Positions 1 to 35,006 of a stretch of DNA of 35,006 nucleotides are shown one piece after another. This stretch comes from Candidatus Oscillibacter pullicola. GTDB lineage: Bacteria; Bacillota; Clostridia; Oscillospirales; Oscillospiraceae. A model generated the notes under the pieces. That model saw only the letters and a program-made list of their open reading frames with translations. It had not been told where the DNA came from and made no database searches. The translations under genes and the position numbers were made by a program. The stretch is taken from NCBI GenBank assembly GCA_019118935.1, contig DWXY01000118.1:1-35006 (forward strand), in the 5' to 3' direction. Positions within the stretch are counted from its first letter, which is position 1. Every line of letters starts with the position of its first letter.

Positions 1-94
1 ATCTCTGATTTTGGAGGGATATGCGGGAGGGATATTAAAACCAAATGCTGTTATTCAGTTGAAAATATGCTGTAATACCAAGGGTCCTACAAAA

Positions 95-157
95 ACGCCT
101 GTGAATGGACGAACAAGATTTTGAGTCCGTCACGTCTACCAATTCCATCACACCGGC
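95..157 (-). pseudogene. Truncated tRNA-Leu (CAA)-like 5' fragment
   Basis: Reverse strand reads GCCGGTGTGATGGAATTGGTAGACGTGACGGACTCAAAATCTTGT..., a class-II tRNA-Leu-like acceptor 5' arm, D-arm and CTCAAAA anticodon loop. No T-arm (GGTTCRA) or matching 3' acceptor CACCGGC follows at lower coordinates. Confidence 0.6.
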
Positions 158-212
158 GAATGGATACTGGTTTATTATACAGGAGGCCGGAGCGAAATTC
201 AAGTCCTTTTTC

Positions 213-1172
213 TCACGGCCTGACACCGTACCGCTCCGCCCGCAGGACGATCCGCCGGGCCCAGCGGCTGTGGGTGTTGTACTCGTTCATCCGGCCGCCG
301 TCCTCGCTGGCGGAGACCAGGCTGCCGCTGCCGGTATCCCAGTTCAGGATGGCCCGGGCGTCCGCGTAGTCCTGCTGTGAGACGCGGAGCATCTCGTTCA
401 CCACGGGGATCTGGTTGGGATGGATGACGGTCTTGCCGGTGAAGCCGTTCAGCAGATCCAGCTCCATCTCCCGCCGCAGCCCCTCTTCCCATCCCTCGCC
501 GGAGTAATACTCCCACACCGGGCCGGACACCACGTATTGGGTGCCGAAAGCCGCCACGATGTCGATGAGGATATCCGCCACCGGGCGCAGGTCGTAGATG
601 GTCCGATCCACCGGGCGGCGCAGGCCGAAGGCGTGGGAGAGGTCGTTCCCCCCCACCCGGATATTCAAAATGGAGCCGGACACAGTGTCCAGCCGGGCCC
701 GCACATCCGTCAGAGCCTCCCGGCGGGTCTGCGGAGGGATCATGGCCGCAGACTCAAACACCGGCATATAGAAGTACTCCTCCGTCCGGCTAATGGAGCG
801 GATGGCCGCAAGATAGGCCCCGCAGTTCTCCAGGAAAAACTTGGGCAGGATGAATCCCCGCAGAATAGAGGAAAACGGGGCGTACTCCTCCGCCAGCCGC
901 AGCAGCTGCTCCGGCGACCGGACCCGGACAAAGATGGGCGGCAGGAAAAAGGAGCCGCCCTCCGCAGCGGACGCGATCCGGGCCAGCGTCCCCCGCAGCA
1001 TCCGCTCCGCGTCCGCCACGGCGTCCTCCCGCACCGTGTCCTCCAGGCAGAACGCCAGAGAATAGGGCGTTGGAAACCGCTGTTTCACAATCGCGCCCAC
1101 AATCGACGCGTGGGCATTGGCGGGGCAGTAGAGCAGGGCTCCCACATCATATCCAGTCAGCTTACTTCTCAT
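213..1172 (-). CDS. HpcH/HpaI aldolase / citrate lyase beta (CitE-like) family protein, Ter-associated
   Basis: 319 aa ORF; motifs SLAFCLEDTVRED, GFILPKF, IRVGGNDLSHAFGLRR, GFTGKTVIHPNQIPVVNE are typical of CitE-like TIM barrels; located next to ter genes. Confidence 0.85.
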   Translation of the reverse strand: MRSKLTGYDVGALLYCPANAHASIVGAIVKQRFPTPYSLAFCLEDTVREDAVADAERMLRGTLARIASAAEGGSFFLPPIFVRVRSPEQLLRLAEEYAPFSSILRGFILPKFFLENCGAYLAAIRSISRTEEYFYMPVFESAAMIPPQTRREALTDVRARLDTVSGSILNIRVGGNDLSHAFGLRRPVDRTIYDLRPVADILIDIVAAFGTQYVVSGPVWEYYSGEGWEEGLRREMELDLLNGFTGKTVIHPNQIPVVNEMLRVSQQDYADARAILNWDTGSGSLVSASEDGGRMNEYNTHSRWARRIVLRAERYGVRP

Positions 1173-1329
1173 GCTTATCCTCTTTTGCCTTCAGTTCCGT
1201 GCCGCAGCCGGTTTCGGCCGGGCACTTATGGCCGTTATTATAGCACTTCCCGCCGGAGAAGAAAATACCCGCGCCATGCTGCCGAATGTAAAATTTTTGT
1301 GCATTTTCAGGCTATGCTCCAAGCATCTG

Positions 1330-1358
1330 TTGAAAATTCTCTCCGGAGCCGCTATAAT
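1330..1358 (+). promoter_or_regulatory. Sigma-A-type promoter of the yceG-telA-terD operon
   Basis: TTGAAA - 17 nt - TATAAT immediately upstream of the yceG-like start. Confidence 0.75.
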
Positions 1359-1399
1359 GAGAAACACAAATCTTGTGATGGGAAAGAGACTGGGCTGTG

Positions 1400-3670
1400 A
1401 TGTTTCAACAGGCTGGAACGGCACAACTGAATGACTATTTCCGCCCGCTCTCGGAACGGGGCGGGTCCCGTGTGTTTTTCTGCCGGATCGCCGGGTACGG
1501 GGAGACGGTGGCCGCTTTTCTGCGCCGCTACTACGAGGCGGCCCGCCGGTCCGGCGTCATCATCGACGGACGCATCCCCAACCCCACGCCCGACAACCTG
1601 TCCTATTTCAATGAGATGATGGGGTCCGGCTTCCAGATGGACCGGGACTTTCTCTCCCAGCGGCTGAAAAAGTGGCTGCCCCGGATGACGGACGGGCAGC
1701 GGGACGCCGTGGTGACGGCCATGTATGCCACCCTGGATGATATGCGCCGGGCGGGCAAAAACGACAATATGCTCCGCAACGCCTACATGAAATACATGTG
1801 CTGGCTCTACTACAAGTTCGAGCGGATCGTCAACGTGCTGGGCGGCGAGACGCTGCCCAAGATCCTTTACGCCGGGGACGTGAGCCATTATGAGCTGCAG
1901 CTGCTGACGGTCCTCTCCCGGGCGGGGGCGGATATCGTCCTGCTGGAGTGCTGCGGCGACCAGGCGTATCTCACCGTAGACCCCCAGTCGGCCCTGTCCC
2001 ACCTGTATCAGGCGCCCGGCCTGGGGCCCTTCCCGGCGGGCTTCGGTGTCAAGCAGCTTCAGGCGGAGCTGGAGCGGGAGGTGCGCCGCCAGCGGCTCTA
2101 CGGCACGCCGCCCTCCCTCTCTCCCTGCACCAACGCCTGGGTGCAGAAGGCAGAGCTGAACGCGGCGCTGACGGCTGTACAGGCCCGCGGAAACGATCCC
2201 CGCTTTTTCTACAACCTCTTCCTCTGCCAGTACGGCGTGGAGGACAATCTCACCTATACCAACGACCTCTTCGCGTTTTATCAGTCCCTCCAGGGCGGCG
2301 GCCGCCGGATCTGCGTGGTGAACGGAGACCCCGCGCCCCCCGGGCCGGAGGAGATCGCCGCGGTCAAGCGGGGCAACTACGCCTCCGCAGAGCAGCTGGC
2401 CGCGGGCCTGGCCGCCAACATCCGGTATCCCGCCAATGTGGAGCTCCAGCGGCTGATGGCCAAAGCTTTCATTGATCTGGTGCTGGAGGAGGGAGAGCGG
2501 TGCGGCGGCAGCGTCGCCAAGCTCACCAGCCGGGCGGTGTACCTGCTCTGCTGGCTGAACCGGTATCAAAAAGAGCTGTTCCCGGACTGGAAGGCGCCGG
2601 AGGTGGCGGTCTTTCTCCAGTTCGGCAGGTGCGCGTCGGACACCGGGGCCCTGTTCCTGCGGCTGCTGGCCCGACTGCCGGTGGACGTGGTGCTGCTGCT
2701 CCCCAATCTCAACGAGGGCAGCGCCCTCCATGCCCCGGACCTGCTAGAGGTCCACTGTCCCCAGTCCGTCTCTCTGGACCGCTTCCCGGTGGACCAGAAT
2801 CAGGCCCGGGTCACCACCGCCGCCTATCAGGCGGAGCGGGACCTGGACCGCCTGATGTACCAGGACACGGGGCTGTACCGCAACCAGCAGTATGCCAAGG
2901 CCTCCACGGTCCTGCTGCAGACCATGTACGAGGAGATTCCCATCCTGTGGGACCAGGAGCTGAAATACCGCCCCAGCTTTTCCGCCGCAGGGGACACGGT
3001 CACCCTGCCGGTGATCTGCCAGAAGATCTGCGGCGTGAAGGACGGCAACGCCTCCCAGTACTGGCTGGACATCAAAAAGCTCATCACGCCGGACACGGAG
3101 GTGATCCGGTCCGTCCCCTGGGTCCAGGGCACGGATCCCAACCCCGTGAAGCCGTACGCCACGCAGTTTTTGAAGAACGGCAAGCTGCTGCGCAGCAAGA
3201 TCAAGTCCCACAGCGCCTACCTCTACGGCATCCTGCGGGCGGAGATGCAGGAGCACCTGCTGGACAAATTGCAGCTTCTGCTGGACCAGAAGCTGATCCG
3301 CGGCACCTTTGAGAACGGTACGGAGTACACGGTGATCGCCACCGCCCTGAACCTCTCCAAGGACCTGCTGCGGAAGATCCAGAAGTTCGACTTCACCAAG
3401 AAGAACCCCAAGCTCATCTACATCAACCCCACGGAGAGGATGATCTCCCTGGAGGACAGCATTCTCGCCGCGTTTTTGAGCCTGGTGGGCTTCGATGTGC
3501 TGTTCTTCGTCCCCACCGGCTATCAGTGCATCGAGCAGCACTTTGCCCGGCCTCTTGCCGACGAGGCGCAGATCGGCGACTACCTCTATGACCTGACGGT
3601 TCCCGACTTTAACACCGTGCAGGAGAGCGGCCTGCACTCCATCAGAAAACTATTTGGAAGGAGTACATAA
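1400..3670 (+). CDS. YceG-like family protein (Ter stress operon component)
   Basis: Long ORF of about 756 aa directly upstream of a TelA-like gene; sequence style and gene order match the yceG-yceH (telA) arrangement in Bacillus-type ter operons. Confidence 0.75.
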   Translation: MFQQAGTAQLNDYFRPLSERGGSRVFFCRIAGYGETVAAFLRRYYEAARRSGVIIDGRIPNPTPDNLSYFNEMMGSGFQMDRDFLSQRLKKWLPRMTDGQRDAVVTAMYATLDDMRRAGKNDNMLRNAYMKYMCWLYYKFERIVNVLGGETLPKILYAGDVSHYELQLLTVLSRAGADIVLLECCGDQAYLTVDPQSALSHLYQAPGLGPFPAGFGVKQLQAELEREVRRQRLYGTPPSLSPCTNAWVQKAELNAALTAVQARGNDPRFFYNLFLCQYGVEDNLTYTNDLFAFYQSLQGGGRRICVVNGDPAPPGPEEIAAVKRGNYASAEQLAAGLAANIRYPANVELQRLMAKAFIDLVLEEGERCGGSVAKLTSRAVYLLCWLNRYQKELFPDWKAPEVAVFLQFGRCASDTGALFLRLLARLPVDVVLLLPNLNEGSALHAPDLLEVHCPQSVSLDRFPVDQNQARVTTAAYQAERDLDRLMYQDTGLYRNQQYAKASTVLLQTMYEEIPILWDQELKYRPSFSAAGDTVTLPVICQKICGVKDGNASQYWLDIKKLITPDTEVIRSVPWVQGTDPNPVKPYATQFLKNGKLLRSKIKSHSAYLYGILRAEMQEHLLDKLQLLLDQKLIRGTFENGTEYTVIATALNLSKDLLRKIQKFDFTKKNPKLIYINPTERMISLEDSILAAFLSLVGFDVLFFVPTGYQCIEQHFARPLADEAQIGDYLYDLTVPDFNTVQESGLHSIRKLFGRST

Positions 3671-3673
3671 ACC

Positions 3674-4840
3674 ATGGGCCTGGATTTCACGAGACCGAAC
3701 GCATCCCAGCCGCAGCCTCTCCAGGGGCAGGCGCCTGCCGCCCCCCAGGAGGAAGAGAACTATCAGCAGTACGACATCTCCGCTGACCGGCAGATGATGA
3801 CCCAGACGCTGGTCAACTCGCCGGAGGTGGACGCCCTGGCCAGCCAGATCGAGGTATACAACCTGGAGTCCATCGTCTCCTTCGGCGCCGGGGCGGCAGA
3901 CGAGATCTCCAAGTGCTCCGACGTGGTGCTCAACAGCATGAACCTGTCCCAGCTGGACGACTCCAGCGTGATGCTGAACACCCTGGCCAAAATCATGGAC
4001 AAGTTCGACATCGAGGAGATCAAGGAGAACCCCGGCCTCTTCGGCAAGCTGTTCGGTAACCTGCGCAAGCAGCTGGACAAAATCCTCGCCAAGTACCACA
4101 CCATGGGCGAAGAGGTGGACAAGATCTACGTCCAGCTGAAGCAGTATGAGGCGGACATCAAGCAGTCCAACCGGAAGCTGGAGGAGATGTTCCAGGCCAA
4201 CGTGAACTACTATCACGAACTGGTGCGCTATATTCTGGCCGGTGAGCAGGGCTGCCGGGAGCTGGAGGCCTACATTGCCCAGCGGCAGGCGGACATGGAG
4301 GCCACCGGGGACAACTCCATCCAGTTCGAGCTGACCACCCTGAATCAGGCATTGATGATGCTGGAGCAGCGGACCCAGGACCTGCGGACGGCCGAAAACG
4401 TGGCCATGCAGTCCATCCCCATGATCAAGACCATGCAGTTCAGCAACATGAACCTGGTGCGGAAGATCAACTCCGCCTTCATCATCACCCTGCCGGTGTT
4501 CAAGCAGGCGCTGACCCAGGCCATCATGCTCAAGCGCCAGCGGCTGCAGGCGGAGGCCATGAGCGCCCTGGACGCCAAAACCAACGAGATGCTGATCCGC
4601 AACGCCCAGAACACGGCGGAGCAGGCCAAGATGACCGCCCGGCTGGCCTCCGGCAGCTCCATCAAGATCGAGACGCTGGAGCAGACCTGGCGCACCATCG
4701 TCAGCGGCATCGACGAGACGAAGCAGATCCAGGAGAACGCCCGCAAGCAGCGGGTGGAGGACCAGAAGCGGCTGGAGGCCATCAAGGCCCAGTTCGACCA
4801 GATGTATCACATGCCGGACAAGGGGTCCGTGAATCATTAA
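3674..4840 (+). CDS. Toxic anion resistance protein, TelA/KlaA/YceH family
   Basis: 388 aa; coiled-coil-rich TelA-like sequence (FGKLFGNLRKQLDKILAKYHTMGEEVDKIYVQLKQYE...LEQTWRTIVSGIDETKQIQENARKQR). Confidence 0.9.
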   Translation: MGLDFTRPNASQPQPLQGQAPAAPQEEENYQQYDISADRQMMTQTLVNSPEVDALASQIEVYNLESIVSFGAGAADEISKCSDVVLNSMNLSQLDDSSVMLNTLAKIMDKFDIEEIKENPGLFGKLFGNLRKQLDKILAKYHTMGEEVDKIYVQLKQYEADIKQSNRKLEEMFQANVNYYHELVRYILAGEQGCRELEAYIAQRQADMEATGDNSIQFELTTLNQALMMLEQRTQDLRTAENVAMQSIPMIKTMQFSNMNLVRKINSAFIITLPVFKQALTQAIMLKRQRLQAEAMSALDAKTNEMLIRNAQNTAEQAKMTARLASGSSIKIETLEQTWRTIVSGIDETKQIQENARKQRVEDQKRLEAIKAQFDQMYHMPDKGSVNH

Positions 4841-4872
4841 ATATTGAAATATAGGGAACGGAGGAAATCACG

Positions 4873-5454
4873 ATGCCGATCAATCTTTCCAAGGGACAAA
4901 AAGTCGATCTGACCAAGGGCAATCCCGGCCTCACCAAGATCATGGTGGGCCTGGGCTGGGACGTGAACGCCTTTGACTCCGGCAGCGCCTTTGACCTGGA
5001 CGCGGCTGCCTTCCTGGTGGGCGCCAACGGCAAGTGCCCCACGGAGCGGGATTTCATCTTCTACGGCAATCTCAAGCACAGCACCGGCGCGGTGGAGCAC
5101 ATGGGCGACAACCTGACCGGCGAGGGTGACGGCGATGACGAGCAGATCCTGGTGGACCTTTCCAAGGTGCCCGCCAACATCGAGCGGATCGCCTTCACCT
5201 GCACCATCTACGACGCGGAGAACCGCCGCCAGAACTTCGGTCAGGTGTCCAACGCCTTCATCCGCATCGTGGACCAGTCCACCGGCACGGAGCTGATCCG
5301 CTATGACCTGGCGGAGGACTTCTCCATCGAGACCGCCATCGTGGTGGGCGAGCTGTACCGCCACAACGGCGAGTGGAAATTCAACGCCATCGGCAGCGGC
5401 TTCCAGGGCGGCCTGGCGGCCCTGTGCGGCCACTACGGCATCGACGCCGAGTGA
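4873..5454 (+). CDS. TerD family protein (copy 1)
   Basis: Starts [40 protein letters not shown] and GDGDDEQI motifs. Confidence 0.93.
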
Positions 5455-5471
5455 TTACAAGGAGGAATATC

Positions 5472-6053
5472 ATGCCCATCAGTTTACAAAAAGGACAGAA
5501 AGTCAGCCTGACCAAGGGCAACCCCGGTCTCACCAAGGTGGTCGTGGGCCTGGGCTGGGACGTGAACAACTTCGACACCGGCGGGGACTTCGACCTGGAC
5601 GCCGCCGCCTTCCTGCTGGGGGAAAACGGCAAGGTCACCTCCTCCGGGGACTTCGTCTTCTACGGCAATCTCAGGCACAGCTCCGGCGCGGTGGAGCATC
5701 TGGGCGACAACCTGACCGGCGAGGGCGCCGGGGATGACGAGCAGATCCGCATCGACCTGACGAAGGTGCCCGACAGTATCCAGCGCATCGCCTTTACGGT
5801 GACGATCTATGAGGCGGAGAGCCGCCGGCAGAACTTCGGCATGGTCAACAACGCCTTCATCCGCATCTTCGACGAGACCAACGGCCAGGAGATGCTCCGC
5901 TATGACCTGGGAGAGGACTTCTCCATCGAGACGGCGGCGGTGTTCGGCGAGCTGTACAAGAACAACGGCGAGTGGAAGTTCAACGCCATCGGCAGCGGCT
6001 ATCAGGGCGGCCTGGCGGCCCTGTGCGCCAACTACGGCGTGGACGTGGAATAA
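5472..6053 (+). CDS. TerD family protein (copy 2)
   Basis: [55 protein letters not shown] Shine-Dalgarno; clear tandem paralogue of copy 1. Confidence 0.93.
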
Positions 6054-6079
6054 GCATCCCGACAGGGAGCGTCGGATTT

Positions 6080-6107
6080 CTCCGGCCGCGCCCGCGGCGC
6101 GGCCGGA
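6080..6107. other. GC-rich inverted repeat between terD copies 2 and 3
   Basis: TCCGGCCGCG...CGCGGCCGGA perfect arms in the spacer, just upstream of the third terD ribosome-binding site. Confidence 0.5.
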
Positions 6108-6130
6108 CATTTTGAAGGAGGAATTTTCCT

Positions 6131-6733
6131 ATGTCTGTGAGTCTGCAAAAGGGCCAGAAGATCAGCCTGACCAAGGGCAACGACGGCCTTTCCAAAGTCA
6201 TCATCGGCCTGGGCTGGGACGAGGCATCCAAGTCCAAGGGCGGTCTGTTCGGCGGCCTGTTCGGGTCCTCCGGCCCCGCCATCGACTGCGACGCCTCCGC
6301 CTTCGTGCTGCGGAACGGCAAGCTGGTGGACAAGAAGGACATCGTCTACTTCGGCAATCTGAAGCACTACACCGGCACCGTCCAGCACATGGGCGACAAC
6401 CTGACCGGCGCCGGCGAGGGCGACGACGAGCAGATCGTGGTGGATCTGGCCCGGGTCCCGGCGGAGTATGACCGCATCGTCCTGGTGGTGAACATCTATC
6501 AGGCCGTGCAGCGCCGCCAGCACTTCGGCATGATCCAGAACGCGTTCATCCGCATCGTGGACGCCCGGAACAACCAGGAGATGTGCCGCTACAACCTCTC
6601 CGAGAACTACGATAACATGACCGCCATGATCTTCGGCGAGGTCTACCGCAACAACGGGGAGTGGAAGTTCAACGCCATCGGCCAGGCCACTACGGATCCC
6701 GGCCTGGTGGAGCTGGCCCGGCGCTATATGTGA
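6131..6733 (+). CDS. TerD family protein (copy 3, divergent with Gly/Phe-rich insertion)
   Basis: MSVSLQKGQKISLTKGNDGLSKVIIGLGWDEASKSKGGLFGGLFGSSGPAIDCDASAFVL; GEGDDEQI retained. Confidence 0.92.
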   Translation: MSVSLQKGQKISLTKGNDGLSKVIIGLGWDEASKSKGGLFGGLFGSSGPAIDCDASAFVLRNGKLVDKKDIVYFGNLKHYTGTVQHMGDNLTGAGEGDDEQIVVDLARVPAEYDRIVLVVNIYQAVQRRQHFGMIQNAFIRIVDARNNQEMCRYNLSENYDNMTAMIFGEVYRNNGEWKFNAIGQATTDPGLVELARRYM

Positions 6734-6775
6734 GCGGCGGTCTGAGGGGAAAAGGATATTCAAAATTTGAACCGC

Positions 6776-6809
6776 GGGAGGGGCCTGCTGTACGCAGGCC
6801 CCCTTCCCG
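6776..6809. other. Intergenic hairpin between terD3 and the P-type ATPase gene
   Basis: GGGAGGGGCCTGC-TGTAC-GCAGGCCCCCTTCCC inverted repeat; no T-tract immediately after, so possibly an attenuator or processing hairpin. Confidence 0.45.
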
Positions 6810-6815
6810 CAGCGA

Positions 6816-9488
6816 ATGGGTGTAACAATCATGCATTTTAATGGACTGACTGACAAACAAGTTGAGGAATCCCGAAAAAAGTACGGGTTCAACGTGATCC
6901 CCGACTCCGAACCCACCACCTTCTGGGCGGAGTTCAAGGAGACTTTCAAGGACCCCATGATCCGCATACTGCTGGCCATCGCGGCCCTGATGATCGTCAT
7001 GTGCGTGCTGGGCTACGCGGAGATCTACGAGCCCATCGGCACCATCGTGGCCGTGCTGATCGTGGCCTTCGTCTCCGCCAAGACCGGCGTGGCCAGCGAC
7101 ACGAAGTACCGCCAGCTGAAGGACAGCACCAAAAAAGACCAGTGCAAGGTCTACCGCAACGGCCTGGTCACCGTCATCGACGTGGACGACGTGGTGGTGG
7201 GGGACAAGGTCCTGCTCCAGTCCGGCGACAAGGTGCCGGCGGATGGCGTGCTGATCCACGGCACTTTGAAGGTGGACAACTCCGCCCTCAACGGCGAGGC
7301 GGAGGAATGCCCCAAGACCGCGGCGGACGAGTCCTTCCCCCTGCCGGAGGACATCACCGGCGACACCTTCGTGGACGCCCACTCCCTGTTCCGGGGCGCC
7401 GTGCTGTTTGACGGCGAGGGCGTGCTGGATGTGCGCAAGGTGGGCCTTGCCACCATGATGGGCAAGATGGCCGAGGAGATGCAGGACGACGAGCCGGACT
7501 CCCCCCTGAAGGTGAAGCTTGGGAAGCTGGCGGACATGATCTCCCGCTTCGGCTACATCGGCGCCGTGGTCATCGCCATCATGTACTTCGGCTACTTCAT
7601 CCTCTCCGCCGGCGGGTTTACGGCGTACTTCTCCTCCGGAGCCCCGGTGATCATCCAGGACATCGTGGAGGCCGTGTCCCTGGCGGTGGTCATCATCGTC
7701 TGCGCCGTGCCGGAGGGCCTGCCCCTGATGATCTCCCTGGTGCTGATGCAGAACACCAGCAAGATGCTGGACCACAACGTGCTGGTCCGCAAGGCGGAGG
7801 GCATCGAGACCGCCGGCTCCCTGAACATCCTGTTCAGCGACAAGACGGGCACCATCACCAAGGGCCACCTGGAGGTGGTGGAGTTCTTCACCGCCGACGG
7901 CGTGACCATCCCCCTGGACCAGCTGGCCCAGCAGACCAAGCTCAAGGGCCTGATCGATCTGGCCATCGGCAAGAACAGCCAGTCCATGTATGACGGCAGC
8001 GGCCGTGTGGTGGGCGGCAACGCCACGGACCAGGCGCTGATGCGCTTCCTGGGGCTGGAGACCTTCCACAAGCTGGATGAGGTCTCCTCCTACGCCGTCA
8101 CCAAGTCCCAGAGCTTCAACTCCGCCAACAAGTTCAGTCAGGCCTACATCGCCGGGGCGGGCCGCACCTTCTACAAGGGCGCGCCGGAGAAGTTCCTGGC
8201 CGTGGCCCAGAAGTACCTCAGCCTGGACGGAGACGAGCATCCCCTGGACCTGGAGTCCCTGAACGCCAAGATTGACGAGCTGGCGGGCAAGTCCATGCGA
8301 GTGCTGGCCTTCGGCTACTCCCCCAGTGAGATGACGGAGAACGCCATCAACGCCGACACAGTGCTCATCGGCCTGGTGGGCATCCGGGACGACGTGCGGC
8401 CCGAGGCCCGGGAGGCCATCGCCGAGGTGCAGAAGGCCGGCATCCAGGTGGTCATGATCACCGGCGACCGGCTGGAGACCGCCGTGGCCATCGCCCGGGA
8501 GGCCGGGCTGCTGCGAACCCGGGACGACGTGGCCCTGACCTCCACCCAGCTCAACGAGCTGTCCGACGACGAGGTGAAGAAGATCATCCCCCGCATCCGG
8601 GTCATCGCCCGGGCCCTGCCCACGGACAAGTCCCGGATGGTGCGCCTGTGCCAGGAGCTGAATCTGGTGGTGGGCATGACCGGCGACGGCGTCAACGACT
8701 CCCCCGCCCTGAAGCGGGCGGACGTGGGCTTCGCCATGGGCAGCGGCACGGAGGCCGCCAAGGAGGCCGGCAAGATCGTCATTCTGGACGACAACTTCAA
8801 GTCCATCAAGGACGCCATCTGGTACGGCCGAACCATCTACCACAACATTCTGAAGTTCTGCAAGTTCCAGCTGGTGATCAACGTGGCCGCCGTGGTGGTC
8901 AGCGCCATCGCCCCCTTCTTCGGCGTGGAGGAGCCTCTGAAGGTCACCCACCTGCTGTTCGTGAACCTGGTGATGGACGGCCTGGGCGCCATCATGCTGG
9001 GCAACGAGCCCGCCCAGGAGCGGTACATGTCCGAGCCGCCCCGCCGCCGGGACGAGAGCATCGTCAGCAAGCCCATGATGGCCCAGATCGTCACCATGGG
9101 CCTGTGGCTGACGGCGCTGAGCTTTCTCTTCCTGAAGGTGCCCTTCTTTGACACCCTCTTCGAGAGCACGGAGCAGAAGCTCTCCGCCTATTTCGTGCTG
9201 TTCATCTGGAGCGCCCTGTTCAACGCCTTCAACGTCCGCAGCGACAGCTTCGACATCTTCAAGGACCTGGGGCAGAATCCCGGCTTCATGCGGGTGTTCG
9301 TCATCATCGTCCTGGTGCAGGCGTTCATCGTCAACGCCGCCCTGATCCCCGTGCCGGTGTTCGGCTGGATCAGCAACATGTTCAGCTGCGTGCCTTTCCC
9401 GCCCGCCGGGTGGGCGGCCGCCATCCTGCTGGCATTCACCATGATCCCCGTGGACATCCTCCGCAAGGTGATCGTGGGACGGAAGTAA
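6816..9488 (+). CDS. Calcium-translocating P-type ATPase (PMCA/P2-type)
   Basis: About 890 aa; phosphorylation motif DKTGTITKG, PEGLP (VCAVPEGLPLMISLV), TGD and MTGDGVNDSPAL motifs, C-terminal cation ATPase TM region. Confidence 0.93.
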   Translation: MGVTIMHFNGLTDKQVEESRKKYGFNVIPDSEPTTFWAEFKETFKDPMIRILLAIAALMIVMCVLGYAEIYEPIGTIVAVLIVAFVSAKTGVASDTKYRQLKDSTKKDQCKVYRNGLVTVIDVDDVVVGDKVLLQSGDKVPADGVLIHGTLKVDNSALNGEAEECPKTAADESFPLPEDITGDTFVDAHSLFRGAVLFDGEGVLDVRKVGLATMMGKMAEEMQDDEPDSPLKVKLGKLADMISRFGYIGAVVIAIMYFGYFILSAGGFTAYFSSGAPVIIQDIVEAVSLAVVIIVCAVPEGLPLMISLVLMQNTSKMLDHNVLVRKAEGIETAGSLNILFSDKTGTITKGHLEVVEFFTADGVTIPLDQLAQQTKLKGLIDLAIGKNSQSMYDGSGRVVGGNATDQALMRFLGLETFHKLDEVSSYAVTKSQSFNSANKFSQAYIAGAGRTFYKGAPEKFLAVAQKYLSLDGDEHPLDLESLNAKIDELAGKSMRVLAFGYSPSEMTENAINADTVLIGLVGIRDDVRPEAREAIAEVQKAGIQVVMITGDRLETAVAIAREAGLLRTRDDVALTSTQLNELSDDEVKKIIPRIRVIARALPTDKSRMVRLCQELNLVVGMTGDGVNDSPALKRADVGFAMGSGTEAAKEAGKIVILDDNFKSIKDAIWYGRTIYHNILKFCKFQLVINVAAVVVSAIAPFFGVEEPLKVTHLLFVNLVMDGLGAIMLGNEPAQERYMSEPPRRRDESIVSKPMMAQIVTMGLWLTALSFLFLKVPFFDTLFESTEQKLSAYFVLFIWSALFNAFNVRSDSFDIFKDLGQNPGFMRVFVIIVLVQAFIVNAALIPVPVFGWISNMFSCVPFPPAGWAAAILLAFTMIPVDILRKVIVGRK

Positions 9489-9492
9489 ACCG

Positions 9493-9531
9493 AAAAAAGA
9501 GGCGGGCATCTTGGATGCCCGCCTCTTTTTT
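9493..9531. terminator. Bidirectional Rho-independent terminator
   Basis: AAAAAAGAGGCGGGCATC-TTG-GATGCCCGCCTCTTTTTT, between convergent ATPase and rhomboid genes. Confidence 0.93.
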
Positions 9532-9533
9532 CT

Positions 9534-10094
9534 TCACCGCCTTTTTGCCAGCGCAACGCCGAACGCCGTGCCGGTGACGCCGCCCACCAGATGCATGAAA
9601 TTGGCCACGTTGTCCCGCAGGGCCACCATGGCGTACACCTCCTGCCCCAGGTACAGCACCGCCGCCAGGATCAGCGTCAGGGGGATGCGGCCGTCCTTCA
9701 TCCCGGCCAGGGAGGCCAGCATGATCAGCATGAACACGATGCCGCTGGCTCCCAGCAGCGCAGTGCCCGGGAAGAACAGGCACTGCAGGATGCCGGACAC
9801 GCCCGCCGTCAGCAGGATGCCTGCCAGCAGGGTGCGGCTGCCGTACTTCTCCTCCAGCGGCGGGCCGATCACCAGAAGCAGCAGCATGTTGCCCAGGAAA
9901 TGGTCGAAATCCGCGTGGCCCAGCACATGGCCGAACAGCCGCACATAGAACAGCGGATCCGCCAGGGAGGAGCGGTACACGCAGAAGGCGTGGAGGGTGG
10001 TCCACCCGCCGGTGAGCCAGTCCAGCAGCAGGACACCCAGGGACAGCAGGAAAAAGGTCAGGATCACCGGAGAATTGTATTGCAGCTTTTTCAT
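9534..10094 (-). CDS. Rhomboid family intramembrane serine protease
   Basis: Multi-TM 186 aa; GASGIVFML (catalytic Ser), later FMHLVGGVTG (catalytic His), HxxxN-type HFLGNMLLL in the N-terminal half. Confidence 0.88.
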   Translation of the reverse strand: MKKLQYNSPVILTFFLLSLGVLLLDWLTGGWTTLHAFCVYRSSLADPLFYVRLFGHVLGHADFDHFLGNMLLLLVIGPPLEEKYGSRTLLAGILLTAGVSGILQCLFFPGTALLGASGIVFMLIMLASLAGMKDGRIPLTLILAAVLYLGQEVYAMVALRDNVANFMHLVGGVTGTAFGVALAKRR

Positions 10095-10270
10095 GGCGCG
10101 CTCCTCCCCGCCGGCCGCGGCGGCGTTGTTTTTCCCATCTTACCACAGATTCTCCGGCGGCGCAATTTGAAATGGCCGGGGCGCGGGAAAGAGGTTTCTT
10201 TGGGGCGGAAGCTGTGCTATAATCAAAGTCTCACCACGATTTCATGACACAACGAAGGGAGGGTGCCGCA

Positions 10271-11395
10271 ATGCACCCATATACGGCCGCAGACACGCTG
10301 CGGATCGCCAAGAGATACAACAACCCAAAGCGGAGCTACCTGCTGGTCAACCCCCTGCAGGCCAAGCACATCCCCGTGAGCCCCGCGGCGGCTCTGGAGA
10401 TGATGGGTGCCCTGGGGGACCAGGTGGCCGCCAAGTACCCGGAGGCCCGGCTGGTCATCGGCTTTGCCGAGACGGCCACCGCCATCGGCGCCGCCGTGGC
10501 GGCCCGGCTGGGGCCGGACTGCCTCTATGTCCACACCACCCGGGAGACGCTGGACGGAGATTGGATCCTCTTCCAGGAGGAACACAGCCACGCGGCGGAG
10601 CACCGGCTCTGCGCCGAACAGCTGGCGGACTGGATCGACCGCAGCCCCGCCATTGTGTTCGTGGACGACGAGTTCTCCACGGGGCGGACCCTCATCAACA
10701 TGGTCCGGCAGCTGCGGGAGCGGTATCCCCGGCTGGGGGAGCGGCGGCTGGCGGCGGCGTCCATTCTCAGCCGGGTCTCGCCGGAGAACCAGGCCAGGCT
10801 GGCAGAGGCCGGCATCGCCTGTGAGTGCCTGGTGCGGCTGGAGCATCAGGACTATGAGCGGATGGTGGCCGATCTCCCTGTGGAGGAGGCGGCGCCCCCT
10901 GCCCAGGGCCCCCTGCCGGACCTGCGGATGCTGCGCACGGCGGAGCCCCTGCCGGACCCGCGCCGCGGCATGGCCATCGGCCTTTATGCAGACTGCTGCC
11001 GCGCCGCCGCGGAAGAGCTGCTGTCCCGCCTCCGGGAGGAGCTGCCGCACCGGGGCGCCCTGCTGGTGCTGGGGACCGAGGAGTGCATGTACCCGGCCCT
11101 GACGGTGGGGGCGCTGGCGGAGCAGACGGGCCTCTGTGCCACGGTGCGCTGCCATGCCACCACCCGCAGCCCCATCGGCATCTGCCCCGACTCTGCCTAC
11201 CCCATCCGGAACGGGGTCCTGCTGCCCAGCTTCTACGGCGGGGACCGGAAGACGTATCTCTATAACCTGGCCGCCTATGACGCCGCCCTGGTGGTGACGG
11301 ACGCGCCCGCGGCGGCGGACGGGGCCGCCTGCACCCGGCTGGCGGCGGCCCTGGGGCAGCTGGGCTGTCCCCGACTCTATCTCTGCAGAATTTGA
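10271..11395 (+). CDS. Phosphoribosyltransferase with TRSP-type C-terminal domain (Ter biosynthetic module)
   Basis: PRPP-binding motif IVFVDDEFSTGRTLINM; GGGAGG ribosome-binding site upstream of ATG at 10271; position in the PRTase-StiP-HAD cluster. Confidence 0.82.
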   Translation: MHPYTAADTLRIAKRYNNPKRSYLLVNPLQAKHIPVSPAAALEMMGALGDQVAAKYPEARLVIGFAETATAIGAAVAARLGPDCLYVHTTRETLDGDWILFQEEHSHAAEHRLCAEQLADWIDRSPAIVFVDDEFSTGRTLINMVRQLRERYPRLGERRLAAASILSRVSPENQARLAEAGIACECLVRLEHQDYERMVADLPVEEAAPPAQGPLPDLRMLRTAEPLPDPRRGMAIGLYADCCRAAAEELLSRLREELPHRGALLVLGTEECMYPALTVGALAEQTGLCATVRCHATTRSPIGICPDSAYPIRNGVLLPSFYGGDRKTYLYNLAAYDAALVVTDAPAAADGAACTRLAAALGQLGCPRLYLCRI

Positions 11396-11404
11396 GAGGA
11401 TACT

Positions 11405-12457
11405 ATGTTCAGCACGTATCAAAGCCAGGATGTGACCATCCTGCTGAAAGACATCACCGGCCTGGTGACGCCCCTGGGCACCCGGGAGCGGGAGGAGAAG
11501 ATCCAGAGCGGCGTCCACTACTCGGAGATGCTGCCCCTGGAGTACGAGCCCTCCCCGGCCTATCTGGCCGCCTATCACGACGCCCTGGAGCGGTACGCCG
11601 GCATCACGGCGGAGGCTGTGGCCCGGGCGGCGGAGCAGATCTGGGCGGCCAAGGGGGGCCGGTGCGCCCTGGTCTCCCTGGCCCGGGCAGGGACGCCCAT
11701 CGGTATTCTGATCCGCCGCTATCTCCGGGGCCGGTACGGCGCCGACCTCCCCCACTATACCATCTCCATCATCCGGGGCCGGGGCATCGACCGCAACGCC
11801 ATGGCCTATCTCCTGGACCGCCACGCCCCCGCGGATATCCAGTTCGTGGACGGCTGGACCGGCAAGGGCGCCATCCAGCGGCAGCTGGACGCGGCCATGG
11901 GGGACTACCCCGGCGTCTCGCCGGGGCTGGCGGTGCTGTCGGACCCGGCCAATGTGGCCGTCATCTGCGGCACCCACGACGATTTCCTCATCGCCAGCTC
12001 CTGCCTGAACTCCACGGTGTCCGGCCTGCTGAGCCGGACGTTCCTCCGCGGCGACATCATCGGCCCCGGGGACTTCCACGGCGCCGCCTTCTACCGGGAG
12101 CTGACGGACCAGGACCTGACGTACCAGTTCATCGACACCATCCAGGCCCATTTCCCCGCCCGTGCCGACGCCGCTCCCCCGCCCCGGCGCAGCGGCCGGA
12201 CCGGACTGGAGGAGGTGCACCGGATCGGGGAGGACTTCGGCATCCGGGACATCAACCTCATCAAGCCCAGCATCGGGGAGGCCACACGGGTCCTGCTGCG
12301 GCGGGTGCCCTGGAAGGTGCTGGTCCACAGCCTCCGGGACGAGGCCCATCTGGGACATATCTATCAGCTGGCCAGGGAGAAGGGCGTGGAGCTGGTGGAG
12401 TATCCCCTGGAGAACTACCGGGCCTGCGGCCTGATCCAGGATCTGGCGGACACGTAG
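11405..12457 (+). CDS. StiP-like / PELOTA-domain Ter-associated protein (predicted cysteine protease-like)
   Basis: 350 aa ORF between PRTase and HAD genes; arrangement characteristic of Ter-linked biosynthetic clusters; C-terminal VPWKVLVHSLRDEAHLGHIYQLAREKGVELVEYP resembles a PELOTA/L7Ae-like RNA-binding fold segment. Confidence 0.72.
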   Translation: MFSTYQSQDVTILLKDITGLVTPLGTREREEKIQSGVHYSEMLPLEYEPSPAYLAAYHDALERYAGITAEAVARAAEQIWAAKGGRCALVSLARAGTPIGILIRRYLRGRYGADLPHYTISIIRGRGIDRNAMAYLLDRHAPADIQFVDGWTGKGAIQRQLDAAMGDYPGVSPGLAVLSDPANVAVICGTHDDFLIASSCLNSTVSGLLSRTFLRGDIIGPGDFHGAAFYRELTDQDLTYQFIDTIQAHFPARADAAPPPRRSGRTGLEEVHRIGEDFGIRDINLIKPSIGEATRVLLRRVPWKVLVHSLRDEAHLGHIYQLAREKGVELVEYPLENYRACGLIQDLADT

Positions 12458-12460
12458 CCC

Positions 12461-13234
12461 ATGGGAACCATCTTATTTGCCAGCGACCTGGACAACACGC
12501 TCCTCTTCTCCCACCGGCACCGGCAGCCCGGGGACCGGTGTGTGGAGCGTCTGAACGGGGCCGAGCAGGGCTTCTTCACCCAGGATACGCTAGACTTGCT
12601 GCCCCAGGTCGTCCGGCGGGTCCATCTGCTGCCCATCACCACCCGGTCCGTCGAGCAGTACCTGCGCATCCAGTGGCCGGAGGGGACCGTGCCCCGGTGG
12701 GCTCTCACCGCCAACGGCGCCGTCCTGCTGCGGGACGGTGAGGTGGACCGGGCGTGGTACGCCGCGTCCCAGGCGCTGGTCCGGGACCACCGGGAGGCGC
12801 TGGCCGCGGTCCTGGATCATCTGACCCGGCAGGGCATGGCCACCTCCGCGCGGTGCGTGGAGGGCGTGTACGTCTACGCCGCTTATCCGGACACCCCGAC
12901 GGCGGAGCGCGCGGCCCGGGATTGGTGCGGCGGCTTCGTCCTTCAGGCGGTGGTCTCCGGCCGGAAGGTCTATTTCTTTCCGCCGGGGATTGACAAGGGA
13001 ACCGCTCTCCGCCGGGCGGTGGAGCGGTTCGGCCCGGAGCGGGTGATCGCTGCCGGGGACAGCGTCATCGACGTGCCCATGCTCCGCCGGGCGGACCTGG
13101 CCCTGATCCCGGACACGGAGCTGCTGCCCCGGCTGCCCCGGGAGCGCACGCGGGTGTGCGGCGGGGACCGCCGCTTTCCCGACTTTGTACTGGAGAACGT
13201 GCTCCGCTATGCCGCCTCTCCGGAGAACACTTGA
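12461..13234 (+). CDS. HAD superfamily hydrolase (Cof/sucrose-phosphatase-like)
   Basis: Motif I FASDLDNTLLF; GIDKGTALRRAV and AAGDSVIDVPML motifs. Confidence 0.87.
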   Translation: MGTILFASDLDNTLLFSHRHRQPGDRCVERLNGAEQGFFTQDTLDLLPQVVRRVHLLPITTRSVEQYLRIQWPEGTVPRWALTANGAVLLRDGEVDRAWYAASQALVRDHREALAAVLDHLTRQGMATSARCVEGVYVYAAYPDTPTAERAARDWCGGFVLQAVVSGRKVYFFPPGIDKGTALRRAVERFGPERVIAAGDSVIDVPMLRRADLALIPDTELLPRLPRERTRVCGGDRRFPDFVLENVLRYAASPENT

Positions 13235-13259
13235 TTTTTCCGTCCAAAGATTCTATACT
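13231..13259 (+). promoter_or_regulatory. Sigma-A-type promoter of cupin gene
   Basis: TTGATT - 17 nt - TATACT upstream of the cupin ORF. Confidence 0.65.
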
Positions 13260-13290
13260 GAGATTATCAAAGTAAGGGGAGGATCTGTCT

Positions 13291-13662
13291 ATGAGCGAGT
13301 ATTCCGGCAACATCCGGGATCTGCCGGTGGTGACCGGCGGACACTTCATTGAAAATTCCACCAAGAAGATCGTCTTCGGCCCCGACGGCCGGTTCTGGGA
13401 CGACTATGTGATGCGCCTCTTCACTCTGGAGCCGGAGGCCGAGAGCAGCGTCCACTCCCACCCCTGGCCCCACTGGTTCCTCTGCATCCAGGGGGAGGGC
13501 TACTTCCTGATCGACAAGGAACGGGTGCCCCTGGAGTTCGGCACCTGGGTCCATGTGCCCGGCGGCGTGCGCCACAACTTCGGCAACACCGGCAAGGGCC
13601 AGCTGATGGCCCTGTGCATCGTGCCGCCGGAGGGAGACGTGAATCCCCTGAACGGGTGCTGA
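13291..13662 (+). CDS. Cupin domain-containing protein
   Basis: Small beta-barrel protein with HSHPWPHWFLCIQGEGYFLIDKE and GTWVHVPGGVRHNFGN cupin motifs. Confidence 0.85.
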   Translation: MSEYSGNIRDLPVVTGGHFIENSTKKIVFGPDGRFWDDYVMRLFTLEPEAESSVHSHPWPHWFLCIQGEGYFLIDKERVPLEFGTWVHVPGGVRHNFGNTGKGQLMALCIVPPEGDVNPLNGC

Positions 13663-13681
13663 GCCGTTTGCCAGACTCCGC

Positions 13682-13720
13682 AAAAAAAGAGACCGGACAG
13701 ATTTCTGTCCGGTCTCTTTT
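13682..13720. terminator. Bidirectional Rho-independent terminator
   Basis: AAAAAAAGAGACCGGACAG-ATTT-CTGTCCGGTCTCTTTT. Confidence 0.92.
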
Positions 13721-13848
13721 ACCGTGTGCGATTGAAAATAATGTCCAAAAAGCTTCGCGTGCAGCGGCATTTGCCGGTGTTCCCGGTGCGCCGGATCGTG
13801 CGGGAAGCTTTGTGTCCGTTCCGGCCCCTTTCCGGGGAGCCCGCGAAA

Positions 13849-15798
13849 TCACTCCGCCTCGAAGCCCCAGGCCTTTTCAAATCCATCCCGGGTGGCGCCG
13901 GCAATGCGGCCCGGCGTCTCGGCGCTGCCCACCAGAATGGCGTTCAGGCCGGCAGCCCGGTAGGACGCCTCCATGGCCTCCTGACTGTGGGTGCCCATGG
14001 CCAGCACCACGGTGTCCGCGGCGATGGTCTTGGTCTCACCGGTAGCCATGTCCTCCACGGTCACGCCGGTATCGGTGACGGCAGCGAGCTTGTGGCTGGT
14101 GTAGACCTCCGGGTCATAGGGCTTGATGCGGCTGTAAATGTCGTTAAACACCACGCCGAAAATCCCCTGGCCCACCGTGGGGTTCATCTCCATCATGGCA
14201 AGTCTGTGGCCCTGCTCCAGGATCATCTCCGCGCACTCCAGGCCCGTCAGGCCGATGCCCACCAGCACCACCTTGCCGGTGCAGGGAGCCTTGCCCAGGA
14301 TGACGTCCTCCGCCAGCACAGCCTTGTCGATGCCGGGGATGGACTTCGGCACCACCGGCGGCGCGCCGGCTGCCAGGAACACCCCCACGGGGTGCAGGGC
14401 CGCCACGGTCTCCGGCGTGGCCTCGGTGTTCAGCTGCACGGTGACGCCCAGCTCACGGGCCTCCAACGCCAGCACGTCGGTGACGCCCTGGAGGTTGGCC
14501 TTGTGGGGCGGCAGCTTGGCGATGTTCAACGTGCCGCCCAGGGCGGACGCCTTCTCCATCAGCGTCACATCAAAGCCCCGCTTGGCCAGGATGACGGCAC
14601 ACTCCAAGCCGCCGGGGCCGCCGCCTACCACCACCACCGGGCGGCCGTTGCCGTTCTTCTGGAGATCCTGCCAGCGGTAGCGGTACTCCCGGCCCAACCG
14701 GGGGTTCAGGGAGCACTCCACCGGCATGGCGTTGCCCAGCAGCCGCTCCCGGCAGTACATACATCCGATGCACTGGCGGATGGTCTCCGGCCTGCCGGCC
14801 TTGGCCTTGTTCATAAACTCCGGGTCCGCGAACTGGCTGCGGCCCAGGGCCACGAAGTCGCTGACGCCCTCCTCCAGCAAAGATTCGGCGAAGTCCGGGT
14901 CCTTGATGGTGTTGGTGGCGATGACGGGGATGGACAGCGCCTCCTTGAAGGCCTTGGCCACGTGCTTCTTCCAGCCGGGGGTGTAGGAGAAGGGCTCGCA
15001 GTTGGCGTTGCCGTTCCAGGAGCTGCCGTTGGAGATGTTGATGCAGTCGATGCCCTGGGCCTCCAGGTGGCGGCCGATCTCCAGGCCGTCCTCCAACGTG
15101 AGGAAGCCGGGCTCATCGGTCATCTCGTCGCCGCAGATGCGGACGGAGATGGGATACCGCCCCAGCTTGGCCCGGATGCCGGCGATGATCTCGTCGATGA
15201 AGCGGCAGCGGTTCTCCAGGGTGCCGCCGTACGCGTCGGTGCGGCGGTTGTAGTACTTGCTGAAGAACTGGGCGATCAGATAGGAGTGGGCGCCGTGGAG
15301 CTCCACGCCGTCATAGCCCGCCTTCTTGCAGCGGACGGCGGCGGCGATGAACTTCTCCTGCACCCGCTTGATGTCCTCCAGTGTCATCTCCCGGGGCACC
15401 TCGCCGCCGGGGGCCATGGGGACGCCGCTGGGGCTCAGGTTCTGCCGGCCGGTGAAGGCGCTCTTGGAGGTGGCGCCGCCGTGGTGGAGCTGGGCGAAGA
15501 TCTTGGCGCCGTAAGCGTGGACGGAGCGGGTCAGCTCCTCCGCCTCCTGGACGTTGTAGTCCTGGGCCATCCGCAGATTGTGCTGGGTGGGGATGGAGTC
15601 CACGTCATCCACGCCGGTGTACTCGTTGATGATGAGGCCGATGCCGCCCTTGGCCCGCTCGGTGTAATAGGCGATCAGGCGGGGGGTGGCGTTGCCCCGG
15701 ATGTCCGCCAGGTCCGTGCCCATGGGGGACATGACGGCCCGGTTCCGGATGGTGAGGCCGCCGATGCGGCCGGGTTCAAAGAGCTTTTCGTATGCCAT
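13849..15798 (-). CDS. NADH:flavin oxidoreductase / 2-enoate (2,4-dienoyl-CoA) reductase-like FMN/Fe-S/FAD enzyme
   Basis: 649 aa; N-terminal OYE TIM barrel (KLFEPGRIGGLTIRNRAVMSPMGT, YDGVELHGAHSYLIAQFFS), Fe-S cysteines CIGCMYC...C, C-terminal Rossmann domains (VVVVGGGPGGLECAV). Confidence 0.92.
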   Translation of the reverse strand: MAYEKLFEPGRIGGLTIRNRAVMSPMGTDLADIRGNATPRLIAYYTERAKGGIGLIINEYTGVDDVDSIPTQHNLRMAQDYNVQEAEELTRSVHAYGAKIFAQLHHGGATSKSAFTGRQNLSPSGVPMAPGGEVPREMTLEDIKRVQEKFIAAAVRCKKAGYDGVELHGAHSYLIAQFFSKYYNRRTDAYGGTLENRCRFIDEIIAGIRAKLGRYPISVRICGDEMTDEPGFLTLEDGLEIGRHLEAQGIDCINISNGSSWNGNANCEPFSYTPGWKKHVAKAFKEALSIPVIATNTIKDPDFAESLLEEGVSDFVALGRSQFADPEFMNKAKAGRPETIRQCIGCMYCRERLLGNAMPVECSLNPRLGREYRYRWQDLQKNGNGRPVVVVGGGPGGLECAVILAKRGFDVTLMEKASALGGTLNIAKLPPHKANLQGVTDVLALEARELGVTVQLNTEATPETVAALHPVGVFLAAGAPPVVPKSIPGIDKAVLAEDVILGKAPCTGKVVLVGIGLTGLECAEMILEQGHRLAMMEMNPTVGQGIFGVVFNDIYSRIKPYDPEVYTSHKLAAVTDTGVTVEDMATGETKTIAADTVVLAMGTHSQEAMEASYRAAGLNAILVGSAETPGRIAGATRDGFEKAWGFEAE

Positions 15799-15807
15799 GG
15801 GTCCGCC

Positions 15808-16422
15808 TCAGTCCTTGTCGAAATTCCGGTTGTGGCTGAAGTGGCCGGGGTTGGCCACCGGGGCGATGGTGGAGACCCAGCGGTTGGTGTAGTTGAAGAA
15901 TCCGGCCACGAAGGCGGCCTCCAGGATCTCGTGGTCGTTGAAGCCCACCTTGCGCAGGTTCTCGATCTGGGTCTCGTCGATCTCGTCGGCGTGCTTGGTG
16001 ACATACCAGGCGTACTCGCACAGGGCATACTGCTTCTCCGTCAGAAGGTCCTTGGCGGAGCGGAAGTTGTAGCTGAGCTTGTCCACCAGCATGGGGTTCT
16101 TGGTGTAGCCCCGCAGCGCGTCGCCGTGGGTGGTCAGGCAGTAGGAGCAGCAGTTGATGGAGGAGACCACCACGCCGATCATCTCCTTGTCGGCGTTGGT
16201 CAGGTAGCAGGTGTCCGGATTGAACAGGGACGCCTTGAAGTCCAGGAAGCCGATGTACTGGGAGGCGTTCAGGGGCAGGACCTTGAACAGGTTGTTGATA
16301 AAGCCCCAGTTCTTCTCCATGGTCTCCACATTCTCGTTGAAGACGGCGTACTCCTTGTTGGTCATCTCATTGCGGTCGGGCTTTTCCAGCCTGGAGAGCT
16401 GTTCATCAAATTCCAGTGCCAT
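15808..16422 (-). CDS. Carboxymuconolactone decarboxylase / AhpD-like peroxidase-related protein
   Basis: 204 aa; SSINCCSYCLTTHGDALRG (CxxC...H CMD motif). Confidence 0.85.
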   Translation of the reverse strand: MALEFDEQLSRLEKPDRNEMTNKEYAVFNENVETMEKNWGFINNLFKVLPLNASQYIGFLDFKASLFNPDTCYLTNADKEMIGVVVSSINCCSYCLTTHGDALRGYTKNPMLVDKLSYNFRSAKDLLTEKQYALCEYAWYVTKHADEIDETQIENLRKVGFNDHEILEAAFVAGFFNYTNRWVSTIAPVANPGHFSHNRNFDKD

Positions 16423-16453
16423 AGTATGATCCTCCTAACATAAAAGTAAAGTC

Positions 16454-16482
16454 ATTTTACCACGTTCCCAGCCGTGTGTAAA
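16454..16482 (-). promoter_or_regulatory. Sigma-A-type promoter of the CMD/OYE operon
   Basis: Minus strand TTTACA - 17 nt - TAAAAT upstream of AGGAGG and the ATG at 16422. Confidence 0.7.
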
Positions 16483-16487
16483 GGTGC

Positions 16488-16522
16488 ACAGGCGCGGCAG
16501 AGCTGTGCTCCGCCGCGCCTGT
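16488..16522 (-). terminator. Hairpin terminator downstream of cyclase gene
   Basis: ACAGGCGCGGC...GCCGCGCCTGT arms just past the cyclase stop. Confidence 0.65.
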
Positions 16523-16533
16523 CGGGTCTCGGG

Positions 16534-17304
16534 TCAGTCCACCGGGCAGATGGCAAAGCATCTGGTGGGGAAGCCGGTGCCGTCCTTCAGCTTGGGGAAG
16601 CCGATGACGATGATGCTGCCCACCGGGGGCACCTGGTCCAGGTTCCGCATGACCTCGATCTGGATGCGGTCCACTTCCAGGATGTACTGCTCGCCGGGAT
16701 AGGGGTAGGCCCCCTCCTTGGTGGTGACGGTGGCGGGGTCGGTGTCCGCCGGCTCGTGGCCGATGGCGCCGATGTTCCGCTCCTCCACCAGCCACTGGAT
16801 GGCCGCCTTGTCCCAGCCGGGATAGTGGGGCTGGCCGTTCTCATCGGGGTTGTCCAGGTTGGACTTCTTGTACCAGTCGGACCGGAAGGCCACGAAGGCG
16901 CCCTCAGGGATCTTACCGTACTGGGCCTCCCAGGCCTTCAGGTCGTCCACCGTCAGCATGAAGTCGGGGTTGGCGGCGCACTCGGCGGACTTGTCGATGA
17001 CCACCAGGGGATACATCAGCTCCTGGACAGTGATCGCGCTCATGTCCCGGCCGTTGCCCCAGAAGTGACGGGGCACATCGGTGTGGGTGCCGTACTGGCT
17101 GGCCACGCTGTACTGGATGCAGCGCATGGGAGCCATCATGTCGTCGGGCGTGCCCTCCGCATAGTCGAACAGCAGGTCCGCCTGCAGGGGCTTGAAGCCG
17201 AACCAGTGGGGGGTCTCGGGGCTCAGCTCATGGGTCAGGTCCACCCACTTGTACTTGGGGGACTTCAGCTCCTTCACGGTATCCCACAGTGTCAAATTCG
17301 CCAT
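16534..17304 (-). CDS. Cyclase family protein (kynurenine formamidase-like)
   Basis: MANLTLWDTVKELK... with WVDLTHELSPETPHWFG, SQYGTHTDVPRHFWG, IGFPKLKDGTGFPTRCFAICP typical of the cyclase/formamidase fold; start chosen at the ATG preceded by GGAGG. Confidence 0.88.
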   Translation of the reverse strand: MANLTLWDTVKELKSPKYKWVDLTHELSPETPHWFGFKPLQADLLFDYAEGTPDDMMAPMRCIQYSVASQYGTHTDVPRHFWGNGRDMSAITVQELMYPLVVIDKSAECAANPDFMLTVDDLKAWEAQYGKIPEGAFVAFRSDWYKKSNLDNPDENGQPHYPGWDKAAIQWLVEERNIGAIGHEPADTDPATVTTKEGAYPYPGEQYILEVDRIQIEVMRNLDQVPPVGSIIVIGFPKLKDGTGFPTRCFAICPVD

Positions 17305-17374
17305 AATGTGTTTCCTCCTTTTCATGTGACGGGTATGCTTGTCTCCAAACGCGGTGTGCGTCTCGATAGAAGCA

Positions 17375-17410
17375 AGTATACAGGGAATCGCGGAAATTTG
17401 CAATCCGCGA
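17375..17410 (-). promoter_or_regulatory. Promoter of cyclase gene with overlapping palindromic operator
   Basis: Minus strand TTGCAA - 17 nt - TATACT; perfect inverted repeat TCGCGGA-N9-TCCGCGA (17388-17410) overlaps the -35 and spacer. Confidence 0.72.
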
Positions 17411-17508
17411 AGTGTAAAAAAATGGCTGTCCGCAACACAGAGTCATTTGTCTTTTTTGCTTTGACACAGCCTTGACACGGCGGCCCGCCCCGCCTCTTCC
17501 CGCGCATA

Positions 17509-17542
17509 GAAAGGCCGCCGCCCGTAAGGGCAGCGGCCTTTC
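17509..17542. terminator. Strong hairpin terminator at the 3' end of the phage module
   Basis: GAAAGGCCGCCGCCC-GTAA-GGGCAGCGGCCTTTC immediately after the last phage gene. Confidence 0.85.
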
Positions 17543-17551
17543 TCCGTTGTA

Positions 17552-18127
17552 CTATCGCTCCGGCGGCACCGCCAGCTGGAAGCTCTCCCAGGTGTGTTCC
17601 GCCGCCTCCACCTGGGCCCAGGTGTACCCGGCGGTCTCGCACTCCGCCCAGGTGAGGTAACGGAAGTAGAACTCCACTCCCAGGTGGCAGGGCAGGATAT
17701 CCAGGATGATCTTTCGGATCTGGTCGAAGCCCTCCGGCTCTCCGGCCACCTCCGGGAAGATCACCCGCAGCTGTCCCCCGCCCATCTCCAGCGCCCGGGC
17801 GCGGATTCCGCAGCCCCGGATCGTCCGGTCGATGGCGGAGGGCGTCAGGCTGTCCCCGTCGATCTGCAGAAGGGCCGCGATGGCGGCTCTCCGGTCCTCT
17901 GCCGTGACGGCGGCGGGGCGGCGGGCAAACAGGGCCTCCCGCCGGGCCAGCCCCTCCCCCTCCGCCGTGGCGGTCAGCGCCTCCCGCTCGATCTCCTCCA
18001 GCCGGCGGCTGACCGTGTCCAGCCCTGTTCCCAGTGCACAGACGGCCGCGCCGCTGGCGGAGTGCTCTTCCAGGTCATAGACTCCCAGCGGTGAGAGCAG
18101 GCTGCGCAGGTGCGCCTCATACATCAC
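17552..18127 (-). CDS. Phage baseplate protein, DUF2313/XkdU (YmfQ-like)
   Basis: 191 aa, last gene after gpJ-like; C-terminal TW repeat; LRSLLSPLGVYDLEEHS... Confidence 0.8.
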   Translation of the reverse strand: MMYEAHLRSLLSPLGVYDLEEHSASGAAVCALGTGLDTVSRRLEEIEREALTATAEGEGLARREALFARRPAAVTAEDRRAAIAALLQIDGDSLTPSAIDRTIRGCGIRARALEMGGGQLRVIFPEVAGEPEGFDQIRKIILDILPCHLGVEFYFRYLTWAECETAGYTWAQVEAAEHTWESFQLAVPPER

Positions 18128-19187
18128 CGTCCGCCTCCATTTCCGTCACCGTCACCTGGCCCAGCATGGGCAGCGTTCCGTCCTCCGCCGCCAGATCGGC
18201 TGCAGGGGCCAGCAGACGGTAGTTCTCCACGCCCTCCACGTGGTACAGCAGGTCTCCCAGCTCCGCCAGCAGCACCGGCCCGCCCAGCCTGCGGCCGCTG
18301 AAAAATCCCGCCAGAGCCTGCTCTGCGGCGGCCTTCGCCGCGGAGAAGTCCGCCCCCTCCCGGACGGCCAGCTCCGCGGACACGTCCACCTCCACCGCCG
18401 CCGGGGCCTTGACCTGCACGTCCACGGCGATCTCCCGCCGCTCCTGCAGGTCCGCCTGGACCGCCGCCAGCAGTGTCCCGTCCGGCAGTCCGGCCGCCGT
18501 GGCGATGTATACATCCACCGTGCCGATCCCCCGGGCCCGGCCCACTGCCCGGGCTGCCGCCACGCCCTCATGGCCCATGGCGGTCTGCTCGTACCAGGCC
18601 GCGTTGGCCCCGTTGGGCAGCCGCTGGTAGCTCTCCAAAATCCGGCTCCGCAGGCTCGCGTCGTCCTCCTGGTCACTGCCGCCGGTGAAGGGCGCCGGAT
18701 TGGTGCATCCGGTGATCCCCACCGGGCAGGCGGTGAGGATCACGATGGTCCCCGCGGCGGCGTTGCCGCTCCGCCCAGGCTCCAAGGCCTCCGCCGGAGC
18801 GTCCACGGACAGCTCTCCCGCCGCCAGTACCGCCTCCGCCGTGGTCTGGAACCGGGTCTCTCCCGCCGTCATGCAGACCGTTCCGGCGGCGATGCTCAGA
18901 TTCGTGGACGGCGCCCGCTCCACAGAAAAGCGGAGCGTTCCCACCGCTTTCGTGGCCGCCGTCCGGGCGATGCCACGCATCTGGGCGTGGTAGTCCAGAT
19001 AGACGCCCTGGGCCGTCTGGGGAAAGCTCTGGTCCAGCACCCACTCGCCCTGGATGCCCAGGGCCTGCAGCTCCGCCGCCGCAGCGTACAGCCGCACGGA
19101 CAGGTCACAGTCCGCCTCCGGCGTGAAGCCCGCCCGCTGGGCAAAGGCCGCCAGCAGCGCCTGGTAGATCTCCTCTGTCGTTTTCAA
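18117..19187 (-). CDS. Baseplate J/gp47-like protein (XkdT-like)
   Basis: 356 aa; NPAPFTGGSDQEDDASLRSRILESYQRLPNGANAAWYEQTAMGHEGVAAARAVGRARGIGTVDVYI is diagnostic of baseplate J proteins. Confidence 0.92.
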   Translation of the reverse strand: MKTTEEIYQALLAAFAQRAGFTPEADCDLSVRLYAAAAELQALGIQGEWVLDQSFPQTAQGVYLDYHAQMRGIARTAATKAVGTLRFSVERAPSTNLSIAAGTVCMTAGETRFQTTAEAVLAAGELSVDAPAEALEPGRSGNAAAGTIVILTACPVGITGCTNPAPFTGGSDQEDDASLRSRILESYQRLPNGANAAWYEQTAMGHEGVAAARAVGRARGIGTVDVYIATAAGLPDGTLLAAVQADLQERREIAVDVQVKAPAAVEVDVSAELAVREGADFSAAKAAAEQALAGFFSGRRLGGPVLLAELGDLLYHVEGVENYRLLAPAADLAAEDGTLPMLGQVTVTEMEADGDV

Positions 19188-19200
19188 ACAACCGCTCCTC

Positions 19201-19572
19201 TCACGATACCTCCACGGTGACGGACAGGGCCTCTCCCCTCCAGGTGAGGCTGGCCGTCACCTGTGCCCGGCCGCCGCCGGATTCCGCCAGAACCACCTGC
19301 TCCACCGTCAGCCCCGGTTCCGCCGCCAGGGCCTCCGCCACGTACTGCTCCGCCGCGCTCTGCCGCCTGGCGGCGGGCAGCTGGCCCAGCTGCCACAGCC
19401 GGCTCCCCAGCTCCGGCAGAAATGGGAAGGTCCCCCGCCGGGCCGTCAGGCGGAAGAGAACCCGCTCCAGCAGGGCCTCCCGGCCCTCGGCCCGCCGCAG
19501 GCCGCCGCTCCCGTCAGGCACATAGTCTCCATTCCGCAGGGAAAGTCCCATCTCCATCCCCCCCCTCAGCAC
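19201..19572 (-). CDS. Baseplate wedge gp25/XkdS-like protein
   Basis: Small protein directly upstream of gpJ-like; LLERVLFRLTARRGTFPFLPELGSRLWQL typical of the gp25/DUF2634-like group. Confidence 0.8.
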   Translation of the reverse strand: MLRGGMEMGLSLRNGDYVPDGSGGLRRAEGREALLERVLFRLTARRGTFPFLPELGSRLWQLGQLPAARRQSAAEQYVAEALAAEPGLTVEQVVLAESGGGRAQVTASLTWRGEALSVTVEVS

Positions 19573-19958
19573 TCGCAGGGCGCATAGGGCTCCCCGTTCA
19601 CCGTCAGGCTGCCCTGGATGCGCACTTCGCCCCGCAGCTCGATCTCACCGCCGCTGCGCAGGTACACGCTGTTTCCGCCGGGGGTGAAGAGATAGACTTC
19701 CCCCGGCCCCATGCCTTCCGGGATCAAAGCCTGCTGCTGTCCCGCTACACACTGCTCTTCCCCGCCGGGGCCGCCCTTGATGACCAGCACCGCGGCGCCG
19801 CTCTCCGGCATCCATACATAGCCGCCGGGGCCGTACACCGGAAGCGCCCGCACCTCCCCCCGGGTGACCACGCCCACGCTGTCTCCAGCGATGGTGGTCA
19901 TGCCCAGGTCCGCGTCCGCCGTGGGCGCCGGCGCCTTTATCTGTCTCGATATCCACAT
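19566..19958 (-). CDS. Baseplate spike / gpV- or XkdR-like protein
   Basis: 130 aa; position between the XkdQ- and gp25-like genes; beta-rich ending GGEIELRGEVRIQGSLTVNGEPYAPCEC. Confidence 0.65.
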   Translation of the reverse strand: MWISRQIKAPAPTADADLGMTTIAGDSVGVVTRGEVRALPVYGPGGYVWMPESGAAVLVIKGGPGGEEQCVAGQQQALIPEGMGPGEVYLFTPGGNSVYLRSGGEIELRGEVRIQGSLTVNGEPYAPCEC

Positions 19959-19959
19959 C

Positions 19960-20911
19960 TCATATCCGCTCCCTCAGTGTCAATGTGCAGACCTCTCCCG
20001 CCTCCGGGGAGGCCGTGTTTTCCGCCTCGGCCACCCGGTACTCGCCGGAGAGGCCCATGGCCTCCAGCTCCAGCCGGACCATGTCCCCGGGAAACGCCGG
20101 GAAACACCCGGCCAGCCCCAGCTCAATGGTCAGTTCCTCTTCCCGGGACCGCCGGATCTGATACTCCCCGGTGTACCGCATGGCAGCCCAGGTGCTCTGC
20201 CCCGGGGTGTAGACCACCCGGCGGCACTGGCCGCCCCGGTCCAGCATGTCCCGGTTCTGCACGCTGTAGGACACATTCCGGGTCTTGTCGATGACCAGCA
20301 CCTCCGTCAGCACACCGTAGTGGTCCTCCCGCAGGGTGCAGGAGAGGATCGGGCTGGTCCCGTCGATGACGATCCGCCGCCCGTCATCCCGCTCCGGCGC
20401 CGCCACCAGCAGCCCGTCCCGCCGGAAGCGGGGCGAAAAGCCCCCATAGGTCCGGCAGAAGCCCTCCAGCGCCTTCCACTGACTGGTGCCGGCGGCCACG
20501 GTGTAAACAGAGTCCGCCGACACCGGCGCGATCTCCGCGCTGGAAATGCCGTAGGGCGCCGCATGGCACCGGACAATCTCCGCCAGCGTGGCTCCCTGAT
20601 ACGTCACCGGCCGAGACTCATTGTCCAGCAGCCGGGCGGCGTATCCCCGGCCGCAGATGGTCACCGTCAGTCCCGCTGCCGTCAGCTCCACCTCGTACTC
20701 GTCCACGATGCCCCGCAGCAGTACCCCGCCGTTCTCGTCCAGCGCCAGGAAACCCGCCGCCAGATGCAGCGGCTCCGCCATGGTCCTGTCGTACACGCAG
20801 GTGACCCCATAGCTGTCGCAGGGCACGCCGCCGGTGTAGATGATATTCCAGCGCAGCAGCACCGGCAGCTCAAAAATCCGGTGGTCGCTGGTGATGATCC
20901 GTCCTCTCATG
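19960..20911 (-). CDS. Tail hub/late control protein D-like (XkdQ-like)
   Basis: MRGRIITSDHRIFELPVLLRWNIIYTGGVPCDSYGVTC... about 316 aa, follows the LysM protein as in PBSX; start overlaps the LysM stop. Confidence 0.75.
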
Positions 20912-21485
20912 GTATCCGCACCTGGTCCCCCGGGTAGATCAAGTTGGGGTTCTTGATCTGGGGATTGGCTGCGATCAGGGCGGTCAGCGCCACACCGTAC
21001 CGCCCGGCGATCCCCCACAGGTTGTCTCCTTTCTGCACTGTATGGACGGCAGTCCAGCCTCCGGCAGGGATCTCCGGGTCCGTTGCGCCGTCCGGCTCCC
21101 CTTCTGCGGGCACTTCCACCAGCCCGCCGGATGCCGTGCTGTCCTCCCAGAAGGAAAAGCGGTACCGCACATAGTCCGGCAGCGGCTCCTCCATCAGCTC
21201 CAGGGTCACGAAATAGGCGCTGACCGTCCGCCAAACCGGGTGCACCAGCAGCCCCGGCCCGGTCTGGTCAAAGACCTCCGCCAGCGTCTGGAACTCCTCG
21301 TAGGCCCGCTCCCCCGCAAAGGTCCCCTCTCCCCGGAAAATGCGGTACGTCCGCCCCAGATCCTGCAGATACCAGCCCCCCAGGGGTATCTTGTGGGCTG
21401 CTATCTGCCGCCGGTACTCCACCGCACAGGTCTCCGGATTGTGGGGCCAGGTGTAGTCCTTATAGCGCATGGGTTTCAGCAGCAA
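20907..21485 (-). CDS. Phage LysM-domain baseplate/tail protein (XkdP-like)
   Basis: 192 aa with C-terminal LysM: HTVQKGDNLWGIAGRYGVALTALIAANPQIKNPNLIYPGDQVRIP; TTG start per ORF track. Confidence 0.88.
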   Translation of the reverse strand: MLLKPMRYKDYTWPHNPETCAVEYRRQIAAHKIPLGGWYLQDLGRTYRIFRGEGTFAGERAYEEFQTLAEVFDQTGPGLLVHPVWRTVSAYFVTLELMEEPLPDYVRYRFSFWEDSTASGGLVEVPAEGEPDGATDPEIPAGGWTAVHTVQKGDNLWGIAGRYGVALTALIAANPQIKNPNLIYPGDQVRIP

Positions 21486-21497
21486 GTCCTCACCTCC

Positions 21498-22052
21498 TCA
21501 GTCATACAGCGGGAATCCGCCGTCATACCGGCGGGCGTCCCGCTGCACCGTGCGGGACAGCGCCCTGGCGCTCTCCATCATTCCTGCCGCGCCGGAGTTC
21601 CAGCGTCCCGGCAGAAGATAAAGCGTCTCCTCCGCCTCGTCCCCGCCGGGGATTGCTGCCCCGCCTCCGCCGGACAGGTGGCCATCCTCCCTCATGGGAT
21701 TCCCCCTCCCGGCAGAATTGGCGGTCTCTCCGGCGCCAGCCGGGCCGAAGGCGGCCGTATACTGCCGTTCTGCACGCTTCCGGGCCAGGGCCGGCCGCAG
21801 CGTCTCCCCCGCCGAAGCGGGGACGGCCTGCCTGTCGGCCCCGGCGGCCGCAAAGCTCTTCCGGCGGGCCTCCCGTCCGCCGGTCCCAGCCGCCGTCCGC
21901 CCCGTCTCCCATGGCGCAGGCGCTGCCGGAGACATTCTCTCCGGTGCCGGAGAGGCGGCTGCGGCCTCCGGCTCTTCCATGCTTCCGCCGCCCAGCATCA
22001 GCCGGGCCAGGGCCGTCCGCTGCCGCAGCAGCATCTCCCGGATGTACTCCAT
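21498..22052 (-). CDS. Hypothetical 184 aa low-complexity protein in the tape-measure position
   Basis: Ala/Gly/Pro/Arg-rich ORF between tail chaperone-like and LysM genes; tightly packed in the operon. Confidence 0.6.
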   Translation of the reverse strand: MEYIREMLLRQRTALARLMLGGGSMEEPEAAAASPAPERMSPAAPAPWETGRTAAGTGGREARRKSFAAAGADRQAVPASAGETLRPALARKRAERQYTAAFGPAGAGETANSAGRGNPMREDGHLSGGGGAAIPGGDEAEETLYLLPGRWNSGAAGMMESARALSRTVQRDARRYDGGFPLYD

Positions 22053-22053
22053 C

Positions 22054-22365
22054 TCAGCCCCCCTTCAGCGCCTGGAACCGGGTCTGGTCAAAGTCCCGGT
22101 TCACTGCCGCCGGGGCGGGAGAGGGCTCCTCCCCCGCCAGGCGGCGCAGCAGCGCCTCCATCTCCCCGGCGGTCAGCCGGGCCAGCACCGCCGCGCCGTC
22201 ATCAAACACCGGCGCCCCCTGGTACAGGCAGCTCTCTGCCAGCACCTGGGCGTTGCACAGCAGGGCACGTTCCAGGGGCTCCTCCGCCAGCTCCCGGGTC
22301 CCCCGCCAGATCTCCAGCAGCCGCCAGGCCGTGGGCGGCCGCAGCTCGTCCAACTCCTCCATCAT
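22054..22365 (-). CDS. Tail assembly chaperone-like protein (XkdN-like position)
   Basis: About 103 aa acidic protein MMEELDELRPPTAWRLLEIWRGTRELAEEP..., start overlaps the tube gene stop by 4 nt. Confidence 0.55.
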   Translation of the reverse strand: MMEELDELRPPTAWRLLEIWRGTRELAEEPLERALLCNAQVLAESCLYQGAPVFDDGAAVLARLTAGEMEALLRRLAGEEPSPAPAAVNRDFDQTRFQALKGG

Positions 22366-22751
22366 GCCGTGGTCTCGATCCGCTTGGAGGCCACCACGGT
22401 CACCTTCTCGGCCACCATGGCGTTCAGCTGGCCCTCTTCCTGGATGGCGCTCCACTGGCAGCCGCTGTAAATGACCTTCCGGTCCGGCTTGCAAATCACC
22501 AGGGAGAAGTCCCGCAGGTCATAGAAATTGATGCCGTCCGTCACCGCGTCCTCTGTGGCGTACAGCCGCGTCAGCTCCAGGGTGTACTTCCGCTGGCCCT
22601 CGATGGTGGCTACCGGCTCGCTCTCGCCGAAGGCCTCCACGCTCTGGCTGGATTTGCTGGCCCGGGCGGTGTAGCCCTGCACCACCGCGATCTTTCTCCC
22701 GTCCAGCTCCAGATAGATGTCCGCGCTGGTGGGAAATCCCGTTGCTTCCAT
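22362..22751 (-). CDS. Phage tail tube protein (XkdM-like)
   Basis: 129 aa immediately after sheath; SADIYLELDGRKIAVVQGYTARASKSSQSVEAFGESEPVATIEGQRKYTLELTRLY. Confidence 0.85.
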   Translation of the reverse strand: MEATGFPTSADIYLELDGRKIAVVQGYTARASKSSQSVEAFGESEPVATIEGQRKYTLELTRLYATEDAVTDGINFYDLRDFSLVICKPDRKVIYSGCQWSAIQEEGQLNAMVAEKVTVVASKRIETTA

Positions 22752-22763
22752 ACCGTCTCCTCC

Positions 22764-23831
22764 TTACACCGTGATGTGGACCGTCAGATAGATCTGATTC
22801 AGCCCGTGGGCCACCGCGAAGCTGAACTCCACCAGACACACGGTGGGGTCATCCTCCGAGGCCGTCACCGTCACCTCGCCGTAGCTGTCGATGATCTCCT
22901 CTGTCACCTTCTTCTCCAGCTCCACGATCACCTGGGAGCGGATGGCGCTGCGGCTCTGGGCCGTGTTTTTGGCCCGGGCGAACTTGCTGCGCAGGGCCTG
23001 CCGCACCGCCGGGATCACATCGTCCACGATCAGGATGGTGGTCAGCTCCCGCCAGGTGGTGTCCGCCGCGCCGCCGGTGGTGGTCCGGGTGGTGATGCCC
23101 CGCACCGGGGACACTGTGCCCGCCGCGCTCTCCAGGGGCGTCACGCCGCCCCGCACCAGCAGGTCGATGTCATTGTCGCTGTATACGGTGCTCAGGCCCC
23201 CCAGCCCCCGGATCTCCGCCCCGTTGAGCGGCACCGCCGGGTCCCGTCCGGAGGCGATGACCCCCGCCAGGGCCGCCGCAGCGAACACGCCGGGCAGCGT
23301 CTTCCCGCCGCTGTCCAGGGCGTCGGGGCCCACCAGCACCATCCGCTCGCTGTTCAGCGCCGCCGCGTGGGTCACCAGCTCCGCCGCCGACTCACCGTCG
23401 CCGCCCACCACGGCGATCCGCTCCATCCGGGCGGCGGAGGCATCCTCCACCGCGGTCCGCAGCGCCTGCTGCACCGTCTCCTCGGCGCTGTCGCACACCA
23501 GGATCCGGGCCTCCTTCCCGCCCAGGGCCGCGAAGGCGTCCTGGTAGTCCTTCACCGCGCCGGCCTCCGCCACCCGGACCGCTGCCACAGTGGAGGCGCC
23601 GTTGGCAAACAGCAGCCGCAGAATGGTGCTCATCCCCGGCGCATCCGCCGCGTCCTCGCCGAAGGCCGCCGCGCCCGCGGCATAGCCCGTCAGGGTCACC
23701 ACCTCTCCGGCAGTGCCCTTCACCGCCTTGGCCGCCACGCCGATGACCTTGGCGGCCCGTCCGGCGGATACCACCGTTGACGCGTCATAGCTGGAGTACA
23801 CCCCCGGCCGCTCATGCATTGTCTCGCTCAA
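22764..23831 (-). CDS. Phage tail sheath protein (XkdK-like)
   Basis: Starts near (M/L)SETMHERPGVYSSYDASTVVS; contains GGVTPLESAAGTVSPVRGITTRTTTGGAADTTWRELTTILIVDDV; a TTG start overlapping the previous stop is plausible (alternative ATG at 23819). Confidence 0.92.
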   Translation of the reverse strand: MSETMHERPGVYSSYDASTVVSAGRAAKVIGVAAKAVKGTAGEVVTLTGYAAGAAAFGEDAADAPGMSTILRLLFANGASTVAAVRVAEAGAVKDYQDAFAALGGKEARILVCDSAEETVQQALRTAVEDASAARMERIAVVGGDGESAAELVTHAAALNSERMVLVGPDALDSGGKTLPGVFAAAALAGVIASGRDPAVPLNGAEIRGLGGLSTVYSDNDIDLLVRGGVTPLESAAGTVSPVRGITTRTTTGGAADTTWRELTTILIVDDVIPAVRQALRSKFARAKNTAQSRSAIRSQVIVELEKKVTEEIIDSYGEVTVTASEDDPTVCLVEFSFAVAHGLNQIYLTVHITV

Positions 23832-24322
23832 GTGGTCACTGCTCCCTTCAATCGAAAGTCCAAAAATACCGTGTCGCCCTCTTCCGCCCGGGCCAGGAAA
23901 TACGCCCGGCACCGGAGCCTTCCCCGCCGCAGGAACAGCTCTGTCTCCCGCTCCCAGGTCAGGGCTTCCCAGTTCAGCTCGCCGGGGCGGATGCCGGCAG
24001 GCAGCCTTCCCAGCAGCACCTCCGCCGCCGTCTCACAGCCCTGTTCGCAGTCCGCGGCCCGCTGTCCCCGGATCTCTACGGAGATCACCGCCTCCAGCTG
24101 CTTTCCATACAGCTCCCGCGGTGCGCCGGTCCCGGCGTCGAAGACCTCGCCCAGATAATTGCAGAATCCCACGGTCCGGCTCTCTGCGGTCTCCACAGCC
24201 ACTGCCGCCACCGGGCAGCCATACCGCCTGGCCCGCTGGTCCGGATAGGCGTCCAGCGCCGCCACCCCCTCCGCTGCCAGGGCGGAGACCACCGCATCCC
24301 GGATCTGACTCAATTCCCGCAT
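23828..24322 (-). CDS. Tail terminator / minor tail completion protein
   Basis: 164 aa between the head-tail connector and sheath genes; MRELSQIRDAVVSALAAEGVAALDAYPDQRARRYG... Confidence 0.65.
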   Translation of the reverse strand: MRELSQIRDAVVSALAAEGVAALDAYPDQRARRYGCPVAAVAVETAESRTVGFCNYLGEVFDAGTGAPRELYGKQLEAVISVEIRGQRAADCEQGCETAAEVLLGRLPAGIRPGELNWEALTWERETELFLRRGRLRCRAYFLARAEEGDTVFLDFRLKGAVTT

Positions 24323-24639
24323 TCCGCCGCCTCCCGCTCCTGTTCCAGCGCCGCCCAGTAGTGGGACAGCGCGTTACCGATGTAGTAGGGCCTGCAGCTG
24401 CGCACCCGGAAGCGCCTGCCCTCCCAGGCCAGGGATTCCCCCTCCTCCAGGGCCGTCTGCCCCAGATACAGCCACAGCCGCCCATCCACCCAGCCGATGG
24501 AGGTAACGTCACTTCGGGCCCGTTCATCCCGCTCCGCCACCGGCTGCAAAAACGCCCGCGCGGCCCGTTCTCCGTCCGCCGTGTCCACGGTGACGTCCTG
24601 TCCATACCGCTCCAGGACCTGCCGCACCCAGTCCGTCAT
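24310..24639 (-). CDS. Head closure / neck protein (XkdH-like position)
   Basis: MTDWVRQVLERYGQDVTVDTADGERAARAFLQPV...RRFRVRSCRPYYIGNALSHYWAAL. Confidence 0.65.
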   Translation of the reverse strand: MTDWVRQVLERYGQDVTVDTADGERAARAFLQPVAERDERARSDVTSIGWVDGRLWLYLGQTALEEGESLAWEGRRFRVRSCRPYYIGNALSHYWAALEQEREAAECGN

Positions 24640-25010
24640 CCTCTCACTCCCCGAAAGCAAAAATCCTCCGGCGCCGCAAAGGGCGCCATCAGCCGTTCCG
24701 CCGTGCGCTGCAGGCTCTCTGCCAAAGCGCAGCTCTCCGCCGCGCTGCGGATCCGCACGGACACGCTGCCCGCTGTGAAGCCGGACACCCCGTCGCCGCC
24801 CCGTGCCGCCGCCAAGTCCGCGGCGGCGGTGAAGGCCGCGGCGCAGGGAAACGCCTCGCCGCAGTCCTCCGCTGTCACGCCCGGCCGCAGCCGCTTGTTC
24901 CACCGCTGCTCCGCCGCCTGACAAAGCAGTTCCAGCAGAGCCTCTTCCGCCTCCCCGGCCCCGGAGAGTTCCCGGGCCAGGGTCAGGACCGTCTCCTGCA
25001 GCGCGCTCAT
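24636..25010 (-). CDS. Head-tail connector protein (gp6/YqbG-like)
   Basis: 124 aa following the major capsid gene with a start/stop overlap; phage gene order. Confidence 0.6.
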   Translation of the reverse strand: MSALQETVLTLARELSGAGEAEEALLELLCQAAEQRWNKRLRPGVTAEDCGEAFPCAAAFTAAADLAAARGGDGVSGFTAGSVSVRIRSAAESCALAESLQRTAERLMAPFAAPEDFCFRGVRG

Positions 25011-26038
25011 ACCACCAGGACCTTGGAGGCCTCCGTGAACAGCTTGGCAAAGCCGGAGATGGAGGTGATGGCCGCCCGCTCCAGCTGGCGGTCGATGAGC
25101 TTGTCATACTCCACCGTGATCTCGCTGCCGCAGATCTGCTCCAGGGCGTAGTTCCTGTCCAGGCCGATCAGGATCCCCGCCGGCATGGCAGAGGTCCGCA
25201 GCAGCTTTGCTCCCAGGGGCGTGGTCAATGTGCCGGTGCCCTGGAAGTTCAGCCCCGTCAGGGGATTCTGGAACTCGTCCAGCTTCAGCATGGCCAGCAT
25301 CACATCGCCGCCCACCAGCATGGTGTTCATGGTGTAGGGGTCGAACTGGCTCCAGAACTCCAGCAGGGCATCATAGGTCAGCGTCCCCTTGGTGCCGGTG
25401 ATAGGCTTCGTGCCGATGGTGTACTGCTGGGCGGCATTCTGATTGCCGTCGCCGTTGCGCAGCACGGCGATGGCGTCCTCCAGGTGCATCCGGCCGATGT
25501 AGGCGCCGATCTGCCGCAGCGTCACGGAAAACAGGTCCAGCCGCTGGAACCGGATTGCCTCGTAGGAGGCCACCAGCATCCGGCCCCGCTTGTGGAGGTG
25601 CACCAGGTTCTCCTGGGTGCGGACGGTGGTCTCCGGGATCCGGGCGCCCTCCTCCACCCGGCGGAGCTTTTTGTCCTCCTCGCTGGGCACGGAGGCGATG
25701 GACCGGTAGTCCATGCCGTCGAACTTGGTCACCGTGGCGGTGATGGCCGGCAGGATGCTCTCCTCCTCCATCCCCTGCCGCACCACCCGGGAGACGAACT
25801 CCGGGAACAACACGGCGGAGTCGGAGGTGTGGAAGAACTTCTCCACCATGTCGCTGCCCGCGCCCTTCACATGAATGTCAAAGCGCTTCAGCTGCCGCTG
25901 GAAGGCGTCCAGGCCCTCCAGGGGCGTGTCCCGGTAGTGTTCGCTGGGGTCCAGCTCCTCCAGCGTCTGGGAAAAGCTGCGGCCGCTGCGGCCGTACATC
26001 CCCTTTTCCAGCTTGATGTTCTCAAAATGATAGGCCAT
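25007..26038 (-). CDS. Phage major capsid protein (HK97-like/XkdG-like)
   Basis: MAYHFENIKLEKGMYGRSGRSFSQTLEELDPSEHY...; SAVLFPEFVSRVVRQGMEEESILPAITATVTKFDGMDYRSIA; size and position. Confidence 0.87.
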   Translation of the reverse strand: MAYHFENIKLEKGMYGRSGRSFSQTLEELDPSEHYRDTPLEGLDAFQRQLKRFDIHVKGAGSDMVEKFFHTSDSAVLFPEFVSRVVRQGMEEESILPAITATVTKFDGMDYRSIASVPSEEDKKLRRVEEGARIPETTVRTQENLVHLHKRGRMLVASYEAIRFQRLDLFSVTLRQIGAYIGRMHLEDAIAVLRNGDGNQNAAQQYTIGTKPITGTKGTLTYDALLEFWSQFDPYTMNTMLVGGDVMLAMLKLDEFQNPLTGLNFQGTGTLTTPLGAKLLRTSAMPAGILIGLDRNYALEQICGSEITVEYDKLIDRQLERAAITSISGFAKLFTEASKVLVV

Positions 26039-26052
26039 GTGTGCTCTCCTCC

Positions 26053-26412
26053 TCACAGTACAAAGGTCACGGTCTTGGCGGTGGTGTCCACATCCACCAC
26101 CAGATAGGTGCTGCCGTCCGCGTCCGCCTGGACGCCGCCCTCGCCGTCGGCGCTGAGGCCGCTCCAGCCCAGGGCCGGCGCCGCGCCCGCCTCCGGCACG
26201 GTGTACCCGGCGGTGACCATGCCCCCCAGGGCCACGGCGCAGGCATCGCCGCCCCGGCCGACAGACAGCACCATGCCGCAGAAATCGTCTCCCGCATCGC
26301 AGGCGGACACCGTTCCATTGGCGCTGATCTTCACCAGCTCCCCCTCCGCCAGATCGTCACAGGCGAAGGTGGCGGCCCACTGGCCGATCCCCTCATAAGA
26401 AAGTTTCATCAT
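26053..26412 (-). CDS. Capsid decoration/stabilisation-like protein
   Basis: 119 aa beta-rich small protein immediately upstream of the capsid gene. Confidence 0.6.
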   Translation of the reverse strand: MMKLSYEGIGQWAATFACDDLAEGELVKISANGTVSACDAGDDFCGMVLSVGRGGDACAVALGGMVTAGYTVPEAGAAPALGWSGLSADGEGGVQADADGSTYLVVDVDTTAKTVTFVL

Positions 26413-26424
26413 ACGTCCTCCCTT

Positions 26425-27306
26425 TCAAATCAGAAATTCCGTCTCGTCCTCTGTCCTGGCCGTGCCCCGGCTCCGCAGCTGGGGCGCGGGCGGGAACCGG
26501 CGGGCCGCCTGGGCCCCGTAGACCCGCTTCAGCTCCAGCAGCTCCGGCTCCTCCAGATGCTCCGCCGCCTTGGCCAGGGCGCCGCCGTCCACGCTGTCGT
26601 CCGCCAGCATGGCAAGGCGCGTCACCTCACGGCGCAGCTCCCGCAGGTATTTCCGCCCCAGCTCCGCCTGGGCACGCAGCTGTGCCGTCCTCTCGTCCTC
26701 GGGGCCATACCGTTTCAGGACCCCCGCCTTCCGCTGGGCCGGCACCGCCACGAAGGACCACTCGTAGGCATCGGTGGGCTCCCGCAGCTCCAGGTAGCAC
26801 AGCTGCTCCCCGTACCGCTGCCCCGGCACGTGCTGACAAGCGCCGCCCTCCGCGCCGCAGATGGAGCACGCCCGCCGGGCCACGCTGCACCCCACGCTGA
26901 CCTCCCGCTTGATGCCTCCCTCGATCTCCGCGATCAGATTCGCGTTCTTCTCCGTCCGCAGGAGATACGCCCAGGCCTTCAGCCAGCAGTAGCCGTCCCC
27001 CGCCGCGGTCACCTGGGCGCCCTCCCGCACCACCTCGGTCCGGTAGATGCGGGCGGTCTGCCCCTCCGCCGTCCACTGGTGGTCAAAGATGCCGCTCTTT
27101 CCCACGAACAGGTCCCCCAGCGTGTTGAGCGCCGCCGCATCGAACCGCTCCCAGTCCCGGTCCACCTCGTTGTCGCACAGCCGCAGGGAAAAGGCGTACA
27201 CCTCCTCCGCCCGCAGGGGCGACTTGGCAAATCGGTTGATCTCCGCCAGCTCCGCCTCCGCCGGCACGCCTGCCGTTGCCTCCAGATTTTTTTCGATTTC
27301 CTTCAT
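26425..27306 (-). CDS. XkdF-like phage prohead protease / scaffold protein
   Basis: FDHQWT ... GIKREVSVGC ... YEWSFVAVPAQRKAGV are prohead-protease-type motifs; C-terminal helical scaffold-like region; internal CSICG...CQH insertion. Confidence 0.75.
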   Translation of the reverse strand: MKEIEKNLEATAGVPAEAELAEINRFAKSPLRAEEVYAFSLRLCDNEVDRDWERFDAAALNTLGDLFVGKSGIFDHQWTAEGQTARIYRTEVVREGAQVTAAGDGYCWLKAWAYLLRTEKNANLIAEIEGGIKREVSVGCSVARRACSICGAEGGACQHVPGQRYGEQLCYLELREPTDAYEWSFVAVPAQRKAGVLKRYGPEDERTAQLRAQAELGRKYLRELRREVTRLAMLADDSVDGGALAKAAEHLEEPELLELKRVYGAQAARRFPPAPQLRSRGTARTEDETEFLI

Positions 27307-27520
27307 ACCTCTCTCCTTCCATGGACCGCGGCCCGCTCCGCCGCGCCGTTTCCGACCCGCAGCTTCCGCGCCTGCGTTCCCCACCGCGCCTTCGGCGTGG
27401 CGGGGACCCCGGATTTCATTTTGATCGGGCAGGCGGAGCCCGCCCGACCCAGGGGCCGGCCGCTTCGCGTCCAAACGCTTGGACGCCGCTCCCGCGGTGG
27501 GCGCGCCTTCTCCCCTTGTC

Positions 27521-28678
27521 TCAGGCCTTCCGCGCTGCCTCCGCCGCATCGTTCTCGATCCGCAGCTTCCTGGCCTGCTCCAGGTAGAGGGCCGCGCGGG
27601 CGTCCTCCACCTCGTCCTGAAGGTTGATGTCCTCCCACAGGACTTCAAAGCCGCAGGTATACCCGTGCATCCGCAGCCACAGCCGGCAGATGCGCTCCAC
27701 CACCGGCGTGAGGGTCCGGCGGATGGCGGTGATCTCCGTGGTGAGCATATCCGCCTGCTGGGAGCTCATCCGCTCCGTGGAGCTCCAGCTGAGCCCCAGC
27801 ATGAAGGGCGGGATGCCCGTCTTGGCCACCACCTGCTCCAAAATCTGCCGCACAGGCACCTCGCTGTCCAGGACGGGCGCGTCGGCGCCGATGACCCGGA
27901 TGTCCACATCTCCCACGGCCACAAAATCCCGCACGCTGCCGCTCTTGGTGTCCTGCATGGCCCGGGACCACTCTCCTGCCAGCATCCGGCTCCGCTCCTC
28001 CGCCTGGCCGTTTCCGCCGTCCCGGCAGGTGACGGCGAAGCGCAGGCTGCCGCACCGCTCCCAGTTGACCCCGATGGTGTGATAGATCTTCATCAGGATA
28101 TCCGTCAAAAACGGCAGCCCCCGCAGCAGGGACACGCCATAGGGGCTGTCCGCCTCCGGATTCAGCGGCGTGAACAGCAGCAGGTCCTGACAGGGCAGCG
28201 GCCCCATCCGTCCCCGCTCATCCGGGCCGCAGATAACGAATGCCAGGGGATGGTCTCCCTCCTGAATCTCAATATCCTCCACCCGGCCCCACAGCACGGC
28301 CGCAATCTCCCGGTTTCCCGCTGCGGGCACGATCTCCCCGATGGCCCGTCCGCAAGTCAGCAGAGAGTCCAGGTAGCCCTCCAGAAAGGCATTGACCCCA
28401 TACTGCCCCCGCCCGGCCGGGACCGTGCGGAGGAATTCCCCCAGCGCCCGCTCCGCCGCCGGGTCGGAACAGGCCGCCGTCACGCCGCCCACCATCCGGA
28501 TCAGTTTGTAGATGGCGGCGTCCACCACCGGCACCGCCTCCCGCACCGCCCGGTACAGCCGGATCTCCCCGCTGCGCATGGGCACATACTGCCCCAGCAG
28601 TCCAAAGGGGTGGTGTCCCGCCTCCCGCAGCTGGACCAGCGCTGCCGCCGGTGCCGTCTGTTTCCGAAACCATTTCAA
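27521..28678 (-). CDS. Phage portal protein
   Basis: 385 aa; RLYRAVREAVPVVDAAIYKLIRMVGG..., GIPPFMLGLSWSSTERMSSQQADMLTTEITAIRRTLTPVVERICRLWL portal-like. Confidence 0.88.
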   Translation of the reverse strand: MKWFRKQTAPAAALVQLREAGHHPFGLLGQYVPMRSGEIRLYRAVREAVPVVDAAIYKLIRMVGGVTAACSDPAAERALGEFLRTVPAGRGQYGVNAFLEGYLDSLLTCGRAIGEIVPAAGNREIAAVLWGRVEDIEIQEGDHPLAFVICGPDERGRMGPLPCQDLLLFTPLNPEADSPYGVSLLRGLPFLTDILMKIYHTIGVNWERCGSLRFAVTCRDGGNGQAEERSRMLAGEWSRAMQDTKSGSVRDFVAVGDVDIRVIGADAPVLDSEVPVRQILEQVVAKTGIPPFMLGLSWSSTERMSSQQADMLTTEITAIRRTLTPVVERICRLWLRMHGYTCGFEVLWEDINLQDEVEDARAALYLEQARKLRIENDAAEAARKA

Positions 28679-28714
28679 CTTCCAAACCTCCCGTCCATTC
28701 CTTGCCGCGGTCCC

Positions 28715-29950
28715 TCAGGCCCGCCGCTCCACCCAGGTGGCCGCAAAGCCATCCTGCTCTCCCGCCGCCAGATCCATGGCGAAGTACCGCAGATCGTCCA
28801 TGGCGTGGTCCTGCTCCTTTTTCGGAGCGTCCCGCCGCCCCTTGTCATCCCAGCAGTACGTCTCCATCTCCCGCAGGCAGTCGGCGCAGGCGCCGCAGAT
28901 CACGATCCGCCGCCGCTTCAGCAGGTCCGCCGTCACCCGGATGCCGTCGGCCACGTCGTTGTCCGCCCGGACCACCCGGAATCCCTCCCGCCGCAGCGCC
29001 TCGATGAAGCTGGCCGCCGACGGGTCCACGATCACTCTTGTGATCTCCCTGTCCTCCGCCAGCTCCCGCAGGTCCCGGACATACTCCGCGTCTGTCTTCT
29101 GCCGTCCCTCCCGGCGGGAGTCGTAGTAGAACTCCCCCACCCGGTACCAGATCTCTCCCTGCCGGCCCCACAGGCCGAAGGAGGCCGGGTTGGCGGTGCC
29201 GTAATCCACGGAGATCCGCCACTCCTGAAAATCTCCCTCCGGCACAGGCACGCTGTCCCGGTCCCGGTCGAAGAAGTCGTACACCCGCCCCTGGGCGGCC
29301 GTCCACTCCCCCAGCACGAACCGCCGGTAAAAAACGCCGGAGTAGGCGCTGCGGTAGCGGGCCCGGATCCGGGGCGTCAGGGCAGGGTTGTCCTCCATGG
29401 TGAAATGGAGGTACAGGGCCCGCCGCTCCCTTGCCTTCAAGATCCACTCCCGGTAAAACCAGTGCTGCGGGTTCTCCGGATTGCAGTTGAACCACAGCCG
29501 GCTCCCCGCCACGCTGCACCGGGCGACGGCCTGCTCCACAAAGCTCCGTGGCATCAGGGCCGCCTCGTCCAGCAGCACCCCCGCCAGGGTGCTCCCCTGG
29601 ATCAGCGCCGCGCTGGACTCGTCCCGCCCGCCGAAGAGCAGGAAGCGGTTCTCATGGCCCCCCAGCCGCACGGTCAGCAGGTTCTCCGACCGCCGCTCCC
29701 GGCAGTCGAAGCCCAGCCGCCGCAGATAGGGCACCAGCTCCGCCAGCAGGTTCCGCCGCAGGGAGGTGATGGTCTTGCCGCACAGTCCCAGCTGCCGTCC
29801 GTCAAACCGGGCCATCGCCCAGAGGAAGAAGGAGAGCCCCATGGAGAACGTCTTGCCGCTGCGGACGGCCCCGTCGCAGATGATGGCCTCCCAGTTCCCG
29901 GGGCGGCACCACCAGGTCAGCACCTTCCGCTGCTTGGGAGAAAACCGCAT
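28715..29950 (-). CDS. Phage terminase large subunit
   Basis: ATPase Walker A-like CDGAVRSGKTFSMG, ALIQGSTLAGVLLDEAALMP Walker B, nuclease-domain SVDYGTANPASFGLWG and VIVDPSAASFIEALR. Confidence 0.93.
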   Translation of the reverse strand: MRFSPKQRKVLTWWCRPGNWEAIICDGAVRSGKTFSMGLSFFLWAMARFDGRQLGLCGKTITSLRRNLLAELVPYLRRLGFDCRERRSENLLTVRLGGHENRFLLFGGRDESSAALIQGSTLAGVLLDEAALMPRSFVEQAVARCSVAGSRLWFNCNPENPQHWFYREWILKARERRALYLHFTMEDNPALTPRIRARYRSAYSGVFYRRFVLGEWTAAQGRVYDFFDRDRDSVPVPEGDFQEWRISVDYGTANPASFGLWGRQGEIWYRVGEFYYDSRREGRQKTDAEYVRDLRELAEDREITRVIVDPSAASFIEALRREGFRVVRADNDVADGIRVTADLLKRRRIVICGACADCLREMETYCWDDKGRRDAPKKEQDHAMDDLRYFAMDLAAGEQDGFAATWVERRA

Positions 29951-29954
29951 GATC

Positions 29955-30419
29955 TCAGCCGTCGTCCCACGCTCCTTCCTCCCCGGCGGCGTCCGCCAGC
30001 ACCCGGTACAGCTCCCCGGCACCCTCCGCCTTTTCCTCGCTCAGCAGTCCGCAAAGAGCCTCCAGGGCCCGGATGCGGTCGATAAGCTTCACTTCCACGC
30101 CGCCCTTGTCCGTCACCTTCAGCTCCGCCACGGCGGACAGGTCCAGCGTCTCCAAATCCGCCTCTGCGCTGTGCAGGGCCAGACGCGCCGCGTCATTCAC
30201 CCGGCCGAAGGCCAGCTGGGCCAGACGCCGCACCGCGTCCTCCCGGCGCACCTGCCCGGCCGCTGCCTTCCGCATCCGCTCCAGCCGCCTGCGCACCATC
30301 TTCGCCTCCAGCATGGCGTACCCGTCGGCGCACCCGGCAAGGACCGCCGCCTGTTCCGGGTCCATGCACTGGAGATACTTCCGGCAGAACGCCTCGGCCC
30401 GCCCGTTGGATTTTTCCAC
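29955..30419 (-). CDS. Phage terminase small subunit
   Basis: 154 aa with terminase small-type N-terminus (AEAFCRKYLQCMDPEQAAVLAGCADGYAMLEAKMVRRRLERM), directly upstream of the large subunit. Confidence 0.85.
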   Translation of the reverse strand: MEKSNGRAEAFCRKYLQCMDPEQAAVLAGCADGYAMLEAKMVRRRLERMRKAAAGQVRREDAVRRLAQLAFGRVNDAARLALHSAEADLETLDLSAVAELKVTDKGGVEVKLIDRIRALEALCGLLSEEKAEGAGELYRVLADAAGEEGAWDDG

Positions 30420-30511
30420 AGATGCGCACCTCCTCTCTCAGTCGTTCGATAGTAGCCTCCTTCCGGCCGAAAGTTGCACGCCGCCGGGCATCTCTTTCAA
30501 TTTTTTTGCAG

Positions 30512-30552
30512 AAAAAAGCTGTACCGCGGGCAGGAGATCCCCGCGGTACAGC
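30512..30552 (-). terminator. Rho-independent terminator between the PH-like gene and the phage module
   Basis: Minus strand GCTGTACCGCGGGGATCTCCTGCCCGCGGTACAGCTTTTTTC. Confidence 0.88.
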
Positions 30553-30610
30553 GTGTTGCACACTTGATTCAATTATATGGATGGCCGGGCAAGCCGCTGT
30601 CCGGAGCCCT

Positions 30611-31186
30611 TCAGGCCGCTTCGCCGTCTCTGCCCTGCCGCAGCAGCTTCACTGCCCCTTCGGCACCCCGGACGCAGTAAAACACCATCCCCAGGGCCCG
30701 GTCCGTCTCGTCATGGCTCTGGATGTCCGTCTTGGGGTGGCAGGCCCGCCAGCGGAGCAGCTTCTTGGCCTCTTCAAACAGGCAGCTGCCCAGGACCAGG
30801 CTCTTTCCCGCAGAGGTTCCGCCCACTACCCGAAGGTCGTCAATGTCAGACAGTTCCATGTAGAAAAACGTCTTGTCCCGGGTCATCAGAATGGCCCGCT
30901 GGTTGGTGATCCAATACTGCTCCCCCATAAGATTCCGGCGCTCCACCACGGGCGAAGCCAGAATCACCGCGGCCACCAGCAGCACCAGTCCGATAAATCC
31001 CATGCTGGGCACCTCGGTTCCGGAGAGGTACACAGCCAGCAGTCCGCCGCCCAGCACCACCGTCAGTACCCACTTCAGCAGAATCTGGTTCTTTGACTCT
31101 GCCTCCAGAAGAGAAAACGGGGCGGGCTGGCCCTGCCAGCGGACCTGTTCACCCGGCCGCAGATAAGTTTTGAGTCTTTCCTCCAT
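30611..31186 (-). CDS. Membrane protein with bacterial PH-like (bPH) domain
   Basis: Two hydrophobic segments followed by YWITNQRAILMTRDKTFFYMELSDIDDLRVV, typical of bPH-domain proteins. Confidence 0.7.
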   Translation of the reverse strand: MEERLKTYLRPGEQVRWQGQPAPFSLLEAESKNQILLKWVLTVVLGGGLLAVYLSGTEVPSMGFIGLVLLVAAVILASPVVERRNLMGEQYWITNQRAILMTRDKTFFYMELSDIDDLRVVGGTSAGKSLVLGSCLFEEAKKLLRWRACHPKTDIQSHDETDRALGMVFYCVRGAEGAVKLLRQGRDGEAA

Positions 31187-31325
31187 GTTGATACACACTC
31201 CTTTTGTTTTTCGGCAGCTCCCTGCCATCCATTATTATACGCATCCCGCCGTTCAACCGCTGACAAGGTCCATTTTGGGCTTGTTAAACGTATGCAAAAA
31301 TCACCAGGCCTCCTGCCTATGTTCT

Positions 31326-31369
31326 TTAACGTTTTTTAGTGGAATCTTAACGCCTCTTTCTGCTATAAT
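31326..31369 (+). promoter_or_regulatory. Promoter of the histidine kinase/response regulator operon with phased TTAAC-like repeats
   Basis: TTAACG at 31326, TTAGTG at 31336, TTAACG at 31347, TATAAT at 31364. Confidence 0.65.
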
Positions 31370-31406
31370 AGGGATTCAAGCCCCACAGATGTAAGGAGGA
31401 CCCGCT

Positions 31407-32489
31407 GTGAAGATCACCCGCTCCAGTTTGAAACGCACCTTTTCCTTCTCCTGGCGCGACCTTCTGGTCTCCGCCGCCATCTTTCTCTGCGCCACCGGGG
31501 TCTGTGTCCTTCTCCACCAGATGGCGGACACCATCGACGGCTTCGCCTCCCCGGTCTACGTGCTGGCCGTTCTCCTGATCTCCCGCTTCACCAACGGGTA
31601 TCTCTTCGGCCTGATCGCGGCGGTGCTGGGCGTCATCGGCGTCAACTATGTGTTTACATATCCCTATATGGCGTTTAACTTCACCATCTCCGGCTATCCG
31701 CTGACAATCTTCACCTTTCTGGTGGTCTCGCTGGTCACCAGCGCCCTGACCACCAAGACCAAGGAGCAGGACCGCCTTCGGATGGAAAATGAACGTGAGA
31801 AAATGCGGGCGGATCTGCTCCGCTCCGTCTCCCACGATATCCGCACCCCTCTCACCTCGATCGTGGGCGCCACCTCCGCCATTCTGGAAAACCCGGCCCT
31901 CTCCCCGGCGGAGCAGCAGTCTCTGCTGCGGGATGTGCGGGACGACGCCCAGTGGCTCATCCGCGTGGTGGAGAATCTGCTCTCCATCACCCGGATTGGC
32001 AACGACTCGGCCAAAATCACCAAGGAGCCCGAAGCCGCAGAGGAGGTCCTGGACGAGGCGGTCCGCAAATTCCGAAAGCGGTTCCCCGCCGTGTCCGTGG
32101 AGGTTCATGTGCCAGACGAGCTGCTCCTGGTGCCCATGGACGCCATCCTCATCATGCAGGTCCTGTCCAATCTGATGGAGAACGCTGTATTCCACGGCGA
32201 GACCACTACGCACATCGCCCTGTCCGCGCAGCGGGACGGCTCCTGGGCCCGCTTTTACGTGCGGGACAACGGCCAGGGCATCCCTCCGCAGAAGCTGCAC
32301 ACCCTGTTCAGCGGCGCACTTCGCTGTGAGGACTCAACCCCCGGCGACGGAAAGCGGAACATGGGGCTGGGCCTCTCGGTCTGTATGGCCATCATCCGTG
32401 CCCACGGCGGCACATTGGAAGCAAAAAATCTGGAGTCCGGCGCGGAATTTTCTTTCTGCCTGCCGCTCATTAAGGAGGACGCAAAATGA
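31407..32489 (+). CDS. Sensor histidine kinase, KdpD C-terminal-like (DUF4118 membrane domain + HisKA/HATPase)
   Basis: GTG start after AAGGAGGA; four TM region, SVSHDIRTPLTSIVGATSAI H-box, DNGQGIP and GLGLSVCMAIIRAHGG ATPase motifs. Confidence 0.9.
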   Translation: MKITRSSLKRTFSFSWRDLLVSAAIFLCATGVCVLLHQMADTIDGFASPVYVLAVLLISRFTNGYLFGLIAAVLGVIGVNYVFTYPYMAFNFTISGYPLTIFTFLVVSLVTSALTTKTKEQDRLRMENEREKMRADLLRSVSHDIRTPLTSIVGATSAILENPALSPAEQQSLLRDVRDDAQWLIRVVENLLSITRIGNDSAKITKEPEAAEEVLDEAVRKFRKRFPAVSVEVHVPDELLLVPMDAILIMQVLSNLMENAVFHGETTTHIALSAQRDGSWARFYVRDNGQGIPPQKLHTLFSGALRCEDSTPGDGKRNMGLGLSVCMAIIRAHGGTLEAKNLESGAEFSFCLPLIKEDAK

Positions 32490-33193
32490 CGATTCGTGAA
32501 AAAATTCTGGTAATCGAGGATGAGAAGAGCATCTCGCACTTCATTTCCACGGTTCTCAATAACAATGGCTATGAGGCCATGCAGGCCCAGACCGGCGAGG
32601 AGGCGCTTTCCATGATCTCCTCCCACTGTCCCGATCTGGTCATTCTGGACCTCGGCCTGCCGGACATGGATGGCCTGGACATTCTCCGCAGCCTGCGCAG
32701 TTGGTCCAGCCTGCCGGTGGTGGTGGTCTCCGCCCGCTCCCACGAGCGGGACAAGGTCGCCGCGTTGGATCTGGGGGCGGACGACTACCTCACCAAGCCC
32801 TTCGGCACGGACGAGCTCCTGGCCCGGGTCCGCACCGCCATCCGCCACACCCGCACCATCTCCGGCAACGATGAAATCGCCCGGAACGGCACCTATACGG
32901 TGGGAGAGCTGGTCATCGACTACAACAAGCACCAGGTCCGTGTCCGCGGGGAAAACGTCCATCTCACCCTCAGCGAGTTCCGCATCGTGGCCCTGCTGGG
33001 CAAATACGCAGGCAAGGTCCTGACGTATGATTTCATCATCAAGGAGCTGTGGGGCCCCCGGGCCAGCGGCGACAACCAGATCCTCCGGGTGAACATGGCC
33101 AACATCCGCCGGAAAATCGAAAAAAACCCCGCCGAGCCGGAGTATCTGTTTACAGAGATGGGCGTCGGCTACCGCATGGCCGAGGGCAACTGA
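32486..33193 (+). CDS. OmpR/KdpE-family response regulator
   Basis: Receiver (ILVIEDE, LVILDLGLPDMDG, KPFG) plus winged helix (LTYDFIIKELWGP...LRVNMANIRRKIE); start overlaps the kinase stop by 4 nt. Confidence 0.93.
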   Translation: MTIREKILVIEDEKSISHFISTVLNNNGYEAMQAQTGEEALSMISSHCPDLVILDLGLPDMDGLDILRSLRSWSSLPVVVVSARSHERDKVAALDLGADDYLTKPFGTDELLARVRTAIRHTRTISGNDEIARNGTYTVGELVIDYNKHQVRVRGENVHLTLSEFRIVALLGKYAGKVLTYDFIIKELWGPRASGDNQILRVNMANIRRKIEKNPAEPEYLFTEMGVGYRMAEGN

Positions 33194-33210
33194 TCCGCTC
33201 CGCCGGCCGC

Positions 33211-33257
33211 ACGAGCGCATGGAGAGATCCAAACGGGTCTTCTTCATGCGCTTTTTA
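33211..33257 (+). terminator. Rho-independent terminator after the response regulator
   Basis: AGCGCATG...CATGCGCTTTTTAT with inner complementary segments. Confidence 0.75.
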
Positions 33258-33307
33258 TACGTCATTCTCCAAAAGTGAGCGCATTCTTGATGGACTGTTC
33301 TTTTTTC

Positions 33308-33372
33308 TTAGCGGAATCTTAATTTCTGTGAACCGTTTTTTAACGTTTATCCAGAGAAAAATCTGCTATTCT
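33308..33372 (+). promoter_or_regulatory. cstA upstream region with phased TTAAC-like repeats and TATTCT -10-like box
   Basis: TTAGCG 33308, TTAATT 33319, TGAACC about 33329, TTAACG 33340; TATTCT about 33367; shares TTAGYGGAATCTTAA with the upstream kinase promoter. Confidence 0.6.
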
Positions 33373-33443
33373 TATACCATCAGGCCCGTCTGTTTTTGAA
33401 GTGGGAAGAAGCAGCGGGCCACTGAAAGGAGTGTGTTTTTTCT

Positions 33444-34913
33444 ATGGCAACTTTTCTCATCGGCCTTGTGATCCTGTTCGGAGGCGCTGCCCTGTACGGC
33501 AAGTTCTGCGAAAAGGTCTTTGGCCCTGATGACCGGGAAACCCCGGCCTATTCCAAGCAGGACGGTGTGGACTACGTCCCCATGCGCTGCTGGAAGAACA
33601 GCCTGATCAACCTGCTGAACATTGCAGGCACAGGCCCCATCTTCGGACCCATCCAGGGCATCCTGTTCGGGCCCATCGCATTCATCACCATCCCCATCGG
33701 CAACGTGATCGGCGGTGCCATGCACGACTACTTCTGCGGCATGATCTGCCTCCGCGACGGCGGCACCCAGATGTCCTCCATGATCCGCAAGTATTCCAAC
33801 AAGGGCATTTTCACCATTTATAACATCTTCGTGTGTGTGCTGCTGCTGCTGGTCGGCGCAGTGTTCATCTACACGCCCGGCGACATCGCCGCCACCGGCA
33901 TCTTCGGGTTTGACGGCCTGCCCACCTCCGTCTCCACCTGGGTGATCTACGGTGTCATTTTCGCCTACTATCTGATTGCCACCGTGTTCCCCATCGACGC
34001 CATCATCGGCCGCATCTATCCCGTGTTCGGTGCCATCCTGATGTTCTCCGCCATCGGCGTGTTCATCGGCCTGTTCGCCAAGGGCTATCCCCTGCTGAAC
34101 ATCTGGGATGACTGGAACGGCGCCATCTTTGCCTATGGCGACTATTTCGGCGGCAATCACTTCATTCCCATCTTCTTCGTGACGGTGGCCTGCGGCATTC
34201 TGTCCGGCTTCCACTCCACGCAGACCGCCATCATCTCCCGCACCATGAAGAGCGAGAAGCAGGGCCGCATGACCTTCTACAACATGATGATCCTGGAGGG
34301 CTTCATCGCCATGGTGTGGGCCGCTGCGGCCATGGGCATTTTCAATCTGGGCCTGCAGGAGGCCACTGCCACCCCCACCAGCACCGTCATCGCTGTCTGC
34401 CGTGACATTCTGGGCCCCGTGGGCAGCATCATCGCCCTGGCCGGCGTCGTGGTTCTGCCTGTCACCTCCGGCGATACCGCCCTGCGCGGCCTGCGCCTGA
34501 CCCTATCCGAGACTCTGCACATCGACCAGACTTCCAATAGCAAACGCCTGTCCCTGGCGATTCCGGTGTTTGCCCTGGTCGCTGTGATCCTGGTGTTCGC
34601 CAAGTTCAACGCCGACGGCTTCAACATCCTGTGGCGTTACTTCGCCTGGTCCAACCAGACTCTGTCCCTGTTTGCCTTCCTGTGCATCTCCGTCTGGATG
34701 TTTGAGAACGGCAAGTCCAAGTTCGTGTGGGTCCCGCTGATTCCCGGTGCCTTCTACACCTTCATCTGCTCCTCCTACATTTCCAACGCCACCATCGGCT
34801 TCAACCTGCCCTGGCCGGTTGCCTATGGCATTGGTGCCGTGTTGACGGTCGCCTATGTGGGTGTCATCTGTTGGTACGGCAAGCAGCGTGCTGGCCGCCT
34901 CAATAAGGTCTGA
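33444..34913 (+). CDS. cstA: Carbon starvation protein CstA family transporter
   Basis: Polytopic 489 aa; GPIFGPIQGILFGPIAFITIPIGNVIGGAMHDY is a hallmark CstA motif. Confidence 0.93.
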   Translation: MATFLIGLVILFGGAALYGKFCEKVFGPDDRETPAYSKQDGVDYVPMRCWKNSLINLLNIAGTGPIFGPIQGILFGPIAFITIPIGNVIGGAMHDYFCGMICLRDGGTQMSSMIRKYSNKGIFTIYNIFVCVLLLLVGAVFIYTPGDIAATGIFGFDGLPTSVSTWVIYGVIFAYYLIATVFPIDAIIGRIYPVFGAILMFSAIGVFIGLFAKGYPLLNIWDDWNGAIFAYGDYFGGNHFIPIFFVTVACGILSGFHSTQTAIISRTMKSEKQGRMTFYNMMILEGFIAMVWAAAAMGIFNLGLQEATATPTSTVIAVCRDILGPVGSIIALAGVVVLPVTSGDTALRGLRLTLSETLHIDQTSNSKRLSLAIPVFALVAVILVFAKFNADGFNILWRYFAWSNQTLSLFAFLCISVWMFENGKSKFVWVPLIPGAFYTFICSSYISNATIGFNLPWPVAYGIGAVLTVAYVGVICWYGKQRAGRLNKV

Positions 34914-34963
34914 TTCCATCGGAACGCCTGTCAGATTTTTGAAAAACAGATTTTCTAAAAATA

Positions 34964-35001
34964 GCCGAGCCTGCCGCAGATCTGTGGCAGGCTCGGTTTT
35001 T
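34964..35001 (+). terminator. Rho-independent terminator of cstA
   Basis: GCCGAGCCTGCC-GCAGATCTGT-GGCAGGCTCGGTTTTT. Confidence 0.9.
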
Positions 35002-35006
35002 GTGGC

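Follow-up and report, generated by a model that had tools for sequence, protein, structure and literature searches.

A run of phage-derived head and contractile-tail genes in Candidatus Oscillibacter pullicola is intact and is not a decaying prophage. As judged from its sequence and that of its relatives, this module has been inherited vertically with its host under purifying selection, and we think it probable that it encodes the structural parts of a domesticated DNA-packaging particle. This would most likely be a gene transfer agent (GTA) whose contractile tail is very short; both packaging and transfer are inferred. The window, by which we mean the whole stretch of DNA analysed (35,006 nucleotides), is contig DWXY01000118.1, positions 1 to 35,006, in forward-strand numbering. 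Nineteen open genes lie there on the minus strand, from terS (30419) to DUF2313/gp48 (17552), flanked by host genes, with the following features:

30473..30490 (-), operator-like dyad 5' of terS: TGCCCGGCGGCGTGCAAC
29955..30419 (-), terS, small terminase, 154 aa: Pfam Terminase_2, 4e-8
28715..29950 (-), terL, large terminase, 411 aa: Pfam Terminase_6N
27521..28678 (-), portal protein, 385 aa: PHROG 30703, 3e-189
26425..27306 (-), putative prohead protease/scaffold, 293 aa: PHROG 16951 (unknown function), 1e-119; position; conserved
26053..26412 (-), decoration/virion structural protein, 119 aa: PHROG 4588, 1e-32
25007..26038 (-), major capsid protein (MCP), 343 aa: Pfam Phage_capsid_4, 4e-15; PHROG 3922, 1e-117
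24636..25010 (-), head-tail connector A, 124 aa: from its position; 109 of 120 loci have an orthologue
24310..24612 (-), head-tail connector B, about 100 aa (start codon uncertain): PHROG 939, weak; 85 orthologues
23828..24322 (-), connector/tail-terminator-like protein, 164 aa: PHROG 25177, 3e-50
22764..23819 (-), tail sheath, 351 aa: Pfam Phage_sheath_1 and _1C
22362..22751 (-), tail tube, 129 aa: PHROG 27038, 4e-64; PHROG 985, weak
22054..22365 (-), tail-assembly chaperone (XkdN-like), 103 aa: position
21498..22052 (-), mini tape-measure candidate (XkdO slot), 184 aa: conserved ends, variable disordered middle
20907..21485 (-), LysM tail/baseplate protein (XkdP-like), 192 aa: Pfam LysM, 5e-15; DNA_circ_N, 6e-9
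19960..20910 (-), baseplate hub (XkdQ-like), 316 aa: PHROG 177, 1e-36
19566..19958 (-), spike-position protein, 130 aa: PHROG 25991 (unknown function), 1e-44
19201..19572 (-), gp25-like baseplate wedge, 123 aa: Pfam GPW_gp25, 3e-4 (below curated cut-off); PHROG 43
18117..19187 (-), baseplate J protein (gpJ/XkdT-like), 356 aa: Pfam Baseplate_J, 6e-55
17552..18127 (-), gp48/DUF2313-like protein (XkdU-like), 191 aa, last gene: Pfam Phage_Mu_Gp48, 5e-5 (below curated cut-off); PHROG 521
17508..17543 (-), terminator-like 16-bp GC hairpin 3' of the last gene

The preliminary description had seen in this region an intact one-strand run of head and contractile-tail genes, free of frameshifts and without integrase or replication genes, and all of this held across the 19 genes when the module was fully annotated. 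The many overlaps of about 4 nt that it also reported did not, as only 6 of the 18 junctions overlap, by 4-13 nt, the others being mostly gaps of 1-36 nt, with one of 214 nt. Its strong terminator is partly borne out by the 16-bp hairpin, whose region has a minimum free energy of -50.2 kcal/mol over an 87-nt stretch (fold z = -4.3), but the U tail is short and a consensus scan did not list the site. Pfam and PHROGs support the identities of TerS, TerL, portal, MCP, sheath and the LysM, hub, gp25-like, gpJ-like and gp48-like proteins; those of the protease, connectors, tube and spike are assigned from position and PHROG matches. Two hallmarks of a GTA are thereby present: the structural genes, TerL, portal and MCP among them, come from tailed phages, and the cluster has neither integrase nor replication genes. 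Those of an active prophage (integrase, replication and its own lysis genes at the site) are not met in the window.

In TerL, the GAVRSGKT, LLDEA and VDYG/VDPS/DHAMDD positions are at least 97% conserved among 107 orthologues, and the ATPase and nuclease residues are retained. TerS of the window's lineage keeps its N-terminal helical domain (pLDDT >90 for the domain), and a fold search with the TerS model gave no significant match; the domain is missing in 80 of 123 orthologous loci. This loss is no more than an indirect sign of random packaging of host DNA, and the window's own TerS, in retaining the domain, goes against a GTA. So does the possibility that the head could fit a phage-size genome, capsid capacity not being readable from sequence. 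The tail tube measures 129-130 aa across nearly all relatives, and at least 14 other genera have a chaperone gene in two parts, divided at a conserved A7G slip site. The xkdO slot had been thought effectively empty and the tail ruler lost, a view that we revise, as orthologues of the 184-aa protein occupy the same slot and have in common a helix at the N-terminus and, at the C-terminus, an invariant motif that in Oscillibacter reads S-R-x-x-x-x-D-A-R-R-Y-D-G-G (in the window, the RDARRYDGG part). Most of this protein is modelled by AlphaFold at low confidence; helices are predicted at 3-19, 85-102 and 155-176.

Within the window's family, 107 of the 300 genomes sampled (49 of 106 genera) carry the module, once each, and further families of the order Oscillospirales have it too, again once per genome; among 341 class-level genomes, just 2 distant matches lay beyond the order. 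Among the carriers are the cultured, sequenced Oscillibacter valericigenes Sjm18-20 and O. ruminantium GH1. The order of the 19 genes is constant over about 40 genera and, because it recurs so widely, is beyond chance; the flanks of other loci vary and do not recur in a clustered comparison, and the module's ends are uniform. Congeners have the terS-side flank in common with the window, and the locus is fixed within the genus, one of them (G254) having at the same site a deletion from the portal gene into the sheath gene that leaves the baseplate in place. About two thirds of the sampled family genomes are without the module, and losses must therefore be common.

Concatenated module distances correlate with those of RpoB (Pearson 0.88, Spearman 0.75), each of 16 genes exceeding 300 of 300 permutations, and 16 of 24 splits are common to the module and RpoB trees. 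Three of the 12 well-supported RpoB splits are contradicted by the module tree, so some horizontal movement is possible. Ordinary phage capsids (PF05065) from these genomes served as a control: their occurrence is patchy (12 of 30 genomes, 0-3 copies), and no similarity among them was detectable. The RpoB congruence, the locus shared within the genus, the single copy and the different behaviour of the control capsids together meet the expectation of vertical inheritance for a GTA. That of purifying selection is met by an overall dN/dS of 0.27-0.30 (0.28) and by only 9 broken gene copies among ~1,890 (<0.5%) in 120 loci. The head genes are among the best conserved of the module. By gene, dN/dS is 0.06-0.15 (about 0.10) for MCP, about 0.2 for TerL and about 0.17 for the sheath.

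Three outcomes had been set in advance as refuting a retained function: a locus private to this strain, relaxed selection, and a full prophage at this site in close relatives. The first fails on the 107 carriers and the second on a dN/dS far below 1, and the third fails in that relatives carry the same module, and not a full prophage, at this site. Spread, dN/dS and intact relatives thus favour a retained, domesticated function over decay; gene transfer is not shown by them.

The preliminary description also noted the absence of fibre and lysis genes, which is true of the window but only partly of its relatives. No fibre gene and no module-adjacent lysis gene was found in the window's genome (91% complete, 161 contigs); about a quarter of the relatives carry lysis cassettes directly after gp48, and most have fibre genes elsewhere. 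In O. valericigenes Sjm18-20, a coiled-coil XhlA-like ORF, a holin-like ORF and a CHAP endolysin come after the module. Such detached fibre genes co-occur with the module, being present in 39 of 47 module-bearing genomes as against 1 of 31 without it (Fisher 4e-13). They are usually convergent with an S-layer-like gene, 65-100 nt from its 3' end, the SLH domain of these S-layer-like genes being confirmed in four genera. Arrays of 6-7 fibre genes exist in some genomes, and one such array was seen to consist of repeated S-layer/fibre pairs. The variable ends of the fibre and S-layer proteins are observed to co-vary, which suggests lock-and-key targeting, with binding itself inferred. The operator-like dyad (consensus GTTGCACG-N4-CGTGCAAC) scores at least 10 of 12 in 45 of 102 terS upstream regions as against 6 of 510 shuffles, and in relatives the detached fibre genes often have it upstream as well; some further matches, which lie within coding sequence or near spurious ORFs like those found over tRNA genes, were excluded from the regulon.

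A mechanism can be proposed from these observations. A host regulator acting at the dyad 5' of terS would switch on the module and, in those relatives that have them, the detached fibre genes. TerS and TerL would then load chromosomal DNA of the host with hardly any site preference, or none, and the small protein in the tape-measure slot may fix the short tail. Release would fall to lysis genes, whether next to the module (as in about one relative in four) or elsewhere, and fibres encoded beside S-layer genes would direct the particles to cells with a matching S-layer. Given intact, vertically inherited head and tail genes with fibres beside coat genes, virus-like particles that carry the cell's own DNA to relatives are probable in many gut bacteria of the order. 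No particle, packaged DNA or transfer has been observed, a point against the GTA reading, as are the common losses of the module, the G254 deletion, the three RpoB splits that the module tree contradicts and the lack of a fibre gene among the contigs of this genome.

The main rival, which we regard as unlikely, is a killer particle like PBSX that packages host DNA and kills competitors, its fibres avoiding the producer's S-layer. PBSX (xkd), a defective prophage of Bacillus subtilis, has a terminase, a head and a contractile tail in the order xkdM-N-O-P-Q...T-U, with a long tape measure (XkdO) and a fibre gene (XkdV) inside the cluster. The window's order (terS-...-sheath-tube-chaperone-x-LysM-hub-...-gpJ-gp48) is of the xkd type, lysis cassettes adjoin the module in relatives, and the linkage of fibre and S-layer genes could mark immunity as well as targeting. 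The window, however, lacks the long ruler and the fibre, its xkdO slot being occupied by an ORF of 184 aa. So short a protein speaks against a killer, as do the loss of the TerS N-terminal domain and the strong constraint on TerL catalytic residues and capsid (though PBSX keeps both). Moreover, the variable ends of the fibre and S-layer proteins reach their greatest similarity together, a pattern more in keeping with binding than with avoidance. A capsid-based delivery system or tailocin-like weapon without DNA transfer, its head protein-loaded or vestigial, would accord with the complete sheath and baseplate and with the lone G254 deletion; we find it quite improbable, as the head genes are among the most conserved and other lineages lose sheath and tube, not the head. 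Contractile tailocins of the diffocin type have fibre specificity tied to S-layer proteins and thus resemble the module in contractile tail and S-layer-linked fibres; they are headless, and a headless tailocin was rejected because the module's head and terminase are complete and conserved.

Repeatedly acquired ordinary prophages, or cryptic remnants of them, would explain the phage origin of the genes and the patchy distribution (107/300), yet this is very improbable in view of the vertical signal, single copy, uniform ends, lack of integrase and replication genes and near absence of broken genes. Nor was a complete phage bearing the module found, IMG/VR matches being pieces of 4-23 kb. A decaying prophage was rejected on its intact genes, selection and vertical signal. 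The compactness of the cluster, its head genes and its lack of replication genes would suit a capsid-forming satellite or helper-dependent element mobilized by other phages, but such an element is scarcely tenable for a locus with its own full tail and baseplate and no integrase that is fixed within the genus and has a host-like phylogeny, and it too was rejected.

We therefore return to the GTA reading and to the known GTAs. RcGTA has a non-contractile tail and, to our knowledge, no S-layer-linked fibre genes; it differs from the module, whose tail is contractile, also in belonging to a different bacterial phylum. In the available part of the 2022 GTA classification paper, RcGTA and alphaproteobacterial type I GTAs are, like the module, vertically inherited structural clusters without replication genes, and the small capsid and short tail of RcGTA were counted as a likeness, the module's capsid size being unreadable from sequence (PMC9662315). 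The same part describes BaGTA (Bartonella) and BhGTA/VSH-1 (Brachyspira) as host-inherited, with gene sets at more than one place making one particle, reports non-contractile or no tails for them, and describes no GTA with a contractile tail (PMC9662315). As judged by annotation, and without sequence comparison, their structural genes are unrelated to the module. Closer by host is FpGTA of Faecalibacterium prausnitzii, which has a terS-terL-portal-capsid operon without replication genes, a separate second operon with fibre and lysis genes, and a TerS reported to lack an obvious DNA-binding domain (PMC12946183). It resembles the module in architecture (no sequence comparison was made) through its Oscillospirales host, this operon and its separate fibres, and the TerS domain loss in 80 of 123 module loci recalls the reported FpGTA TerS (PMC12946183). 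FpGTA is, however, podovirus-like, in contrast to a module with sheath, tube and full baseplate, and was confined to Faecalibacterium among the genera tested in that study (PMC12946183).

Human faecal viromes have shown GTA-like packaging in Oscillospiraceae (Onthomonas), for which no gene cluster was named (PMC12946183); the module is a concrete candidate for that cluster. Across the order Oscillospirales, stages of tail reduction are visible side by side: related modules without sheath and tube occur in another family, and, depending on the lineage, sheath and tube are lost and the baseplate kept, or only the head remains. More tentatively, and short of what we would call probable, there may be an order-wide contractile-tail GTA whose detached fibre cassettes are each paired with a recognised S-layer gene and which would exchange DNA among cells with the same coat. 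If this reading is true, the fibre/S-layer cassettes would offer a testable answer to how a GTA picks its recipients.

The window is the whole of contig C113, from a draft genome of 2.65 Mb, and its closest named relatives by capsid are Oscillibacter valericigenes An411 (97% identical) and Ca. O. excrementavium (96%), which places it with the Oscillibacter-type members of Oscillospiraceae. The intact one-strand run from terS to gp48 reported in the preliminary description holds, with Pfam and PHROGs backing the identities of terminase, portal, capsid, sheath, LysM, hub, gp25, gpJ and gp48:

30419 (terS) to 17552 (gp48), minus strand: head and contractile-tail module, 19 open genes

A 16-bp GC hairpin lies just after the gp48 end, and host genes stand on both sides (cyclase, OYE-type oxidoreductase, PH-like protein, histidine kinase, response regulator and CstA), their names taken from sequence reading, with database searches for only part of them. 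Elsewhere, at 4873-6733, a P-type ATPase follows three consecutive TerD-like ORFs, an arrangement that, judged by eye only, resembles a ter (tellurium/stress) operon.

The module is not a prophage remnant, and the earlier proposal of a retained rather than decaying element is borne out. Its capsid homologue is single per genome and present in 107 of 300 family genomes (49 of 106 genera), and the order and spacing of the 19 genes are constant across about 40 genera, so the locus is not private to one strain. Only 9 of about 1,890 gene copies in 120 loci are broken, and dN/dS between close species pairs is 0.27-0.30 overall, 0.06-0.15 for the capsid and about 0.17 for the sheath. Across 27 genomes, module protein distances follow those of RpoB (Spearman 0.75, Pearson 0.88), with each of 16 module genes exceeding 300/300 permutations; the two trees have 16 of 24 splits in common, and 3 of 12 strong RpoB splits are contradicted. 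Ordinary PF05065 phage capsids, used as a control, are patchy, occurring in 12 of 30 comparable genomes, with 0-3 copies per genome, and are unrelated to one another. The terS-side flank is common to most Oscillibacter loci of sufficient length and the gp48 side is variable; at the same site, a congener (G254) carries a deletion from portal to sheath start (L304, G254:C3:42000-58000), which is either a biological loss or an assembly error.

The capsid is also single-copy in other families of Oscillospirales (43 of 295 order-level genomes) and nearly absent beyond the order (7 of 341 class-level genomes, five of them inside it). Matches in IMG/VR are contigs of 4-23 kb; many short ‘viral’ database contigs carry the module (L074-L144), although the element appears host-inherited. 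INPHARED matches comprise five unannotated human-faecal scaffolds, of which we inspected two, MT835508.1 (L225) and MT835769.1 (L226), deposited in GenBank as ‘Bacteriophage sp.’ from Mexico. Judging by sequence, each appears to be a piece of bacterial chromosome in which the module is embedded, and one carries the ribosomal-protein operon. Their source is probably a study of DNase-treated virus-like particles (PMC8361208), without accession-level confirmation.

The tail varies between lineages, as the following loci illustrate.

Loci of module variants
L269-L274, L276, L278, L279, L282: sheathless, with head and baseplate genes, in family f23
L216-L224, L048, L066: head-only, in the window's family including Ca. 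Faecousia (LysM-type protein in several)
L041, L042, L045, L051, L052, L055, L060, L061, L065, L067, L068, L070, L207, L179: slippery run AAAAAAAG

Most f23 loci lack a recognisable sheath but still have LysM, hub, spike, gp25, gpJ and gp48, so the contractile tail was probably lost step by step; in Faecousia-like genomes of the window's family, nothing beyond head, connectors and a LysM-type protein can be recognised. Because families f26 and f7 have sheaths, the contractile tail may be ancestral, a claim with no tree reconciliation behind it. TerL conserves its ATPase and nuclease residues. The N-terminal helical domain of TerS is retained in the window but went undetected in 80 of 123 loci, where there is often no space for one; this count is approximate because the profile was home-made.

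The reported absence of a tape measure needs qualifying: the slot between chaperone and LysM is filled, in 70 of 97 loci by a short ORF (90-294 aa) whose end carries an R-D-A-R-R-Y-D motif. The Oscillibacter version combines a conserved N-terminal M-D/E-Y-I helix with invariant C-terminal residues and a variable middle, and we infer a mini tape measure. At least 14 other genera have a tail-chaperone gene split at the A7G run AAAAAAAG, conserved where the parts join at the start of the tube-LysM slot and, by analogy with tail-chaperone frameshifts, likely a programmed frameshift; the window's genus has a single, shorter chaperone ORF without the run. No lysis ORF follows gp48 in the window's lineage, as described, but among loci with room there 22 of 84 carry an endolysin-like ORF of M15 or CHAP type, and 34 of 84 some lysis- or fibre-accessory-like ORF.

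The described lack of a fibre likewise stands for the window's own draft genome, in which a search for the fibre domain found none, but not for the family. In f23 and f26, gp48 is followed by an ORF with the N-terminus N-K-T-x-x-L-x-L-N-x-W-x-G-x-D-K-P; in the window's family this domain is encoded elsewhere in the genome, in 1-8 copies. It occurs in 39 of 47 genomes that carry the module, counting the remnant in G254, versus 1 of 31 without (Fisher 4e-13, taking no account of relatedness). The contrast persists within genera: in g81, G080 has neither module nor fibre and G154 and G253 have both; in g43, G131 has neither and G042 both. Fibre loci in other drafts are frequently at contig ends.

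These detached fibre genes are usually convergent with a long ORF 65-100 nt away that has a surface-protein-like end (about 21 of 31 loci, by our count), and SLH domains (PF00395) were confirmed in the neighbours in G128, G155, G118 and G269. Seven fibre copies lie 9-50 kb from the capsid gene in G269, and six lie 26-52 kb from it in G128, most of them spaced about 4.1 kb apart; in the inspected stretch (L376, G128:C1:562000-581900), S-layer and fibre genes alternate as tandem pairs of about 4.1 kb per unit, both proteins with a conserved N-terminus and hypervariable C-terminus. Over 26 pairs, the C-terminal similarities of fibre and S-layer correlate weakly but more than permuted data would (rho 0.19; permutations 1/2000, within genera 12/2000). 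Where fibres match best across genera (the top two matches, both G128-G118), the S-layers match strongly too. A dyad, GTTGCACG-N4-CGTGCAAC, lies mostly 45-75 nt upstream of terS (one mismatch in the window), with variants preserving the symmetry; upstream of detached fibre genes it scores at least 12/16 in 11 of 20 cases, against 1% of shuffles. Both a DNA operator and an RNA hairpin are possible readings of it.

GTA-like packaging has been reported in Oscillospiraceae without a gene cluster, as has the FpGTA of Faecalibacterium, whose homology to this module is not established (PMC12946183). In the open-access literature we found no description of a contractile GTA in Firmicutes, or of a fibre/S-layer pairing of this kind. 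The main rival is a killer particle like PBSX of Bacillus subtilis, since delivery and killing cannot be distinguished from sequence. The best explanation remains a domesticated particle that packages DNA and has a short contractile tail; most likely it is a GTA whose regulon is split, in which the module and the detached fibre genes would serve one particle.
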